Under the pieces are notes generated by a model. It did not search any database. It saw nothing but the letters and a program-made list of their open reading frames with translations, and had not been told where the DNA came from. This document shows, piece after piece, positions 1 to 64,000 of a stretch of 64,000 nt of DNA. Source of the DNA: Fusobacterium mortiferum ATCC 9817 (lineage in GTDB: Bacteria > Fusobacteriota > Fusobacteriia > Fusobacteriales > Fusobacteriaceae); contig NZ_GL987988.1 in assembly GCF_000158195.2 (NCBI RefSeq), positions 143,371-207,370 on the forward strand, read 5' to 3'. The translations under genes and the position numbers were made by a program. The first letter of the stretch is position 1. Every line of letters starts with the position of its first letter.

Positions 1-190
1 AAATTTTAAATTTATGAGCGCTACCGCACAGAGGGCATTGATAAACAATGAAAGCTTTATCAATTGAACAAGCAAGAAATTTTTGAATAGTCTCTTCAAT
101 GTAAAGAAAATGATTATAGTAAAAATATTTTTTGACATGAGTTAAAAGATTTGATATATTAATATCAGAGAATATGTGTTTTAAAAGCAT
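1..190 (-). CDS. IS transposase, N-terminal zinc-binding part (cut by window edge)
   Basis: The gene starts at an ATG (complement of 188-190) preceded by GGAGA at 196-200 and runs off the left edge, so 63 codons are visible. A CPLCG motif near residue 52 looks like the first half of a zinc-binding site. The segment resembles the zinc-binding head of IS91/IS1595-like transposases that I associate with Fusobacterium. A TATAAT is present on the minus strand (complement of 227-232) with a TTTACT 16 bases upstream, inside the hairpin at 244-278. Whether the element is intact cannot be told from this window. Confidence 0.65.
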   Translation of the reverse strand, partial: MLLKHIFSDINISNLLTHVKKYFYYNHFLYIEETIQKFLACSIDKAFIVYQCPLCGSAHKFKI

Positions 191-243
191 GTATATCTCC
201 TTTTGTATATTTTGTTTGGCGACTATATTATACAAAAAAAGAG

Positions 244-284
244 AGCTGAGTAAAGCATTTTTTTAATGCTACTCAGCTTTTTTT
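244..284 (+). terminator. Hairpin with T-run between IS gene and regulator
   Basis: AGCTGAGTA and TACTCAGCT arms, plus AGCAT/ATGCT, form a stem with a small bulge, followed by a T-run at 278-284. It is also preceded by an A-run at 233-240, so it could stop transcription in both directions. It lies where the minus-strand promoter of the IS gene would be, and may protect that gene from read-in. Confidence 0.55.
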
Positions 285-341
285 ATTTTAAAAAAAATGT
301 TATAATAGAAAAAATATTTAAAAAATTTTAGAGGGATAGGT

Positions 342-1625
342 ATGAGGATAGCAATAGTAGGAGCTGCAGATTCGGTAGATAAAATATACAATATATTAGA
401 AAAAAAATATATAGATATAGAATTTGTATTAAAAAAAGAGGATAAAATAGAAAAAATCCATGAAGTACTGGAAGAGATAAAAGATGAAGTTGATGGAATA
501 TATTTAACAGGAATAGGAGTGTATTACTCACTAGTTAATAATAGTAAATTTGATTTAGAAAAACCAGTAGTATATACAAGGCGTGGAAGTATAGGTTTAA
601 TAAAAAGCTTTTGGGAATTAAAAGAAGAAAAAAATAATATATTAAATCTAAAATTAGGAATAGATGTAGTGGAAGAAGAAATTCTATTAAATGTTCTAAA
701 AGAGTTTGATATAAAGTTAGAAAAAATTTTTTATCAAAAATATGAAATGTTAAAAAAAGAGGAAGAATACCTAGAGGAATATTTAAAAGCTTATAAAAAT
801 GGAGAGATAAATTGTGTGTTTACAGCTTTTGGATATATTTATAATGTATTAAAAGAAAAGAAAATACCAGTGTATAGAATCCAAGCAACTAATATAGAGA
901 TTGAAAATGAATTTAAGGCTTTATTAAATAGAATAGAATTAGTAAATAATAGAAAAGGAAAAATAGGAATAGAAATAATAAAATTAGAATCTTTAAATAT
1001 GAATTTAGATAATAATTTAGAAAATAAAATGAAAATAGAGAAAAAATTATTAGAATATGCTAAAGAATTAGAAGGAAATATTCAAACTTCTGATAAAAAA
1101 GAATATATTATTATATCAAATATAGAGGTATTGAAAAATACCGAGAATTTAAAAAGGATTTTTAGCTTACAAAATGAACTTGAATTATTAGAGGAAAAGA
1201 TAGTAGTTGGAATAGGTGAAGGGAATACAATATTTCAAGCTGAAAAAAATGCTAGAATTTCATTAAAATTAAGTTTAAATAAAAATGGAAAAATATTTTA
1301 CTCAAATGGAGAAAAGATAAAAGGACCATTATATAGCTCAAAAGAGTTAGAGTATAAAAAAGTATCAAGTAAAAGAATGAAAAAGATAGCTGATGAGATT
1401 GGAATAAATTCAAGCTATTTAGAAAAAATAAAAGGGATAATGTGTAAAAAGAAAAAAGATGAATTTACAAGCTCTGAAATAGCAGAAATTTTAAATATTA
1501 CCCAACGAAGTACAAATAGAATTTTAAAAAAAATAATAGAGAAAGATTATGCTGAAAGCGTACAAGTAGAAAATTCAGTAGGGGTAGGGAGACCAAAAAG
1601 AATTATAAAATTTAAAATAAATTAG
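342..1625 (+). CDS. Putative sensor-type transcriptional regulator of the downstream DUF5058/peptidase operon
   Basis: This 427-residue soluble protein has three visible parts. Residues 1 to about 190 begin with a Rossmann-like strand (MRIAIVGAAD) and look like an effector-binding alpha/beta domain. Residues about 253-330 contain a GIGEGNTIFQAEKNAR stretch, which recalls the cyclase/GGDEF-like fold used as a sensor in some regulators. Residues 373-427 form a winged helix (SSEIAEILNITQRSTNRIL) with a basic tail (GRPKR). GAGGGATAGGT precedes the ATG. The gene is followed by its own terminator, and a fresh promoter then drives the membrane protein/peptidase genes, which suggests local control. 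No close named family was recognised; the domain readings are by eye. Confidence 0.6.
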   Translation: MRIAIVGAADSVDKIYNILEKKYIDIEFVLKKEDKIEKIHEVLEEIKDEVDGIYLTGIGVYYSLVNNSKFDLEKPVVYTRRGSIGLIKSFWELKEEKNNILNLKLGIDVVEEEILLNVLKEFDIKLEKIFYQKYEMLKKEEEYLEEYLKAYKNGEINCVFTAFGYIYNVLKEKKIPVYRIQATNIEIENEFKALLNRIELVNNRKGKIGIEIIKLESLNMNLDNNLENKMKIEKKLLEYAKELEGNIQTSDKKEYIIISNIEVLKNTENLKRIFSLQNELELLEEKIVVGIGEGNTIFQAEKNARISLKLSLNKNGKIFYSNGEKIKGPLYSSKELEYKKVSSKRMKKIADEIGINSSYLEKIKGIMCKKKKDEFTSSEIAEILNITQRSTNRILKKIIEKDYAESVQVENSVGVGRPKRIIKFKIN

Positions 1626-1628
1626 GAA

Positions 1629-1667
1629 TAAAGGACAATTTTATAAAAAATTGTCCTTTATTTTTTA
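1629..1667 (+). terminator. Rho-independent terminator of the regulator
   Basis: AAAGGACAATTTT pairs with AAAATTGTCCTTT around a short loop and is followed by a T-rich tract (TATTTTTT). It lies directly after the regulator stop codon. Confidence 0.85.
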
Positions 1668-1729
1668 AAGTACACCTTTTTGATACTGTTTTATTTTTAA
1701 AAAAAAAGTAGAAAAATAGAATAAAAATA

Positions 1730-1758
1730 TTGACTTTTTATAAAAAAACTGATATATA
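1730..1758 (+). promoter_or_regulatory. Promoter of the DUF5058/peptidase operon
   Basis: TTGACT at 1730-1735 and TATATA at 1753-1758 are separated by 17 bases, and the predicted start lies near 1765. This fits a housekeeping-sigma promoter for the four-gene operon starting at 1812. Confidence 0.6.
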
Positions 1759-1776
1759 TATATTTATATAATAAAG

Positions 1777-1790
1777 GTCCTAATAAGGAC
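1777..1790. promoter_or_regulatory. Short dyad in the leader (possible operator)
   Basis: GTCCTAATAAGGAC is an inverted repeat of 5+5 bases about 12 bases downstream of the predicted transcription start and just before the ribosome binding site. It is a candidate site for the regulator at 342-1625. The arms are short, so chance is possible. Confidence 0.35.
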
Positions 1791-1811
1791 AAAAAATTAA
1801 GGAGGAAAGTT

Positions 1812-2519
1812 ATGGAAAGTTTAGGACACATGGAGTATGCAAATCATCCAATAATGTGGATAGCTGCTCTAATTGGAATTTCAGTAGTTTTAATTCAATC
1901 AGCTTTAATAATAATGAAATCATTGAAAGCTGCAAAAGAAATGGGAATGGATGATGAAAGAGTAAAAAAAGGAATAAGAACAAGTGCTATATCTAGTATA
2001 GGACCAGCTTTAGGAGTAGTAGGAAGTTTGTTGGCGTTATTAGTAACAATGGGTTCTCCAGTTTCAGCTTTTAGATTAAGTGTTATAGGAGGATCAAACT
2101 TTGAAGCTATGGCTGCTAACTTTGGAGCACAAGCTTTAGGTTCAGAATTATCAACAAATATGACACCAGTTGTTTTTACAAATGCTTTATGGACAATGGC
2201 ATTAGGTTCATTAGGATGGATAATTTTTGTTTTTCTATTTGCTCATAAGATGGATAAAGTAAATGGATTATTAACTAATGGAAGAAAAGCTTTATTACCT
2301 GCTGTGGGATTAGGAGCTATGCTAGGGTCTTTTGCTTATTTTAATATAGGAAATTATTTAAAAGTAACTACAAATCCGGAAGTAACAGTTTCTGCAATAT
2401 CAGGATTGGTAATAATGATTGTATGTCTTAAAATTGGAGAAAAAATTTCTTGGATAAAGGAATGGGCTTTAACAATAGCAATGTTTGGTGGGGCTATTAT
2501 AGCTACTTTAACAATTTAG
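1812..2519 (+). CDS. DUF5058 family membrane protein (putative transporter subunit)
   Basis: This 235-residue, strongly hydrophobic protein has about six membrane segments. The first is near residues 15-36, followed by a cytosolic basic loop (KSLKAAKEMGMDDERVKKG). GGAGG precedes the ATG. I recognise it as DUF5058, a family I associate with amidohydrolase and peptidase genes. It sits 16 bases before a second membrane protein of the same size, which in turn precedes two M20 hydrolases. The inferred job is uptake of the substrate those enzymes cleave, as half of a two-subunit permease. No transport substrate can be read from the sequence. Confidence 0.75.
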   Translation: MESLGHMEYANHPIMWIAALIGISVVLIQSALIIMKSLKAAKEMGMDDERVKKGIRTSAISSIGPALGVVGSLLALLVTMGSPVSAFRLSVIGGSNFEAMAANFGAQALGSELSTNMTPVVFTNALWTMALGSLGWIIFVFLFAHKMDKVNGLLTNGRKALLPAVGLGAMLGSFAYFNIGNYLKVTTNPEVTVSAISGLVIMIVCLKIGEKISWIKEWALTIAMFGGAIIATLTI

Positions 2520-2535
2520 GAAAGGTGATAATAAA

Positions 2536-3192
2536 ATGAGTTTTGATAAGTATATAGATGAAGTAACAAAAATAGGAAGAGTAACTATGATATTAGGTGT
2601 ACTAGTAAGTATACTACCACCAATTATCATGACATTTGTATTTGGTTTTAATCCAGGATTAGGACCTATTATAGCAGGAGCAATATCTCAAATTTCTGTT
2701 TCAGGAGCATTTTATTTTAGTGAACCAATAAGTTATTATCCAATTGTTGGAAGAGCAGGGTTATATATGGGATTCTTATCTGGAAATCTTGTAAATATGA
2801 GAATACCTGCAGCTATTTCAGCTGTTGAGAGTTCTGGTTATGAAACAGGAACAGATGAAGGAAATATAATGGGAACAATAGGAATAGGAGTATCAATTTG
2901 GGTAGGAATCTTTTTCTTAATGTTAGCAGTTTTAGCGGGGCAAACTTTATTATCAAGATTACCACAATCATTTATGACAGTTTTAAGTTTAATAATTCCA
3001 GCTTTATTTGGAGGAGTATTTGCTCAATTTGCTATTAAATCTCCAAAAACAGGTATTTTTGCTTTAGTAGTATCATTTATTATGACAAAAGTTGTAGCAT
3101 TGATTCCTGGAAATCCATCTTTTATTGTAACATTAGTATCAGTTTTTTCAACAATTGCATTTGCAAAAAAAGTTATGGATAAACAAAAGTAA
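2536..3192 (+). CDS. Small multi-pass membrane protein, partner of the DUF5058 protein
   Basis: The 218-residue protein has about five to six hydrophobic segments, starting near residue 17 (VTMILGVLVSILPPIIMTFV). It has a Gly/Pro-rich stretch (GFNPGLGPIIAGAISQIS) and a polar middle loop with SSGYETGTDEG. An AGGTGATAATAAA leader precedes the ATG. It is packed tightly between the DUF5058 gene and the first peptidase. Size, topology and position suggest it forms a heteromeric permease with its neighbour. This is inference; I do not recognise a named family. Confidence 0.65.
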   Translation: MSFDKYIDEVTKIGRVTMILGVLVSILPPIIMTFVFGFNPGLGPIIAGAISQISVSGAFYFSEPISYYPIVGRAGLYMGFLSGNLVNMRIPAAISAVESSGYETGTDEGNIMGTIGIGVSIWVGIFFLMLAVLAGQTLLSRLPQSFMTVLSLIIPALFGGVFAQFAIKSPKTGIFALVVSFIMTKVVALIPGNPSFIVTLVSVFSTIAFAKKVMDKQK

Positions 3193-3208
3193 ATAAGGAA
3201 GTGTTAGA

Positions 3209-4327
3209 ATGCAAAAAGAAAGAATGGTTGAGAACCTAATAGAAATGATAAAAATCTATTCCCCTTCTAAAAAAGAGGGAGAATTTGCTAAATATTTAGT
3301 TAAAGAATTAGAAAAATTAGGTGCGAAGTTATACTTAGATGAAGGTTTTAAGAAATATAATGGAAATTCGCCTACTATAATAGCTAAAATAAAGGGAAAT
3401 TTAGAAGGAGAAGGAGTAACATTAGCTGCTCATTTAGATGTAGTAGAACCTTGTGAAAATATAACTCCAATATTAGAAAATGGTATTTTAAGAACAGATG
3501 GTACAACAACTTTAGGTGGAGACGATAAAGCAGGAATAGCAAGTATTATTGAGACTATCAAAGTTTTAAAAGAGGAGAATAGATCTCATAAAGATATTTT
3601 TATAGTTTTAACTCCTTGTGAAGAACAAGGTATGTTAGGAGCAAAAAATATTTCTTGGAATTTAATACCTAAAGATATGATACCAGCTAAAAATATGATA
3701 GTTGTAGATAATGCTGGAAGAGCAGGACTTATAGCTCATACAGCACCAAGTAAATATGATGTAGTAATTAAATTCAAAGGAAAAAAAGCACATGCTGGAA
3801 TAGAACCAGAGAAAGGGATAAATGCTATTAATTTAGCAGCTTTAGCTATTTCAAAAATGAAAATGGGAAGAATAGATGAATTAACAACTTCAAATATAGG
3901 AGTAATAAATTCAAATTTTCCAACTAATGTAGTAGCAGATGAATGTATAGTAAAAGCTGAAGTAAGAAGTCATTCTGAAGAAAAAATACTAGAAGTAATA
4001 GAAGAATATAAAGATTGTTGTGATGAAGCAGTAAATATAATGCAAGGAGAATACGAAATCTGTTATGAATGTGATTATCCTACATTAAAACCAAAAGATA
4101 ATTTAAAATTTGCAAAAGAGTTTTCAGAAATATATGAAGGGTTAGGAGTAAAATCAGAATTGAAAGTTATAGGTGGAGGTTCTGATAGTAATATATTTGC
4201 TAAGAATGGGTATAACTCAATAATTATTGGAGTTGGGATGTATGACGTCCATACTGTTAATGAAACTTTAGAATTAGAAGAGTTATATAAAACAACAAAA
4301 GCTCTTATTAATTATATCTCAAAATAG
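3209..4327 (+). CDS. M20 family metallopeptidase (peptidase T-like)
   Basis: The 372-residue cytosolic enzyme carries the two-zinc M20 pattern. AAHLDVVEP near residues 73-81 gives the first His and its Asp. GGDDKAG near 103-109 gives the bridging Asp. TPCEEQG near 135 gives the Glu pair, and a late His lies in DVHTVNE near 346-352. Length and spacing match the PepT/PepT-like branch that trims di- or tripeptides. No signal peptide is present. It is third in the operon, 16 bases after the membrane genes, so it likely acts on imported peptides. The exact substrate is not determined. Confidence 0.85.
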   Translation: MQKERMVENLIEMIKIYSPSKKEGEFAKYLVKELEKLGAKLYLDEGFKKYNGNSPTIIAKIKGNLEGEGVTLAAHLDVVEPCENITPILENGILRTDGTTTLGGDDKAGIASIIETIKVLKEENRSHKDIFIVLTPCEEQGMLGAKNISWNLIPKDMIPAKNMIVVDNAGRAGLIAHTAPSKYDVVIKFKGKKAHAGIEPEKGINAINLAALAISKMKMGRIDELTTSNIGVINSNFPTNVVADECIVKAEVRSHSEEKILEVIEEYKDCCDEAVNIMQGEYEICYECDYPTLKPKDNLKFAKEFSEIYEGLGVKSELKVIGGGSDSNIFAKNGYNSIIIGVGMYDVHTVNETLELEELYKTTKALINYISK

Positions 4328-4344
4328 AAGAATAGGAGAAAAAA

Positions 4345-5664
4345 ATGACAAGAGAAGAATTAAAAGAGAGAGTAATAAAAGCAATAGAAGAAAATAAAGA
4401 TAGTATTATAGAAGTAGGAAGAAAAATTTATCATAATCCAGAATTTGGATACAAAGAGTTTGAAACTACTAAAACAGTAAGAGAATTTTTTAAAAATGAA
4501 TTAGGATTAGAAACTGAAGATAAAATAGCATATACAGGATGTAGAGCTAGAGTAAATGAGGAAAAGGAAGGACCAAAAGTAGCAGTTTTAGGTGAGTTAG
4601 ATGGAATATCTTGTAAAGATCATTGTGATGCTAATTCAATAGGAGCTTCTCATACTTGTGGACATAATGTACAGATAGCTGGAATGTTAGGTGCTGCAGT
4701 AGGATTAATAAAATCAGGAGTATATAAAGAATTAGATGGAAAGATAGATTTTATAGCAACACCAGCTGAAGAATTTGTAGAATTAGCTTATAGAAACCAA
4801 TTAAGAAAAGATGGATATATAAAATATTTTGGTGGGAAGCAAGAACTTATAAGAAAAGGTGCTTTTGATGATGTTGATATGGCTATGATGTTTCATGTAT
4901 TAGATACAGGAGATAAAAAAGTATTAACAGCTCCAGAAAGTAACGGATTTATAGGAAAAGAAGTTAAATTTATAGGAAAGGAAGCTCATGCAGGTTCGGC
5001 TCCATATGAGGGGATAAATGCCTTAAATGCAGCTATGTTGGCAATAAATAATGTACATGCTCAAAGAGAAACATTTAAAGAAGCAGATAGAGTAAGATTT
5101 CATCCAATTATTACAAAAGGTGGAGATATAGTAAATGTTGTTCCAGCAGATGTAAGAATGGAATCTTATGTAAGAGCAAGAACAATAGAGAGTATGATAG
5201 ATGCAAATATGAAAGTAAATAGAGCACTTATGGCAGGAGCTATGGCAGTAGGGGCAGAGATTGAGATAACAGAGATACCAGGATATTTACCAATTTTAAA
5301 ACATGATAGCATGGAGAAAGTTTTAAGAGGAAATTTAGAGTATATGGGACTTACTTCGGAAGATATTATAGAAGGTGGAGATTTTACAGGTTCATTTGAT
5401 TTTGGAGATGTATCTCATATTATGCCCACTTTACATCCAATGTTTGGAGGAGTAAAAGGAGCTCTTCATACAAGAGAATATCAAATAGTAGATGAAGAAT
5501 ATGCTTATTTAGCTCCAGCAAAAGCTATGGCTTTAACAGTAGTAGATTTATTATTTGATAATGCTGAAAAAGGAAAAGAAATCTTGAAAAACTTTATTCC
5601 TATAATGACAAAAGAAGAGTACTTAAAATTTATGGACTCAAATGACAAAGTAATAAAAGCTTAA
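4345..5664 (+). CDS. M20D-type amidohydrolase / aminoacyl hydrolase
   Basis: The protein is 439 residues. HNPEFGYKE near residues 30-38 and GASHTCGHN near 100-108 are signatures of the M20D amidohydrolases (AbgB, hippurate hydrolase and IAA-amino-acid hydrolase types). PAEEF near 140 supplies acidic zinc ligands, and a KEAHAGSAP segment begins the lid domain. These enzymes remove acyl or aryl groups from amino acids or cleave unusual dipeptides. It closes the operon 17 bases after the PepT-like gene, and a terminator follows. Two different M20 hydrolases together suggest stepwise breakdown of one imported class of compound. Confidence 0.85.
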   Translation: MTREELKERVIKAIEENKDSIIEVGRKIYHNPEFGYKEFETTKTVREFFKNELGLETEDKIAYTGCRARVNEEKEGPKVAVLGELDGISCKDHCDANSIGASHTCGHNVQIAGMLGAAVGLIKSGVYKELDGKIDFIATPAEEFVELAYRNQLRKDGYIKYFGGKQELIRKGAFDDVDMAMMFHVLDTGDKKVLTAPESNGFIGKEVKFIGKEAHAGSAPYEGINALNAAMLAINNVHAQRETFKEADRVRFHPIITKGGDIVNVVPADVRMESYVRARTIESMIDANMKVNRALMAGAMAVGAEIEITEIPGYLPILKHDSMEKVLRGNLEYMGLTSEDIIEGGDFTGSFDFGDVSHIMPTLHPMFGGVKGALHTREYQIVDEEYAYLAPAKAMALTVVDLLFDNAEKGKEILKNFIPIMTKEEYLKFMDSNDKVIKA

Positions 5665-5683
5665 GTATAGGAAGTTATTTTGA

Positions 5684-5716
5684 AGACTATGAGTATTATA
5701 TTATTCATAGTCTTTT
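5684..5716 (+). terminator. Terminator of the peptidase operon
   Basis: GAAGACTATGA pairs with TCATAGTCTTT around an AT-rich loop, followed by a TTTTTATATTT tract. Confidence 0.75.
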
Positions 5717-5723
5717 TATATTT

Positions 5724-5767
5724 CAGTAACATATGTTACTGATTTTTTTTATATTATATAGTATAAT
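5724..5767 (+). promoter_or_regulatory. Promoter with overlapping 18-bp palindrome for the DUF1858/ABC/GTPase cluster
   Basis: CAGTAACATATGTTACTG at 5724-5741 is a perfect 18-base palindrome. Its right end overlaps a -35-like CTGATT (5739-5744), which sits 17 bases before TATAAT at 5762-5767. That geometry is typical of a repressor operator. Because T8 follows the palindrome, the same bases could also form a second terminator for the upstream operon. No known regulator was matched. Confidence 0.5.
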
Positions 5768-5802
5768 GTATATGAAAATAGGAAAGATTAATGGAGGAGA
5801 TT

Positions 5803-7020
5803 ATGAGATATATAGATGAGAGTATGACAATATTAGAGATATGTGAAAAATATCCAGAGAGTATAGAATTTTTAGAGTCAAAGGGATTTAAAAATTTAAG
5901 TAATGAAACTATGAAAAATATGTTAGGAAAGCTGAGCTTAAAAAATGCTTTACTTACTAAGAAAGTAAATGTTGAAACTTTTATAGAGATATTAAATGAG
6001 TATGTAACTCAAAATAGAGAGAGTACAGATATTACTATGAAAAAAAATAATATAGTAGATGAAGAGATAACAGTTATGGGACTTTTACCTTGCCCAATAA
6101 GAATACCATTATTAGAAGGATTTACAAAATTTTTAGAAGAAAATCCAGATATAAAGGTAAAATATGAGTTAAAAGCTGCATCAGCTGGACTTGATTGGTT
6201 AAAAGATGATGTAATAAAGGCTAATCATCCTGAGAAATTAGCAGATATATTTATATCAGCAGGATTTGACTTATTTTTTGAAGAAAGTCTTATGGGAAAA
6301 TTCAAAAAAGAACATATATTTAAAGATATAACAGGGATAGAAAAGTATAATAAGGATTTTCAAAATGATGAGATATCTCTAAAGGACCCAGATGGAGATT
6401 ACTCTATGTTAGGAGTAGTACCAGCTGTATTTTTAGTAAATAAGAATATGCTTGGAGATAGAGAGATGCCAAAATCTTGGGCAGACTTATTAAAACCAGA
6501 ATTTAGAAAATCTGTAAGTTTACCAATATCAGATTTTGATTTATTCAATTCTATCTTAATAAATATTAATAAAAACTATGGAGAAGAGGGAGTAGTAAAT
6601 TTAGGAAGAGCGTTGTTAGAAAATTTACATCCATCTCAAATGGTAAAATCAGATAAAATGAAGACTAATACCCCAACAGTTACTATTATGCCATATTTCT
6701 TTACAAAGATGATAAAAGCTGATGGACCAATGGTACCAGTATGGCCAAATGATGGTGCTGCAATTTCTCCAATATTTATGCTTACTAAAAAGGATAAAGC
6801 TGAAAAGATAAAAAAACTTGTAGATTATTTAGCAGGAGAAGAGGTAGGAACAGTATTTTCTCATCAAGGATTATTTCCTACTGTAAATCCAAATGTAGAT
6901 AATAGAATAGAAGGAAAGAAATTTATGTGGTGTGGTTGGGATTATATTCATAATAATAATATTGGTAAAATACTAGAGAAGACAAAAGAGATATTTTTTA
7001 GAGCAAGTGAGGAGGAATAA
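5803..7020 (+). CDS. Cytoplasmic solute-binding-like protein with DUF1858-like N-terminal domain
   Basis: The ATG at 5803 is preferred over the ATG at 5791 because GGAGG at 5793-5797 serves it with a normal gap. The first 70 or so residues (SMTILEICEKYPESIEF) resemble DUF1858, although the CxxC common in that family is absent. The remaining 330 residues look like a type 2 periplasmic-binding fold of the iron/molybdate/thiamine-binding kind (EITVMGLLPCPIRIPLLEGF, then PAVFLVNKNM and PKSWADLLKPEFR). There is no signal peptide or lipobox, so the protein should stay in the cytosol, which is odd for this fold. It heads a three-gene operon with a GTPase and an ABC ATPase. Ligand unknown. Confidence 0.6.
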   Translation: MRYIDESMTILEICEKYPESIEFLESKGFKNLSNETMKNMLGKLSLKNALLTKKVNVETFIEILNEYVTQNRESTDITMKKNNIVDEEITVMGLLPCPIRIPLLEGFTKFLEENPDIKVKYELKAASAGLDWLKDDVIKANHPEKLADIFISAGFDLFFEESLMGKFKKEHIFKDITGIEKYNKDFQNDEISLKDPDGDYSMLGVVPAVFLVNKNMLGDREMPKSWADLLKPEFRKSVSLPISDFDLFNSILININKNYGEEGVVNLGRALLENLHPSQMVKSDKMKTNTPTVTIMPYFFTKMIKADGPMVPVWPNDGAAISPIFMLTKKDKAEKIKKLVDYLAGEEVGTVFSHQGLFPTVNPNVDNRIEGKKFMWCGWDYIHNNNIGKILEKTKEIFFRASEEE

Positions 7021-7021
7021 G

Positions 7022-7741
7022 ATGAATTTAGTAACAATATCAGGACCACCATCATCTGGAAAAACTTCCTTGATAATAAAGACAATAGAGAGTTTTAAAC
7101 AAAGGGGAATTAAAGTAGGAGTAGTAAAATTTGATTGCTTATATACTGATGATGATAAATTATATGAAAAAATAGGAGTCCCAGTCAGAAAGGGATTATC
7201 AGGTTCTCTATGTCCAGACCATTATTTTGTAAGTAATATTGAAGAGGTAGTAAAATGGGGACTAGAAGAAAATTTAGATATACTTATTACGGAGAGTGCT
7301 GGGTTATGTAATAGGTGTTCTCCATATATTAAGGATATAAAAGCTGTATGTGTAATAGATAATCTAAGTGGTGTAAATACTCCTAAAAAAATAGGACCAA
7401 TGTTAAAGAGTGCTGATATAGTAGTAATAACAAAAGGGGATATAGTATCTCAAGCAGAGAGAGAGGTTTTTTCATCAAGAGTAATGTCTGTAAATCCTAA
7501 GGCTACTATTATGCATGTAAATGGACTTAATGGACAGGGGGCTTATGAGTTTGGAACTCTTATCTATGATGAAGATGATAGGTTGGAAAGTTTAAAAGGA
7601 AAAAGTTTAAGATTCTCTATGCCATCGGCTCTATGTTCTTACTGTTTAGGGGAGACTAGAATTGGGGAAGAGCATCAAATGGGAAATGTTAGAAAGATAG
7701 ATTTAAGCTCTTCTTGTAAAGGAGGAAGTTGTGGTAAGTAA
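7022..7741 (+). CDS. G3E-like (HypB/CobW-type) GTPase with cysteine motifs
   Basis: The ATG at 7022 follows GGAGGA at 7011-7016, one base after the previous stop codon. The 239-residue protein has a Walker A loop (GPPSSGKT, residues 7-14) and an ESAGLCNRC element in the position of the G3E Walker B/metal motif. VVITKGD fits a guanine-specificity motif of the N/TKxD type. Cysteines recur in a CSYC pair near the C-terminus and in the tail (SSSCKGGSCGK), suggesting a metal or Fe-S site. G3E GTPases deliver Ni, Co or Zn to enzymes. The partner here is not identifiable, but the neighbours suggest a metal or cofactor task. Confidence 0.65.
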   Translation: MNLVTISGPPSSGKTSLIIKTIESFKQRGIKVGVVKFDCLYTDDDKLYEKIGVPVRKGLSGSLCPDHYFVSNIEEVVKWGLEENLDILITESAGLCNRCSPYIKDIKAVCVIDNLSGVNTPKKIGPMLKSADIVVITKGDIVSQAEREVFSSRVMSVNPKATIMHVNGLNGQGAYEFGTLIYDEDDRLESLKGKSLRFSMPSALCSYCLGETRIGEEHQMGNVRKIDLSSSCKGGSCGK

Positions 7742-8738
7742 AAAATTTTTATTGAAAAGTAATTTAAAAAATATTGTTGAAAAATATCCTTTTATAGAAG
7801 AATTTTTAAAAGATAACCAGATAGAGATAGAGTTAAATAAAAATATAGAAGAGATTTTAAATAGTTATGATGAAGTTGTTTTAGAAGAAAAATCATTAGA
7901 TAGAGAGAAATTTATAGAAAATTTAGTTGAATTTGTTAATCAAATGGTAGAGATATTAGGAATAGAAGATAATAGTATAGAGGAGATGACAATTTTAGCT
8001 GGAATAAATAAATTTGGAGAAAAAGAGGAGTTTAAAGAATTTACTATTCATAAAGGGGAGATAATCTCAATAGTGGGTCCTACTGGAAGTGGAAAAAGTA
8101 GATTATTAGCAGATATAGAATGGGGAGCTCAAGGAGATACACCAACAAAAAGAACCATATTAGTGAATGGAAAACCTCTTGATAAAAAAAGTAGATTTTC
8201 ATCGAGCAATAAATTAGTAGCTCAACTTTCACAAAATATGAACTTTGTAATGGATTTAACTGTTTATGAATTTTTAGAGTTACATGCTAAGAGTAGAATG
8301 GTTGAGAATGAAGAAGAAGTAATTAGAAGAATTTTTGAAAAAGCTAATGAATTAGCTGGAGAGAAATTTAAAATAGATACTCCAATTACAAGTTTAAGTG
8401 GTGGACAATCAAGAGCGCTTATGATAGCAGATACAGCAATATTAAGTACCTCTCCAATAGTTCTTATAGATGAGATAGAAAACGCGGGGATAGATAGAAA
8501 AAAAGCTTTAGACTTACTTGTAGGAGAGGAAAAAATAGTTTTAATGGCTACACATGACCCTTTACTTGCTCTTATGGGAGATAAGAGAATAGTTATAAAT
8601 AATGGTGGTATTTATAAAATTATGAATATTACTGAAGAAGAGAGAGGAATATTAGAGGATTTAACAAAACTTGATAATATTATCCAAGGAATGAGAAATA
8701 AACTTAGATATGGAGAAAAATTAGAATTAAAAATTTAA
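7731..8738 (+). CDS. Stand-alone ABC ATPase with DUF1858-like N-terminal segment
   Basis: A GTG start at 7731 with GGAGG at 7721-7725 overlaps the end of the GTPase gene by 11 bases, indicating translational coupling. The first 80 or so residues (LKNIVEKYPFIEEFLKDN) echo the DUF1858-like head of the first gene. The ABC core has GPTGSGKS, a Q-loop, the LSGGQ signature, the Walker B IVLIDEIENAG and a switch His (MATHDP). No membrane domain is fused or adjacent, so this is an ABC ATPase without a permease in the cluster. It may drive an intracellular handling step, as soluble ABC ATPases such as SufC do, but function is unknown. Confidence 0.7.
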   Translation: MVSKKFLLKSNLKNIVEKYPFIEEFLKDNQIEIELNKNIEEILNSYDEVVLEEKSLDREKFIENLVEFVNQMVEILGIEDNSIEEMTILAGINKFGEKEEFKEFTIHKGEIISIVGPTGSGKSRLLADIEWGAQGDTPTKRTILVNGKPLDKKSRFSSSNKLVAQLSQNMNFVMDLTVYEFLELHAKSRMVENEEEVIRRIFEKANELAGEKFKIDTPITSLSGGQSRALMIADTAILSTSPIVLIDEIENAGIDRKKALDLLVGEEKIVLMATHDPLLALMGDKRIVINNGGIYKIMNITEEERGILEDLTKLDNIIQGMRNKLRYGEKLELKI

Positions 8739-8750
8739 AATAAGAAGAAA

Positions 8751-8786
8751 AGAGCTGTTGCAATATAGTTGTAACAGTTCTTTTTA
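8751..8786 (+). terminator. Terminator of the DUF1858/ABC/GTPase operon
   Basis: AGAGCTGTTGCAA pairs, with G-U pairs, with TTGTAACAGTTCT, followed by TTTTTATAT. Confidence 0.8.
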
Positions 8787-8834
8787 TATAGGGATATATA
8801 ATATTAAAAAATCAAAATTGTAAAGAAAAAACAC

Positions 8835-8863
8835 TTGACAGTTTTTGGAAAATTTTATATAAT
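8835..8863 (+). promoter_or_regulatory. Consensus sigma-70 promoter of ylxM-ffh
   Basis: TTGACA at 8835-8840 and TATAAT at 8858-8863 are separated by exactly 17 bases, so both boxes match the consensus. The start should be near 8870, giving an almost leaderless ylxM message (ATG at 8878). Confidence 0.85.
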
Positions 8864-8877
8864 ATGCTGGTGATATA

Positions 8878-9189
8878 ATGGAATTAGATGAGTTTTTAGA
8901 AGTTTCAACCCTATTAGATTATTATAGAAATCTGTTAAGCGATAAGCAAAAAGAGTATTTAATCAATCACTTTGAAGAGGATTTATCTCTTTCGGAGATA
9001 GCTAAAAATAATGGCGTGAGTAGACAGGCGGTATATGATAATATAAAAAGAGGAATAAAACAACTGAGAGAATATGAAGAGAAGCTAGGATTTCATGAAA
9101 GAGAAAGAAGAGTATATAATGAACTCTTAAGCTTGAAAGAGGATTTCAAGAAAGAAAGACTAGATGAGATAATAGAAAAGCTATTTTAG
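8878..9189 (+). CDS. ylxM: YlxM (UPF0122), SRP-associated helix-turn-helix protein
   Basis: This 103-residue basic protein has a sigma-region-4-like helix-turn-helix (LSEIAKNNGVSRQAVYDNI, near residues 38-56). UPF0122 proteins are encoded beside ffh in many Firmicutes and Fusobacteria and are linked to the signal recognition particle. Here the gene directly precedes ffh, with 12 bases between them. The transcript start predicted near 8870 leaves only about eight bases of leader. The family assignment rests on size, fold and context. Confidence 0.85.
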   Translation: MELDEFLEVSTLLDYYRNLLSDKQKEYLINHFEEDLSLSEIAKNNGVSRQAVYDNIKRGIKQLREYEEKLGFHERERRVYNELLSLKEDFKKERLDEIIEKLF

Positions 9190-9201
9190 TTGAGGTGTAG
9201 T

Positions 9202-10551
9202 ATGTTAGATAATTTAGGTTCTAGATTTCAAGAAATTTTTAAAAAAGTTAGAGGTCATGGAAAACTAAGTGAAAGTAATATAAAAGATGCTCTTAAAGAG
9301 GTAAAAATGTCCCTTTTAGAAGCGGATGTTAACTATAAAGTTGTAAAAGATTTTACAGCAAAGATTCAAGAAAAAGCTATTGGAACTGATGTATTAAAAG
9401 GAATAAATCCAGGGCAACAGTTTATAAAAATAGTAAATGATGAATTGGTAGAACTTTTAGGTGGAACTAATGCTAGACTTACTAAGGGAGTAAGAAATCC
9501 TACTGTACTTATGCTTGCAGGATTGCAAGGAGCAGGAAAAACTACTTTTGCTGCTAAACTTGGTAACTACTTAAAAAAACAAGGTGAAAAAGTTCTTATG
9601 GTAGGAGCTGACGTATATAGGCCAGCAGCTATCAAACAATTACAAGTTTTAGGAGAACAAACAGGAATAGAAGTTTATTCAGAAGAAAATCATCAGGATG
9701 CTGTTGGAATTTGTGAAAGAGGACTTGCCAAGGCTAAAGAGTTAGGTTCTACTTATATGATAATAGATACAGCAGGAAGACTTCATATAGATGAAAAGCT
9801 TATGGATGAGTTAAAAGAGATAAAGAGATTAACTAGACCACAAGAGATACTATTAGTAGTAGATGCTATGATAGGACAAGATGCTGTAAATTTAGCAGAG
9901 TCATTTAATAATGTGTTAAATATAGATGGAGTAGTACTTACAAAATTAGATGGAGATACTAGAGGAGGAGCTGCTCTTTCAATAAAAGCAGTTGTAGGAA
10001 AACCTATAAAATTTGTAGGAGTTGGAGAGAAAATTGATGATATAGAGCTTTTCCATCCAGAAAGACTTGTTTCAAGAATATTAGGAATGGGAGATGTTGT
10101 ATCATTAGTTGAAAAAGCACAAAGTGCAATAGATGAAGAAGATGCAAAGTCACTAGAAGAAAAAATCAGAACTCAAAAATTTGATTTAGATGATTTCTTA
10201 AAACAACTACAAAATATTAAAAAACTTGGTTCGTTAGGAAGTATTTTAAAAATGATACCAGGTATGGGACAGATTGGAGATTTAGCTCCTGCTGAAAAAG
10301 AGATGAAAAAGGTAGAAGCGATAATTCAATCTATGACTAAAGAGGAAAGAAAGAAACCTGAAATATTAAAAGCTAGCAGAAAGCAAAGAATTGCTAAAGG
10401 AAGTGGAACAGAGGTAGCAGATATAAATAGACTTTTAAAGCAATTTGAGCAAATGAAAGCTATGATGAAAATGTTCAGTGGTGGAAAAATACCTTCATTA
10501 CCATCATTTGGTGGATTTAAAGGTGGAAAGGGTGGAAAATTTCCATTCTAA
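9202..10551 (+). CDS. ffh: Signal recognition particle GTPase Ffh
   Basis: The ATG at 9202 (MLDNLGSRFQEIF) is chosen because GAGGTG lies just upstream at 9192-9197; the in-frame TTG at 9190 lacks spacing. The 449-residue protein has the N domain and a G domain with GLQGAGKTT near residue 109, DTAGR and TKLDGD. It ends in a methionine-rich M domain with a Gly/Phe/Lys-rich tail. Ffh binds signal sequences of nascent membrane proteins and 4.5S RNA and docks on FtsY. No 4.5S RNA gene was recognised in the window. The rpsP gene follows 57 bases later. Confidence 0.97.
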   Translation: MLDNLGSRFQEIFKKVRGHGKLSESNIKDALKEVKMSLLEADVNYKVVKDFTAKIQEKAIGTDVLKGINPGQQFIKIVNDELVELLGGTNARLTKGVRNPTVLMLAGLQGAGKTTFAAKLGNYLKKQGEKVLMVGADVYRPAAIKQLQVLGEQTGIEVYSEENHQDAVGICERGLAKAKELGSTYMIIDTAGRLHIDEKLMDELKEIKRLTRPQEILLVVDAMIGQDAVNLAESFNNVLNIDGVVLTKLDGDTRGGAALSIKAVVGKPIKFVGVGEKIDDIELFHPERLVSRILGMGDVVSLVEKAQSAIDEEDAKSLEEKIRTQKFDLDDFLKQLQNIKKLGSLGSILKMIPGMGQIGDLAPAEKEMKKVEAIIQSMTKEERKKPEILKASRKQRIAKGSGTEVADINRLLKQFEQMKAMMKMFSGGKIPSLPSFGGFKGGKGGKFPF

Positions 10552-10608
10552 AAATTAATAAATAATTTAAAGATTAAAATATAAATAATAAAAGGAGACG
10601 TGAAATTT

Positions 10609-10872
10609 ATGTTAAAATTAAGATTAACTAGATTAGGAGACAAAAAAAGACCTTCTTATAGAGTTGTAGCTATGGAAGCATTATCAAAAAGAGATGGTAA
10701 AGCAGTTGCTTATTTAGGAAACTACTTCCCATTAGAAGATTCTAGAGTAGTATTAAAAGAGGAAGAAATAGTAAAATTCTTATTAAATGGAGCTCAACCA
10801 ACTAGAACTGTAAAATCAATTTTAGTTAAAGCTGGAGTATGGGCAAAGTTCGAAGAAGCTAAAAAAAGATAA
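10609..10872 (+). CDS. rpsP: 30S ribosomal protein S16
   Basis: The 87-residue protein begins MLKLRLTRLGDKKRPSYR, the hallmark of S16, and contains GNYFPLE. The ATG at 10609 fits GGAG at 10594-10597; the GTG at 10600 is too close to that site. It follows ffh, as in many bacteria, and ends at a strong terminator. S16 is needed for 30S assembly. Confidence 0.97.
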   Translation: MLKLRLTRLGDKKRPSYRVVAMEALSKRDGKAVAYLGNYFPLEDSRVVLKEEEIVKFLLNGAQPTRTVKSILVKAGVWAKFEEAKKR

Positions 10873-10910
10873 TTGATTAAAAGTTTAAAAAATTATATTT
10901 ATTAAAGATA

Positions 10911-10950
10911 AACAATCATTAAATTTGATTTAATGATTGTTTTATTTTTT
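10911..10950 (+). terminator. Terminator after rpsP
   Basis: AACAATCATTAAAT pairs with ATTTAATGATTGTT around a three-base loop, followed by TTATTTTTT. Confidence 0.9.
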
Positions 10951-10971
10951 AATATATTAAAAAATAAAATA

Positions 10972-11004
10972 TACTAAGGATCAACTTTTAATAGTCAATC
11001 CTTA
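10972..11004 (-). terminator. Hairpin, possible terminator of the minus-strand radical SAM operon
   Basis: ACTAAGGAT pairs with ATCCTTAGT around a 15-base loop. Read on the minus strand it is followed by a T-rich stretch (complement of 10950-10971). It lies 60 bases past the radical SAM stop codon. The T-run is interrupted, so strength is uncertain. Confidence 0.45.
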
Positions 11005-11063
11005 GTGAATAAAGTGAATGGGAAATTTTAGTTTTTTAAATAATAAGAAGAAAAAATATAATC

Positions 11064-12200
11064 TTAGTTATAATTTTTTGATGTATTTCTAGTTTTAATT
11101 ATGAAATTAGTTATTTTTAAAAGTTTATCTATATTTTTTTCAAAAAACATTTGATAACTGTGACAAAATCTATTTTTATATTCATTATTCTTATCTAAAT
11201 TTTTATGACGTCTACATCCACCACGGCAAATTTTAAAATATGGACACATTTTACAACTACTATGTATAGTTAGAGAAGAGTGTAAAAAATCTTGTTCAAC
11301 TTTAGTGTTAAAAAGATTTGTATATGATGAATTGTTGATATTTCCTAATTTATATTCATCTAAAACATAAAAGTCACAAGGATAAATACTTCCATCAGCT
11401 TCAATAATAGCATTTATATTACAATGTCCAACCATATCACAAGCTTCTGGCTGTTCTCCTAAAATAATCTTTATTATATTATCAAAATATCTCACACTTA
11501 TTCTCTTTCCACTCATTATATCTTGATACCACAATTCAAAAGTATCATTTAAAAAATTACCATAATCCTCTGCTGTAAGAGTAAAATCTTTTTTTTCTGT
11601 ATCATAAAGAGCATCTAGACATGGAATAAATTGGAAATATCTAAATCCATTATTTTTATAAAAATTATAAATGAGTTTTCCATTTTGAGCAGTGAGTTTA
11701 TTTATAACAGTTAAAATATTAAATTCTACTCCTTCTTTTTTTAAAAGTTTTATATTTTTAGAAATTTGAGAAAAAGTTCCATTATTTTTTTTATCCAATC
11801 TAAAGGTATCATGAATATCTTTATTTCCATCTAAAGATATTCCTATTAGATAGTTATATTTTTTAAAAAAAGTAACCCATTTTTTATTTATTAGTGTTCC
11901 GTTAGTTTGAAGAGCAAAAGTGACATGAATTTTTTTAGTATTATATTTTTCTACAAAAAAATGAAATTTTTCAAAATATTCTATTCCAGCTGTTGTAGGT
12001 TCTCCTCCTTGAAAAGCAAAATTAACTTGATATTCTACTTCCTCAAAGACTTTTTTTACCATATTTTCAAGTGTTTCATCATCCATTATTCCATAATTTT
12101 TAATTTCTCTATTGTCAGCCACATCATAATAAAAACAATATTTACATTGTAAATTGCAAGTACTAGAGGCTGGTTTTATTAATAAATTAAGATTTTTCAT
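11064..12200 (-). CDS. Anaerobic sulfatase-maturating-type radical SAM/SPASM enzyme
   Basis: The second of two adjacent ATGs (complement of 12198-12200) is preferred, because GGAGG lies too close to the first. The 378-residue protein has the radical SAM motif CNLQCKYC near residue 18 and GGEPT near 67. The SPASM cysteines are CDMVGHC, YPCDF, CKMCPYFKICRGGC and a final FCHSYQ. This layout matches anSME enzymes, which oxidise a Cys or Ser of a sulfatase to formylglycine. No sulfatase lies in the window, so the substrate could be elsewhere or a different protein. It follows an unrecognised 139-residue gene on the same strand. Confidence 0.8.
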   Translation of the reverse strand: MKNLNLLIKPASSTCNLQCKYCFYYDVADNREIKNYGIMDDETLENMVKKVFEEVEYQVNFAFQGGEPTTAGIEYFEKFHFFVEKYNTKKIHVTFALQTNGTLINKKWVTFFKKYNYLIGISLDGNKDIHDTFRLDKKNNGTFSQISKNIKLLKKEGVEFNILTVINKLTAQNGKLIYNFYKNNGFRYFQFIPCLDALYDTEKKDFTLTAEDYGNFLNDTFELWYQDIMSGKRISVRYFDNIIKIILGEQPEACDMVGHCNINAIIEADGSIYPCDFYVLDEYKLGNINNSSYTNLFNTKVEQDFLHSSLTIHSSCKMCPYFKICRGGCRRHKNLDKNNEYKNRFCHSYQMFFEKNIDKLLKITNFIIKTRNTSKNYN

Positions 12201-12294
12201 CATAACCTCCACAATAAAAATATATTAATAAAATAGCATATAATTTATGTTTAATCAAGAAATAAGAGTATTATTCTATAAATAATCCTTTAAA

Positions 12295-12714
12295 TTAACT
12301 TTTTTTATTATTACAATTTAATTTTAAAATTTCTTTAGTCAGAAGTTCTTGTGTAATAAGAGAAATAAAACTATTTTCTACTAATGGGTTATTAAGAGAA
12401 TTTATAAAAATATTTCCTTTTTTTTCTTCATCTAAAATATTATCAACAGAAGTTATTACCTGCCTTAAAAATATGATTATTTTTCCATAGGAGATAATCC
12501 CAAATTTAGGAATATTACTTTCATTTATAAGGCTTAGCATAAGAATAGTAAAAAAATTTTTTTTAAATAAAGTAATAAAATTGCTATCAGAATAATTTAA
12601 TGTAATTTCTTCAAAAAAATCATAATTTTTAAAATCTTGAATAACTTCTTTTTGGCAAGTTTTTAAAATCTCAGAAGCTTGAAGAAATTTTTTTAATAAT
12701 AGTTTAGTAGACAT
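12295..12714 (-). CDS. Unrecognised 139-residue protein upstream of the radical SAM gene
   Basis: This helical, Lys/Ile/Leu-rich protein has no signal peptide. AGGAGG precedes its ATG. The segment FLRQVITSVDNILDEEKKG recalls the aspartate-rich helix of class I isoprenoid synthases. The protein is far shorter than the 300 or so residues usual for them, so it may be a remnant N-terminal part or a coincidental match. The stop follows a run of A on the coding strand (AATAATAAAAAAAGTTAA), a place where a frameshift could truncate it, but no continuing frame is seen before the next gene. It likely shares a transcript with the radical SAM gene 94 bases on. Confidence 0.5.
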   Translation of the reverse strand: MSTKLLLKKFLQASEILKTCQKEVIQDFKNYDFFEEITLNYSDSNFITLFKKNFFTILMLSLINESNIPKFGIISYGKIIIFLRQVITSVDNILDEEKKGNIFINSLNNPLVENSFISLITQELLTKEILKLNCNNKKS

Positions 12715-12838
12715 TTTTCCTCCTAAGTTATTAGTATTAACATATTCATTATAGTATAGAAAAGTTAAAATTAGTATAAAAAAGTAAAATTAACGAAATC
12801 TTAACTATTTACTATTAAAATAATGTTGAGGTGATTTT

Positions 12839-13474
12839 ATGTATAACTTTATTCTAAAATTAGATATGACAATAACAAAACTGATAGGAAATAATTATGT
12901 GAGTATATTTTATAATTATTTAGATAAAGAAAAAGTAGATATTTTTTTCCAAAATATTACTAAATTAGGAGAGGGATATTTTGAAATTATTTTGACATTG
13001 TTTTTTATTTATATGATAAAAAATACTAAACAAAAAAAATATTATTTTTTTATAAAAGGAAATATATATACATTTTTGAGTTCAGGAATAGTGGTTTCAA
13101 TTTTAAAGAGAATAATAGGAAGAGAAAGACCATATGTTAGTTTCTCTCCAGATAGATTTTATGGATTAAAATATTTATATGAACATAATTTATTGTGGAA
13201 TTCTAGTTATCATTCTTTTCCATCAGGACATACAATAACTATATTTACAACAATTTGGTTTTTGAGTTTTAATTTAAAAAATAAAATTGTAAAATTGATC
13301 TTATTTTTTATAGGAGGAATGGTTGGAATTAGTAGAATATACCTTTCATATCATTGGACTTCAGATGTATTATTTAGTATTTTTTTATCTTATATTATTG
13401 CAAAGATAGTAAATCAAAAATTATCTCAAAAGAAAACTTTTAAATTATTTAAATTTTTATCTTATAAATGTTAA
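12839..13474 (+). CDS. PAP2-family membrane phosphatase
   Basis: The 211-residue integral membrane protein carries the full three-part phosphatase signature. The parts are KRIIGRERP (KxxxxxxRP), PSGH near residue 137, and SRIYLSYHWTSD (SRxxxxxHxxxD) near 163-174. Several hydrophobic helices surround these. Members dephosphorylate undecaprenyl diphosphate, phosphatidylglycerol phosphate or lipid A-type lipids. GAGGTG precedes the ATG. It lies 21 bases before a two-component system on the same strand, which may control it in response to envelope stress. The substrate cannot be chosen from sequence. Confidence 0.88.
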   Translation: MYNFILKLDMTITKLIGNNYVSIFYNYLDKEKVDIFFQNITKLGEGYFEIILTLFFIYMIKNTKQKKYYFFIKGNIYTFLSSGIVVSILKRIIGRERPYVSFSPDRFYGLKYLYEHNLLWNSSYHSFPSGHTITIFTTIWFLSFNLKNKIVKLILFFIGGMVGISRIYLSYHWTSDVLFSIFLSYIIAKIVNQKLSQKKTFKLFKFLSYKC

Positions 13475-13495
13475 AATAATATAAGAGGTGAAGAA

Positions 13496-14194
13496 ATGAA
13501 GAATATTTTAATTATAGAAGATGATTTAAGAATAAGAAGAATTTTACAATTGGAGTTAGAACATGAAGGGTATTTAGTAAGTTTAGCTAAAGATGGAAAG
13601 GAGGGATTAGAAAAGGCTAAATTAATAAGATATGATTTAATTTTATTAGACTTGATGTTACCTGAAATTTCAGGAGAGGAAGTTTGTAAGGAGTTAAGAA
13701 AAAATTCAGATGTACCTATAATAGTATTAACTGCAAAAGAAAATATTAGAAGCAAAGTTGAGCTATTAGATATGGGTGCTGATGATTATATAACTAAACC
13801 TTTTAATATAGAGGAACTTTTTGCTAGAATGAGAGTTGCTTTAAGAAATAAGAAAGATTATCAAGAACTTAATCAATTAAAATATGAAGATTTAGTTTTA
13901 GATATTATTAAAAAAGAGCTAATTATAGAAAAAAGAAAAGTATCTCTAACTAAAACTGAATATAGATTGCTGGAACTATTTATTTTAAATAGAGAGATAA
14001 CTATTTCAAGAGAAAAGATTATAACAGAAATATGGGGATATGATTTTGAAGGAGAAGAGAAGATAGTCGACGTATATTTAAATTCTCTGAGAAAAAAGAT
14101 AGAAGCTCCAAATAAAAAATATATACAAAATATTAGAGGATTTGGATATATGTTAAAGCTTAAAAGAGGAGATTCTTATGAAAAAGATATCTAA
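13496..14194 (+). CDS. OmpR/PhoB-type response regulator
   Basis: The 232-residue protein has a receiver domain with the acidic pair (IIEDD), the phospho-acceptor region LILLDLMLP near Asp52, a conserved Thr in IIVLTAKEN and Lys in YITKPF. A C-terminal winged helix (SLTKTEYRLLELFI to IRGFGYML) follows. GAGGTGAAGAA precedes the ATG. It is coupled to the kinase gene by a 17-base overlap and follows the PAP2 gene in a probable three-gene operon. Target genes are unknown; the PAP2 gene is a natural candidate. Confidence 0.92.
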   Translation: MKNILIIEDDLRIRRILQLELEHEGYLVSLAKDGKEGLEKAKLIRYDLILLDLMLPEISGEEVCKELRKNSDVPIIVLTAKENIRSKVELLDMGADDYITKPFNIEELFARMRVALRNKKDYQELNQLKYEDLVLDIIKKELIIEKRKVSLTKTEYRLLELFILNREITISREKIITEIWGYDFEGEEKIVDVYLNSLRKKIEAPNKKYIQNIRGFGYMLKLKRGDSYEKDI

Positions 14195-15527
14195 AATGCT
14201 TTTAAAAAGCTATATGATTTTAATTTTAATTTTTACTTTTTCAGGTATAGTGATTTTTATAACTGTTGAAGCATATATAAAGAGAAGTTCTGCTGATGAT
14301 TTATATGCTATTGATAGTTTTTTACAGTACGAAACAAAAGAGTTTAAGGAAAAGTTAGAGAGTGGTAGAAAAATAAATGATATAATTGATTCTGCTTTAG
14401 ATGAAGCTCCTAAAATATTAGGGAGTTCTATTATTTTTGAATTAAATGGACAAATATTATCAAAAAGTTATTCAGAAAATGAGTTAAAACAAGTAGAGAA
14501 TGAAGATTATTATGATATTGTGAAAGAGTGTGGTTATTATAATCTTCAATATTTAAAAAGAAAAATAAATATAAAGGAATATCCTAATTTAGAAGTATAT
14601 ATTATAAAAAATTTAAAAGCTGAAAAAAGATTGATGTTAAATATTATTGGTTTATCTACATTAATTTTAATTTTTACAACTTTATTAGCTTATTTTATTT
14701 CAAAAAGATTTTATAATAGATTTACATCCTCTTTGAATGAACTTCAGAGATTAACTAATGAGATAAATTTAGAAAGTTTGGATACAAATTTTAAAGAAAA
14801 CGAATACTATGAATTTCAACAAGTTATTATTTCGTATAATAATATGTTAAAAAGACTAAAAGAACAGACACAAAAGCAGATAGATTTTGTAAATAATGCT
14901 TCCCATGAGTTAAAAACTCCAATTTTTGTAATAAGTGGATATGTAGATCTGATAAAAAGATGGGGATATTCAAATAAAGAGTTAGTAGAGGAAAGTTTAG
15001 ATGCAATAGGGGAAGAAAGTAAAAATATGGCTAATTTAGTAAATAAATTATTATTTTTAGCTAAGGATGAAGAGAATTATATAAATGAAGAAGAGATTAA
15101 TTTAAAAGATTTAATAATAAATATAGTTAAAGGTTTAAAAAATTTGTATCCATTTCAAGAGATAGAAATAATTATTTCTGAAGAATATACTATAATTTCA
15201 GATAATTTTTTACTAAAACAACTATTAATAAATTTAATAGAGAATGCTGTAAAATATGGAAATAAGAAAAAAGTAACAATTATTTTAAAAAAAGATAAAA
15301 ATATCACAATTGAAATAATTGACAGAGGAAAAGGAATTAGTGAAGAAAATTTAAATAAGATTTTTGAAAAATTTTATAGAGAAGATAAAGCAAGAAGTAG
15401 GGAAGAAGGAAGCCATGGATTAGGACTTTCTATTGTAAAGAAGATAGCAAATATACTAAATATTAATATAGAGATTGAAAGTAAGATAGGGATAGGAAGT
15501 ACAGTAAAAATTATGTTTAAAAAATAA
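14178..15527 (+). CDS. Sensor histidine kinase, partner of the preceding regulator
   Basis: The 449-residue protein has two membrane helices (about residues 7-30 and 154-174) enclosing an extracytoplasmic sensor of some 120 residues. A HAMP-like linker and the H-box ASHELKTPIF follow. The ATP-binding domain is complete, with N-box NLIENAVKYG, G1 DRGKGIS, F-box FEKFYRED and G2 HGLGLSIVKK. GGAG precedes its ATG inside the end of the response-regulator gene. It should phosphorylate that regulator. The ligand is unknown; the link to a PAP2 phosphatase suggests envelope lipids or antimicrobial peptides. Confidence 0.92.
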   Translation: MKKISKMLLKSYMILILIFTFSGIVIFITVEAYIKRSSADDLYAIDSFLQYETKEFKEKLESGRKINDIIDSALDEAPKILGSSIIFELNGQILSKSYSENELKQVENEDYYDIVKECGYYNLQYLKRKINIKEYPNLEVYIIKNLKAEKRLMLNIIGLSTLILIFTTLLAYFISKRFYNRFTSSLNELQRLTNEINLESLDTNFKENEYYEFQQVIISYNNMLKRLKEQTQKQIDFVNNASHELKTPIFVISGYVDLIKRWGYSNKELVEESLDAIGEESKNMANLVNKLLFLAKDEENYINEEEINLKDLIINIVKGLKNLYPFQEIEIIISEEYTIISDNFLLKQLLINLIENAVKYGNKKKVTIILKKDKNITIEIIDRGKGISEENLNKIFEKFYREDKARSREEGSHGLGLSIVKKIANILNINIEIESKIGIGSTVKIMFKK

Positions 15528-15536
15528 TATTTAAAA

Positions 15537-15580
15537 AAGAAGCTATTGTAAATTTTAAATTACATAGTTTCTTTTTTTTA
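15537..15580 (+). terminator. Terminator after the PAP2/two-component operon
   Basis: AAGAAGCTATTGTAA pairs, with one bulge, with TTACATAGTTTCTT, followed by a run of T. Confidence 0.8.
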
Positions 15581-15678
15581 TTTAAACTGAATTTAGTTAT
15601 TGGATTTTAAACATTGACTAAAAATATGAGATAGAATATACTATTTTTATGAGCATATAAAATATATGGAGTAAAGGA

Positions 15679-18041
15679 ATGAAAGGAAAAGTGAAAAAAT
15701 ATATTAGAAAAAGAGCGTGGTTTGGATTAACAATATTGCTTTTTTTTTATGGTTTTATCTGTAGTTTCATTAATTATAGTTAGAGGAAAAATTTTAGATA
15801 ATGTACAATTAATGGGAGAAGAAGTAGCAGAACATTTGTTAGTAAAAGAAAATGAAAAAATAGAAAATTATGATATGTTTGTTAGAACTGCAAGTATATG
15901 GTTGGATGATCAAATTAAAAAGAATAGAACCGAAAAAGAGTTAAGAGAATGGATGAAAAATTATACTGATTATATTAATCAAGAACTAAATACAAAGAAA
16001 GTAGAAGTATATGCAGCTATAAATAAGAAAATAATAGGTGCAACTTATTGGGAAGGGGATGAAACTTTTGATGTAGATAAAGCTGAATGGTATAATTTAG
16101 CTATTCTAGCTAATGGAAATGTTATATATACAGATATCTATCGAGATGTTAGAACAGGTGAAATAGGATTTACAGTAGCCAAAAAAATAAATGAAAAGAA
16201 TGATATTTTAGCTGTTGATATATATTTAGATGAGTTATCAGAGAAAGAGGAGATTAGTGAATTACCTGTAGGAAGTTCTTATTATCTTTGTGATGTAAAA
16301 GGAAATATAATTTATAGTATACATGAAAATAAAAATAGTGAAGCAGAGATAAAAGTATATATTCAAAAAGTATTAGAAGAAATTTTAGAAGGGAAACATG
16401 ATGTTGCTGATTCTTTTACTATTGATATGCAAGGTAAAAAAAGAGGAGTTTATTATTCACTGTCTAAAAATGGATGGATATCTGTACTTACTATACCTTA
16501 TAGTACTCTTTTAAGTGAAGTAAAAGAATTATACCATTTTTATATAGGTATTTTTATTCTTTTTGTAATAGTAGGGATAATAGTCTATTATAGAGATATA
16601 TGTTTAAATAAAAAAATAGAGGAAACAAATGAGGCTGTAAGAATTTTAGGAAATTCATATTATGCAATTTATCGTATTGATTTTAAAAAAGAAAAATATT
16701 TTATGTTAAAAGGTTCCGGATATATGAAGGAATTATTGTCTCAAGTGGGAAATTATCAAGTGTTTTTAGATATATTACTTGATGTAATAGAATTAGAAGC
16801 AAGAGAAGAATTTCAAAAGGTATTTTCAATAGAAAGCATAAGAGATTTAGTAAAAAGAAGAATTAGAGATTTTGGTGGAGATTTTAAGAGAAAATTTGGA
16901 AATGAATATAGATGGGTAAATGTAAGAGTACTTTATGATGAATCTTTAAGTATTAATGAAGTTATTTTATGTTTTAAAGAGATTAATGATGAAAAAAAAC
17001 AACAATTAGAACATATTGAATTATTAAAAGATTCATTGAATACTATGGAGAAAAATATGGAATCAAGAAATATATTTTTTTCAAATATGTCACATGATAT
17101 GAGAACTCCTTTAAATGGAATAATAGGATTATCTGAATTAGCAAAATCCCATATAAATAATCCAAATGAAGTGGCAAGGTATTTAGAAAAAATTAATAGT
17201 TCAAGTAAACAATTATTAAACTTAATAAACGATATTTTAGATTTATCAAAAGCTGATTTTGGAAAATATGAATTAAATAGAGAAGAATTTTTATTGAAAG
17301 AAAGCATAGAAGAAAGTTTAATATTATTTGAAGTTGATGCTAAAAAAATGCAAAAAGATTTTGAAGTAATATATAAGATTAAACATAATCATGTTATAGG
17401 AGATTTTAATAAGATACGTCAAATTTTAAATAATATTATTTCTAATGCTTTTAAATATACAAGAGTTGGAGATAAAATAAGTTTAACAATAGAAGAGATA
17501 AAAAGAGATATATATTCTAATTTTCGTTTTGAAATAAAAGATACTGGTTTTGGAATGACTAAGGAGTTTTTGGAGAGGGTATTTCTTCCTTTTGAAAGAG
17601 AAACAAGAAAAAAAGAAATGAAAGAAGAGATAATAGAAGAAAAAAATTAGAAGATATAGATTTATGTGGGAAAAAATATTACTTGTAGAAGATAATGAAT
17701 TGAATTGTGAAATAGCTCATGATTTATTAACTCTTACTAAAGCACAAGTAATAGTAGCAAATAATGGAGAAGAAGCAGTAAAAATTTTTAAAAATTCTAA
17801 GATAGGAGAAATAAATCTTATATTAATGGATATTCAGATGCCAATTATGGATGGATATATGGCAACTAAGGTTATAAGAGAATTAGAAAGAGAGGATTCT
17901 AAAAATATAGAGATTATAGCAATGTCTGCCAATACTTTTTTGGATGATATTCAAAAGGCTAAAAACTGTGGAATGAATGACCATATTCCCAAGCCAATTG
18001 ATATAAAAAAACTAATGAATATTTTAAAAAAATATAATTAA
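15679..18041 (+). pseudogene. Decayed hybrid histidine kinase / response regulator (two frameshifts and a missing ATP-lid)
   Basis: The natural start is the ATG at 15679 (MKGKVKKYIRKRAWFGLTILL). That frame stops at once after a nine-T tract (15740-15748). With one T fewer it would join the long frame that begins at 15749, rebuilding a clean membrane anchor. That frame (to 17650) encodes a dCache-like sensor, a second helix, a PAS-like stretch and the H-box SHDMRTPLN. Its ATP-binding domain breaks off after DTGFGMTKEFLERVFLPF, lacking the G2 box. The frame stops at an A7 tract (17640-17646). A shift there would read LEDIDLCGKKILLVEDNELN into a receiver domain (17664-18041) with Asp in LILMDIQMP. 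So this was one hybrid kinase gene, now broken at three points. Confidence 0.8.
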
Positions 18042-18045
18042 AAAT

Positions 18046-18086
18046 AGGGAGCTATTATGATACAAAATCATTTTAGCTCCCTTTAT
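18046..18086 (+). terminator. Terminator after the broken kinase
   Basis: AGGGAGCTA pairs with TAGCTCCCT around a 19-base loop and is followed by a short T-rich tract. Confidence 0.6.
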
Positions 18087-18108
18087 TCTGCAAAAATTTA
18101 AAAAACTA

Positions 18109-18137
18109 TTGACAAAAAATGAAAAATGTTATATATT
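18109..18137 (+). promoter_or_regulatory. Promoter of hrcA-grpE-dnaK
   Basis: TTGACA at 18109-18114 and TATATT at 18132-18137 are 17 bases apart. The expected start near 18144 lies just before the CIRCE operator, so HrcA bound there would block initiation. Confidence 0.8.
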
Positions 18138-18150
18138 TACATTATAAGAA

Positions 18151-18177
18151 TTAGCACTCTTGATAAATGAGTGCTAA
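18151..18177. promoter_or_regulatory. CIRCE operator (HrcA binding site)
   Basis: TTAGCACTC and GAGTGCTAA are separated by nine bases, a perfect match to the known CIRCE consensus. It lies between the promoter and hrcA, so the operon should be repressed by HrcA and induced by heat or unfolded protein. Confidence 0.97.
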
Positions 18178-18193
18178 CAAAAAGGTGATAAAG

Positions 18194-19222
18194 ATGTCTA
18201 TAACAGAGAGAGAAAAACTCGTATTAAATGCTATAGTAAACTATTATCTTAATTTTGGTGATACTATAGGATCTAGGACATTGGTAAAAAAATATGGAAT
18301 TGACCTTTCGTCAGCAACTATCAGAAATGTAATGGCTGATTTGGAAGATATGGGATTTATAGCTAAGACTCATACATCTTCTGGAAGAATACCTACTGAT
18401 AAAGGATATAAATATTATCTTGATGAACTTTTAAAAGTTGAAAAACTTACAAAGCAGGAGAGAGAAAATATAGAATTAGCCTATGAAAATCGTGTAAATG
18501 AGTTAGATATGTTATTACAACAAACTTCTACACTACTTTCAAAATTGACTACTTATGCAGGAATCGCTATGGAACCAGCAGTAATGATAGAGAGAGTAAA
18601 AAAAATAGAGTTGGTCCATATAGATAATCTTATGATAGTAGCTATAATTGTTTTAGAAAATAGATCTGTAAGGACTAAAAAGTTAATTTTGAAAGAACCT
18701 ATTACTAAAGAGGAATTACAAGAATTAGCTGAAGAGATAAATGAAAGATTGAAGTTAGAGGAATTGACTCAAACAGATATAGAGGATTACATAATAGGAA
18801 AGAAAAAACTTATTCCTAAAGTGGCACAGCATTATGAAGAGGATGGAAAACTATTTATTAATAATGTACCAAGTATATTTAGAGATAAACATGTTAATGA
18901 GGTTTCAGAAGCTCTAGAACTTTTCAATCAAAGAAAAGATATCAGAGGAATATTTGAACATATAATAAATACAAGAAATACTACTGATGGTAGAGTAGAG
19001 GTAGTATTTGGAGATGAGTTAGGAATAAGAGGTCTAGAGGATTATAGTTTTGTGTATTCAACTTATAGTATAGGAGATTCACAAGGAGTAATTGGAGTAA
19101 TAGGACCTAAGAGAATGGCTTACTCTAAGACAATGGGACTTATAAAATATGTAACTCAAGAGGTTAATAAAGTAATAAATCAAAATCAGATTGAGAGAAA
19201 GGAAGAAATCGATGAAAGATAA
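18194..19222 (+). CDS. hrcA: Heat-inducible transcription repressor HrcA
   Basis: The ATG at 18194 (MSITEREKLVLNAIVNYYL) is chosen because AAGGTG lies at 18182-18187; an upstream in-frame ATG at 18167 falls inside CIRCE. The 342-residue protein has an N-terminal winged helix (SSATIRNVMADLEDMGFI) followed by the GAF-like effector region. HrcA binds CIRCE and needs GroE for activity in other bacteria. The gene overlaps grpE by 11 bases. No groESL lies in the window. Confidence 0.97.
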   Translation: MSITEREKLVLNAIVNYYLNFGDTIGSRTLVKKYGIDLSSATIRNVMADLEDMGFIAKTHTSSGRIPTDKGYKYYLDELLKVEKLTKQERENIELAYENRVNELDMLLQQTSTLLSKLTTYAGIAMEPAVMIERVKKIELVHIDNLMIVAIIVLENRSVRTKKLILKEPITKEELQELAEEINERLKLEELTQTDIEDYIIGKKKLIPKVAQHYEEDGKLFINNVPSIFRDKHVNEVSEALELFNQRKDIRGIFEHIINTRNTTDGRVEVVFGDELGIRGLEDYSFVYSTYSIGDSQGVIGVIGPKRMAYSKTMGLIKYVTQEVNKVINQNQIERKEEIDER

Positions 19223-19808
19223 GATAAAAGAGATGTTTGGGAAAAAAGAAGAAGAGAAAAAAGAGTGTGGATGTGGACCAGAATGTGAGTGCTCTTGTAA
19301 AGATGAAGATACAAAAGTAGAAGAGACAAAGCAAGAAGGTATATTAGCAAAAAAAGATGAAGAAATTGGAAAATTACAAGCAGAAGTAGAAGATTGGAAA
19401 CAATCATATCTAAGGAAACAAGCTGAATTTCAAAACTTTACAAAAAGAAAAGAAAAAGAGATGGAAGAGCTTAGAAAATTTGCTTCTGAAAAGATAATAA
19501 CTAAACTATTAGATGGATTAGACAACTTAGAAAGAGCAATAACAGCTTCTTCTGCTACAAAAGATTTTGATGGACTGGTAAAAGGTGTGGATATGATACT
19601 AGGACAATTAAAAGGAATTATGGAGTCTGAAGGAGTAGAGGAAATAAAGGCTGAGGGGAAATATGACCCAGTATTCCACCATGCTGTAATGGTAGAGGAT
19701 AATCCAGAATTTGAAGATGACCACATTGTATTAGAGCTTCAAAAAGGATATACAATGAAAGGTAAAGTAATCAGACCATCAATGGTTAAAGTTTGTAAAA
19801 GAGGATAA
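19212..19808 (+). CDS. grpE: Nucleotide exchange factor GrpE with a cysteine-rich N-terminus
   Basis: The ATG at 19212 follows AAAGGAAG inside the end of hrcA. The 198-residue protein has the long coiled coil (residues about 45-85) and the C-terminal beta domain ending MVKVCKRG, typical of GrpE, the release factor for ADP on DnaK. Unusually, residues 19-29 hold five cysteines in CGCGPECECSC, flanked by Lys/Glu runs. That density suggests metal binding or redox sensitivity and is not part of the classic GrpE fold. Confidence 0.95.
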   Translation: MKDKIKEMFGKKEEEKKECGCGPECECSCKDEDTKVEETKQEGILAKKDEEIGKLQAEVEDWKQSYLRKQAEFQNFTKRKEKEMEELRKFASEKIITKLLDGLDNLERAITASSATKDFDGLVKGVDMILGQLKGIMESEGVEEIKAEGKYDPVFHHAVMVEDNPEFEDDHIVLELQKGYTMKGKVIRPSMVKVCKRG

Positions 19809-19858
19809 TTAATAATATAGTAAATAAAAATTTTTATATAAATTGAAGAGTATTTTAG

Positions 19859-21691
<1,833 letters not shown>

Positions 21692-21721
21692 TAAAAATAT
21701 AAAAATAGAGTTCTAACATAA

Positions 21722-21765
21722 AAGATAGAAGGGGAGATGGGGTTATACCCCTCTTCCCTTATCTT
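21722..21765 (+). other. Strong GC-rich hairpin after dnaK without a T-run
   Basis: AAGATAGAAGGGGAGATGGGG and CCCCTCTTCCCTTATCTT form a long stem with a very short loop and a small internal bulge. No T-tract follows, so it is not a classic terminator. It may stabilise the 3' end of the dnaK message or lower read-through into the epimerase gene. Confidence 0.6.
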
Positions 21766-21791
21766 AAATTATAGGGAGGATAGGAGATAAA

Positions 21792-22664
21792 ATGGAATTA
21801 AGATTAAATAATGGATTATTAGAAGTCAGATTAGAAAGTTTTGGAGCAGAATTAGTAGGACTTAGAGATTTAGAAAATAATAGAGAGTATATGTGGCAAA
21901 AGGACTCAAAATTCTGGGCTAAATGTTCTCCTATATTATTTCCTTTTGTTGGAGCTATAAAGGATAATAGATATTTTTATGCTGGAAAAGAATATCAGAT
22001 AACTACAAAACATGGATTTGCTAGAGATTATGAATTTAAAGTAAGTTCTCAAGATGATACAAGCATTGAATTTTTATTTGAAAGTAATGAAGAAACATTA
22101 AAAATTTATCCTTTTAATTTTAAACTTTATTTAAAGTATATCTTAAATGGAAAAAAATTAAGAATGGAGTATAGAGTTGAAAATTTAGGAGATAAAAAGA
22201 TGTATTTCTCTTTAGGAGCTCACCCAGCATTTGCCACTCCTGTAGGAGAAAATATTGATTATTCAGATTATTATATAGAGTTTGAAAAGGAAGAGAGTGG
22301 TGAAGTAAAAGTTTTAAATGGAGCTTTAATAAATTCTAAAAAAGTAGAGAAAGTTTTTGAAGGAAAGAAACTTGTATTAACAAAGGATAGATTTAAAAAT
22401 GATGCTCTAATAATAGAGAATCCAAACTCTTATAAAGTAAATTTAAAAAATGATAAGACTAAATACAATGTTAACTTCACTTATGAAGGATTTAAATATA
22501 TAGCTTTCTGGAATATGGTAGGATCAGAATATGTATGTTTAGAACCTTGGTGTGGTATATCTGATTATGATAATTGCAGTGGAAATATTGAAGAGAAAAA
22601 TGGAATAGAAACTCTTGAAGCGAAAGAGAAATTTATAAGAAAAATAGAAATAGAAATTCTTTAA
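21792..22664 (+). CDS. Aldose 1-epimerase family protein (LacX/GalM-like)
   Basis: The 290-residue protein has the beta-sandwich pattern of the galactose mutarotase superfamily. Visible features are an early WQKDSKFWAKCSPILFPFVG segment, KHGFARD holding a conserved His, AHPAF with a second His, and EPWCGISD near residue 255. The length fits the shorter LacX/YihR-type members rather than classic GalM. Members interconvert anomers of free sugars or sugar phosphates. GGAGG precedes the ATG. Its place between dnaK and dnaJ is odd and suggests no functional link to chaperones. Confidence 0.85.
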   Translation: MELRLNNGLLEVRLESFGAELVGLRDLENNREYMWQKDSKFWAKCSPILFPFVGAIKDNRYFYAGKEYQITTKHGFARDYEFKVSSQDDTSIEFLFESNEETLKIYPFNFKLYLKYILNGKKLRMEYRVENLGDKKMYFSLGAHPAFATPVGENIDYSDYYIEFEKEESGEVKVLNGALINSKKVEKVFEGKKLVLTKDRFKNDALIIENPNSYKVNLKNDKTKYNVNFTYEGFKYIAFWNMVGSEYVCLEPWCGISDYDNCSGNIEEKNGIETLEAKEKFIRKIEIEIL

Positions 22665-22729
22665 TTTTAAAATTTATGATATAATAAATGGGAATGTGTA
22701 GAGATTTTTAGAGAAGGAGAGAATATTAA

Positions 22730-23911
22730 ATGGCAGAAAAAAGAGATTATTATGAAGTTCTAGGAATATCTAAAGGGGCTTCAGAAGATGAGATAAAAAA
22801 AGCATATAGAAAAGCAGCCATGAAATACCACCCTGATAAATTTAGTAATGCAAGTGATAAAGAAAAAAAAGAAGCTGAAGAAAAATTTAAAGAGGTAAAT
22901 GAAGCTTATCAAATTTTATCAGATGCACAAAAGAGAGCTCAGTATGATCAATTTGGACATGCAGCCTTTGAGCAAGGAGCTGGTGGATTCGGAGGAGGAT
23001 TCAATGGCTTTGGTGGAGGAGCTGGAGGCTTTGAAGATATATTCAGTTCATTCTTTGGTGGAGGAGGTTCTGGATTTGGTGGATTCGGAGGAGGATTTGG
23101 TGGTTCTTCGAGAAGAAGCTATGTAGAGCCTGGAAGAGATTTAAGATATCAAGTAGAATTAACTCTTGAAGAGGTAGCAACTGGAGTAGAAAAAACTTTA
23201 AAATATAAAAGAAATGGAAAATGTAAGAGCTGTGATGGAACAGGAGCAGAGTCTGGAAGCTCTATGAAAACTTGTCCAAAGTGTAATGGTAGAGGTTATG
23301 TAGAGGTAACTCAAAGAACTATATTAGGAAATATGGTAAGTCAAATGGAATGTGATGAGTGCCATGGAAAAGGAAAAGTACCTGAGAAGAAATGTAAATC
23401 TTGTGGTGGAACAGGAATAGCTAGAGAAACAGTAGAGAAAAAAGTAAAAATTCCAGCAGGGGTAGAAACAGGACAAAAATTAAGATTAGAAGGTATGGGA
23501 GAAGCTAGTGAAACTGGTGGACCAAATGGAGATTTATATGTAATAATAAGAGTAAAAGAGCATGCTATCTTTGAAAGAGATGAGATGGATATCATGTGCG
23601 AAATACCAATTAAATTTACTACTGCAGCACTAGGTGGAGAAGTAGAAGTACCTACTTTAAAAGGTAAAAAAACTATAAAAATCCCAGCAGGAACTCAAAC
23701 AGGTAAGAGCTTTAGAATGAGAGGAGAAGGATTACCTGCTCTAAGAGGTTCTATAGTAGGAGATGAAATAGTAAAAGTAGTAGTAGAAACTCCAATAGAC
23801 TTAAATGAAGAACAACAAAAATTATTGAGAGCTTTTGAAGATAGTTTAAAAGAAAAAAATTATAAAAAGCATAAAACATGGTTAGATAAAGTTAAATCAT
23901 TTTTTAAATAG
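22730..23911 (+). CDS. dnaJ: Chaperone DnaJ (Hsp40)
   Basis: The 393-residue protein has the J domain with HPD (YHPDKF near residue 36) and a Gly/Phe-rich stretch to about residue 130. Four zinc-binding CxxCxGxG repeats follow ([32 protein letters not shown]), then the C-terminal substrate domain. AAGGAGAG precedes the ATG. No second CIRCE was found upstream, so its heat control may come from read-through past the hairpin and the epimerase gene. Confidence 0.97.
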
Positions 23912-23912
23912 T

Positions 23913-23941
23913 TTGAAAAATAGATTGTTTTGTGGTATACT
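23913..23941 (+). promoter_or_regulatory. Promoter of yajC
   Basis: TTGAAA at 23913-23918 and TATACT at 23936-23941 are separated by 17 bases, directly after dnaJ. Confidence 0.7.
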
Positions 23942-23977
23942 AAGGAGAAGAAAATTTTTGTCAGAGGGGGATAAATA

Positions 23978-24250
23978 ATGGAACAACTATTAGGAAAATA
24001 CGGTGGGATGATACTTACTTTTGCTATATGGATAGCAGTATTTTATTTCCTATTAATATTACCAAATAAGAAAAAACAAAAGAAACAGCAAGAGATGTTA
24101 GACTCTATAAAAGAGGGGTCTGAAGTTATAACTGTTGGTGGAATAAAAGGAACAGTAGTGGCAGTATTAGGAGATTATGTAGAAGTAAGAGTAGATAAAG
24201 GAGTAAAAATTACTTTTAGAAAATCTGCTATATCAACAGTATTACAATAA
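23978..24250 (+). CDS. yajC: Preprotein translocase subunit YajC
   Basis: The 90-residue protein has one membrane helix (residues about 11-29, ending LILPNKKKQKKQQ) and a small cytosolic beta domain with EVITVGGIKGTVV. That layout defines YajC, an accessory of the SecDF complex. It stands alone between its own promoter and terminator; secD and secF are not in the window. Confidence 0.95.
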   Translation: MEQLLGKYGGMILTFAIWIAVFYFLLILPNKKKQKKQQEMLDSIKEGSEVITVGGIKGTVVAVLGDYVEVRVDKGVKITFRKSAISTVLQ

Positions 24251-24265
24251 TATAAAAAAGTTTTA

Positions 24266-24303
24266 GGAGGGTTTAAGGAAACAATTTCCTACCCTCTTTT
24301 TTC
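24266..24303 (+). terminator. Terminator after yajC
   Basis: GAGGGTTTAAGGAAA pairs with TTTCCTACCCTC, with small mismatches, around a CAA loop, followed by TTTTTTC. Confidence 0.85.
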
Positions 24304-24366
24304 TTAATATGTTGGTTATCTTTAAGTTAATAGTAGCCTAAATATTTATAAGAGATGGAGAGGTTA

Positions 24367-25374
24367 ATGAAAAGAGTTTTAATATTATTTCTAATTATTG
24401 GAAGTATTTGTTTTGGAGGAACGATTAGTTCTGTCAGTGAAAAGGGAAGTAAACTCTCTTTTATATTTACTGGAAGTAATAAGTCAGCCTATCAGATAAA
24501 CTATGATTCATATAATAGACTTATATTTATAGAGTTTCCAGGAAGTAATCTTTCAACTAAGATAAATGATAAAAACTATACTTCAAAGTATGTAGAGGAT
24601 TTTTCTACAGTGAATTATGGAAATTCAGTAGGTTTTTTTATAAAATTAAATAAAAATATATCCTATTCAACATCCTTTAGTGGAAATGACTTTGTATTTT
24701 ATTTTAATGATAAAAGTACTAAGAAGCAATATACTATAGCTATTGATGCTGGACATGGAGGAAAGGATCCTGGAGCTATAGGATATAAGAAATATTATGA
24801 AAAAACAATTGCTCTTTCAGTGGCTAGATATTTAAGAGATGAGTTAAAAAAAGATTTTAACGTGGTTATGACTAGAGATAGTGATGTATTTGTGACTTTA
24901 GGAGAAAGACCAAGAATAGCTAATAGGGCCAAGGCAGATATGTTTATAAGTATACATGTAAACTCAGCTGTGAAAAATACTCTTACTGGGACAGAGGTAT
25001 TCTATTTTTCTAAAAAATCTTCCCCTTATGCTGAGAGAATAGCTGCTTTTGAAAACAGTGTTGGGGATAAATATGGAGAAAAAACTAATAATATAGTACA
25101 GATAATGGGAGAACTAGCTTATAAGAAAAATCAAGAGATATCAATAGGTTTTGCTAAAAAGACATCCTCAGCATTAGCTAAAGCTATGGGAATGAAAGAT
25201 AGAGGAATACATGGAGCAAATTTTGCTGTACTGAGAGGATTTAATGGTCCTGGAGTATTAATAGAATTAGGATTTATAAATAATAGTGATGATATAAAAA
25301 AATTAACAAGTTCAACTTCTCAAAAGAAAATGGCTCAAGAGATAGCTAAAATGGTAAGAGAAAATTTTTATTAG
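24367..25374 (+). CDS. Secreted N-acetylmuramoyl-L-alanine amidase (Amidase_3)
   Basis: The ATG at 24367 is preferred because GGAGAGG sits at 24358-24363. The 335-residue protein starts with a signal peptide (MKRVLILFLIIGSICFGG). A beta-rich domain of about 100 residues resembling AMIN follows, then the zinc amidase domain. That domain has IDAGHGGKDPGAIG near residue 127, a Glu in YYEKT, SIHVNS and the catalytic VLIELGF. It cleaves the lactyl-peptide amide bond of peptidoglycan in the periplasm, as in daughter-cell separation. A GerMN protein follows 15 bases later and may share its operon. Confidence 0.92.
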   Translation: MKRVLILFLIIGSICFGGTISSVSEKGSKLSFIFTGSNKSAYQINYDSYNRLIFIEFPGSNLSTKINDKNYTSKYVEDFSTVNYGNSVGFFIKLNKNISYSTSFSGNDFVFYFNDKSTKKQYTIAIDAGHGGKDPGAIGYKKYYEKTIALSVARYLRDELKKDFNVVMTRDSDVFVTLGERPRIANRAKADMFISIHVNSAVKNTLTGTEVFYFSKKSSPYAERIAAFENSVGDKYGEKTNNIVQIMGELAYKKNQEISIGFAKKTSSALAKAMGMKDRGIHGANFAVLRGFNGPGVLIELGFINNSDDIKKLTSSTSQKKMAQEIAKMVRENFY

Positions 25375-25389
25375 AAAGAGGTGTGGCTT

Positions 25390-25926
25390 TTGAATAAAAA
25401 ATTAATAGCAGTTGTTTGTATAATTTGGGGAATAGTTATAGTAAGTGGTGTAATGTTTTTTCAAATGAGAAGCTCTTCAAAAAAGATAAATATAATAGAG
25501 ATAACTAATAAAGAAAAAGTAGTTACTGAAGAAGGAAAAGTAGAAAAAATAAATTTCTATGTAGTTTCAGATAATGTAGATAAGTTATTAAGAAAAGAAA
25601 AGGAGATTCCACTCTATATAAAACCAAAGGATAAAATAAGAAAAATTGTTCAAGTAAGTATGGAAAATTTATGGGAGAGTAAGATTTTAAAAACTTCTCA
25701 AATAGAGATAGGAAATATCTTTATAAAAGGTGATATGCTCTATATAGATGTAGATGCTAATATGTTGGAGCTAAAAGTAGAGAATAGAAAAAATTTGTTA
25801 GCAATATACTCTATAGTAAATAGTGTTACAGAGATAGGAAATATCAGAAAAATAAAGTTTTTAATAGATGGTAAAGAGGAAACAGGAAGTTTCTCAAAAA
25901 TTTATACAAGAAATACAAATATTTAA
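25390..25926 (+). CDS. Membrane-anchored GerMN domain protein
   Basis: The likely start is TTG at 25390, six bases after AAAGAGGTG; the GTG at 25381 lies inside that site. The 178-residue protein has an N-terminal anchor (LIAVVCIIWGIVIVSGVMFF) and an extracytoplasmic domain. That domain has the GerMN pattern: a strand-rich core, then LLAIYSIVNSVTEIGNIRKIKFLIDG. GerMN domains occur in spore germination and cell-wall-associated proteins. The organism type here does not sporulate, and the upstream amidase suggests a role in envelope maintenance. Function is otherwise unknown. Confidence 0.75.
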   Translation: MNKKLIAVVCIIWGIVIVSGVMFFQMRSSSKKINIIEITNKEKVVTEEGKVEKINFYVVSDNVDKLLRKEKEIPLYIKPKDKIRKIVQVSMENLWESKILKTSQIEIGNIFIKGDMLYIDVDANMLELKVENRKNLLAIYSIVNSVTEIGNIRKIKFLIDGKEETGSFSKIYTRNTNI

Positions 25927-25932
25927 TGTGTG

Positions 25933-26036
25933 ATGGAAAATAAACAGATTAATTTTATTAGAGAGAATATCTAAATATGATATAATGTAGAAAAGGATTT
26001 AGATATAAATAATCTGGATTATTTTCCATTTTTTTA
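25933..26036 (+). promoter_or_regulatory. Large inverted repeat with a -10 element in its loop, ending in a T-run
   Basis: ATGGAAAATAAACAGATT (25933-25950) pairs with AATCTGGATTATTTTCCAT (26011-26029). An inner pair, ATATCTAAAT (25967-25976) with ATTTAGATAT (25997-26006), continues the stem. A run of T follows at 26028-26035. It can act as terminator for the GerMN gene. TATAAT at 25981-25986 lies in the apical loop and may drive yqeK with a transcript that lacks the left arm. The -35 is poor. Confidence 0.55.
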
Positions 26037-26046
26037 AGGAGGGAAA

Positions 26047-26613
26047 ATGTTAGAAAAATTGAGAGAGATGGTTAAAGAAAGAGTAACTGAGAAAAGATAT
26101 ATACATACTTTAGGAGTAGAGGAAAAAGCTGTGGAGCTAGCTAAAAAATATGGTGTGAATGAAGAAAAAGCTAGAGTAGCAGCAATTTTACATGATATAG
26201 CTAAAAGTGTAGAAGTTGGAAAATTAGAAGAGGTGTGTAGAAAATATTTTGCAGATGAATTAACTGAAGAAGATATAAAGATAACTGAAATATTACATGG
26301 ATTTGTAGGCTATATAATAGTAAAAGAAGAGTTAAAAATAGAAGATAAAGAGATTTTAGAAGCTATAAAATATCATACAATAGGCAAAAAAGGATTATCT
26401 AAGCTTAGTAGAATAATATATATAGCTGATGGAATAGAAAAAAATAGAGATTATCCAAATGTAAAAAAAATAAGAGAGATAGTTGATAAGGATTTAGATG
26501 AGGGGATTATCTATGAGATTGATAAGAAGATAGAATATTTAGAGAGTATTGGTGGAAAAATACATAGAAATACTTTAGAGATGAGAGATTGGTTAAAAAG
26601 CTTGAGGAGGTAA
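26047..26613 (+). CDS. yqeK: YqeK-type HD-domain hydrolase (Ap4A hydrolase family)
   Basis: The 188-residue protein has HD-superfamily metal ligands in order: a His in YIHTLGVE, ILHDIAK near residue 48, a His in ILHGFVG, and YHTIGK, with a final D in IADGIE. Size and motif order match YqeK, which splits diadenosine tetraphosphate symmetrically to ADP. GGAGG precedes the ATG. It is followed after three bases by rnr, so the two are co-transcribed. The usual neighbours nadD and rsfS are not present here. Confidence 0.9.
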   Translation: MLEKLREMVKERVTEKRYIHTLGVEEKAVELAKKYGVNEEKARVAAILHDIAKSVEVGKLEEVCRKYFADELTEEDIKITEILHGFVGYIIVKEELKIEDKEILEAIKYHTIGKKGLSKLSRIIYIADGIEKNRDYPNVKKIREIVDKDLDEGIIYEIDKKIEYLESIGGKIHRNTLEMRDWLKSLRR

Positions 26614-26616
26614 ATT

Positions 26617-28749
26617 ATGAAAATAGAAAAAGAGTTAGAGAAATTAAAAGATATATTTAAAAATACAAAGGGAAAAGGTTTAAAACTTGATGAGATAACT
26701 AAGATGTTAGGATGGTCTCCAAAATTTAAAAAGGAGAATAGAGAGATAATAGAGAAATGGGTAAGTGATGGTGAGCTTATCAAAAATAATAGAGGAAAGT
26801 ATAATCTTCCAGAAACACAAGGATATATTAAAGGAGTATTTAGTATAATAAGGGATAGATTTGCTTTTGTAGATACTGAAGATGAGGGGATATTTATTCC
26901 AAAGAGTGGATTTAATGGAGCTCTTGATGGAGATACAGTTTTTGTAAGACTTACAGCAGGTATGAAGGGAGACAGAAAAAAAGAGGGAGAAGTAGTAAGA
27001 GTAATAAGCAGAGATAAGGATATAGTTATAGGAATATTCCAAAAAAATAAGAACTTTGGTTTTGTAACTCCTACCCATTCTTTTGGAAGAGATATCTATA
27101 TTCCATCTATAAGAATGAAAAATGCCGAAAATAATCAGTTGGTAGTGGTAAGAATAACTTTCTGGGGAGATAATGAGAGAAAACCAGAGGGAGAAATAGT
27201 AGAGATACTTGGAAATCCATATGATACTAAAAATATGATAGAGGCATTGATTATTAGAGAAGGAATGTCTGAAACTTTTCCACCTGAAGCAATGGCAGAG
27301 GCTAGAAGAATACCTATGGAGATAGGGAAAAAAGAGTTAGAGGGAAGAAAGGATTTAAGACATCTACCTATTATAACAATAGATGGCGATGATGCTAAGG
27401 ACTTAGATGACGCTGTCTATGTAGAAAAATTAAAAAATGGAAACTATAAATTGATTGTAAGTATAGCTGATGTATCCCACTATATTCCTGAAGGGTCAGT
27501 ATTAGATAGAGAGGCATATAAGAGAGGAAACTCTGTATATTTAGTAGATAGAGTACTACCTATGTTCCCTAAAGAGATTTCTAATGGTATCTGCTCTTTA
27601 AATCCTAATGAGGACAAACTTACTTTTACTTGCGAGATGGAAATAGATAAAAAAGGAAAGGTTGTAGACTCTGATACATATAAATCAGTTATAAAGACAG
27701 CATATAGAATGACATATAATAATGTCAATAAGATGATAGCTGGAGATGAGGAAACTTTAAAAACTTATGCTCCTATAAAAGATATGGTAATGGATATGTT
27801 AGAACTTTCTAAAATAATTAGAGAGGTAAAATATAAAAGAGGAAGTATAGATTTTGATATTCCAGAGATAAAACTTGTATTAGATGAAAAGGGAAAAGTT
27901 GAATATATTAAGAGTAGAGATAGAGGAGAATCTGAAAGAATAATAGAGGATTTTATGATAGCTGCCAATGAAACAGTGGCAGAAAAACTTTTCTGGTTAG
28001 AGATACCATCTGTATATAGAACTCATGAAAAGCCAGATATGGAAAGAATAAAAAATCTGAATGAAACTTTAGCAAAGTTTAAATATAGAATACACTCTTT
28101 AGAAGAAATACACCCTAAACAGTTTCAAAAAATAATAGAAGATTCTAAAGAGAGGGGAATTAATCTATTAGTTCATAAGATGATACTAATGGCATTGAAA
28201 CAAGCTAAGTATACAGTAGAAAATTATGGACACTTTGGACTTGCATCTGGATACTATACACATTTTACATCTCCAATAAGAAGATATGCAGATTTAACTG
28301 TGCATAGAATTTTAAATTCGGTATTACATGGTTATCCAAATAAGAAAACTATTATAAAAAATATGGAGGAGTTACCTGTAACTTGTGCTCATATTTCTAA
28401 AACAGAGAGAGCTGCTATGAAAGTAGAAGACGAAAGCGTAAAAATTAAACTTGTGGAATATATGATGGATAAAGTTGGAGAAGAGTATGATGCTACAATT
28501 GTTGGATTTAGTAATAAGAGAGTATTCTTTGAAACTGAGGATCATGTAGAGTGTTTCTGGGATGTAGTTTCTGCTAAACATTACTATGAGTTTGATGATA
28601 GAGAGTATGTGATGAGAGATACGGATACTGGCAAATTTTATAGTATAGGAGATAAGTATAAAGTTACTTTAGTAAGAGCTAGTCTATCAGAGTTAGAAAT
28701 TGAGGTTACACCTAATTTTGTAATGGATGAGGGATTAATTTTAAAATAA
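26617..28749 (+). CDS. rnr: Ribonuclease R
   Basis: The 710-residue protein has an N-terminal helix-turn-helix region and OB-fold cold-shock domains (residues about 60-220). The catalytic RNB domain has DGDDAKDLDDAVYV near residue 255, and its Asp cluster binds magnesium. HFTSPIRRYADL lies near 550, and a C-terminal S1 domain ends the protein. RNase R is a 3'-5' exonuclease that degrades structured RNA and takes part in trans-translation quality control. GAGGAGG precedes the ATG. A short unknown gene follows 14 bases later, where smpB is found in some other bacteria. Confidence 0.96.
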   Translation: MKIEKELEKLKDIFKNTKGKGLKLDEITKMLGWSPKFKKENREIIEKWVSDGELIKNNRGKYNLPETQGYIKGVFSIIRDRFAFVDTEDEGIFIPKSGFNGALDGDTVFVRLTAGMKGDRKKEGEVVRVISRDKDIVIGIFQKNKNFGFVTPTHSFGRDIYIPSIRMKNAENNQLVVVRITFWGDNERKPEGEIVEILGNPYDTKNMIEALIIREGMSETFPPEAMAEARRIPMEIGKKELEGRKDLRHLPIITIDGDDAKDLDDAVYVEKLKNGNYKLIVSIADVSHYIPEGSVLDREAYKRGNSVYLVDRVLPMFPKEISNGICSLNPNEDKLTFTCEMEIDKKGKVVDSDTYKSVIKTAYRMTYNNVNKMIAGDEETLKTYAPIKDMVMDMLELSKIIREVKYKRGSIDFDIPEIKLVLDEKGKVEYIKSRDRGESERIIEDFMIAANETVAEKLFWLEIPSVYRTHEKPDMERIKNLNETLAKFKYRIHSLEEIHPKQFQKIIEDSKERGINLLVHKMILMALKQAKYTVENYGHFGLASGYYTHFTSPIRRYADLTVHRILNSVLHGYPNKKTIIKNMEELPVTCAHISKTERAAMKVEDESVKIKLVEYMMDKVGEEYDATIVGFSNKRVFFETEDHVECFWDVVSAKHYYEFDDREYVMRDTDTGKFYSIGDKYKVTLVRASLSELEIEVTPNFVMDEGLILK

Positions 28750-28763
28750 AAAGGGAGAATAAA

Positions 28764-29021
28764 ATGAAGTTAAAACAATTATTAATGAATGAAGGAAAAA
28801 ATATTGTTAGTATGATAATAGAGAGTAAAGAGATGACTTACTCAAGTTCTAATATATCAAAAATAGATTTGATTCCAGTAGAAGTAGGAAATTATACTTT
28901 AGTTTTAAATGAGATTGTCTTTGACTTTACTGATGAAGAGGCAGAAAAAGATGGAAATTTAAAAAATGGAGTATACTATTTTGATTTGGGAAAAGCTAAG
29001 ATAGAAGTAGTTTTAAGATAG
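28764..29021 (+). CDS. Unrecognised 85-residue protein after rnr
   Basis: GGGAG precedes the ATG. The protein is small, soluble and acidic (DFTDEEAEKDG), with alternating strand-like segments and no signal peptide or cysteines. It shares the yqeK-rnr transcript and lies before a terminator. Coding potential is supported by the ribosome binding site, operon spacing and codon use like its neighbours. No function is proposed. Confidence 0.65.
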   Translation: MKLKQLLMNEGKNIVSMIIESKEMTYSSSNISKIDLIPVEVGNYTLVLNEIVFDFTDEEAEKDGNLKNGVYYFDLGKAKIEVVLR

Positions 29022-29057
29022 ATTTTAAAATAATTTAGATTAGATAAAGAATAGAAA

Positions 29058-29130
29058 AAGAAGAAAATTTTACTTTAATAATCATTCTATAAGTATTAAT
29101 GATTAGAGGTGAAATAATCTTCTTTTTTTA
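29058..29130. terminator. Long hairpin between convergent rnr operon and PRD regulator
   Basis: AAGAAGA (29058-29064) and TCTTCTT (29119-29125) close an imperfect stem that ends in AATCATT/AATGATT around a short loop, with a T-run on the plus side. It lies between convergent genes and probably ends the rnr transcript. An A-rich left flank may allow termination from the other side too. Confidence 0.65.
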
Positions 29131-29146
29131 TAAAAATATTATATTT

Positions 29147-31138
29147 TTATAAGTTATTTAGATAATCATAGTATTCAGATAAAGGTAATTTATAAAATTC
29201 TTCTTCTTCCTTTTCAATAAGTTCAAAAAGCTTAAATAAAAAATTATGATAGATATTTTTTTGATTTGTACAAAAACAAATAATTAATTTACATTTCTTA
29301 TTTTTAAAAATAATAGGTTCTTTTAATTTTAAGAAACTAAATTTTGTATCAAAAACATTATTTTTATTTGAACAATGTGGAAAAATTGTATGTTCTCCAA
29401 TATAAATATTAGTATTTTTGGGAGTTGTACTTGTTTTTATTAATGAAGTTATATAGGAATTATCAACATATTTATATTCAAATAATGGAGAAGCACAAAT
29501 TTTAATAGCTTCCTCAATTGAGTCAACTTTATCAATTTCATTAATTAAAAATGGTTCAATAAATTTTTCTATATGTTTAAGTGGTTTTTCATAAAAAAAT
29601 GAAGAATACTTATCTTTAATTAAAGTCTTTAATTTTTCTATTTCTAACTTATCACAAATTTTTTTTAGTTCAGCTATAAATTCCTCTGTATTAATCATAG
29701 AAATATCAAAAGAAAAGTTTTTTAATATTTCAATATCAGTTTTTGTTAAAATAGGACTTACTTTTACTATTGGAATTTTATCATCTCTTTCTTCTAAATC
29801 AATAGTTGTTATTATTAAATCTGGAATTTTATTTAAATTATTTTGATATTCTTGTAATGAGTATGTTTGAATATTATTTATCTTAAATAATTCCTTTAAT
29901 CTCATTTTTAGAAAACTAGATGTACTTATTCCAAAGTTACAAACAATTGCAATATTTTTAATAGTTTTATTTTTTTCAATTCTTTGAATAGCTCTTTCAA
30001 AAAGAAGCACAACAAATGCAATCTCATCTTCAGAAATTTTTATACTTGTATTTTTTTCAAAACCAATAAATATATTTTTACAAATTTCAAAAGAGTTGTT
30101 ATAGTTATGTTTGATTTCTCTTAAAATAGAGTTACCTAAATTAATATTTTTTAAAGCTCTGTATAACAATGGTTTTAAATGATTTAATAACTCTTGATGT
30201 AAGATTTTATCCTCTGTTAAATTAATCTTTTTTAAATTTGAAAAGTCTAAAATAATTTTATATATTTCCATTTCAATATTTAACCAATTTTTAAAAATTC
30301 CTAAAGGATTATTTTTGTTATAAGATATTCCTATTAAAAAATCACAAAGCCAAAGTTTGTAGTCGATATTTAGTTCTGGAAGTATATTATTTATAATTTT
30401 AAATTCAGATGAAGATTTAAAAAAATTTATATTACTCTTATATTTTAGATTTGGTTGATAGTAATTTAAAATACAAGTAAAAATTATAAATAGATTAAGA
30501 GCTTCATCAGAAATAAAATTATTCTCTTGAATTGCATTAATAAGACTATAGTCTATTTTAAATAACTCATTTATATTTAGTTTTTTAAAAAAATATTGGT
30601 AGAAAAAAGTTTTTTTTCTAGGTTTGAAATTATTATTTTTAAAAATTATATATTTATTTAAAAATGAGACTAAAAAAAAGCAAAAATCAATATCGTTATA
30701 CTTAAAATAGTAGTCAGATGTTTCACTTTGAAGTAAATATATTTTACTTTCTTTGAGTTGTTCTTGTAATAATTTTATATCATTTTTAAGAGTTGGTTTT
30801 GAAATATCTAATTTTTTACTAAATAAAGATATGTTTATATTTTCTTTGAAGATTAAAGAATGAAGCATAAATAATGCTATTCTTTCTGAAGTTGAAAAAG
30901 AATAATAAATCTTATCTATATCATTAAATATTTTTTCATAAGAGATATTTATACCAGACCAAGATATATTTTGTTTATTTATAATAATTTGATATTCCTC
31001 TTTTAAGTCAAAATTTAGTTCTTCTATTTGGTATCTAATATTTCTCTCTGATGTATTTAAAAATATAGATAATTCAGATAAAGTATTTAATTTTTCTAAT
31101 GAAAGAAGTAATTCAAAGTGTTTTTTATTTAAGCTCAT
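29147..31138 (-). CDS. PRD-containing PTS regulator (BglG/LicR/MtlR-type activator)
   Basis: The 663-residue protein begins with a helix-turn-helix (LSELSIFLNTSERNIRYQI, residues about 17-35). Two PTS-regulation domains follow, with LHQELLNHL as a typical phospho-His region. An EIIB-like domain has VCNFGISTSS near residue 395, with Cys in the phospho-acceptor position. An EIIA-like domain has HTIFPHCSNK near residue 583. Such proteins activate transcription when their domains are phosphorylated or dephosphorylated by the PTS. AAGGAG precedes the ATG. It is divergent from the PTS genes at 31352 and is surely their regulator. Confidence 0.88.
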   Translation of the reverse strand: MSLNKKHFELLLSLEKLNTLSELSIFLNTSERNIRYQIEELNFDLKEEYQIIINKQNISWSGINISYEKIFNDIDKIYYSFSTSERIALFMLHSLIFKENINISLFSKKLDISKPTLKNDIKLLQEQLKESKIYLLQSETSDYYFKYNDIDFCFFLVSFLNKYIIFKNNNFKPRKKTFFYQYFFKKLNINELFKIDYSLINAIQENNFISDEALNLFIIFTCILNYYQPNLKYKSNINFFKSSSEFKIINNILPELNIDYKLWLCDFLIGISYNKNNPLGIFKNWLNIEMEIYKIILDFSNLKKINLTEDKILHQELLNHLKPLLYRALKNINLGNSILREIKHNYNNSFEICKNIFIGFEKNTSIKISEDEIAFVVLLFERAIQRIEKNKTIKNIAIVCNFGISTSSFLKMRLKELFKINNIQTYSLQEYQNNLNKIPDLIITTIDLEERDDKIPIVKVSPILTKTDIEILKNFSFDISMINTEEFIAELKKICDKLEIEKLKTLIKDKYSSFFYEKPLKHIEKFIEPFLINEIDKVDSIEEAIKICASPLFEYKYVDNSYITSLIKTSTTPKNTNIYIGEHTIFPHCSNKNNVFDTKFSFLKLKEPIIFKNKKCKLIICFCTNQKNIYHNFLFKLFELIEKEEEEFYKLPLSEYYDYLNNL

Positions 31139-31292
31139 ATCAATTCTCCTTATTAAAAAGTAATACTTATGATTTATTATATCATTTTTTAAAATATTTG
31201 GTTAATAAAATATATTTCATAAAAAAATGAAAAAAATTATTCATAAAAATTAGAAAAAATATTTTTCGTTATATTTTGAAACAAATATGGTC

Positions 31293-31320
31293 TTGAAAAA
31301 ATAAAAAAAGATGCTAAAAT
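31293..31320 (+). promoter_or_regulatory. Promoter of the PTS operon
   Basis: TTGAAA at 31293-31298 and TAAAAT at 31315-31320 are 16 bases apart, and TGC before the -10 makes an extended -10 (TGCTAAAAT). It is the only promoter-like pair close to the EIIA gene. The activator site is probably upstream, in the roughly 150 AT-rich bases towards 31139. Confidence 0.55.
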
Positions 31321-31351
31321 TTGACTATAAGAAAGTTGATGAGGTGAAAAT

Positions 31352-31801
31352 ATGAACAAAATACTTAAGGAGCAAAATATTTTTTTAGATGTTGAATCAA
31401 GATCAAAAGATGAATTGATTGAAACTTTAGCAGAGAAATTAGATAAGATGGGAAAATTATTTGACAAGAATATCTTTATTGAAGATATCTATAAAAGAGA
31501 GGCAGAAGGAATTACAGGGATTGAAAATGGATTAGCTTTACCTCATGGAAAATCATCTGGAGTCAAAGAAACAACAATTCTAGTAGCTAAATTAAAAACA
31601 CCAATTGAGTGGGAAACTTTAGATGATTCTTTAGTTGATTTAGTAGTTTTATTTGCTGTGAAATTAGAGGATAAGAATGATGTGCATTTAAAATTATTAT
31701 CAAGAATTGCTGGAAATCTTTCAGAAGAAGAAAATATTTTAAAAATAAAAGAATTAACAAATAAAGAAGAAATAATAAAAATTTTAGAAGAGGAGTGGTA
31801 A
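31352..31801 (+). CDS. PTS fructose-type EIIA component
   Basis: The 149-residue protein is a complete PTS_EIIA_2 domain with the phospho-His in GLALPHGKSS (near residue 66) and the supporting region HLKLLSRIAGNLSEEE. It receives phosphate from HPr and passes it to EIIB. GAGGTG precedes the ATG. It is the first gene of the PTS operon, with the EIIB gene following at once. In contrast to many fructose systems, A, B and C are separate proteins. Confidence 0.92.
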   Translation: MNKILKEQNIFLDVESRSKDELIETLAEKLDKMGKLFDKNIFIEDIYKREAEGITGIENGLALPHGKSSGVKETTILVAKLKTPIEWETLDDSLVDLVVLFAVKLEDKNDVHLKLLSRIAGNLSEEENILKIKELTNKEEIIKILEEEW

Positions 31802-31803
31802 TT

Positions 31804-32106
31804 ATGAAAATAGTTGGAGTTTGTGCATGTACAGCAGGATTAGCTCATACTTTTATGGCTCAAAAAAAATTATTAACAGTAGGAAAGGAGAGAGGGCATA
31901 TAGTAAATTTTGAAACACAAGGGTCAATGGGAATAGAAAATGAATTAACAGCAGAAGAGATAAAGAATGCAGATTTTGTAATTTTAGCTACTGATATAAA
32001 AATCGGAACAGAAAGATTTAAAGGAAAAAAAGTTATAAAAGTTCCAACTAATGTTGCAATAAAAGGAACTGTAAAATTATATGAAAAACTAGAAGAAAGT
32101 GTTTAA
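31804..32106 (+). CDS. PTS fructose-type EIIB component
   Basis: The ATG at 31804 is chosen because AGGAG lies at 31791-31795; the in-frame GTG at 31795 is inside that site. The 100-residue protein has the phospho-Cys motif VCACTAGLAHTFM (Cys9 by position) and ETQGSMG, typical of fructose-family EIIB. It carries phosphate from EIIA to the sugar bound by EIIC. Its start lies two bases after the EIIA stop. Confidence 0.92.
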   Translation: MKIVGVCACTAGLAHTFMAQKKLLTVGKERGHIVNFETQGSMGIENELTAEEIKNADFVILATDIKIGTERFKGKKVIKVPTNVAIKGTVKLYEKLEESV

Positions 32107-32132
32107 AATTAAGTATTTTGGAGGGTTAGAGT

Positions 32133-33194
32133 ATGAAAAATTTACAAATTAAAAAGCATTTGTTGACAGGAATTTCTTTTATGTTACCATTAGTAGTTTC
32201 AGCAGGATTATGCATAGCAATAGGACAAATAATTCCTAGATTTGGAATAGAAACAAAAGTAAGTGATGTGCTTGTAAATTTAGGAGTTTATGGGATGAAT
32301 CTATTAGTTCCAGTTTTCTGTGCTTCAATAGCATATTCTATAGCTGATAAGCCAGGAATAGCACCAGGATTAGTATTAGGATATTTAGCAAATGAAATAA
32401 AGGCAGGGTTTTTAGGAGGAATTTTATTTGGATTTGTAGTAGGATTTGTTGTACTTTGGTTAAAGAAAAATTTAAAAGTACCAAAGTCTATGGAAGGATT
32501 AGTACCAGTAATGTTGTTACCTTTATTAGCTATAATTGTATGTGGATTAGGAGCATATTTTATTGTAGGAATACCAATTGTGGCTTTACAAAGCTTCTTA
32601 TTAGATTTTTTAACAAATTTAGATGGAAAGGGGAAATTTTTAACTGGAGCTATTTTAGGAGGAATGGTTGGATTCGATTTTGGAGGACCAGTCAATAAAA
32701 CAGCATCAATCTTTGTAGATGGATTAATTTTGAATGGAATTTATGGACCAGAGGCTGTAAAAGTTATGGTTGCCATGGTTCCACCATTAGGTTTAGGATT
32801 ATCTGTACTTTTAACAAAATATAAATATACTAAAGCTGAAATAGAGGGGGCAAAAGTTGCTTTTCCAATGGGATTATGCATGATAACAGAAGGAGTTATA
32901 CCTATTGCAGCAAGAGATCCTTTTAGAGTAATAGCAGCAAGTACAATAAGTGGAATGGTAGCTGGAGGGCTTTCAATGCTGTGGGATGTAGGTTCAAGCA
33001 TTCCATCTGGAGGAGTCTTCATTATTCCGTTTGTTCAAAATCCCTTAGGGTTTACAGCAGCTTTGATAATAGGAAGTTGCATAATGGCAGCGATTCTTTC
33101 AATAACTAAAAAGGTTCCTAGTCTAGAAGAAGAAGGGGAACTTATAATGGAAGAAGATATGAATTTAGATGATTTTGAGATAGAAAATTTATAA
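32133..33194 (+). CDS. PTS fructose-type EIIC permease
   Basis: The 353-residue membrane protein has about ten hydrophobic segments. It carries motifs of fructose-family EIIC: HLLTGISFMLPLVVSAGL at the start, KPGIAPGLVLGY, GGMVGFDFGGPVNK, and ITEGVIPIAARDPFR, which carries the substrate Glu. Gly-Gly-Gly boxes are spaced as in FruA/FryC. GGAGG precedes its ATG. With EIIA and EIIB it imports and phosphorylates a ketose or related sugar. An acidic tail (EEEGELIMEEDMNLDDFE) is notable. Confidence 0.92.
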   Translation: MKNLQIKKHLLTGISFMLPLVVSAGLCIAIGQIIPRFGIETKVSDVLVNLGVYGMNLLVPVFCASIAYSIADKPGIAPGLVLGYLANEIKAGFLGGILFGFVVGFVVLWLKKNLKVPKSMEGLVPVMLLPLLAIIVCGLGAYFIVGIPIVALQSFLLDFLTNLDGKGKFLTGAILGGMVGFDFGGPVNKTASIFVDGLILNGIYGPEAVKVMVAMVPPLGLGLSVLLTKYKYTKAEIEGAKVAFPMGLCMITEGVIPIAARDPFRVIAASTISGMVAGGLSMLWDVGSSIPSGGVFIIPFVQNPLGFTAALIIGSCIMAAILSITKKVPSLEEEGELIMEEDMNLDDFEIENL

Positions 33195-33244
33195 TGAAAT
33201 GAAAAAGTAATTTTATAAAAATATTATTATATGGAGGTAAAAAT

Positions 33245-34108
33245 ATGTTATTAAACATGAAAGAACTATTAAAAGTAGCACAAGAAGGGAAATTTGCAGT
33301 AGGAGCTTACAATATAGGAAGTGCTGAACTATTAAAAGTAGCAATAGAGGAATGTGAAACAAATAACTCTCCAGTAATTTTAGCAATTCATCCTTCTGAA
33401 CTTGAATATTTGACAGATGAATTTGTAGAGTATGCTAAGGAAAGAGCAATGAGAAGTCCAGTTCCAGTAGTTATTCATTTAGATCATGGAGGAACAAAAG
33501 AACAAATTTTAAGAGCAATAAGATGCGGATTTACATCTGTGATGATTGATGCTTCACACTGTTCATTTGAAGAAAATGTAAAAATCACAAAGGAAATAGT
33601 AGAAATTGCAAAACCTTTAAATGTTTCAGTTGAAGCAGAATTAGGAACAATTGGAAATTTAGGTGAATCACATGAAGGTGGAGCAAGTGAAATAATATAT
33701 ACAAACCCTAAAAAGGCAAAAGAACTTGTTGAAAGAACAGGAATAGATACATTAGCTGTTGCAATAGGAACATCTCATGGATTATATCCTAAATGGATGA
33801 CACCAAAATTAAATTTAGAATTATTAAAAGAAATTAGAGAAAAAGTAGGAATACCATTAGTTTTACATGGAGGATCTGCAAATCCAGATGCTGAAATTTC
33901 TGAATCAGTAGAATTAGGAATTTGTAAAATAAATATTTCAAGTGATATTAAAAGTGTATTCTTTAAAACTGTAAGAGAAACTTTAAAAGAAAATGAAAAA
34001 GTTATGGAACCACATGAGATTTTTGCTAAAGCTATTGTAGAAGCTAAAAAAGTTGTTAAACATAAATTAGAATTATTTAACTGTATAGACAAAGCAAAAA
34101 TGTATTAA
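33245..34108 (+). CDS. Class II ketose-bisphosphate aldolase
   Basis: The 287-residue TIM-barrel enzyme has the zinc ligands and catalytic groups of class II aldolases: HLDHGGT near residue 79, DASHCSFEEN, EAELGTIG, a His in GTSHGLYP, and LHGGSA before the phosphate-binding NISSD. It cleaves fructose-1,6- or tagatose-1,6-bisphosphate to two trioses. The length and the GatY/KbaY-like pattern do not separate these options. GGAGG precedes the ATG. As fourth gene of the PTS operon it should act on the bisphosphate made from the imported sugar. Confidence 0.9.
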   Translation: MLLNMKELLKVAQEGKFAVGAYNIGSAELLKVAIEECETNNSPVILAIHPSELEYLTDEFVEYAKERAMRSPVPVVIHLDHGGTKEQILRAIRCGFTSVMIDASHCSFEENVKITKEIVEIAKPLNVSVEAELGTIGNLGESHEGGASEIIYTNPKKAKELVERTGIDTLAVAIGTSHGLYPKWMTPKLNLELLKEIREKVGIPLVLHGGSANPDAEISESVELGICKINISSDIKSVFFKTVRETLKENEKVMEPHEIFAKAIVEAKKVVKHKLELFNCIDKAKMY

Positions 34109-34123
34109 TAAATTGGAGTTATT

Positions 34124-34987
34124 ATGAGAATAGGAGCGATAGAAGCTGGAGGAACAAAATTTATTTGTGGTGTAGGTAATGAAAAAGGAGAGATTTTTGA
34201 AAAGGTGAGTTTTCCTACTGAAACACCAGAGATAACTTTGGCAAAGGTTGTAGAATTTTTTAAAGATAAAAATATAGAAAGACTTGGGATAGGATTTTTT
34301 GGACCAATTGATGTTAATCCAAAATCTAAAACTTATGGATATATAACTAAGACTCCAAAATTAGCTTGGACTGATTGTGACATAGTAGGATATCTAAAAA
34401 AATATTTTGATATACCTATGTTCTTTGATACAGATGTTAATGGAGCAGCTTTAGGAGAGGCTACTTGGGGAGCAGCTAAAGGATTAGAAAACTGTCTATA
34501 TATTACAATAGGAACAGGAATTGGTGGAGGAGCAGTAGTTTCTGGAAAATTAGTACATGGTATGTTGCACCCAGAGATGGGGCATATCTTAGTAAAAAGA
34601 CATCCTGAGGATACATATGAAGGAAAGTGTCCATTCCATAAAGATTGTTTTGAGGGAATGGCAGCAGGACCAGCAATAGAAGCAAGATGGGGAGTAAAAG
34701 GTCATGAGTTACCTGTGGATCATAAAGCTTGGGATATAGAAGCTTACTATATAGCTCAAGGAGTAGTGAATTTTATATTAACTCTGTCTCCAGAAAAGAT
34801 AATCTTAGGAGGAGGAGTAATGAAACAATCACAACTTTTTCCTAAGATAAGAAAAGAAGTAAAGAGGTTACTAAAGGGGTATATACAAACAAAAGAAATA
34901 TTAGAGGATATAGGTAACTATATAGTTTATCCAGATTTAGGAGATAATGCTGGATTGTTAGGAGCTTTAGTTTTAACTTTAAAATAG
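34124..34987 (+). CDS. ROK-family sugar kinase (fructokinase-like)
   Basis: The 287-residue protein begins IGAIEAGGTKF, the ATP/phosphate motif of the ROK fructokinase branch. It has DTDVNGAALGE, the IGTGIGGGAV signature and a zinc-binding loop with a His and cysteines (GHILVKRH to CPFHKDCFEG). These match ScrK/YdhR fructokinases, which make fructose 6-phosphate. It ends the PTS operon. A kinase acting on free sugar beside a PTS that already phosphorylates suggests that a disaccharide or a second sugar is also handled. Confidence 0.9.
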   Translation: MRIGAIEAGGTKFICGVGNEKGEIFEKVSFPTETPEITLAKVVEFFKDKNIERLGIGFFGPIDVNPKSKTYGYITKTPKLAWTDCDIVGYLKKYFDIPMFFDTDVNGAALGEATWGAAKGLENCLYITIGTGIGGGAVVSGKLVHGMLHPEMGHILVKRHPEDTYEGKCPFHKDCFEGMAAGPAIEARWGVKGHELPVDHKAWDIEAYYIAQGVVNFILTLSPEKIILGGGVMKQSQLFPKIRKEVKRLLKGYIQTKEILEDIGNYIVYPDLGDNAGLLGALVLTLK

Positions 34988-34999
34988 TATAATTTATTT

Positions 35000-35045
35000 A
35001 ATTTTTCCTCTCTCTGCTTTTATGGAGAGAGGAAAATTTTTATTT
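35000..35045 (+). terminator. Terminator of the PTS operon
   Basis: AATTTTTCCTCTCTC pairs with GAGAGAGGAAAATTT around a ten-base loop, followed by a T-rich stretch. Confidence 0.9.
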
Positions 35046-35621
35046 AATTTTAATTTTATTTTTCTACTCCTCTTTTTCTAAAATAATTTTATTTTTATAT
35101 CAAATAGCTATTATCTAAAATATCATATCTATAAAAATTTTAATATTTAGCCTGAAAATAGGTTTTCTATTTTATCTATCTTATTGACAGTAGATGTAGC
35201 TTAAATCTGGAGTTTTTTTTGTTTTAATTATACTAATGTTGAAAGAATATAAGGAATAGTCCTAATATAATAAATATTTAAATACTCTTAAATGTGGGAT
35301 ATTCTAAAACCTCATATATTTAAATTTTAAGGAGATTTTTAGTAGCTTTATATATTTTAATATTAGTGTACATTAAATATTATTACAAAAAAATGAAGAT
35401 AAAATTATTTTATAAGGAAAAGATAACAGCTTTAATGTTATTCTTTTATAATTTTATATAATTGAGAATATAAATAAAATATTTATTTAAGTAAAAGGCG
35501 GACATCTAAAAAAAGAATAAAACTATTAAAAAATATTAGAGAAATATATATTAGAATTTTTAGTAAATATTTACAAATGAAAAACAATAATTATTTCAAG
35601 TAAAACAACAAAAAACTTTAC
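35046..35621. other. 576-base AT-rich stretch without a convincing gene
   Basis: No frame has a ribosome binding site with a plausible start. The longest reading starting with ATG near 35393 gives only 22 codons (MKIKLFYKEKIT and so on) and has no ribosome binding site. A 38-codon open stretch with no start (KRRTSKKRIKLLKNI and so on, about 35484-35600) could be a remnant of a basic protein. No conserved RNA was recognised. Confidence 0.5.
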
Positions 35622-35650
35622 AAATACCACGGAAATGTGGTATTTTTTAT
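35622..35650 (+). terminator. Hairpin with T-run just upstream of yitT-like gene
   Basis: AAATACCAC pairs with GTGGTATTT around GGAAAT and is followed by T-rich bases. It lies only 26 bases before the next ATG. It either ends an unseen transcript from the gap or acts as an attenuator of the downstream gene. Confidence 0.65.
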
Positions 35651-35675
35651 TATATAAACTTTTAGGAGGTCAAAT

Positions 35676-36542
35676 ATGAAAAAAAAGTGGCTAGATTATT
35701 TAATTGTGTATATAGGTTGTGTAATACAAGCTTTTTCAATAGTATGTATCTTGAAGCCAAATAATTTAACGGTAGGAGGAATAACAGGGCTATCCCTAAC
35801 AATAGGAAAGCTATTAAACTTTAATTATACCTATATTTATTATGCTATTTGTTTAGGAATATTAGTATGTGCCTATATTTTTCTTGGAAAAAGAGAAGTT
35901 AAAAAAATAGTTTTACTTTCTACTACATATCCCTTAATTTTGATTTTTATGAATAAAATACAATTTAATTTTTTATATGATACTCCAGATAAATTATTGA
36001 TTTGTATATACTATGGAATATTTATGGGTGTAGGAACAGGATTAGTATTAAAGAGAGGATTTTCTCAAGGAAGTTCAGACACAGTAGCAAAAATATTACA
36101 TAAAAAAATATTTAATTTTATGGGGTTGAGTCAAGTATTATTAGGAATAGATATAACAATATTATTAATTTCAAGTTTTGTTTTTGGAAGGACAGCAGTA
36201 TTGTATGCTATTATTATGCAGATGGTATATAGTAAGACTATAAATACAGTTTTATTTGGTTTTGGAGCTTCTATGGTAAAGGTAGTGATTATAAGTGATC
36301 AAATAGTAAAAATTTCTAATTTTATGAGTAATACTATACATAGAGGTTATAGTATAGGACATGTAGTTGGTGGAAAAAGTAAAATAAGAAGAGAGAAAAT
36401 AATATCAGTTTGTTCTTTAAGGGAGGCTATGTTGATTAAAGATTTTGTTACTAAAATAGATGAAGATGCTTTTATAAATATAGTTCCAACAATAGGAGCA
36501 TGGGGTAAGGAAGATGGACTCCAAAATTTAAAAGAAAAATAA
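35676..36542 (+). CDS. YitT family membrane protein (DUF161/DUF2179)
   Basis: The 288-residue protein has five to six membrane helices in its first 200 residues. These include the family motif PNNLTVGGITGLS near residue 27 and KRGFSQGSSDT near 128. A cytosolic DUF2179 domain follows (IHRGYSIGHVVGGKS to AFINIVPTIGAWGK). The family is widespread and its substrate is not established. GGAGG precedes the ATG. It sits alone between a hairpin and a new promoter. Confidence 0.9.
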   Translation: MKKKWLDYLIVYIGCVIQAFSIVCILKPNNLTVGGITGLSLTIGKLLNFNYTYIYYAICLGILVCAYIFLGKREVKKIVLLSTTYPLILIFMNKIQFNFLYDTPDKLLICIYYGIFMGVGTGLVLKRGFSQGSSDTVAKILHKKIFNFMGLSQVLLGIDITILLISSFVFGRTAVLYAIIMQMVYSKTINTVLFGFGASMVKVVIISDQIVKISNFMSNTIHRGYSIGHVVGGKSKIRREKIISVCSLREAMLIKDFVTKIDEDAFINIVPTIGAWGKEDGLQNLKEK

Positions 36543-36606
36543 AACAACATAAAACAAATAAAAACCACAAAAAACTCTTGATTTTTTTGTTGCTATATGA
36601 TAAAGT
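36541..36606 (+). promoter_or_regulatory. Promoter and A-rich direct repeats before the MFS operon
   Basis: TTGATT at 36578-36583 and TAAAGT at 36601-36606 are 17 bases apart. Just upstream, 36541-36575 holds repeated AAAACAA/AAACAAAT/AAAACCACAA units. A-rich direct repeats of this kind are typical of operators of DeoR-family repressors, and a DeoR gene ends this region at 40407. The link is inference. Confidence 0.45.
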
Positions 36607-36647
36607 GTATATATAAAATATAAAAATAGAACAAAAGGAGAGAAGAA

Positions 36648-37910
36648 ATGACAAAAAATGCAACTTTTAAAAAGTGGTTTACCTTTGTGGTATTGGTTAT
36701 AGGTGGAGGAACAGTATTTAAATTATCCTCATTAAAGGATGCTTTCTATGTACCTATGCAAGAGTTTATGGGACTTACTCATACACAAATAGGAGCAGCA
36801 TTATCGGTATATGGTCTAGTACAAACAATAGGAAACTTTGCTTCAATATATTTAGCAGATAGATTTTCTAAGAGAATAATGATTTCAGGTTCATTAGTAG
36901 GTATAGGATTAATAGGGGTATATATTTCAACTTTCCCACCATATTATGGAATTTTATTAGCTTGGGGATTATTATCAGTATTTGGAGAGGTTTTATATTG
37001 GCCAGTATTATTAAAAGCAGTTAGATTATTAGGAGATGAAACGGAGCAAGGAAGATTATTTGGATTTTTAGAAGCTGGAAGAGGGGTAGTTGATACAATA
37101 ATAGCTTTCTCAGCATTAGGAATATTTGCAATGTTAGGAAAAGGTTCTGGAGCATTAAGAGGGGCAATACTATTTTATTCAGCAGCAGTTATAGTAACAG
37201 GAATAATTTCTTATATTTTAGTAGAAGATGATAAAGTTATAGCTAAAGATGGAGAAAAAGTAAATAAAAATAAATTAGCTTTAGATGGAGTTATTCAAGC
37301 TATTAAGATGCCAGAAATTTGGGTAGTATCATTGACAATTGCATCAATTTATTCAGTATATTGTGGACTTACATACTTTATACCTTTCCTAAAAGATATT
37401 TATGGAATGCCTGTAACTTTAGTAGGAGCTTACGGAATAATAAACCAATATGGATTAAAAATGGTAGGTGGACCTGTAGGGGGAATGTTAGTTGATAAGA
37501 AATTTAAATCAGCAACAAAATTCCTAAGAGCAGCTTTAGTAGTGGCATTAGTAGCAATGATAGGATTTATAATGTTACCTCATGAAAGTATGAATGTATA
37601 TGCTGGAATGGTTTGTACATTAGGATTTGGAGCGATTATTTTCAGTATGAGAGCCGTTTTCTTTGCACCAGTAGATGAGATTAAAGTTCCAAGAAATATA
37701 AGTGGAGCTGCTATGTCAATAGCTTGTATTTTAGGATATTGTCCACAAATGTTTGCATTTACTTTATATGGAAGTATGTTAGATAAATATCCAGGATTAG
37801 CAGGGTATAAGATGGTATTTACAACAATGGCGGGATTTGCTGTGGTAGGTATAGTTATAACAACATTATTGTTAAAAATGATTAAAAGAAAACAAGAAGA
37901 AGTTGCTTAG
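36648..37910 (+). CDS. MFS transporter (YihN/NarK-like branch)
   Basis: The 420-residue protein has twelve hydrophobic segments and the MFS loop ADRFSKR after helix 2 (near residue 75). The charged middle loop is DDKVIAKDGEKVNKNK. Its overall look is that of the YihN branch, which moves organic anions or sugar derivatives. GGAG precedes the ATG. A TIM-barrel isomerase-like gene follows 12 bases later, so the pair probably imports and converts one compound. The substrate is unknown. Confidence 0.85.
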   Translation: MTKNATFKKWFTFVVLVIGGGTVFKLSSLKDAFYVPMQEFMGLTHTQIGAALSVYGLVQTIGNFASIYLADRFSKRIMISGSLVGIGLIGVYISTFPPYYGILLAWGLLSVFGEVLYWPVLLKAVRLLGDETEQGRLFGFLEAGRGVVDTIIAFSALGIFAMLGKGSGALRGAILFYSAAVIVTGIISYILVEDDKVIAKDGEKVNKNKLALDGVIQAIKMPEIWVVSLTIASIYSVYCGLTYFIPFLKDIYGMPVTLVGAYGIINQYGLKMVGGPVGGMLVDKKFKSATKFLRAALVVALVAMIGFIMLPHESMNVYAGMVCTLGFGAIIFSMRAVFFAPVDEIKVPRNISGAAMSIACILGYCPQMFAFTLYGSMLDKYPGLAGYKMVFTTMAGFAVVGIVITTLLLKMIKRKQEEVA

Positions 37911-37922
37911 TTTGGAGGAAAA

Positions 37923-38972
37923 ATGTTAAAGTTAGGTTTAGAAACAGAAAGTTTACATCTATGGTTACAACATAAGAGAATGGATATATTTGGATTTATA
38001 GAAAAAGCTCATGAATTAGGATTAGATGGAGTACAGATCAATGTAATAAAAGATTATGGATTAGATGAAAAATGGGGAGCATTAGAGAGTGCTTCAGATG
38101 AACATCTAAATAAAATAAAAGAGTTATTAAGAAAATATGGGATGTATATAGAATTAGATATGAGAAATCTTGATTATGATAGATTAGTTGAAGTTTTAGA
38201 GGTAGCTAATAAATTAGGAGCTGAAGTAGTTAGGTCATACATTCCAATAAAACCAGCAAAAAATATTGAAACTTCATCTGGAGCAGAGGGAGCTTACGAT
38301 TTTGCAAAAGTTCGTTGTGATTTTGATGAAAACTCTTATGTTGAAGGGATAGAAAAGGTAAGAAAAATAATACCTCTTCTTGAAAAATATAGAATAAAAT
38401 TGGCATTAGAAAATCATGAATATGAAACTTCAGAGGAATTAGTAAGAGTAATAAAAGAAATAAACTCCCAATGGGTAGGGTTACTTTATGATTTTGGAAA
38501 CTCAATGATGGCTTGGGAAGAACCTGTAAAAGCTGCAGAAAATATGGCACCTTATACTTATTCTACTCATTTTAAAGATCATATTATAATAGAGGAACCT
38601 AATGATAAATATGGTTATGTAGTATGTGGAGTACCAGCAGGAACAGGAAATATAGATTTAAAAACTTGTTTTAATATTATGATGAAAAAATCAAGTTTGA
38701 CAAGAATAAATGTAGAATCTTGTTATCCATATTGTGCTCAATTTAAGAGAAGTCCAGGAGCTGGAGGAGTCTTTAAGGTGGGAGAAGGAGCTTTTCAAGT
38801 AGAAAAACATCTATATAATTATGATATAATAAAACCATCTCAATACTATTATCCTCATGAGATATCACAGGATATGTTGGAAAAGTTATTAGATGATCAG
38901 ATGAAAGGCTTAGAAGTAACAGTAAAATATTTAAAAAAATTAAGAGATGAATATATGAAAGAAAATTTATAA
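37923..38972 (+). CDS. Sugar isomerase/epimerase-like TIM barrel (AP endonuclease family 2)
   Basis: The 349-residue protein begins KLGLETESLHLW and has the metal-binding pattern of the xylose isomerase-like superfamily: a Glu in LALENHEY near residue 161, Asp in LLYDFGNS, His in THFKDH near 216, and Glu in INVESCYPY. An extended C-terminal tail is present. Members isomerise or epimerise sugars, inositols and related acids. GGAGG precedes the ATG. The partner is the MFS transporter upstream; the exact reaction cannot be told. Confidence 0.82.
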   Translation: MLKLGLETESLHLWLQHKRMDIFGFIEKAHELGLDGVQINVIKDYGLDEKWGALESASDEHLNKIKELLRKYGMYIELDMRNLDYDRLVEVLEVANKLGAEVVRSYIPIKPAKNIETSSGAEGAYDFAKVRCDFDENSYVEGIEKVRKIIPLLEKYRIKLALENHEYETSEELVRVIKEINSQWVGLLYDFGNSMMAWEEPVKAAENMAPYTYSTHFKDHIIIEEPNDKYGYVVCGVPAGTGNIDLKTCFNIMMKKSSLTRINVESCYPYCAQFKRSPGAGGVFKVGEGAFQVEKHLYNYDIIKPSQYYYPHEISQDMLEKLLDDQMKGLEVTVKYLKKLRDEYMKENL

Positions 38973-38982
38973 CTTGTAAAAG

Positions 38983-39027
38983 GGCTCATAAAATTATATA
39001 CTAAATATAGTTTTATGAGCTTTTTTC
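38983..39027 (+). terminator. Terminator between the TIM-barrel gene and the AGCS symporter
   Basis: GCTCATAAAATTATA pairs, with one mismatch, with TATAGTTTTATGAGC, followed by TTTTTTC. It separates the MFS pair from the next gene, although partial read-through could link them. Confidence 0.85.
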
Positions 39028-39051
39028 AAAATAGATTGAAAGGAGAAAAAT

Positions 39052-40413
39052 ATGCAGGGGCTGGAAAATATACTAGAAAAAATATCTGGAATAATTTGGG
39101 GAAATTATCTGATTATTACATTGATAGGAGTAGGACTATTTTTTACAATTTTAACAAAAGGTATACAAATAAAAGGTTTTCCTTTAGCTGTTAGAGAATT
39201 AATTAACTCTTTAAAAGGAGAGAAAGAAGTAAAAGGAGAAGGAACACTTTCATCTTTTCAAGCTTTGTGTACAGCACTTAGTAGTTGTGTTGGAAATGGT
39301 AATATAGTAGGGGTAGCTACTGCAATAGCTAGTGGAGGACCAGGAGCTGTATTTTGGATGTGGGCTGCTGGAATAGTAGGAATGGCAACTAAGTATGCTG
39401 AAATAGTTTTAGGAATGATATATAGAGAAAAAGCTGAAGATGGAACTTATGTAGGTGGACCTATGTACTATATATCTAAAGGATTAAAATTGAAAAAAAT
39501 AGCCTTTATCTTTGCCTTACTTATGTTTTTACAAATAAGTGGTGGGGCTTTAATACAGTCAAATGCTGTAGCAATAGTAATGAGTGATATTTTTAAAGTA
39601 AAACCTATATTTTCTGGAATACTTATGGGAGGAGTAATTCTAAGTGTGGTTGTAGGTGGAGTACAAAGATTAGGAAAAGTAACAGAGAGACTTTTACCAG
39701 TAATGGCGTTAATATATTTTTTTGGGGGGTTAGTTGTAATAATTTCTAATATAAATCATATACCTTATGCTATAATGAATATAGTGAGTTGTGCTTTTAG
39801 AGTTGAAGCAGTAGGTGGAGGAGTATTAGGACATACTATAAAAGAAGCAATGAGATTTGGAGTAGCAAGAGGATTATATTCTAATGAGGCTGGAGAGGGA
39901 AGTGCACCAGTATTACACTCGGCTGCTATAACAGACCATCCAGCAAGGCAAGGTTTGTATGGTCTATTGGAAGTCTTTATAGATACTGTTGTAATTTGTT
40001 CTTTGACTTCTTTTATTGTATTAACTTCAGGAGTAACAGAAACAGATATTTCACCAGCTATTTATGTAATGACAGCTTTTGGGAATATACACATACTATT
40101 TAGATATTTAATTGGTATAAGTATGGTACTTTTTGCTTTTTCAACTGTTCTATCGCAATGGTATTTTGGGAATGTAACTCTAACTTATATGTTTAATGTA
40201 AAAGTAGCAGAAAAGTTTAAATATGTTTTTATTTGTTTAGCTCTTTTAGGTTCATTGAGTAGTTTAAAAATAGTATGGTTAATTCAAGATATAGTTTTGG
40301 GATTGATGATAATTCCAAACTTATTAGCTCTATTATTATTAAATAAAGATGTAAAAAAAGCAACAGAGGATTTTTTTATAATGATAAAGAATGAAAGGAA
40401 AGAAAAATGTTAG
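39052..40413 (+). CDS. AGCS family sodium:alanine/glycine symporter
   Basis: The 453-residue protein has about ten to eleven membrane helices. The family signature is ALSSCVGNGNIVGVATAIAS near residue 75, with GGPMYYIS near 140 and YSNEAGEGSAP near 280. Members co-transport alanine or glycine with sodium. AAAGGAG precedes the ATG. Its 3' end overlaps the DeoR start by seven bases, so they are translated together. An amino acid symporter beside sugar-type genes is an unusual mix. Confidence 0.92.
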   Translation: MQGLENILEKISGIIWGNYLIITLIGVGLFFTILTKGIQIKGFPLAVRELINSLKGEKEVKGEGTLSSFQALCTALSSCVGNGNIVGVATAIASGGPGAVFWMWAAGIVGMATKYAEIVLGMIYREKAEDGTYVGGPMYYISKGLKLKKIAFIFALLMFLQISGGALIQSNAVAIVMSDIFKVKPIFSGILMGGVILSVVVGGVQRLGKVTERLLPVMALIYFFGGLVVIISNINHIPYAIMNIVSCAFRVEAVGGGVLGHTIKEAMRFGVARGLYSNEAGEGSAPVLHSAAITDHPARQGLYGLLEVFIDTVVICSLTSFIVLTSGVTETDISPAIYVMTAFGNIHILFRYLIGISMVLFAFSTVLSQWYFGNVTLTYMFNVKVAEKFKYVFICLALLGSLSSLKIVWLIQDIVLGLMIIPNLLALLLLNKDVKKATEDFFIMIKNERKEKC

Positions 40414-41168
40414 CAAATGATAGACAAGAGAAGATATTAGAGATAATAGAAAGAGATGGAAGTATAAAAACGTCACAATTAGTGGAAATTTTTGATGTTT
40501 CATTAGAAACAATAAGAAGAGATTTTGAAGTTTTAGAGAAACAAGGATATTTAGAAAAAGTATATGGAGGAGCTATTTTAAAAAATAAGGAAACAAAAGC
40601 TTTAAATTATTCTTCACGTGAGAAAAAAAATGTAGAAGAGAAAAAAGAGGTTGGAAGATTAGCAATAAACTTAATAGAGGATGGAGATACTATTGCTTTA
40701 AATGCTAGTACAACTAACTTAGAAATTGCTAGATTGATTAAGGAAAAATTTTCTCATCTTACAGTAATAACTAACTCTTTAATGATTGCAAACGAATTAG
40801 CTGAAATTTCAGGAATTAATTTAATTTTAGCTGGAGGAATGTATAATAAAAATGAATTTGCTTTTTTAGGAGAGGTAACAGCTAAATTTTTTCAAAATTT
40901 TTCCGTAGATAAAGCTTTTATATGTGTTGGTGGAATTTCATTAAAGAGAGGATTAACTGATTACCTAATGGATGAGATATTAGTAGAAAAAAAGATGATA
41001 GATATAGCAGAAAAAGTTTATATCTTAGCTGATTCAACTAAAATAGAATCAAATTCATTGATAAAGTTGAGTGACTTGCAAGAAAATATGGAAATAGTAA
41101 CAGATTCAAAACTATCAGAAGAGATAAAAAAAGAGTATATAAATAGAGGAATAAAAGTAAGAAATTAA
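40407..41168 (+). CDS. DeoR-family transcriptional repressor
   Basis: The 253-residue protein has an N-terminal helix-turn-helix (SIKTSQLVEIFDVSLETIRR, residues about 18-37) and the GGAIL wing. The C-terminal effector domain (DGDTIALNAST, VITNSLMIANEL, AGGMYN) is of the ribose-5-phosphate isomerase-like type that senses phosphorylated sugars. AGGAAAG precedes the ATG. It probably represses the MFS/TIM-barrel/AGCS genes upstream, where A-rich repeats are seen. Confidence 0.9.
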   Translation: MLANDRQEKILEIIERDGSIKTSQLVEIFDVSLETIRRDFEVLEKQGYLEKVYGGAILKNKETKALNYSSREKKNVEEKKEVGRLAINLIEDGDTIALNASTTNLEIARLIKEKFSHLTVITNSLMIANELAEISGINLILAGGMYNKNEFAFLGEVTAKFFQNFSVDKAFICVGGISLKRGLTDYLMDEILVEKKMIDIAEKVYILADSTKIESNSLIKLSDLQENMEIVTDSKLSEEIKKEYINRGIKVRN

Positions 41169-41174
41169 AATACT

Positions 41175-41224
41175 AAAGGGATTGTTGTAAAATTTTAAAC
41201 TACAATTATCCCTTTATTTTTTTG
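41175..41224 (+). terminator. Terminator after deoR-type gene
   Basis: AAAGGGATTGTTGTAA pairs with TACAATTATCCCTTT around an AT loop, followed by ATTTTTTT. Confidence 0.85.
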
Positions 41225-41341
41225 ATTATAAAACTATTTTTTATTTGAAAAATATAGAAAAAACTGGTAAAATGATAAGATGAGTTATTTTGTCAAAAAT
41301 CAAAAAAGACTGAAAAAATGTTATTAATAGGAGGAAAAATT

Positions 41342-42652
41342 GTGAAAAAAGCTTCAATCATAACTTATGGTTGTCAAATGAATGTAAATGAAAGTGCAAA
41401 AATAAAAAAAATGTTCCAAAATATGGGATATGAAATTACTGATAATATAGAAGAATCGGATGTTACATTTTTAAATACATGTACAGTAAGAGAGGGAGCA
41501 GCAACTCAAATATATGGGAAATTAGGAGAGTTGAAGCATATAAAAGAAAATAAAGGAATGATAATAGGGGTAACTGGATGTTTCGCTCAAGAACAAGGAA
41601 TAGAGCTTGTAAAAAAATTCCCTCAAATAGATATAGTTATGGGAAACCAAAATATAGGAAGAATACCACAAGCTATAGATGATATAGAGCATGGAGTAGA
41701 TAAACATCTTGTTTTTACAGATTGTGAAGATGATTTACCACCTAGATTAGATGCTGACTTTGATTCTAAAAAAACTGCTTCTATATCTATAACTTATGGA
41801 TGTAATAACTTTTGTGCTTATTGTATAGTACCATATGTAAGAGGTAGAGAAAGATCTGTTCCTATGACAGAGATTTTACATGATGTGAGACAATATGTAG
41901 AAAAAGGTTATAAAGAGATAATTTTACTTGGACAAAATGTAAACTCTTATGGAAAAGAGTTTAAAAATGGAGATAACTTTGCAAGATTATTAGAGGAAAT
42001 CTGTAAGGTAGAGGGAGATTTTATAGTAAGATTTGTTTCTCCACACCCTAGAGATTTTACTGATGAGGTAATAGATGTAATTGCTAAAAATGAAAAAATT
42101 GCAAGATCATTACATCTTCCACTACAAGCTGGTTCATCTACAATATTAAAAGCTATGAATAGAGGATATACAAAAGAGCAATACATAGCTTTAGCTAATA
42201 AGATAAAAGAGAGAATACTAGGAGTTGCTCTTACAGCAGATGTTATAGTAGGATTCCCTGGAGAGACTGAAGAAGATTTCCAAGATACTTTAGATGTAGT
42301 AAGACAAATTCAATTTGAAAATAGTTTTATGTTTATGTATTCTATTAGAAAGGGAACAAAGGCAGCTACTATGGAAAATCAAATAGATGAGGCTGTAAAA
42401 AAAGATAGACTTCAAAGATTAATAGATGTACAAACTGCTTGTTCATTAGCAGAGAGTAAAACATATGTAGGTAAAACATTTAGAGTATTAGTAGAGGGAG
42501 AGAGTAAAAAAAATAAAGAAGTACTAAGTGGAAGAACTTCTACTAATAAGATAGTTTTATTTAAAGGAGATAAAGCTTTAGAAGGAACATTTGTAAATGT
42601 AAAAATAAATGATTGTAAAACTTGGACATTATATGGAGAAATTGTAGAGTAA
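41342..42652 (+). CDS. miaB: tRNA-2-methylthio-N6-dimethylallyladenosine synthase MiaB
   Basis: The GTG at 41342 is preferred because AGGAGG sits at 41330-41335; an in-frame ATG at 41318 lies upstream of that site. The 436-residue protein has the UPF0004 domain with cysteines in YGCQMN, NTCTVREGA and GCFAQ. The radical SAM cluster CNNFCAYC and PYVRGRERS follow near residue 155, then a C-terminal TRAM domain. It adds a methylthio group to i6A37 of tRNAs. The rho gene follows 18 bases later. Confidence 0.95.
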   Translation: MKKASIITYGCQMNVNESAKIKKMFQNMGYEITDNIEESDVTFLNTCTVREGAATQIYGKLGELKHIKENKGMIIGVTGCFAQEQGIELVKKFPQIDIVMGNQNIGRIPQAIDDIEHGVDKHLVFTDCEDDLPPRLDADFDSKKTASISITYGCNNFCAYCIVPYVRGRERSVPMTEILHDVRQYVEKGYKEIILLGQNVNSYGKEFKNGDNFARLLEEICKVEGDFIVRFVSPHPRDFTDEVIDVIAKNEKIARSLHLPLQAGSSTILKAMNRGYTKEQYIALANKIKERILGVALTADVIVGFPGETEEDFQDTLDVVRQIQFENSFMFMYSIRKGTKAATMENQIDEAVKKDRLQRLIDVQTACSLAESKTYVGKTFRVLVEGESKKNKEVLSGRTSTNKIVLFKGDKALEGTFVNVKINDCKTWTLYGEIVE

Positions 42653-42670
42653 GAAGAGGTTAATATCGAG

Positions 42671-43924
42671 GTGGATATGGACAGATTGGATAAGTTTCTT
42701 TTAAAGGAACTTTTAGAGATAGGAAAGCAATTGGGCTTGGCAATAAAAGCAGGAATAAAGAAAAATGAATTAAAAGAGCTTATAGAAAAGGATATAGAAA
42801 GTAAAGAGAATACTGATATAGCATGGGGAACTTTAGAAGTTTTACCAGATGGATATGGTTTTTTAAGAGGAACAAGTGTAGAAAAAGATATATATGTTTC
42901 AGCTTCACAAGTAAGAAAATTTAAGCTTAGAACTGAGGATAGAGTAGTTGGTGAAGTAAGAGAACCTTCTGGAGATGAAAAAAATTATGCTCTTAAAAAA
43001 GTTTTATTAGTTAATGATGGAACATTAGAAGCAGCTGAAGCAAGAGTACCTTTTGAGGAGCTTATTCCAGCATATCCAACAGAAAAATTTATATTAGAAA
43101 CTGATAGTAAAAATATTTCTGGAAGAATAATTGATTTGATAGCTCCAATAGGTAGAGGACAGAGAGCTTTAATTATTGCTCCACCTAAAGCTGGAAAGAC
43201 TATGTTAATTAGTAATCTTGCTAACTCAATAATGAAGACTAGCAAGGATGCTGAGGTATGGATACTTTTAATAGATGAAAGACCAGAAGAGGTTACAGAT
43301 ATAAAAGAAAATGTAATAGGGGCTCAAGTATTTGCTTCGACTTTTGATGAAGATCCTAAAAACCATATTAAGGTAACAGAAAGCATATTAGAAAGAGCTA
43401 AAAGAAAAGTAGAAAATGGAGAAAATATAGTTATTCTTATGGACTCTTTAACAAGACTTGCTAGAGCTTATAATATAGTAATTCCTTCTAGTGGTAAGCT
43501 GATATCAGGAGGTATAGATCCAACAGCTCTTTATTATCCTAAAAACTTTTTTGGAACAGCAAGGAATATTAGAGGGGGAGGAAGCCTGACAATAATTGCC
43601 ACTGTATTAGTGGATACTGGAAGTAAGATGGATGATATAATTTATGAGGAATTTAAATCAACAGGAAATTGTGATATACATTTAGATAGAAATTTAGCTG
43701 AATTAAGATTGTTTCCAGCAATAGATATTCAACGTTCTGGAACTAGAAAAGAGGAGTTGTTAATTCCTAAAAAAGAATTAGAATCAATTTGGAAAATAAG
43801 AAGACATCTTGCAAAATTTGATAAAGCTGAAAGTTTAAAAAGATTAGTTGATACATTGAAAAGTACTCAAAGCAATAAAAGTATGCTAGAACAGTTTGAA
43901 AAAGGAGTAGGGGATGAAAAATAA
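42671..43924 (+). CDS. rho: Transcription termination factor Rho
   Basis: The 417-residue protein has the N-terminal helical domain, the RNA-binding cold-shock-like domain ([15 protein letters not shown]) and the ATPase core. The core has [10 protein letters not shown] near residue 175, [22 protein letters not shown] and the R-loop [15 protein letters not shown]. The start could be GTG 42671 (AAGAGGT ten bases before) or ATG 42677 (GAGGTGG three bases before); the choice is open. Rho is a hexameric RNA helicase that ends transcription. It overlaps the M23 peptidase gene by 11 bases. Confidence 0.96.
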
Positions 43925-44912
43925 GATAGGTTTACTTATAATATTGATTATAACTTTTTATATAGGTATATTAGTAGGAACTCCTTTTAAAACTGAAGTT
44001 GTAGATTTAAAACAATTTACTGATTACTATGAAGAGGGAGAGGCAGAAAATGGTGGTTGGGAAGTTCAAGCAGATAACTTCTATACTTTTACTAGAGAAT
44101 ACTCTTTAGTGGGAGAAGAGGGAGGAGGAGTTGAAGAGTTACCTAAAATAGACGAAGATGCTATTCCTGAAAAGAAAATATATATAGTTCAAAAGGGAGA
44201 TACTCTATCAGAAATAGCTGAGACTCATGGTATGGGACTTAGCGTTCTTATGGCTAATAATCCTGGAGTTTCTGCAAATAACTTAAAAATTGGACAAAAA
44301 CTTACTGTACTTACAGGAAATGGAATTTTTTATAAAGTAGGTAAGGGAGATTCTTTAAATAAGATCGCTGAACTATTTAAAGTAGAGATAGAGGATATTA
44401 AAAAGATAAACAAACTAGATTCTAATGTAGTTCAAATAGGAGAGGTACTATATATTAAAAATCCTAATGTAAATAAGTATTTAGGAATGAGAAGTCCTAA
44501 TGCTGATAATAGAAGTAACCTTGGTTTTATTATGCCTATAAAATATACTGGAATAACAAGTCCACAAGGGAATAGATTCCATCCAGTTTTAAAAAGATAT
44601 ATATATCATGCTGGTGTGGATTTAAGAGCACATTTTATTCCTCTTTATGCTTCTAAAGAGGGAAAAGTAACTTTTGCTGGAACTATGAATGGATATGGGA
44701 AAATAATAATTATTCAACATAGTGGTGGATATGAAACTAGATATGGACATTTAGATAAGATAGGAGTAAGAAAAGGACAGTATGTAAAAACTGGAGAACT
44801 AATTGGAAAAACTGGACAAAGTGGAAGAGTTACAGGACCACATCTTCATTTTGAGTTAAGAAAAAATGGAAAAGCTTTAAATCCAATGAAATATATGCCA
44901 AAATCAAAATAG
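43914..44912 (+). CDS. LysM-M23 family peptidoglycan endopeptidase
   Basis: The 332-residue protein has an N-terminal membrane anchor or signal ([18 protein letters not shown]). Two LysM repeats follow ([19 protein letters not shown] near residue 95 and [16 protein letters not shown] near 142). The C-terminal M23 domain has HAGVDL near 228 and GPHLHFELR near 309, which hold the zinc ligands. It binds and cuts peptidoglycan cross-bridges outside the cytoplasmic membrane. GTAGGGG precedes its ATG inside the end of rho. Confidence 0.93.
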
Positions 44913-44924
44913 AGAGGGATAGTT

Positions 44925-45992
44925 ATGAGTAGAGTAGTAAAAGTGGGAAACCTTTTAATAGGTGGTGGAAATCCAATAGTCATACAATCTATGACTAATA
45001 CTACAACAAGTGATGTAGAAGCAACAGTTAATCAAATAAAAAAATTGGAAGCTGCTGGTTGCCAAATGGTAAGAATGACAATAAATAATGAAGAAGCAGC
45101 CAAAGCCATAGGAGAGATAAAGAAAAGAGTAGATGTTCCATTATGTGCTGATATTCATTTCGATTATAAATTGGCTCTTTTAGCAATAGAAAATGGGATA
45201 GATAAACTTAGAATCAATCCAGGAAATATAGGTTCTGATGAAAATATTAAAGCTGTTGTAGAGAAGGCAAAAGAGAAAAATATTCCTATAAGAATAGGAG
45301 TAAACTCTGGTTCTATTGAAAAACATATACTTGAAAAATATGGAAAACCAACTGCTGATGGAATGGTAGAGAGTGCTATGTATCATATAAATCTATTAGA
45401 GAAAAATGGATTTAATGATATAGTAGTGTCATTAAAGGCAAGTAATGTTAAGATGATGGTAGAGGCTTATAGAAAAATAAGTAAGCTTATAGATTATCCA
45501 TTACATCTTGGAGTGACAGAGGCTGGAACTGCTTTCCAAGGGACAGTAAAATCTGCAATAGGAATAGGGGCATTATTAGTAGATGGAATAGGAGATACAA
45601 TTAGAGTTTCTCTTACAGAAGATCCAGTAGAAGAGATAAAGGTTGCTAAAGAGATATTGAAAGTTTTGGGACTGATAGAGGCAGGAGTGGAAATAGTATC
45701 TTGCCCTACTTGTGGAAGAACAGAGATAGATTTAATAGGACTTGCTAAAAAAGTTGAAAAAGAGTTTGAAAATGAAAATAGAAAAATAAAAATAGCTGTA
45801 ATGGGTTGTATAGTAAATGGACCTGGAGAAGCTAGAGAAGCTGACTATGGAGTTGCTGGAGGAAAAGGAGTAGGAGTTCTTTTTAAGAAAGGACAGATAG
45901 TAAAAAAAGTAGATGAGTCTGAAATATTAATTGAGTTAAAAAAATTAATAATGGAGGATGAGAAAAATGAGAGTATGGAGAGTAGTAATTAG
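44925..45992 (+). CDS. ispG: 4-hydroxy-3-methylbut-2-enyl diphosphate synthase IspG
   Basis: The 355-residue protein begins [16 protein letters not shown] and has the TIM barrel region ([25 protein letters not shown]). The Fe-S cluster cysteines are in SCPTCGRTE near residue 259 and [10 protein letters not shown] near 297. It carries out the next-to-last step of the non-mevalonate isoprenoid pathway. GAGGG precedes the ATG. It is co-transcribed with the peptidase upstream and overlaps a small lipoprotein gene. Confidence 0.96.
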
Positions 45993-46380
45993 TCTATTTT
46001 TTATTCTTTTATCAGCTTGTACTTCTATTAGGAGTAATGAGGAAATTTCATTAGAAAGAGTAGAAGGAAGAAAAAAATTTGTAGTAAACTATGATAGAGG
46101 AAGATATAATACTGTAAAATTAGATAATATAGTTATTGATTCAGGAAGAGAGTATTATGTAAAAGAGGGAGAGTATACTCTTTCATATATAGAAGAAGCT
46201 TTTATAAATGGATATGTAGGAGTTTCTTGGAAAGGTAGTAAAGGAAGAGCTGGAGATAGTGATAGAAAGATACCAACAAGAAAAGCTATAAAAGTATTAG
46301 AAGATATGGAAATAAATCTAGAAAATCATACTGTTCAAATAAATTTTTCTGGAACAATCAATTCTGATAAGAAATTTTAG
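45967..46380 (+). CDS. Small putative lipoprotein
   Basis: The ATG at 45967 is preferred, nine bases after GGAGG; the in-frame ATG at 45958 abuts that site. The 137-residue protein has a signal peptide with a lipobox (FFILLSAC, Cys17), so it is probably a lipoprotein. The mature part is beta-rich with basic patches ([19 protein letters not shown]). It overlaps the end of ispG by 26 bases. No family was recognised. Confidence 0.7.
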
Positions 46381-46403
46381 ACTTTTTTAAAAAAAATGGC
46401 GTC
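46381..46403 (+). promoter_or_regulatory. Possible ECF-type autoregulatory promoter before the sigma factor gene
   Basis: ACTT at 46381-46384 and CGTC at 46400-46403 are 15 bases apart. CGTC is a frequent -10 core of ECF sigma promoters, and AACTT-like -35 elements are common. ECF genes often transcribe themselves. No good sigma-70 pair is seen between the lipoprotein stop and the ATG at 46438. The motif is short. Confidence 0.35.
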
Positions 46404-46437
46404 TAAATAATATAAAAAAATGTGAGGTTAAAAACTG

Positions 46438-46887
46438 ATGGACTTTGATGAGATTTTCGAGGAGTATTTTGATAGGATATATTACAAAGTTTTAGGGGTA
46501 GTAAAAAATCCTGAAGATGCTGAAGACATATCTCAGGAAGTTTTTATGAGTGTTTATAGAAATTTGAAGAGTTTTCGTTCAGAGAGTAATATATATACTT
46601 GGATATACAAGATTGCTATCAATAAAATTTATGATTTCTTTAGAAAAAGAAAGGTAGAGTTAGATATAAATGAGGAGATATTGATGTTAGAAGATAATAC
46701 TAATATTGAAACTCCAATCTTTTTAGAGGAGAAATTAAAATTAATCTCTCCTAAGGAAAGAGAAATTGTAATTTTAAAAGATATATATGGATATAAGTTA
46801 AAAGAGATAGCAGATATGAAAAATATAAATATCTCTACAATAAAATCTATATATTATAAGGCAATCAAGGATATGGGAGGAAATTGA
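46438..46887 (+). CDS. ECF-family sigma factor
   Basis: The 149-residue protein has sigma region 2 (AEDISQEVFMSVYRNLKSF and YTWIYKIAINKIYDFFR) and region 4 (LISPKEREIVILKDIYGYKLKEIA with INISTIKSIYYKA). It lacks regions 1 and 3, as ECF factors do. GAGGT precedes the ATG. The next gene, one base after the stop, has the size and topology of an anti-sigma factor, and the third gene is a small exported protein. This makes a likely envelope-stress module. Confidence 0.93.
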   Translation: MDFDEIFEEYFDRIYYKVLGVVKNPEDAEDISQEVFMSVYRNLKSFRSESNIYTWIYKIAINKIYDFFRKRKVELDINEEILMLEDNTNIETPIFLEEKLKLISPKEREIVILKDIYGYKLKEIADMKNINISTIKSIYYKAIKDMGGN

Positions 46888-46888
46888 T

Positions 46889-47209
46889 ATGTTATCACCA
46901 AAAGATAGGGTAAAAGCTAATATATACAAAGAGTTATTTGAACAGGAGAAAAGAAAAAATAAAAGAAAATCGCTTTTTTCTATTTCATTATTTTTTCTAG
47001 GAGTCTTTACAAGTTCTACTTATCAAATGGTAGTTAGAGAAACACCAATAGAGTCAACATTAAATTATGCTATAAATACAAGTATACCTAAAATAAATAC
47101 TAAGAAAAATGATTTATCAATGGAACATTTTTTTAGTTCAAACTTTTTTGATGATAAAAAAATAGAGATAGATACAGATGAATTATTTGGATTAGATACA
47201 CAAATATAG
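46889..47209 (+). CDS. Putative anti-sigma factor (single-pass membrane protein)
   Basis: The 106-residue protein has a short basic cytosolic head (residues 1-28), one membrane helix near residues 29-46 (SLFSISLFFLGVFTSSTY) and an extracytoplasmic tail. It has no ZAS zinc motif. GGAGG precedes the ATG and the gene starts one base after the sigma factor. Position and topology suggest that it holds the sigma factor at the membrane, but the cytosolic part is very short for that role, so the call is tentative. Confidence 0.6.
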   Translation: MLSPKDRVKANIYKELFEQEKRKNKRKSLFSISLFFLGVFTSSTYQMVVRETPIESTLNYAINTSIPKINTKKNDLSMEHFFSSNFFDDKKIEIDTDELFGLDTQI

Positions 47210-47221
47210 TGGGGGACATCA

Positions 47222-47623
47222 ATGAGAAAAGTTATTTATTTTTTTACTACACTACTATTTTCGACTGTGATATTTGCTTCTGAAGGATTAGGAATAGTTT
47301 CAGATGAAGATTTTTTAAAAGTGGGAGTAACTCCAGAAAATATAGAAAAAGCTAAACTTATGGTAAATAGAGTTAGTACAAATTATAAAATGTTAGTACT
47401 AGAAAAAAAGCAGCTTGAATTAGAAGTTAATAAATATGTCTTAGAAAATCCAGAAGCTAATCTTGAAAAAATAGATATTTTATTTGATAAAATAGGAGCA
47501 ATAGAGGCAAATATTTTAAAAGATAGAATTAGAAGTCAGATAGAGATGCAAAAATATATCACTCAAGAGCAGTATATAAAAGCTAGGGATATAGCAATAA
47601 GAAGATTAAATACTCCAAAATAA
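47222..47623 (+). CDS. Exported helical protein, Spy/CpxP-like
   Basis: The 133-residue protein has a signal peptide (MRKVIYFFTTLLFSTVIFAS) and a mature part made of long amphipathic helices. These show the pattern of periplasmic stress proteins such as Spy, CpxP and ZraP: LTPENIEKA-like VTPENIEKAKLM, a long Lys/Glu helix, then ITQEQYIKARDIAIRRL. Such proteins act as chaperones or stress sensors. As the last gene of the sigma operon it may feed back on the sigma/anti-sigma pair. GGGGG precedes the start. Confidence 0.65.
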   Translation: MRKVIYFFTTLLFSTVIFASEGLGIVSDEDFLKVGVTPENIEKAKLMVNRVSTNYKMLVLEKKQLELEVNKYVLENPEANLEKIDILFDKIGAIEANILKDRIRSQIEMQKYITQEQYIKARDIAIRRLNTPK

Positions 47624-47626
47624 AAT

Positions 47627-47664
47627 AAGAGGTAGTTGTAAAATTTTACAATTACCTCTTTTAA
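47627..47664. terminator. Bidirectional terminator between sigma operon and aroA
   Basis: AAGAGGTAGTTGTA and TACAATTACCTCTT form a stem around an AAATTT loop. T follows on the plus side and A precedes on the minus side. It separates two convergent genes. Confidence 0.85.
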
Positions 47665-47666
47665 TT

Positions 47667-48935
47667 TTAGTCTGTAATTTCAATTTTAATATTTAAATTT
47701 TTCAGATCTTCAAAAAAATTAGGATAAGATTTAGAGATAGCCTCAGCTCCTTCAATAATGAGCGGAGAATCTAGTAGAGTAGCAAATATAGCAAGACTCA
47801 TAACTATTCTATGGTCTTTGTGTCCAAATACTTCATTACAACTAATATATTTAGAATTTCCTTTAATATAGATATTACTTTCATCTGAAGAGATTTGAAC
47901 TCCTAATTTTTTTAATTCATTTTCCATTGCCTCTATTCTATCACTCTCTTTATATCTCAATCTTTGGGCGTTATAGATTTTAAACTCCCCATCTCCATAG
48001 GCAGATAATACAGTAAGAATAGGACCAAGATCTGGACAGTTTTCTAAATTTATATTATAAGCTTTAGGAAGTCCTCTAAAAATTTTATATCCATTTTCTA
48101 ATTCTTCTATTTTTATTCCACAATTTTTTAAGATTTCAATAATCTCTCTATCTCCTTGTTTTGAATTAATATCTAATCCTTCACAGGTTAAATCATTGTT
48201 TATAGCTCCAAGTACAGCAAAAAAACCTAACTGAGAAAAATCTCCTTCCACTTTGTAATCAGTAGCAATATATTTTTGATTTCCCTTAATTGTTAGAGTT
48301 AAGTCATCTAAAAATAAAACTTCTATTCCAAATTTTTTTAACATATCAATAGTTAAATCAATATAAGATTTAGACTCAAAAGGAGGAATAATTTTTATAA
48401 TAGAATCTTCAGTGAGAAGTGGAAGAGTGAAAAGTAATCCACTTATAAATTGAGAGCTGATATTTCCATTAATAATATATTCTCCAGATTTTAATTTTCC
48501 ATCTATCTCTATTTTATTGTTATCTTGGTAATAAAAAAGATTTTGTTTTTTAAAAATCTCTTCATAGATTTTTTGAGGGCGTTGTAATAATCTATTTTTT
48601 CCTCTAAATTCTATCTTTTTATCTGTAAGAGAAAAAATAGGAATAAAAAATCTCAGTGTAGAACCAGATTCATTACAATCTATGATACTATTTGTCAATT
48701 GAGAAAAATTTTTTATTCCCTCAACAATTAAGCTATCTTTTTCTTTGGAAATTTTTGCTCCTAACTTTTTCATTCCCTCAATAGTAGCAATAATATCATC
48801 AGAGTAGGCTATATTTTCAAGTTTACTTTTTCCTTGAGCAAGGGAAGCACAGATAATAGATCTGTGAGCCATACTTTTTGAAGGTGGGAGATTGACTTTT
48901 CCAAAACATTTAGATGGATATATTTTAACTTTCAT
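47667..48935 (-). CDS. aroA: 3-phosphoshikimate 1-carboxyvinyltransferase (EPSP synthase)
   Basis: The 422-residue protein has LPPSKSMAHRSIICASLA near residue 16 and ESGSTLRF near 89, which bind shikimate-3-phosphate and PEP. RYKESDRI lies near residue 325 and GHKDHRIVMSLA near 371. It makes EPSP in the shikimate pathway. AAGGAG precedes the ATG. It stands alone on the minus strand with no other aro gene in the window. Confidence 0.95.
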   Translation of the reverse strand: MKVKIYPSKCFGKVNLPPSKSMAHRSIICASLAQGKSKLENIAYSDDIIATIEGMKKLGAKISKEKDSLIVEGIKNFSQLTNSIIDCNESGSTLRFFIPIFSLTDKKIEFRGKNRLLQRPQKIYEEIFKKQNLFYYQDNNKIEIDGKLKSGEYIINGNISSQFISGLLFTLPLLTEDSIIKIIPPFESKSYIDLTIDMLKKFGIEVLFLDDLTLTIKGNQKYIATDYKVEGDFSQLGFFAVLGAINNDLTCEGLDINSKQGDREIIEILKNCGIKIEELENGYKIFRGLPKAYNINLENCPDLGPILTVLSAYGDGEFKIYNAQRLRYKESDRIEAMENELKKLGVQISSDESNIYIKGNSKYISCNEVFGHKDHRIVMSLAIFATLLDSPLIIEGAEAISKSYPNFFEDLKNLNIKIEITD

Positions 48936-49034
48936 ATATAACTCCTTAAAAATTTTATTTATAATATTTTACAACTTTTTTTTGAAAATGAATAGATTTA
49001 GAATTTGAAAAAAGAATAATTTAAAATATAAAGT

Positions 49035-49063
49035 TTGACTGATTTTAAAAAAGATGGTATAAT
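49035..49063 (+). promoter_or_regulatory. Promoter of brnQ
   Basis: TTGACT at 49035-49040 and TATAAT at 49058-49063 are separated by 17 bases. The leader of about 70 bases holds a tiny ATG frame (MSKKMV) at 49078-49098. Confidence 0.8.
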
Positions 49064-49133
49064 TTATAAGTCGTTTATGTCTAAAAAAATGGTATAAAAC
49101 ATATTAGGGGAAGATATAAACAGATTTAAAGGA

Positions 49134-50423
49134 GTGAGAAAAATTTATAAGACGAAAGATATTGTTTTAACTGGATTTGCGTTATTTGCTATGCTATTTG
49201 GTGCTGGAAATTTAATATTTCCACCAACAGTTGGTTATATAGTAGGAGACAATTGGAAATTGGCTGCTTTTGGATTTTGTATTACAGGAATAGGATTTCC
49301 ATTGATGGGAATAATAGCTTCTGGATTTGCAGGAACAGAGTTAGATCATTTTTCAGATAGAGTATCACCTCTATTTAGTAGAATTTTTAATACAGCTTTA
49401 ATCTTGGCAATAGGACCATGTTTAGCTATTCCAAGGACAGGAGCTACAGCTTTTGAAGTAATGATGACTCCATATGTAGGAACAGATAGCTCAATAGCTA
49501 AGTATATTTTCTTAGTGATCTATTTTGGAGTAGTTTTACTTTTCTCTTTGAGAGAGAGTGCTGTAATAGATAGAATAGGAAAAATTTTGACACCAATTCT
49601 TTTAATAGTATTAGCTATTATAATTTTTAAAGGGGTATCTAGTCCTATAGGAGATTTAGTAACAACAGGGACAACAAATAATTTTAGATATGGATTTTAT
49701 AATGGATATCAAACAATGGATACTCTTGCAGCTATTATTTTTGCAAGTATAATTTTAAAAACTATAACTGGAAAGAATAAAGATTTAGGAAGAAAAGAGC
49801 AATTATCTTTCTTGTTAAAAGCTAGTGCAATAGCTGTTTGTGGGTTAGCAATAGTATATGGAGGACTTTTATATATAGGGGCAACTTCTACATCAGTATT
49901 AGAAAATAAAGGAACAACTCAGCTTTTAAATGCTATTGTAGCTGAGCTTTTAGGAAAAAGTGGAAATATGCTTTTAGGAATATGTGTTGCTGGAGCTTGC
50001 CTTACAACTGCAATAGGTCTTACTGCTACAGTTGGAGATTATTTTAGTTCAGTATTTAAGACAAAATATGAAAAAATTGTAATAATAAATGTAATAGTAA
50101 GTTTAATATTTGCTGGATTTGGAGTGGACTTAATAGTTCAAGTAGCAGCACCAATATTAGTTTTTATCTATCCAATAGCTATAGTTTTAATTATTTTAAA
50201 TTTATTCAAGGGATATATACAAGATAGAGGAATTTTTATCGGTTGTGTAGTTGGAGCAGGACTTATAGGGGCTATAGAAACTCTACAAATGTTAAATGCT
50301 TGTCCAGAAGGAATATATAAGCTTTATTTAGAATTACCTTTCCAAGATTATGGATTAGCTTGGATATTACCAAGTATAGTAGTTGGAATTATATTTAGAG
50401 TGGTAGAGAAGATAAAAAAATAA
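49134..50423 (+). CDS. brnQ: Branched-chain amino acid:cation symporter BrnQ
   Basis: The membrane protein of 426-429 residues has about twelve helices and the family opening GFALFAMLFGAGNLIFPP, with AIPRTGATAFEV near residue 100. It imports leucine, isoleucine and valine. The start is unclear. GTG at 49134 lies inside the ribosome binding site (AAAGGAG ends at 49134). An ATT at 49143, eight bases after that site, would give MYKTKDIVLTGF, the expected N-terminus. The coordinates given use the ordinary GTG. Promoter and terminator flank it as a single-gene unit. Confidence 0.93.
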   Translation: MRKIYKTKDIVLTGFALFAMLFGAGNLIFPPTVGYIVGDNWKLAAFGFCITGIGFPLMGIIASGFAGTELDHFSDRVSPLFSRIFNTALILAIGPCLAIPRTGATAFEVMMTPYVGTDSSIAKYIFLVIYFGVVLLFSLRESAVIDRIGKILTPILLIVLAIIIFKGVSSPIGDLVTTGTTNNFRYGFYNGYQTMDTLAAIIFASIILKTITGKNKDLGRKEQLSFLLKASAIAVCGLAIVYGGLLYIGATSTSVLENKGTTQLLNAIVAELLGKSGNMLLGICVAGACLTTAIGLTATVGDYFSSVFKTKYEKIVIINVIVSLIFAGFGVDLIVQVAAPILVFIYPIAIVLIILNLFKGYIQDRGIFIGCVVGAGLIGAIETLQMLNACPEGIYKLYLELPFQDYGLAWILPSIVVGIIFRVVEKIKK

Positions 50424-50440
50424 AATAATATATAAAATAG

Positions 50441-50482
50441 GAGAGTAGTTACAATTTAAGAAGTTGTAACCCTCTCTTTTTA
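50441..50482 (+). terminator. Terminator after brnQ
   Basis: GAGAGTAGTTACAA pairs, with one mismatch, with TTGTAACCCTCTC around a short loop, followed by TTTTTAT. Confidence 0.8.
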
Positions 50483-50488
50483 TATTTT

Positions 50489-50518
50489 TTTACAAAATAT
50501 TTTTGATTATGATATAAT
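50489..50518 (+). promoter_or_regulatory. Promoter of rluD
   Basis: TTTACA at 50489-50494 and TATAAT at 50513-50518 are separated by 18 bases, upstream of the six-gene run from rluD to 53906. Confidence 0.6.
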
Positions 50519-50550
50519 ATAATGTATATAGAAAAGATAGGAGTAAAATA

Positions 50551-51507
50551 ATGGATATAAAAGAAACATTAACAGTATATGCTAATGAAAATGATAAAGG
50601 AAAAAGAATAGATAAATTTCTAAATGAGTTGATAGATGATGCTACAAGGTCATATGTTCAAAAAATAATTGATAATGGTTTGGTAGAGATACAAGGAAAG
50701 AAAATAACTAAGAGTGGAAATAAATTAAAAGGAACAGAAATAATAGTAGTAAATATACCTGAAGATGAGGTATTAGATTTAACTCCTGAAGATATACCAT
50801 TAGATATTATTTATGAAGATAGTGATATAGTAGTTATAAATAAAGCTCCAAATCTAGTGGTACATCCAGCTCATGGAAATTATAGTGGTACACTTGTAAA
50901 TGCTCTTTTATACCATATAAAAGATTTATCTACAATAAATGGAGTGATAAGACCGGGAATAGTTCATAGATTAGATAAGGATACAAGTGGTGTAATAGTA
51001 GTGGCTAAAAATGATGAAGCTCATGGAAAGCTTTCAGAGATGTTTAAAGAAAAAACTTTGGAAAAAATTTATGTATGTATAGCTAAAGGAATATTTAAAG
51101 AGAAAAGTGGAAGAATTAAAACTCTTATAGGTAGAGATAGTAGAGATAGAAAAAAAATGGCAGTTGTAAATGAAAATGGAAAGATAGCTATTTCAAATTA
51201 TGAAGTAATTGATGAGGGGAAAAATCACTCTTTAGTAAAAGTAAGAATAGAAACAGGGAGAACTCATCAGATAAGGGTACATATGAAGCATTTAAATCAT
51301 CCAATAATGGGGGATACTACTTATGGAAATGGGAATGATGGTGCAGATAGACAGATGCTACATGCGTATAGATTAAAATTTATACATCCTACAAAAAATA
51401 CTGAGATGACAGTTATAGCTCCACTGCCTGAAGATTTTAAAAGGGCAGCAAAACATGTAGGAGTTGATATATCAAAAATAGAAAGTGAGATAAAAAATGG
51501 AAAATAA
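50551..51507 (+). CDS. rluD: 23S rRNA pseudouridine synthase, RluD family
   Basis: The 318-residue protein has an N-terminal S4 RNA-binding domain (GKRIDKFLNELI to KITKSGNKL) and the catalytic domain. The active Asp lies in HRLDKDTSG near residue 141, with RTHQIRVHMKH near 236. RluD makes pseudouridines in helix 69 of 23S rRNA. RluC/RluA relatives share most motifs, so the exact target is inferred from length and S4 domain. AGGAG precedes the ATG. It overlaps rnhB by 11 bases. Confidence 0.9.
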   Translation: MDIKETLTVYANENDKGKRIDKFLNELIDDATRSYVQKIIDNGLVEIQGKKITKSGNKLKGTEIIVVNIPEDEVLDLTPEDIPLDIIYEDSDIVVINKAPNLVVHPAHGNYSGTLVNALLYHIKDLSTINGVIRPGIVHRLDKDTSGVIVVAKNDEAHGKLSEMFKEKTLEKIYVCIAKGIFKEKSGRIKTLIGRDSRDRKKMAVVNENGKIAISNYEVIDEGKNHSLVKVRIETGRTHQIRVHMKHLNHPIMGDTTYGNGNDGADRQMLHAYRLKFIHPTKNTEMTVIAPLPEDFKRAAKHVGVDISKIESEIKNGK

Positions 51508-52117
51508 TTTACTTTATCAATTTGATTTGGAAAAGGGAAAAGAGATAATAGGAGTAGATGAAGCTGGAAGAGGACCTCTTGCTGGGAGTGTTGTAGCAGC
51601 TGCTGTGAAATTAAAAAGATATTCAGAAGAACTTCAAGAGATAAATGATTCAAAAAAACTTACTGAGAAAAAAAGAGAAAAGCTTTTTGATATAATTATG
51701 GAAAACTTTGAAGTAGGGATAGGTATAGCTTCTGTACAAGAGATAGATGAATTAAATATATTAAATGCTACATTTTTAGCCATGAGAAGAGCGATAGAGG
51801 AATTAGATAAAAAAACTAATACAGATGTATTAGTACTTGTAGATGGAAATTTTAAAATAAGAGAGTATATTGGGAAACAGGAGCCAATAATAAAAGGTGA
51901 TGCAAAAAGTCTATCAATAGCGGCAGCCTCTATAATTGCAAAGGTTACAAGGGATAGGCAATTAGTAGAAGAGGGGAAAAAATATCCAGAATACCACTTT
52001 GAAAAACATAAGGGCTATGGAACAAAAGCTCATAGAGAGGCTCTTTTACAATATGGAGTTACACCTATCCATAGAAAAACTTTTTTAACAAAGATACTAG
52101 GAGAAAATGAAAAATAA
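51497..52117 (+). CDS. rnhB: Ribonuclease HII
   Basis: The 206-residue protein has the RNase HII catalytic acids in GVDEAGRGPLAG near residue 18 and a third Asp in VLVDGN near 115. KGDAKSLSIAAASIIAKVTRD and the tail KGYGTKAHREAL are also conserved. It removes RNA primers and single ribonucleotides from DNA. It overlaps both neighbours, which points to translational coupling. The ribosome binding site is weak, in line with coupling. Confidence 0.96.
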   Translation: MENNLLYQFDLEKGKEIIGVDEAGRGPLAGSVVAAAVKLKRYSEELQEINDSKKLTEKKREKLFDIIMENFEVGIGIASVQEIDELNILNATFLAMRRAIEELDKKTNTDVLVLVDGNFKIREYIGKQEPIIKGDAKSLSIAAASIIAKVTRDRQLVEEGKKYPEYHFEKHKGYGTKAHREALLQYGVTPIHRKTFLTKILGENEK

Positions 52118-52469
52118 TAGAGAGATAGGAGATAAGTATGAAGAAAAAGCTGTAAAACTACTTATCTCTCGTGGATATAAAATACTAGAAAGAAATTATA
52201 GAGTGAAAGCTGGAGAGATAGATATAATTGCAAAATTTGAAGATACTATTGTATTTGTAGAAGTAAAGTATAGAAAAACTTTAAAATATGGATATGGATT
52301 AGAAGCAGTAGATTATAGAAAAATCAGAAGGATATACAATGCTGCTAAAGTATATCTAACGCTGAATAAAAAATTATCATCTAAAATCAGATTTGATTGT
52401 ATAAGTTTTTTAGGGGAGAAAATATCTTGGACAAAAAATTTAACATGGGGTGATGAAATTGGATTTTAA
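52107..52469 (+). CDS. yraN: YraN (UPF0102) endonuclease-like protein
   Basis: The 120-residue protein has the fold of restriction-like endonucleases of UPF0102: GDKYEEKAVKLL, RNYRVKAGEIDIIAKF with Glu-Ile-Asp, and FVEVKYRK, the Asp and ExK of the active centre. The family commonly follows rnhB. Its role in DNA repair or processing is not settled. It overlaps rnhB and the next gene. Confidence 0.92.
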   Translation: MKNNREIGDKYEEKAVKLLISRGYKILERNYRVKAGEIDIIAKFEDTIVFVEVKYRKTLKYGYGLEAVDYRKIRRIYNAAKVYLTLNKKLSSKIRFDCISFLGEKISWTKNLTWGDEIGF

Positions 52470-52662
52470 ATGTGTAAAATGTGGGTGTGATAAATACCAA
52501 GTAAAAACAACAGTTATTCCAGAAAAAAGCCCTGGTTTAAAACTAGAGTTTGGAACTTATTATATAAAAACTTGCCTTAATTGTGGATATACAGAGATGT
52601 ACTCTGCAAAGATAGTAAATATGGAAAAAGATGATAAGAAGAAACTTTGTCCAGAGTATTAA
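52453..52662 (+). CDS. Small zinc-ribbon protein (YpzJ-like, COG3478 type)
   Basis: The start at ATG 52453 uses GGGG at 52447-52450. The 69-residue protein has CVKCGCDKYQ and, after about 30 residues, CLNCGYTEMY, a zinc ribbon followed by the aromatic ending seen in YpzJ-type predicted nucleic-acid-binding proteins. It overlaps yraN by 17 bases and comF by 32 bases. Function is unknown. Confidence 0.75.
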   Translation: MKLDFKCVKCGCDKYQVKTTVIPEKSPGLKLEFGTYYIKTCLNCGYTEMYSAKIVNMEKDDKKKLCPEY

Positions 52663-53272
52663 AAATTTAGTCTTTTCTCGAAGATGTCCAATATGTAAAA
52701 AAATTTCCCAAGAAAATAATTATATTTGCAACGAGTGTTACTATTTATTGAAGAAAAAAGGTAAGATAAAAAATATTGAAAATTATTACTATCTGTACTA
52801 TTATAATGAAGAGATAAAAAGGTTAATAGCAGATTTTAAATTAGAAAATAGGAGAGGACTAGGAAAAGAGATAGCTTACCTTATAAAAGTTCCTCTTAAA
52901 AATCTCTTATTAGAAAAGAAAATAGATGTAATTTTACCTGTACCAATAAGTAAAGAGAGAGAAAAAGAGAGAGGTTTCAATCAGGTAGAGGAGTTACTTG
53001 ATAATTGTAAGATAGAGTATCAAAGAATAAGAAGAGAAAAAAATACAAAGCATATGTATGAGTTGCTTGATAGTAAAAGTAGAAAAGAGAATATATACAA
53101 TGCTTTTAAAAATGAGAAGTTAAATATTGAAGGGAAAAATATATTGATAGTTGATGATATTGTAACTACTGGAAGTACAATAAGAGAGATGATAAAGGAG
53201 ATAGAAAAATTAGGAACTCCAAAGGAAATATATATTTTTTCTTTGGCGGTTTCAAAAATTTTTAAACCATAG
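52631..53272 (+). CDS. ComF family phosphoribosyltransferase-like protein
   Basis: The 213-residue protein has an N-terminal zinc finger (CPICKK and CNEC) and a type I phosphoribosyltransferase domain with the PRPP loop ILIVDDIVTTGST near residue 175. ERGFNQVEELL lies near 117. ComF is needed for DNA uptake in competent bacteria, and relatives act in DNA metabolism. The ribosome binding site is weak, so translation probably depends on the overlapping zinc-ribbon gene. Confidence 0.9.
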   Translation: MIRRNFVQSIKNLVFSRRCPICKKISQENNYICNECYYLLKKKGKIKNIENYYYLYYYNEEIKRLIADFKLENRRGLGKEIAYLIKVPLKNLLLEKKIDVILPVPISKEREKERGFNQVEELLDNCKIEYQRIRREKNTKHMYELLDSKSRKENIYNAFKNEKLNIEGKNILIVDDIVTTGSTIREMIKEIEKLGTPKEIYIFSLAVSKIFKP

Positions 53273-53285
53273 ATTAGGAGAGAAA

Positions 53286-53906
53286 ATGGAATTATATGTA
53301 GATAATAAAAAGGTGGAGCTAAAGCAAAAAAGATTTAAAAGCTTTGGTAGAATGATTAATGAAATCACAAAACAGTTAACTCAAGATAATAAGGTACCAT
53401 ATAAATTCTATATAAATGGTGAAAAGTTGAGAGATAACTCTGTTGTAGATTTGAAAGATTTAAGATTGTTAGAGGTTATTACTAAAACAGAGGGAGAGAT
53501 GCTATTAGATTCTATATTGAGAGCTAAAGAGCAGATAGATCTATTTTTCTCAATCTTTGATTATGAGGGAGAAGAACCAGAAAATGTAGGAAGAGCAGCT
53601 GTGATGGTAAGTGAGATAGAGATAGTAGAAAGAGGTATTTTTTTAAGATGGTTCTATAATCTATTATTACTTATGAAAGCTAGTGGAGATTTAGATTTTG
53701 TATATAGTGATTTTGAAGATTATATAGCTGAATTTGAACAAGAGATGGAACAAGCTGAAAAAGCTTATGATGCTCAAGATTATGAAACATTTATGGAGAT
53801 ATTAGAATTTTCCATAGGTGACTTATTAAAAGATTTCTATGAAAATACTGAAAATTACTATAGTGATATTTTAGAAGAGGAAAATCGTAAAAGATTGCTC
53901 AATTAA
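53286..53906 (+). CDS. Unrecognised 206-residue acidic protein
   Basis: GGAGAG precedes the ATG. The protein has a ubiquitin-like start of alternating strands (ELYVDNKKVELKQKRFKSFG, then YKFYINGEKLRDNSVV). A helical, strongly acidic second half follows (EQEMEQAEKAYDAQDYE). No signal peptide or membrane helix is seen. It closes the rluD operon. I do not recognise a family and propose no function; it may be restricted to Fusobacteria. Confidence 0.7.
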   Translation: MELYVDNKKVELKQKRFKSFGRMINEITKQLTQDNKVPYKFYINGEKLRDNSVVDLKDLRLLEVITKTEGEMLLDSILRAKEQIDLFFSIFDYEGEEPENVGRAAVMVSEIEIVERGIFLRWFYNLLLLMKASGDLDFVYSDFEDYIAEFEQEMEQAEKAYDAQDYETFMEILEFSIGDLLKDFYENTENYYSDILEEENRKRLLN

Positions 53907-53939
53907 TAGTTATTTACTGACCAATGTAATATTTGAAAA

Positions 53940-53968
53940 TTGACAATCTCTATGATAATATGTAAGAT
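53940..53968 (+). promoter_or_regulatory. Promoter of tpiA-gpmI
   Basis: TTGACA at 53940-53945 and TAAGAT at 53963-53968 are separated by 17 bases, giving a leader of about 26 bases before tpiA. Confidence 0.65.
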
Positions 53969-54000
53969 GAGAATAATATAATGATAATGGAGGGACTATA

Positions 54001-54753
54001 ATGAGAACAAATGTAATAGCTGGAAACTGGAAAATGAATAAAACAAATGCAGAAGCAGTAGAGATGCTTACTGAATTAAAAGGATTAGTAAAAGATGTAG
54101 AGGGAGTAAAAATAGTAATAGGAGCTCCATTTACAGCTCTATCTGATGCTGTAAAAGCAGTAGAAGGAAGTAACGTAGAGATAGCTGCAGAAAACGTATA
54201 TCCAAAATCATCTGGAGCTTACACTGGGGAAGTTTCTCCTACAATGTTAAAAGCAATAGGAGTAAAATATATAATCTTAGGACACTCAGAAAGAAGAGAA
54301 TACTTCAAAGAGTCAAATGAGTTCATCAATGAGAAAGTAAAAGCTGTATTAGCAGCTGGAATGACTCCTATCTTATGTGTTGGAGAAAAATTAGAAGATA
54401 GAGAAGCTGGAAGAACTGCTGAAGTAAATGAAACTCAAGTAAGAGAAGGATTAAAAGATATAACTGCTGAAGAAGCTAAAAATATAATTATAGCTTATGA
54501 ACCAGTATGGGCAATAGGAACAGGAAAAACTGCTACTCCAGAGATGGCACAAGAGACTCATAAAGAGATAAGAGAAGTATTAAAATCTATGTTTGGAACA
54601 GTAGCTAATGAAATGGTAATCCAATATGGAGGATCAATGAAACCTGAAAATGCTGCTGAATTATTAGCTCAAGCTGATATAGATGGTGGATTAATTGGAG
54701 GAGCTTCATTAGAGGCAGCTTCATTTGCTAAAATAGTTTTAGCTGCAAAGTAG
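54001..54753 (+). CDS. tpiA: Triosephosphate isomerase
   Basis: The 250-residue TIM barrel has GNWKMNKT near residue 8 with the catalytic Lys and LGHSERREYF near 96 with the catalytic His. AYEPVWAIGTGKTA near 166 holds the base Glu and the lid loop, and GGSMKPEN and GLIGGASL bind phosphate. It interconverts dihydroxyacetone phosphate and glyceraldehyde 3-phosphate. GGAGGG precedes the ATG. The glycolytic gpmI gene follows 25 bases later. Confidence 0.98.
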   Translation: MRTNVIAGNWKMNKTNAEAVEMLTELKGLVKDVEGVKIVIGAPFTALSDAVKAVEGSNVEIAAENVYPKSSGAYTGEVSPTMLKAIGVKYIILGHSERREYFKESNEFINEKVKAVLAAGMTPILCVGEKLEDREAGRTAEVNETQVREGLKDITAEEAKNIIIAYEPVWAIGTGKTATPEMAQETHKEIREVLKSMFGTVANEMVIQYGGSMKPENAAELLAQADIDGGLIGGASLEAASFAKIVLAAK

Positions 54754-54778
54754 TCAAATTTTAGGAGGAATAAAAATA

Positions 54779-56296
54779 ATGAAAAAACCAGTAATGTTAA
54801 TGATATTAGATGGTTGGGGAATAAATAAAAATCCAGAGCAAAAAAATGCAATAACTGCTGCTAACCCTGAGACATTCAATAGACTTATGAAAGAGTATCC
54901 TCATTCTGAATTACAAGCTTCAGGAGAGGCAGTGGGATTACCTGATGGACAAATGGGTAACTCAGAAGTAGGACACTTAAATATAGGTTCTGGAAGAATA
55001 ATATATCAACCATTAGTAGAGATTTCAAAAGATATCAGAGAGGGAACAATATATGAAAATCCTGTGTTAAAAGAGGCTTTTGAATATGCTGTTGCTAATG
55101 GAAAAAATGTTCATTTTGGGGGACTTTTATCAAACGGAGGGGTACACTCTCATATAGAACACCTATTTGGGCTTTTAGCTATGGCTAAAAAGTATGGAGT
55201 AAAAGCCTATGTACATGCTTTCTTAGATGGAAGAGATACAGCTCCACAATCAGCTAAAGGATTTGTAGAAGAGCTAGAAGCTAAGATGAAAGAGATAGGA
55301 GAGGGAACAATAGCTACTCTTTCTGGAAGATACTATGCTATGGACAGAGATAAGAACTGGGATAGAGTAAAACTTGCCTATGATGCTATGGTTTTAGGAT
55401 TAGGAAATAAAGCTAACTCAGCAGTAGAAGCAGTAGAAGCTTCTTATGCAGAAGGAAAAACAGATGAGTTTGTTGTACCAACTGTTGTAGATGCTAATGG
55501 ACTTGTAAAAGCTGGAGATGTATTTATTAACTTCAACTTTAGACCAGATAGAGCAAGAGAAATTACAAGAGCTTTAAATGATAAAGAGTTTACAGGATTT
55601 GAAAGAGAATACTTAGGAGTAAAATATTATTGTATGCGTCAATATGATTCTACAATAGATGCTCCAGTTGTATATGAAGATAAAGATATTACAAATACAT
55701 TTGGAGAAGTTTTAGCAAAAGCTGGAATGAAACAATTAAGAACTGCTGAAACTGAAAAATATGCCCATGTAACTTTCTTCTTCAATGGAGGAAAAGAGGA
55801 GCAATTTGCTGGAGAGGATAGAAAATTAGTTGCATCACCAAAAGTAGCAACTTATGATTTACAACCAGAGATGTCAGCTTGTGGAGTAACAGAAGGGCTA
55901 ATGGAAGCTTTAAACTCTGGAGAGTATGATGTAATTATAGTAAACTATGCTAACCCAGATATGGTAGGACATACAGGAGTATTTGATGCTGCTGTAGCTG
56001 CAGTACAAAAAGTAGATAGATGTATAGCTAAAGTTTCTGAAAAAGTTTTAGAACTTGGAGGAACACTACTTATAACTGCTGACCATGGAAATGTAGAGTT
56101 AATGGAAGATCCTGAAACTCACATTCCTTTCACAGCTCATACTACAAATAATGTACCATTTATCTTAGTTTCTAATGAGTACAAAAATGCTAAATTAGAA
56201 GATGGAAAATTATCTGATATAGCTCCAACTATGTTAGATATCTTAGGACTTGCTAAGCCAGAAGAGATGAATGGAAAATCTTTATTAGTAAAATAA
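54779..56296 (+). CDS. gpmI: 2,3-bisphosphoglycerate-independent phosphoglycerate mutase
   Basis: The 505-residue protein has MLMILDGWGIN at the start. The catalytic Ser region is GQMGNSEVGHLNIGSGR near residue 60, GRYYAMDRDKNWDR lies near 184, and the metal site is TADHGNVELMEDPETH near 438. It converts 3- to 2-phosphoglycerate using two manganese ions. AGGAGG precedes the ATG. It is co-transcribed with tpiA and ends at a strong terminator. Confidence 0.98.
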   Translation: MKKPVMLMILDGWGINKNPEQKNAITAANPETFNRLMKEYPHSELQASGEAVGLPDGQMGNSEVGHLNIGSGRIIYQPLVEISKDIREGTIYENPVLKEAFEYAVANGKNVHFGGLLSNGGVHSHIEHLFGLLAMAKKYGVKAYVHAFLDGRDTAPQSAKGFVEELEAKMKEIGEGTIATLSGRYYAMDRDKNWDRVKLAYDAMVLGLGNKANSAVEAVEASYAEGKTDEFVVPTVVDANGLVKAGDVFINFNFRPDRAREITRALNDKEFTGFEREYLGVKYYCMRQYDSTIDAPVVYEDKDITNTFGEVLAKAGMKQLRTAETEKYAHVTFFFNGGKEEQFAGEDRKLVASPKVATYDLQPEMSACGVTEGLMEALNSGEYDVIIVNYANPDMVGHTGVFDAAVAAVQKVDRCIAKVSEKVLELGGTLLITADHGNVELMEDPETHIPFTAHTTNNVPFILVSNEYKNAKLEDGKLSDIAPTMLDILGLAKPEEMNGKSLLVK

Positions 56297-56306
56297 TAAT
56301 TTAAAT

Positions 56307-56350
56307 AAAAAAGCTTTCTTGGGAATTTTCCACAGAAAGCTTTTTGTTTT
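56307..56350. terminator. Bidirectional terminator between gpmI and nhaC
   Basis: AAAAAGCTTTCT and AGAAAGCTTTTT form a strong stem with an inner GGAA/TTCC pair. A/T runs flank it on both sides, serving both convergent genes. Confidence 0.9.
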
Positions 56351-56352
56351 TA

Positions 56353-57687
56353 TTATTTATTTTTCTTTCTATCTAGCCTATTGATTATTTTGTCATTGAT
56401 TGAAAGAGCTATGAAAACTAGTGTAAAGATGAATAATAATCCTTGATACCAAAGTAGAGGTATAACATCTAATGGTGATACAGCTCCTGCTGTAAATCCT
56501 AAAAGGATTAGCATTTGAGCCCCGTAAGGGATAAGTCCTTGGAATATACAAGAGAAGATATCTAGTATAGCAGCACTTTCTCTTAAATCAACATCATATT
56601 TTTCACAGATTTTTTTAGCTATAGAACCATTTATAATGATAGCAACTGTATTGTTAGCAACTGCCATATCAGTTACAGCAACTAGGAATCCAACTCCAAC
56701 TTTAGCTGTTTTAGGACCGATTATAAATTTTTGAATTTGTTCAATAAGCCATTGAACACCACCAGCTTTAGTAGTCATAGTAGCAAGTCCACCAGTAAGT
56801 AAAGATAATAAGAAAATTTCATTCATTCCCATAAATCCATTGTATATCTCTTTCGAAAATGTTAAGAAAGTAAAATCTCCATATATAAAACCTATAACTC
56901 CTGATAAGATTATTCCAGATGTCAATACTACGAAAACATTTATACCTACAATAGCTAATACAAGAACAGCTATATAAGGAAGAACTTTTAAGAAATTATA
57001 TGAAAGAACTTCTACATCAGGAATACTTTCTGGACGTCCAAAAAGCAAAAGTAATATAACAGTTACTATAGCAGCAGGAGCAGCGATGTATAAGTTAACT
57101 CTAAATTTATCTCTCATCTCTACTCCTTGAGTTTTTGTAGCAGCAATAGTAGTATCTGAAATAACAGAAAGATTATCTCCAAACATAGAACCACCCATAA
57201 CTGCTGCTAATATAAGAGGCATAGGTACTCCACTTTTTTCAGCAAGTCCAACGGCAATAGGAGTAATAGCTACAATAGAACCTACAGAAGCACCAGTAGC
57301 AGTTGAGATAAAAGCAGCTATTATAAATAAACCAGCAGCTATATAATGAGCTGGAATATAAGTAAGTCCGAAATTAACAGTTGCATCTACTCCACCCATA
57401 GCTTTTGAAACAGTGGCAAAAGCTCCAGCTAAAAGATAGATTATACACATAGTAATAATGTCTTGATGACCGCAACCTTCAAGGAAACTATTAAATTTTT
57501 CATTTATAGTCCCTTTAAACATAATAAAGGCAACTATTATTCCTACAAAGATAGCAACTGGAGAAGGAAGCTGATAGAAAGCCATCTCTACTCCTTGAGA
57601 TTGTAAAAATATTCCTGTTCCTAAATAGATGATAACAAAGATTAACAGAGGTATTAAACCAGTAAAACTAGATTTTTTATTTTCCAT
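56353..57687 (-). CDS. NhaC-family antiporter/transporter, possibly a methionine importer
   Basis: The 444-residue membrane protein has about eleven to twelve helices. NhaC motifs include FISTATGASVGSIVAITPIAV, AAVMGGSMFGDNLSVISDTT near residue 164 and MAVANNTVAIIINGSIA near 339. The family covers Na+/H+ antiporters and the MetT methionine transporters known from comparative genomics. Its divergent pairing with methionine gamma-lyase, through a symmetric control region, favours methionine or a related amino acid as substrate. That reading is inference. AGGAGG precedes the ATG. Confidence 0.85.
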   Translation of the reverse strand: MENKKSSFTGLIPLLIFVIIYLGTGIFLQSQGVEMAFYQLPSPVAIFVGIIVAFIMFKGTINEKFNSFLEGCGHQDIITMCIIYLLAGAFATVSKAMGGVDATVNFGLTYIPAHYIAAGLFIIAAFISTATGASVGSIVAITPIAVGLAEKSGVPMPLILAAVMGGSMFGDNLSVISDTTIAATKTQGVEMRDKFRVNLYIAAPAAIVTVILLLLFGRPESIPDVEVLSYNFLKVLPYIAVLVLAIVGINVFVVLTSGIILSGVIGFIYGDFTFLTFSKEIYNGFMGMNEIFLLSLLTGGLATMTTKAGGVQWLIEQIQKFIIGPKTAKVGVGFLVAVTDMAVANNTVAIIINGSIAKKICEKYDVDLRESAAILDIFSCIFQGLIPYGAQMLILLGFTAGAVSPLDVIPLLWYQGLLFIFTLVFIALSINDKIINRLDRKKNK

Positions 57688-57733
57688 ATTTTCCTCCTAA
57701 TAATTTTAAGTTATGTTGTTTACCCTATATAAT

Positions 57734-57840
57734 AAGTGTAATTTATTTATACAAAAAAATCAAGTATAGTATTATTTTTAGTGTCTTAAGACACTTTGTT
57801 TCTAAGAGTGTTGACTTTGCAAAAAAAATAAATTACACTT
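57734..57840. promoter_or_regulatory. Mirror-symmetric divergent promoter region (nhaC / methionine gamma-lyase)
   Basis: AAGTGTAATTTATTT (57734-57748) is repeated perfectly inverted at 57826-57840. Between them lies the 16-base palindrome AGTGTCTTAAGACACT (57780-57795), with nearly the same centre. Rightward promoter: TTGACT 57811-57816, 17 bases, TACACT 57834-57839. Leftward promoter: TTGATT (complement of 57758-57763), 17 bases, TACACT (complement of 57735-57740). The boxes are exact mirror positions. A single regulator at the palindrome could control both genes. Confidence 0.7.
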
Positions 57841-57896
57841 TTATCAAGAAGAATAAAGAGCGAAAGATTAAGATAAATTTAGGGAGGTTATTAATT

Positions 57897-59078
57897 ATGA
57901 AAAAAGGTATAGGAACTATGAGTATTCATACAGGGAATCATAAAAATCCATTTGGAGCTTTAGCAGTACCAATTTATCAAACTTCAACATTTGTATTTGA
58001 TTCAGCTGAGCAAGGTGGAAAGAGATTCGCACTAGAAGAGGAAGGATATATTTATTCAAGATTAGGAAACCCTACAACTGCAGTATTTGAAGAGAAAATA
58101 GCAGCACTAGAGGGAGGAGAAGCAGCAGTTGCAACATCTTCAGGAATAGGAGCTATTACTTCTACTTTATGGACACTTTTAAAAGCTGGGGACCATGTAA
58201 TAGCAGATAAAACTCTATATGGATGTACATTTGCTTACTTAAACCATGGTGTAGCAAAATTTGGTGTAGAGGTTGACTTTATAGATACTTCTGATTTAGA
58301 GCTAGTAAGAAAAACTATGAAATCTAATACAAGAGTAGTATATTTAGAGACTCCTGCTAACCCTAATATGAAAGTGGTAGATATTAAAGCAGTGGCAGAA
58401 ATAGCACATACTAATCCAAATACTTTAGTAGTAGTAGATAATACATTTGCTACTCCATTCTGCCAAAGACCATTAGAACTTGGTTGTGATGTGGTTGTTC
58501 ACTCAGTAACTAAATATTTAAATGGGCATGGGGATGTAATAGCAGGGGTAGTTATAAGTAAAAAAGAGATAATAGACCAAGTAAGACTTGTAGGTGTAAA
58601 AGATATGACTGGTTCTGTACTAGGACCTACTGAAGCTTTCTATATAATAAGAGGTATGAAAACTTTTGAACTAAGAATGAGAAGACACTGTGAAAACGCT
58701 ATGAAAGTAGCTGAATATTTAGAGGCTCATGACAAGATTGAAAAAGTTTATTATCCAGGATTAAAATCTCATGATGGATATGAAGTAGCATCTAAGCAAA
58801 TGGATGCATTTGGTGGAATACTAGCTTTTGAATTAAAAGGTGGATTTGAAGCTGGTAAAACATTACTTAATAATGTAAAAATGGCAGCTTTAGCAGTATC
58901 TTTAGGAGATGCTGAAACTCTTATTCAACATCCTGCTTCTATGACTCACTCTCCATATACTAAAGAGGAAAGATTAGCAGCTGGAATTACAGATGGTCTT
59001 GTAAGATTATCAGTAGGACTTGAAAATATAGAGGATATAATAGCAGACTTAGAATATGGATTAGCTCAAATAAAATAA
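57897..59078 (+). CDS. megL: L-methionine gamma-lyase
   Basis: The 393-residue PLP enzyme of the Cys/Met metabolism family has SRLGNPTT near residue 60 and the gamma-lyase-specific Cys in TLYGCTFAY (Cys110). SVTKYLNGHGD near 206 holds the PLP Lys, and SLGDAETLIQHPASMTHS is present. The sequence looks very like the Fusobacterium nucleatum enzyme from memory. It splits methionine to methanethiol, ammonia and 2-oxobutyrate. GGGAGG precedes the ATG. It is divergent from the NhaC gene and followed by a terminator and a MocR regulator. Confidence 0.93.
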   Translation: MKKGIGTMSIHTGNHKNPFGALAVPIYQTSTFVFDSAEQGGKRFALEEEGYIYSRLGNPTTAVFEEKIAALEGGEAAVATSSGIGAITSTLWTLLKAGDHVIADKTLYGCTFAYLNHGVAKFGVEVDFIDTSDLELVRKTMKSNTRVVYLETPANPNMKVVDIKAVAEIAHTNPNTLVVVDNTFATPFCQRPLELGCDVVVHSVTKYLNGHGDVIAGVVISKKEIIDQVRLVGVKDMTGSVLGPTEAFYIIRGMKTFELRMRRHCENAMKVAEYLEAHDKIEKVYYPGLKSHDGYEVASKQMDAFGGILAFELKGGFEAGKTLLNNVKMAALAVSLGDAETLIQHPASMTHSPYTKEERLAAGITDGLVRLSVGLENIEDIIADLEYGLAQIK

Positions 59079-59134
59079 GAAAAAATTAAAATAAATATTT
59101 CTTATTCCATAGTGTCCCTTATAAGAAAAAACCA

Positions 59135-59172
59135 AAAGCCAAGAGTGATGAAAGTCATTCTTGGCTTTTATA
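59135..59172 (+). terminator. Terminator after methionine gamma-lyase gene
   Basis: AAAAGCCAAGAGTGA pairs with TCATTCTTGGCTTTT around a short loop; the 3' side ends in T-rich sequence. Confidence 0.85.
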
Positions 59173-59258
59173 ATATACATTTCTTTCTCTTTATCTTCTA
59201 AAAAAAATGTTATATAATTTAAATAGGGGGATATTAAAATTAAAAAAGAGGAAAAAAT

Positions 59259-60650
59259 ATGGAAAAGAAAGTAGGAAGTTATCTAGAATTATATGATATT
59301 TTGAAAAGTGAAATAATTTTAAAAAAGATGAAAGTGAATTCAAAATTTCCATCAATAAGGCAGATAAGTGGTAAGTATGGTTGTAATAGTAATACAGTAT
59401 TGAGAGTATATAAGCTTTTAGAAGAAAATGGGTATATTTATTCTATCAAGGGAAAAGGTTCTTTTGTGAAAGCTAACTATGATATCTCTATTGATGAAAA
59501 GGTTTTTCCTTTGATTGAAAATTTTCGTTATGGTCAAAATGTAAAAAAATATTCAATAAATTTTTCTAATGGGACTCCATCTAAAAATCTATTTCCTGTG
59601 GATAGTTATAGAAAATATATAGAAAGAGCCTTCAATGAAAAGGGAAGTTACCTTTTAGGTTATCAAGATGTCCAAGGATTAGAGAGTTTAAGGGAGGCTA
59701 TAGCTGAGTATATAGAAAAATATGATATTTTTGTAAACTCAGATGATATATTTATAACATCAGGAACTCAGCAATCGCTAGCTGTTATAATGAAAGCTTT
59801 TGGATACTCTCCTAAAAAAACTGTGGTAATATCTGATCCAAGTTATCCAAATGCTTTAAATTTTTTAGAGGATATGTGTAACGTTAGAACTATGGATTTA
59901 CAAAAAGATGGTTGGGATATGTCAGAGTTTAAAGAGTTGTTACAAAAAGAGAAGGTTGATTTTGTATATGAAACTTTTAATTTTCAAAATCCTACTGGTG
60001 TAATCTGGAGTGAAAAAAAGAAAAAAGAGTTATTAGAATTGGCTAAAGATTATCATTTTTATATAATTGAAGATGATTGCTTTGCTGATTTTTCTTACAA
60101 GGACAGAGTTTCATCTTTGAAGAGTATGGATAGAGTAGGAGAGGAGAGAGTAATCTATTTAAAAACTTCTTCTAAGGTATTGATGCCAGGAATAAATAGT
60201 GCTTTTGTAATTCCACCTAAAAAATTTATGGATAAATTTATAATAGCTAAATATGGATTAGATCCTAATACCTCTGGATTAAATCAAAAGGTATTGGAAT
60301 ATTTTATAAAAGAAAAAGAGTTAGATAGACATATAAGAGAGATAAAGGGAATTTTAAAAGAGCAATTAAAAGTGATGTTAGAAGAGTTAAAAAAAATTCC
60401 TGATATTGAAGTTATGAATATTCCTAAGGGTGGTTTTTTTCTTTGGGTAAAACTGCCAGAACACATAGATGGAGAGTATTTTTATTATAAATGTAAGATG
60501 AATGGAGTATCTATTCTACCAGGAACTATCTTCTATAACAATAAAAAAGAGTGTAATAAAATTAGATTGAGCTTTTTAACTAATAATAAGGAGGAGATAG
60601 TAAAAGGTGTAGAGATAATGAAAAAAATAATTATTGACAAAATGGAATAA
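59259..60650 (+). CDS. MocR-type regulator (GntR helix-turn-helix fused to aminotransferase fold)
   Basis: The 463-residue protein has an N-terminal GntR winged helix (SIRQISGKYGCNSNTVLRVY, near residues 28-47; IKGKGSFVKA). A class I aminotransferase-like domain follows, with SGTQQSLAVIMKAF, NPTGVIWSE and the PLP-lysine motif TSSKVLMPG near residue 305. MocR proteins use PLP to sense amino acids or amines and control nearby genes. It may regulate the methionine gamma-lyase/NhaC pair upstream. The promoter for the riboflavin operon overlaps its 3' end. Confidence 0.9.
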   Translation: MEKKVGSYLELYDILKSEIILKKMKVNSKFPSIRQISGKYGCNSNTVLRVYKLLEENGYIYSIKGKGSFVKANYDISIDEKVFPLIENFRYGQNVKKYSINFSNGTPSKNLFPVDSYRKYIERAFNEKGSYLLGYQDVQGLESLREAIAEYIEKYDIFVNSDDIFITSGTQQSLAVIMKAFGYSPKKTVVISDPSYPNALNFLEDMCNVRTMDLQKDGWDMSEFKELLQKEKVDFVYETFNFQNPTGVIWSEKKKKELLELAKDYHFYIIEDDCFADFSYKDRVSSLKSMDRVGEERVIYLKTSSKVLMPGINSAFVIPPKKFMDKFIIAKYGLDPNTSGLNQKVLEYFIKEKELDRHIREIKGILKEQLKVMLEELKKIPDIEVMNIPKGGFFLWVKLPEHIDGEYFYYKCKMNGVSILPGTIFYNNKKECNKIRLSFLTNNKEEIVKGVEIMKKIIIDKME

Positions 60651-60662
60651 TAAGACTATACT
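60634..60662 (+). promoter_or_regulatory. Promoter of the riboflavin operon
   Basis: TTGACA at 60634-60639 lies in the last codons of the MocR gene and TATACT at 60657-60662 follows after 17 bases. Transcription should start near 60669, some 20 bases before the FMN riboswitch. Confidence 0.8.
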
Positions 60663-60688
60663 TAATTTATAGAGAATAAAAATATTTA

Positions 60689-60808
60689 TCTTCAGGGCAG
60701 GGTGAGTGAAAACAATTCCCGACCGGTGGTTATAGTCCACGAGAGTTTGTAAAAACTCTGATTTGGTGAAATTCCAAAACCGACAGTAAAGTCTGGATGG
60801 AAGAAGAA
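60689..60808 (+). ncRNA. FMN riboswitch (RFN element)
   Basis: The conserved blocks of the RFN element are present in order: TCTTCAGGGCAGGGTG near 60689-60704, AATTCCCGACCGG near 60715, GGTTATAGTCCACGAG, TTTGGTGAAATTCC near 60771, and ACCGACAGTAAAGTCTGGAT, ending GGAAGAAG. Together they form the six-way junction that binds FMN. It lies 92 bases before ribH and is followed by a terminator, so FMN should end transcription early. Confidence 0.97.
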
Positions 60809-60845
60809 AAGATATCTGCAAAGAAATCTTATACTTTTTTTATAT

Positions 60846-60872
60846 GCCCAGAGAGAATCTGGGCTTTTTATT
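60846..60872 (+). terminator. Riboswitch-controlled terminator
   Basis: GCCCAGA pairs with TCTGGGC around GAGAA, followed by TTTTTATTT. It lies between the FMN aptamer and ribH, the usual place for the expression platform. Confidence 0.88.
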
Positions 60873-60899
60873 TGTCCTGAGAAATCAAGGAGGAAGAAA

Positions 60900-61361
60900 A
60901 TGAAAGTATTACAAGGAAAATTTACAGGGAGAGAATTAAGAATAGGTATAGTAGCAGCTAGATTTAATGAGTTTATTACTTCTAAGCTTATAGGTGGAGC
61001 AGAAGATGCACTATTAAGACATGAAGTAGAAGCTGATAATATAGATTTAGCATGGGTACCTGGAGCTTTTGAAATTCCACTTGTAGCAAAAAGAATGGCA
61101 GAATCAGGAAAGTATGATGCAATTATTACTCTAGGAGCAGTAATAAAAGGATCAACTCCACACTTTGATTATGTGTGTGCAGAAGTATCAAAAGGAGTGG
61201 CAACAGTTAGCTTAAATAGCAATATCCCAGTAATATTTGGAGTATTAACTACAAATAGTATTGAGGAAGCTATTGAAAGAGCTGGTACTAAAGCTGGAAA
61301 TAAAGGTTTTGATGCAGCAGTTACAGCTTTAGAAATGGTAAACTTACTAAAGGGGATGTAA
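60900..61361 (+). CDS. ribH: 6,7-dimethyl-8-ribityllumazine synthase
   Basis: The 153-residue protein has ARFNEFIT near residue 20, VPGAFEIPL near 54, [15 protein letters not shown] near 80 with the catalytic His, and [17 protein letters not shown]. It condenses the ribityl-pyrimidine with the four-carbon unit to form lumazine, as a large capsid-like assembly. AAGGAGG precedes the ATG. It is the first gene of the riboflavin operon, three bases before ribD. Confidence 0.97.
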
Positions 61362-61363
61362 TT

Positions 61364-62440
61364 ATGGATAAGAAGTACATGGCAAGAGCTCTTGAATTAG
61401 CAGCTCTTGGAGAGGGATCTGTAAATCCAAATCCTTTGGTAGGAGCTGTAGTGGTAAAAGATGGAGTAGTAGTAGGGGAGGGATATCATAAAAAATATGG
61501 TGGACCTCATGCAGAGGTATTTGCTTTAGAGATGGCTGGAGAAAAAGCTTATGGAGCAGACATCTATGTAACACTAGAGCCATGTTCACACTATGGAAAA
61601 ACTCCACCATGTGCTAAGAAGATAATAGAGATGGGTATCAAGAGATGTATAGTTGCCTCTCTTGACCCTAATCCTTTAGTATCAGGAAGAGGAATAAAGA
61701 TGCTCCAAGATGCTGGAATAGAAGTAGTTACTGGAGTAATGGAGAGAGAAGCTAAAGAACTCAATAGAGTTTTTATGAAATATATATCAGAAAAAAAATC
61801 TTATCTTTTTTTAAAGTGTGGAATTACACTTGATGGAAAGATAGCTACTAAAACAGGAAATTCTAAATGGATAACAAATGAGTTAGCTAGGGAGAAAGTA
61901 CAGAGATTAAGAAATAGATATATGGGGATAATGGTAGGAATAAATACAGTATTAAAAGATGATCCTAGTTTAACAGCTAGAATAGAAAATGGAAGAGACC
62001 CATATAGAATAGTTATTGACCCTAAACTAGAGATACCACTAGAAAGTAAAATTGTAAATTTTGAAGATGGAAAGAGTGTTATTATCACTTCACAGGAGAA
62101 TAGGGAGAGTGAAAAGATAAAGATACTAGAGGAAAAAAGAGTAAGAGTGGAATATTTAGAAGGGGATGAATTTGAAGTCTCTGAAATATTAAAGAAGACT
62201 GGAGAGCTAGGAATAGATGGAATAATTTTAGAAGGTGGAAGTTATCTTATCTCTAAGGCTTTTAAAGAGAATGCAATAGATGGTGGAGAGATATTTATAG
62301 CTCCCAAAATATTAGGAGATAGCGAAGCTATATCATTTGTAAGAGGATTTTCTGTTGAAAATATAGCAGATGGATTTGAATTAAAAAACGTAAAGATAAA
62401 TAGCTATGGAAACAATGTATCTATGGAGTTTTACAAGTAG
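61364..62440 (+). CDS. ribD: Bifunctional riboflavin deaminase/reductase RibD
   Basis: The 358-residue protein has the zinc deaminase domain (GPHAEVFALE near residue 48, LEPCSHYGKTPPC near 74) and a reductase domain (LKCGITLDGKIATKTGNSKW near 149, ILEGGSYL near 287). It deaminates and reduces the pyrimidine intermediate with NADPH. GGGGATG precedes the start, closely spaced after ribH. Confidence 0.96.
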   Translation: MDKKYMARALELAALGEGSVNPNPLVGAVVVKDGVVVGEGYHKKYGGPHAEVFALEMAGEKAYGADIYVTLEPCSHYGKTPPCAKKIIEMGIKRCIVASLDPNPLVSGRGIKMLQDAGIEVVTGVMEREAKELNRVFMKYISEKKSYLFLKCGITLDGKIATKTGNSKWITNELAREKVQRLRNRYMGIMVGINTVLKDDPSLTARIENGRDPYRIVIDPKLEIPLESKIVNFEDGKSVIITSQENRESEKIKILEEKRVRVEYLEGDEFEVSEILKKTGELGIDGIILEGGSYLISKAFKENAIDGGEIFIAPKILGDSEAISFVRGFSVENIADGFELKNVKINSYGNNVSMEFYK

Positions 62441-62446
62441 AGAGGA

Positions 62447-63106
62447 GTGAGTGCTATTTTTACAGGATTAGTAGAAGAGATGGGAGAAGTTATAGCTATT
62501 GAAAATGGTGAAAAATCTCTAAAACTTAAGATAAAATGTAAAAAAGTATTAGAGGGAGCAAAGTTAGGAGATAGTATAGCAACTAATGGAACTTGTCTTA
62601 CAGCTACAGAGTTAGGAAATAATTTCTTTACTGCAGATTGTATGTATGAAACAGTAAAGAGAACTAACCTTAAAAGATTAAAGGTTGGAGATAGAGTAAA
62701 TTTAGAAAAGTCAATAACTCTAGCTACTCCATTGGGAGGGCATCTAGTAACAGGGGATGTGGATTGTGAAGGAAAAGTAGTAGCAATTACTCCAGAGGGA
62801 ATAGCTAAGATATATGAGATAGAGATAGATAGAAAATATATGAAATATATAGTTGAAAAGGGAAGAGTTACCCTTGATGGTGCTAGTCTTACTGTAATGA
62901 AGCTAGGAGATACTACTTTTGGAGTTTCTTTAATACCTCATACACAGGAGATGATAACTCTTGGAAAAAGAAGAGTTGGAGATTATATAAATGTAGAGAC
63001 AGACTTGATAGGAAAATATATAGAGAGATTTATGAAATTTCAAGATGAGCCTTCTGAAAAAAAAGAGGGAATTACTATGGAGTTTCTTATGAAAAATGGA
63101 TTTTAG
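62447..63106 (+). CDS. ribE: Riboflavin synthase alpha chain
   Basis: The protein of 216-219 residues has two lumazine-binding repeats (FTGLVEEMGEVIAIE and HLVTGDVDCEGKVVAI) with GDSIATNGTCLTAT and RVTLDGASLTV. It dismutates two lumazines to riboflavin. The start is uncertain. GTG at 62447 lies within the ribosome binding site GGAGTGAG. ATT at 62456, eight bases on, sits exactly where other riboflavin synthases have Met1 of MFTG. The coordinates given use the ordinary GTG. Confidence 0.95.
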   Translation: MSAIFTGLVEEMGEVIAIENGEKSLKLKIKCKKVLEGAKLGDSIATNGTCLTATELGNNFFTADCMYETVKRTNLKRLKVGDRVNLEKSITLATPLGGHLVTGDVDCEGKVVAITPEGIAKIYEIEIDRKYMKYIVEKGRVTLDGASLTVMKLGDTTFGVSLIPHTQEMITLGKRRVGDYINVETDLIGKYIERFMKFQDEPSEKKEGITMEFLMKNGF

Positions 63107-63120
63107 AGGAGTGAAAAATA

Positions 63121-64000
63121 ATGCTAGATAGAATAGAAGATGCTCTTGAAGATTTAAGGGCTGGAAAAGTAATAATAGTAGTAGATGATGAGGACAGAGA
63201 AAACGAAGGAGATTTTATTTGTGCTGCAGAGTTTGCTACTCCAGAAAATATTAATCTTATGGCAACAGTAGGAAAAGGATTAATCTGCATGCCTATGACA
63301 GAGGAATATGCTAAGAAATTGGCTCTACCTCCAATGTGTTATGACAATACTGATAATCATTGTACAGCTTTTACTGTATCAATAGATCATGTGGATACTA
63401 CAACAGGAATATCTGCTTATGAGCGTTCGTTGACAGCTATGAAAGCTTTGGATGAAAATGTAAAGCCTTATGAATTTAGAAGACCAGGACATATGTTTCC
63501 ATTAGTAGCTAAAAAAGGTGGAGTAATAGTAAGAAATGGACATACAGAAGCAACTGTAGATTTAATGAGATTAGCAGGATTAAAGGAAATGGGACTTTGT
63601 TGTGAAATCATGAAAGAAGATGGAACTATGGCTAGATTTGATGATTTACAATTACTTGCTAAAGAGTTGGATATGAAGATGATATCTATTGAGGATTTAC
63701 AAAAATATATCAAGATGAATGAGCAACTTATGACTGTAAGTGTAAGAGCTAAGATGCCTACTGGCTCAGGAGTATTTGAGATAGTAGGATTTGAAAATAA
63801 TCTAGATGGAAAAGAGCACATAGCTCTAGTAAAAGGAGATGTAGCTGGGAAAGAAGATGTTTTAGTGAGATTACACTCTGAGTGCTTTACAGGAGATATT
63901 TTAGGTTCATTAAGATGTGATTGTGGTTCTCAATTAAAAAGAGCTATGAGAAGAGTGGATGAAGAGGGAGAAGGAGTAGTTCTTTATCTAAGACAAGAGG
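63121..64000 (+). CDS. ribBA: Bifunctional RibBA: DHBP synthase / GTP cyclohydrolase II (cut by window edge)
   Basis: The gene runs off the right edge after 293 codons. The N-terminal domain has [12 protein letters not shown] near residue 22, [12 protein letters not shown] and RRPGHMFPL near 121, and HTEATVDL, as in 3,4-dihydroxy-2-butanone 4-phosphate synthase. From about residue 200 the GTP cyclohydrolase II domain begins, with the zinc site [23 protein letters not shown] precedes the ATG by ten bases. It supplies both starting compounds for riboflavin and completes the H-D-E-BA order. Confidence 0.96.

What the first reader, a model, noticed from the sequence alone, without database searches (positions are those of the whole stretch)
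57734..57840. Mirror-symmetric divergent control region between nhaC and methionine gamma-lyase
A perfect 15-bp inverted repeat flanks a perfect 16-bp palindrome with almost the same centre. The two promoters have their -35 and -10 boxes at exact mirror positions with 17-bp spacers and identical TACACT -10s. One regulator dimer or tetramer bound centrally would control both genes equally. Such full symmetry is rare.
Basis: seen in the sequence. Interest (0 to 1): 0.6.

Follow-up and report, generated by a model that had tools for sequence, protein, structure and literature searches.

The report
MocR operator between methionine genes
The mirror-like DNA stretch is real: its central palindrome is very probably the landing site of a vitamin-B6-dependent (MocR) regulator that controls methionine breakdown throughout this bacterial family, while the mirror-image second promoter is a local rearrangement seen only in this genome.

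Summary
AGTGTCTTAAGACACT (57780-57795) lies between two promoters whose -35 and -10 boxes mirror each other about 57787, with perfect 15-bp arms. The combination is unique in the window and never arose in simulations, although 16-bp palindromes alone are common. In Fusobacteriaceae relatives the palindrome, or a variant, stands upstream of megL, usually between a divergent mocR and megL-metT, typically exactly 15 bp before the -35. Its variants follow the MocR tree rather than the genus, and it is absent upstream of metT in relatives lacking megL and this mocR. It is therefore most likely the operator of the MocR regulator encoded at 59259 and belongs to megL. The 'nhaC' gene is a MetT-type methionine transporter. 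Its promoter is older: a relative without megL, this mocR or palindrome has the same TACACT box. In this genome metT replaced mocR on the operator's other face, and the megL core promoter matches metT's rather than its orthologues', as if copied. Control is not fully equal: the metT side is 16 bp away and lacks the conserved TT flank. Activation of megL/metT and ancestral autorepression of mocR are inferred. New regulon of a known kind; moderate interest.

The parts
57780..57795 (.). 16-bp palindromic operator AGTGTCTTAAGACACT (inferred MocR binding site)
   Evidence: unique in genome; conserved upstream of megL in relatives
57811..57816 (+). megL -35 box TTGACT, 15 bp from the operator
   Evidence: spacing conserved
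57834..57839 (+). megL -10 box TACACT (17-bp spacer); differs from relatives (TAAAAT/TAGAAT/TACAAT)
57758..57763 (-). metT (nhaC) -35 box TTGATT, 16 bp from the operator
57735..57740 (-). metT (nhaC) -10 box TACACT (17-bp spacer), conserved in G001, which lacks megL and this mocR
57734..57748 (.). left arm of the perfect 15-bp inverted repeat (AAGTGTAATTTATTT)
57826..57840 (.). right arm of the perfect 15-bp inverted repeat (AAATAAATTACACTT); probably copied from the metT side
56353..57687 (-). metT-like methionine transporter of the NhaC family (444 aa)
   Evidence: Pfam Na_H_antiporter, far below the NhaC equivalog cut-off; adjacent to megL in relatives
57897..59078 (+). megL, methionine gamma-lyase (393 aa)
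   Evidence: TIGR01328 above cut-off; closest solved structures are L-methionine gamma-lyases
59134..59169 (+). strong hairpin, likely terminator, between megL and mocR
   Evidence: -22.5 kcal/mol, z -8.2
59259..60650 (+). mocR, GntR-type DNA-binding domain plus aminotransferase-like domain, inferred regulator

Best explanation
The palindrome is the operator of a methionine-catabolism regulator of the MocR (GntR/aminotransferase) family, encoded at 59259-60650. A PLP-bound MocR dimer binds the two AGTGT/ACACT half-sites, one helical turn apart, centred about 59 bp upstream of the expected megL start, and recruits RNA polymerase to the weak TTGACT/TACACT promoter when methionine or a related amino acid reacts with the PLP. 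In most relatives the same site lies in the mocR leader, so the regulator would also repress itself there. In this genome mocR lies downstream of megL with its own promoter and a terminator between, and the older metT promoter lies on the operator's other face, so one site now probably serves enzyme and transporter. The perfect 15-bp arms most likely arose when metT's -10 region was copied into the megL promoter by template switching between inverted repeats. Shown by sequence: anatomy, conservation, spacing, co-variation with MocR, homology of the metT promoter to one without megL. Inferred: binding, activation, ligand, autorepression, copying mechanism.
For: Exact or near-exact operator once per genome and at megL in G000 and G007-G010. 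Operator variants beside mocR and megL in G004, G026, G027, G036, G037, G012, G051, G050, G052. A pattern search with operator plus spacing gave 69 hits against 17 for the reversed control in 61 genomes. It independently found megL promoters with no adjacent mocR in G015, G016, G017, G019, G020 and G022, and metT promoters in G012 and G034. Gap to -35 is 15 bp in 18 of 24 sites, 14-17 in the rest. G004 is in the window's genus but has a divergent MocR (48%) and operator ACTGTACTATGACAGT; G051 is in another genus but has a close MocR (63%) and the window's operator type. Relatives without megL and without a close MocR (G001, G002, G003, G006, G011) have no operator at metT. The operator lies 13-50 bp from the mocR start in divergent genomes. 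megL core promoter: G007 and G051 agree at 28/29 positions, the window only at 18-19; metT core: window and G001 agree at 23/29.
Against: No binding or expression data. Activation rests on position and weak -10 boxes. Characterised MocR proteins often prefer direct repeats; a third direct box near the -35 could not be shown. In G015 and similar genomes the megL operator is not next to a MocR, and the nearest MocR homologue there sits beside a transporter-like gene without the motif. In G009 mocR is broken but the operator is kept. The window genome has three more MocR paralogues, one with a similar site (G000 C2:805088). In F. nucleatum megL responds to the ModSR two-component system (PMC9600241), so other regulators may act. 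The exact place of the window MocR in the tree is unresolved.
Confidence: 0.72

Rival explanations
1. The palindrome is the operator of a different regulator (ModR or a MocR paralogue), and the gene at 59259 is only a neighbour.
For: ModR represses and ModS is needed for megL in F. nucleatum (PMC9600241). Three further MocR paralogues exist in this genome, one with the similar site AGTGTTATACAACACT. Some megL operators in relatives have no adjacent mocR.
Against: Operator variants follow the adjacent MocR, also across genera; the operator sits in the leader of that mocR in most genomes.
Confidence: 0.15
2. The mirrored arms are functional: the AGTGT/ACACT of the -10 boxes are extra regulator half-sites 44-45 bp from the central ones, giving a looped repressor complex that shuts both promoters.
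For: The arms contain the same pentamer as the palindrome and are perfectly identical.
Against: G001 metT has TACACT with no close MocR, no megL and no palindrome; the -10 boxes of megL in relatives lack ACACT; the arms are absent from every relative examined.
Confidence: 0.08
3. The palindrome is an RNA element or terminator hairpin rather than a protein site.
For: The pattern scan lists it as terminator-like on the plus strand.
Against: It lies upstream of both promoters, so neither gene's transcript should contain it; the RNA prefers another weak fold (z -1.7); no Rfam match there.
Confidence: 0.03

Closest known systems
MocR-family regulons (PdxR, GabR, TauR, EutR and others; Suvorova and Rodionov 2016, PMC5320631)
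   Same: Regulator architecture, regulator gene next to a PLP-enzyme target, TGT-containing boxes about one helical turn apart; motifs of two inverted boxes make up about 20% of the regulons there.
   Different: The main text of that paper does not mention methionine, NhaC or Fusobacteria; here the target is methionine gamma-lyase and MetT, and one site lies between two mirrored promoters.
F. nucleatum megL-metT operon (PMC9600241)
   Same: Methionine gamma-lyase and MetT as one functional unit; a promoter in front of megL with mapped start sites at -32/-34.
   Different: There the two genes are cotranscribed; here they are divergent, each with its own promoter. A GntR-type regulator is not mentioned for that operon.
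GabR of Bacillus subtilis (activates gabTD, represses gabR; from general knowledge)
   Same: One site region shared by a regulator gene and a PLP-enzyme gene, as in the relatives of the window; similar dual action expected.
   Different: GabR is described with direct repeats (PMC5320631); the window regulator is far below the GabR model cut-off (188 against 600 bits).
Template-switch homogenisation of imperfect inverted repeats (PMC8604942, PMC7202029)
   Same: Makes the arms of an imperfect inverted repeat identical over short tracts.
   Different: Here inferred from one genome only; no second strain was available.

Membership tests
MocR-family regulator and operator | Regulator with N-terminal GntR winged helix and C-terminal fold-type I aminotransferase domain with the PLP lysine | tested here: met
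   Pfam GntR and Aminotran_1_2 above cut-off; matches GabR 4n0b and 7pq9 over both domains; S305-K306 invariant in 12 homologues
MocR-family regulator and operator | Site near the regulator gene and its target | tested here: met
   Between mocR and megL (or metT) in most genomes with a close MocR beside megL; in the window mocR lies downstream of megL
MocR-family regulator and operator | Two to four boxes with a TGT/TGG core at helical-turn spacing | tested here: met
   AGTGT and ACACT with centres 11 bp apart; TGT and ACA are the most conserved columns. A third direct box was inconclusive
MocR-family regulator and operator | DNA binding and regulation shown | not testable with these tools
   needs gel shift or footprint and a deletion strain
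PdxR (PLP biosynthesis regulator) | Match to the curated PdxR model | tested here: not met
   NF052282: 314.7 bits, cut-off 320; a near miss
PdxR (PLP biosynthesis regulator) | Controls pdxST or other vitamin B6 genes | tested here: inconclusive
   The exact operator occurs once in the genome, at megL/metT; weaker sites elsewhere were not followed and pdx genes were not searched
GabR | Match to the curated GabR model | tested here: not met
   NF052285: 188 bits, cut-off 600
NhaC Na+/H+ antiporter | Match to the curated NhaC equivalog model | tested here: not met
   TIGR00931: 90.6 bits, cut-off 370; context points to MetT

The most novel reading that the evidence does not exclude
A MocR regulator dedicated to methionine catabolism (megL plus metT), conserved across Fusobacteriaceae, in which one genome has turned the shared operator into a mirror-symmetric two-promoter switch by copying the transporter's -10 region into the enzyme's promoter.
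Probability: 0.5. Interest if true: 0.42.

Novelty: new member of a known kind. Interest (0 to 1): 0.32.

Why it matters
Methionine gamma-lyase is a major in vivo hydrogen sulfide producer in Fusobacterium nucleatum and matters for its fitness and virulence (PMC9600241), yet no dedicated regulator came up in the papers searched. A named regulator, an operator and a spacing rule make its control directly testable. The window is also a readable case of a control region being rebuilt while the operator stays.

Tried and rejected
Looked for a wider MocR regulon in the window genome: the loose 16-mer pattern gives 5 sites, no more than its reversed control (6), so only the megL/metT site and the site at a mocR paralogue stand out. 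Extra half-sites in the -10 boxes: rejected through G001. Terminator or RNA element: rejected by position and fold. Inverted duplication of a whole promoter region around the palindrome: rejected, since mirror identity is 28/45 inside the promoters but 13/45 outside in the same register, and the inner 15-16 bp do not match. megL beside MocR outside Fusobacteriaceae: none among the 80 best MocR loci within the fetched flanks of at most 4.5 kb. No paper in the library ties MocR to methionine gamma-lyase.

Full report
The observation. The palindrome alone is unremarkable for such AT-rich DNA: six of that size occur in the window and 1-5 in simulated windows. A palindrome with a long perfect arm pair on the same axis is not chance: once in the window, never in twelve simulations. 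The 15-mer arm and the 16-mer palindrome have no other exact copy in the 2.67-Mb genome.

The genes. The left gene resembles NhaC but scores 90.6 bits against an NhaC cut-off of 370. Its orthologues stand directly downstream of megL in relatives. In Fusobacterium nucleatum the gene behind megL is metT, a methionine transporter gene cotranscribed with megL (PMC9600241), and MetT belongs to the NhaC family in other bacteria (PMC3228920 and PMC2940859). That this protein carries methionine is inferred from these facts. The right gene is methionine gamma-lyase. The gene at 59259 is a MocR regulator with both domains and an invariant Ser-Lys pair at the PLP lysine position.

The operator in relatives. 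G-numbers are unnamed held genomes; G001-G011 share the window's genus, G012-G060 its family. G026 corresponds to F. gastrosuis, judged by its contig and match position. In G007-G010 the order is mocR <- operator -> megL -> metT and the palindrome reads AGTGTCATAAGACACT. In G004, G026, G027, G036 and G037 it reads A(C/G)TGTACTATGACAGT, again between mocR and megL, and in G004 also in front of a second megL. In G034 a degenerate site lies between mocR and metT. In 24 aligned sites the TGT and ACA columns are nearly invariant, and the site is followed by TT; 15 bp separate it from the -35 in 18 sites, 14-17 bp in the others. Some of these sites were found with a pattern that required 14-16 bp, but the sites found only through mocR adjacency show the same 15 bp, with G050 (16) and G052 (17) as exceptions. 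Some -35 boxes (G012, G026) are weak and were read by position.

An independent test. A search of 61 genomes for the operator followed by TTG at 14-16 bp gave 69 hits against 17 for the reversed pattern. It recovered megL promoters that do not have mocR beside them (G015, G016, G017, G019, G020, G022), metT promoters in G012 and G034, and sites in front of MocR paralogues or of tyrosine phenol-lyase-like and AlaX-like genes.

Who binds it. The operator variant follows the MocR protein. G004 belongs to the window's genus and its MegL is about as close as those of G007-G010 (77% against 78-79%), but its MocR is only 48% identical and its operator is of the other type. G051 belongs to another genus, but its MocR is 63% identical and its operator is AGTGTCTTACGACACT. 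The tree separates the second type (five rows, support 100/100) and joins G051 with the G007/G008/G010 MocRs (98/98); the exact position of the window's MocR is unresolved. Genomes of the genus without megL and without a close MocR (G001, G002, G003, G006, G011) show no operator in front of metT. In divergent genomes the operator lies 13-50 bp from the mocR start codon, where a bound protein would hinder mocR transcription. From the megL side it lies upstream of the -35, a place usual for activators. The dual role is inference.

The mirror. In G001 metT lies beside the riboflavin operon, as here, but without megL and mocR between. Its promoter, TTGCTT-17-TACACT, agrees with the window's metT promoter in 23 of 29 positions, TACACT included. 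The megL core of G007 and G051 agrees in 28 of 29 positions across genera, but the window's megL core agrees with them in only 18-19 and with the window's metT core in 22. The simplest reading is that metT's promoter is the older one and that the window's megL promoter was overwritten by a copy of part of it, as template switching between imperfect inverted repeats does (PMC8604942, PMC7202029, abstracts). One genome cannot prove the direction. The claim of equal control is weakened by the 16-bp gap and the missing TT on the metT side, though 16 bp also occurs at some sites in relatives.

In the window mocR has a TATAAT box at 59213-59218 and is separated from megL by a strong hairpin (59134-59169), so the autoregulation proposed for the relatives is probably lost here.

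Verdict. A true and non-random feature, correctly located. The functional core is the operator of an apparently undescribed MocR regulon for methionine breakdown, ordinary in kind. The symmetry looks like a lineage-specific by-product rather than a designed switch.

Noticed in passing
window 60684-60812 (+): FMN riboswitch in front of the riboflavin operon; in G001 and G011 metT lies beside the riboflavin operon without megL and mocR.
   Followed up: partly
L189 5238-10678 (G000 C7): Second cluster in the same genome: a MocR paralogue divergent from a PatB-type C-S lyase, a MetT paralogue and a second megL.
   Followed up: partly
L196 3128-7603; L224 around 1501: MocR paralogues beside tyrosine phenol-lyase in relatives; L224 has the same operator class, which suggests that fusobacterial MocRs control several PLP-dependent lyases.
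   Followed up: partly
L213 720-1451 (G009): mocR broken by several stops in G009 although its operator is intact; may be real decay or assembly error.
   Followed up: no
L228 1501-2395 (G000 C2:805088): Operator-like AGTGTTATACAACACT between a MocR paralogue and an AlaX-like gene; the same arrangement in G029 and G031.
   Followed up: no
L185 near 6000 (G005 C1:225029): A short stretch similar to the MegL C-terminus with a stop near the riboflavin operon, perhaps a megL remnant.
   Followed up: no
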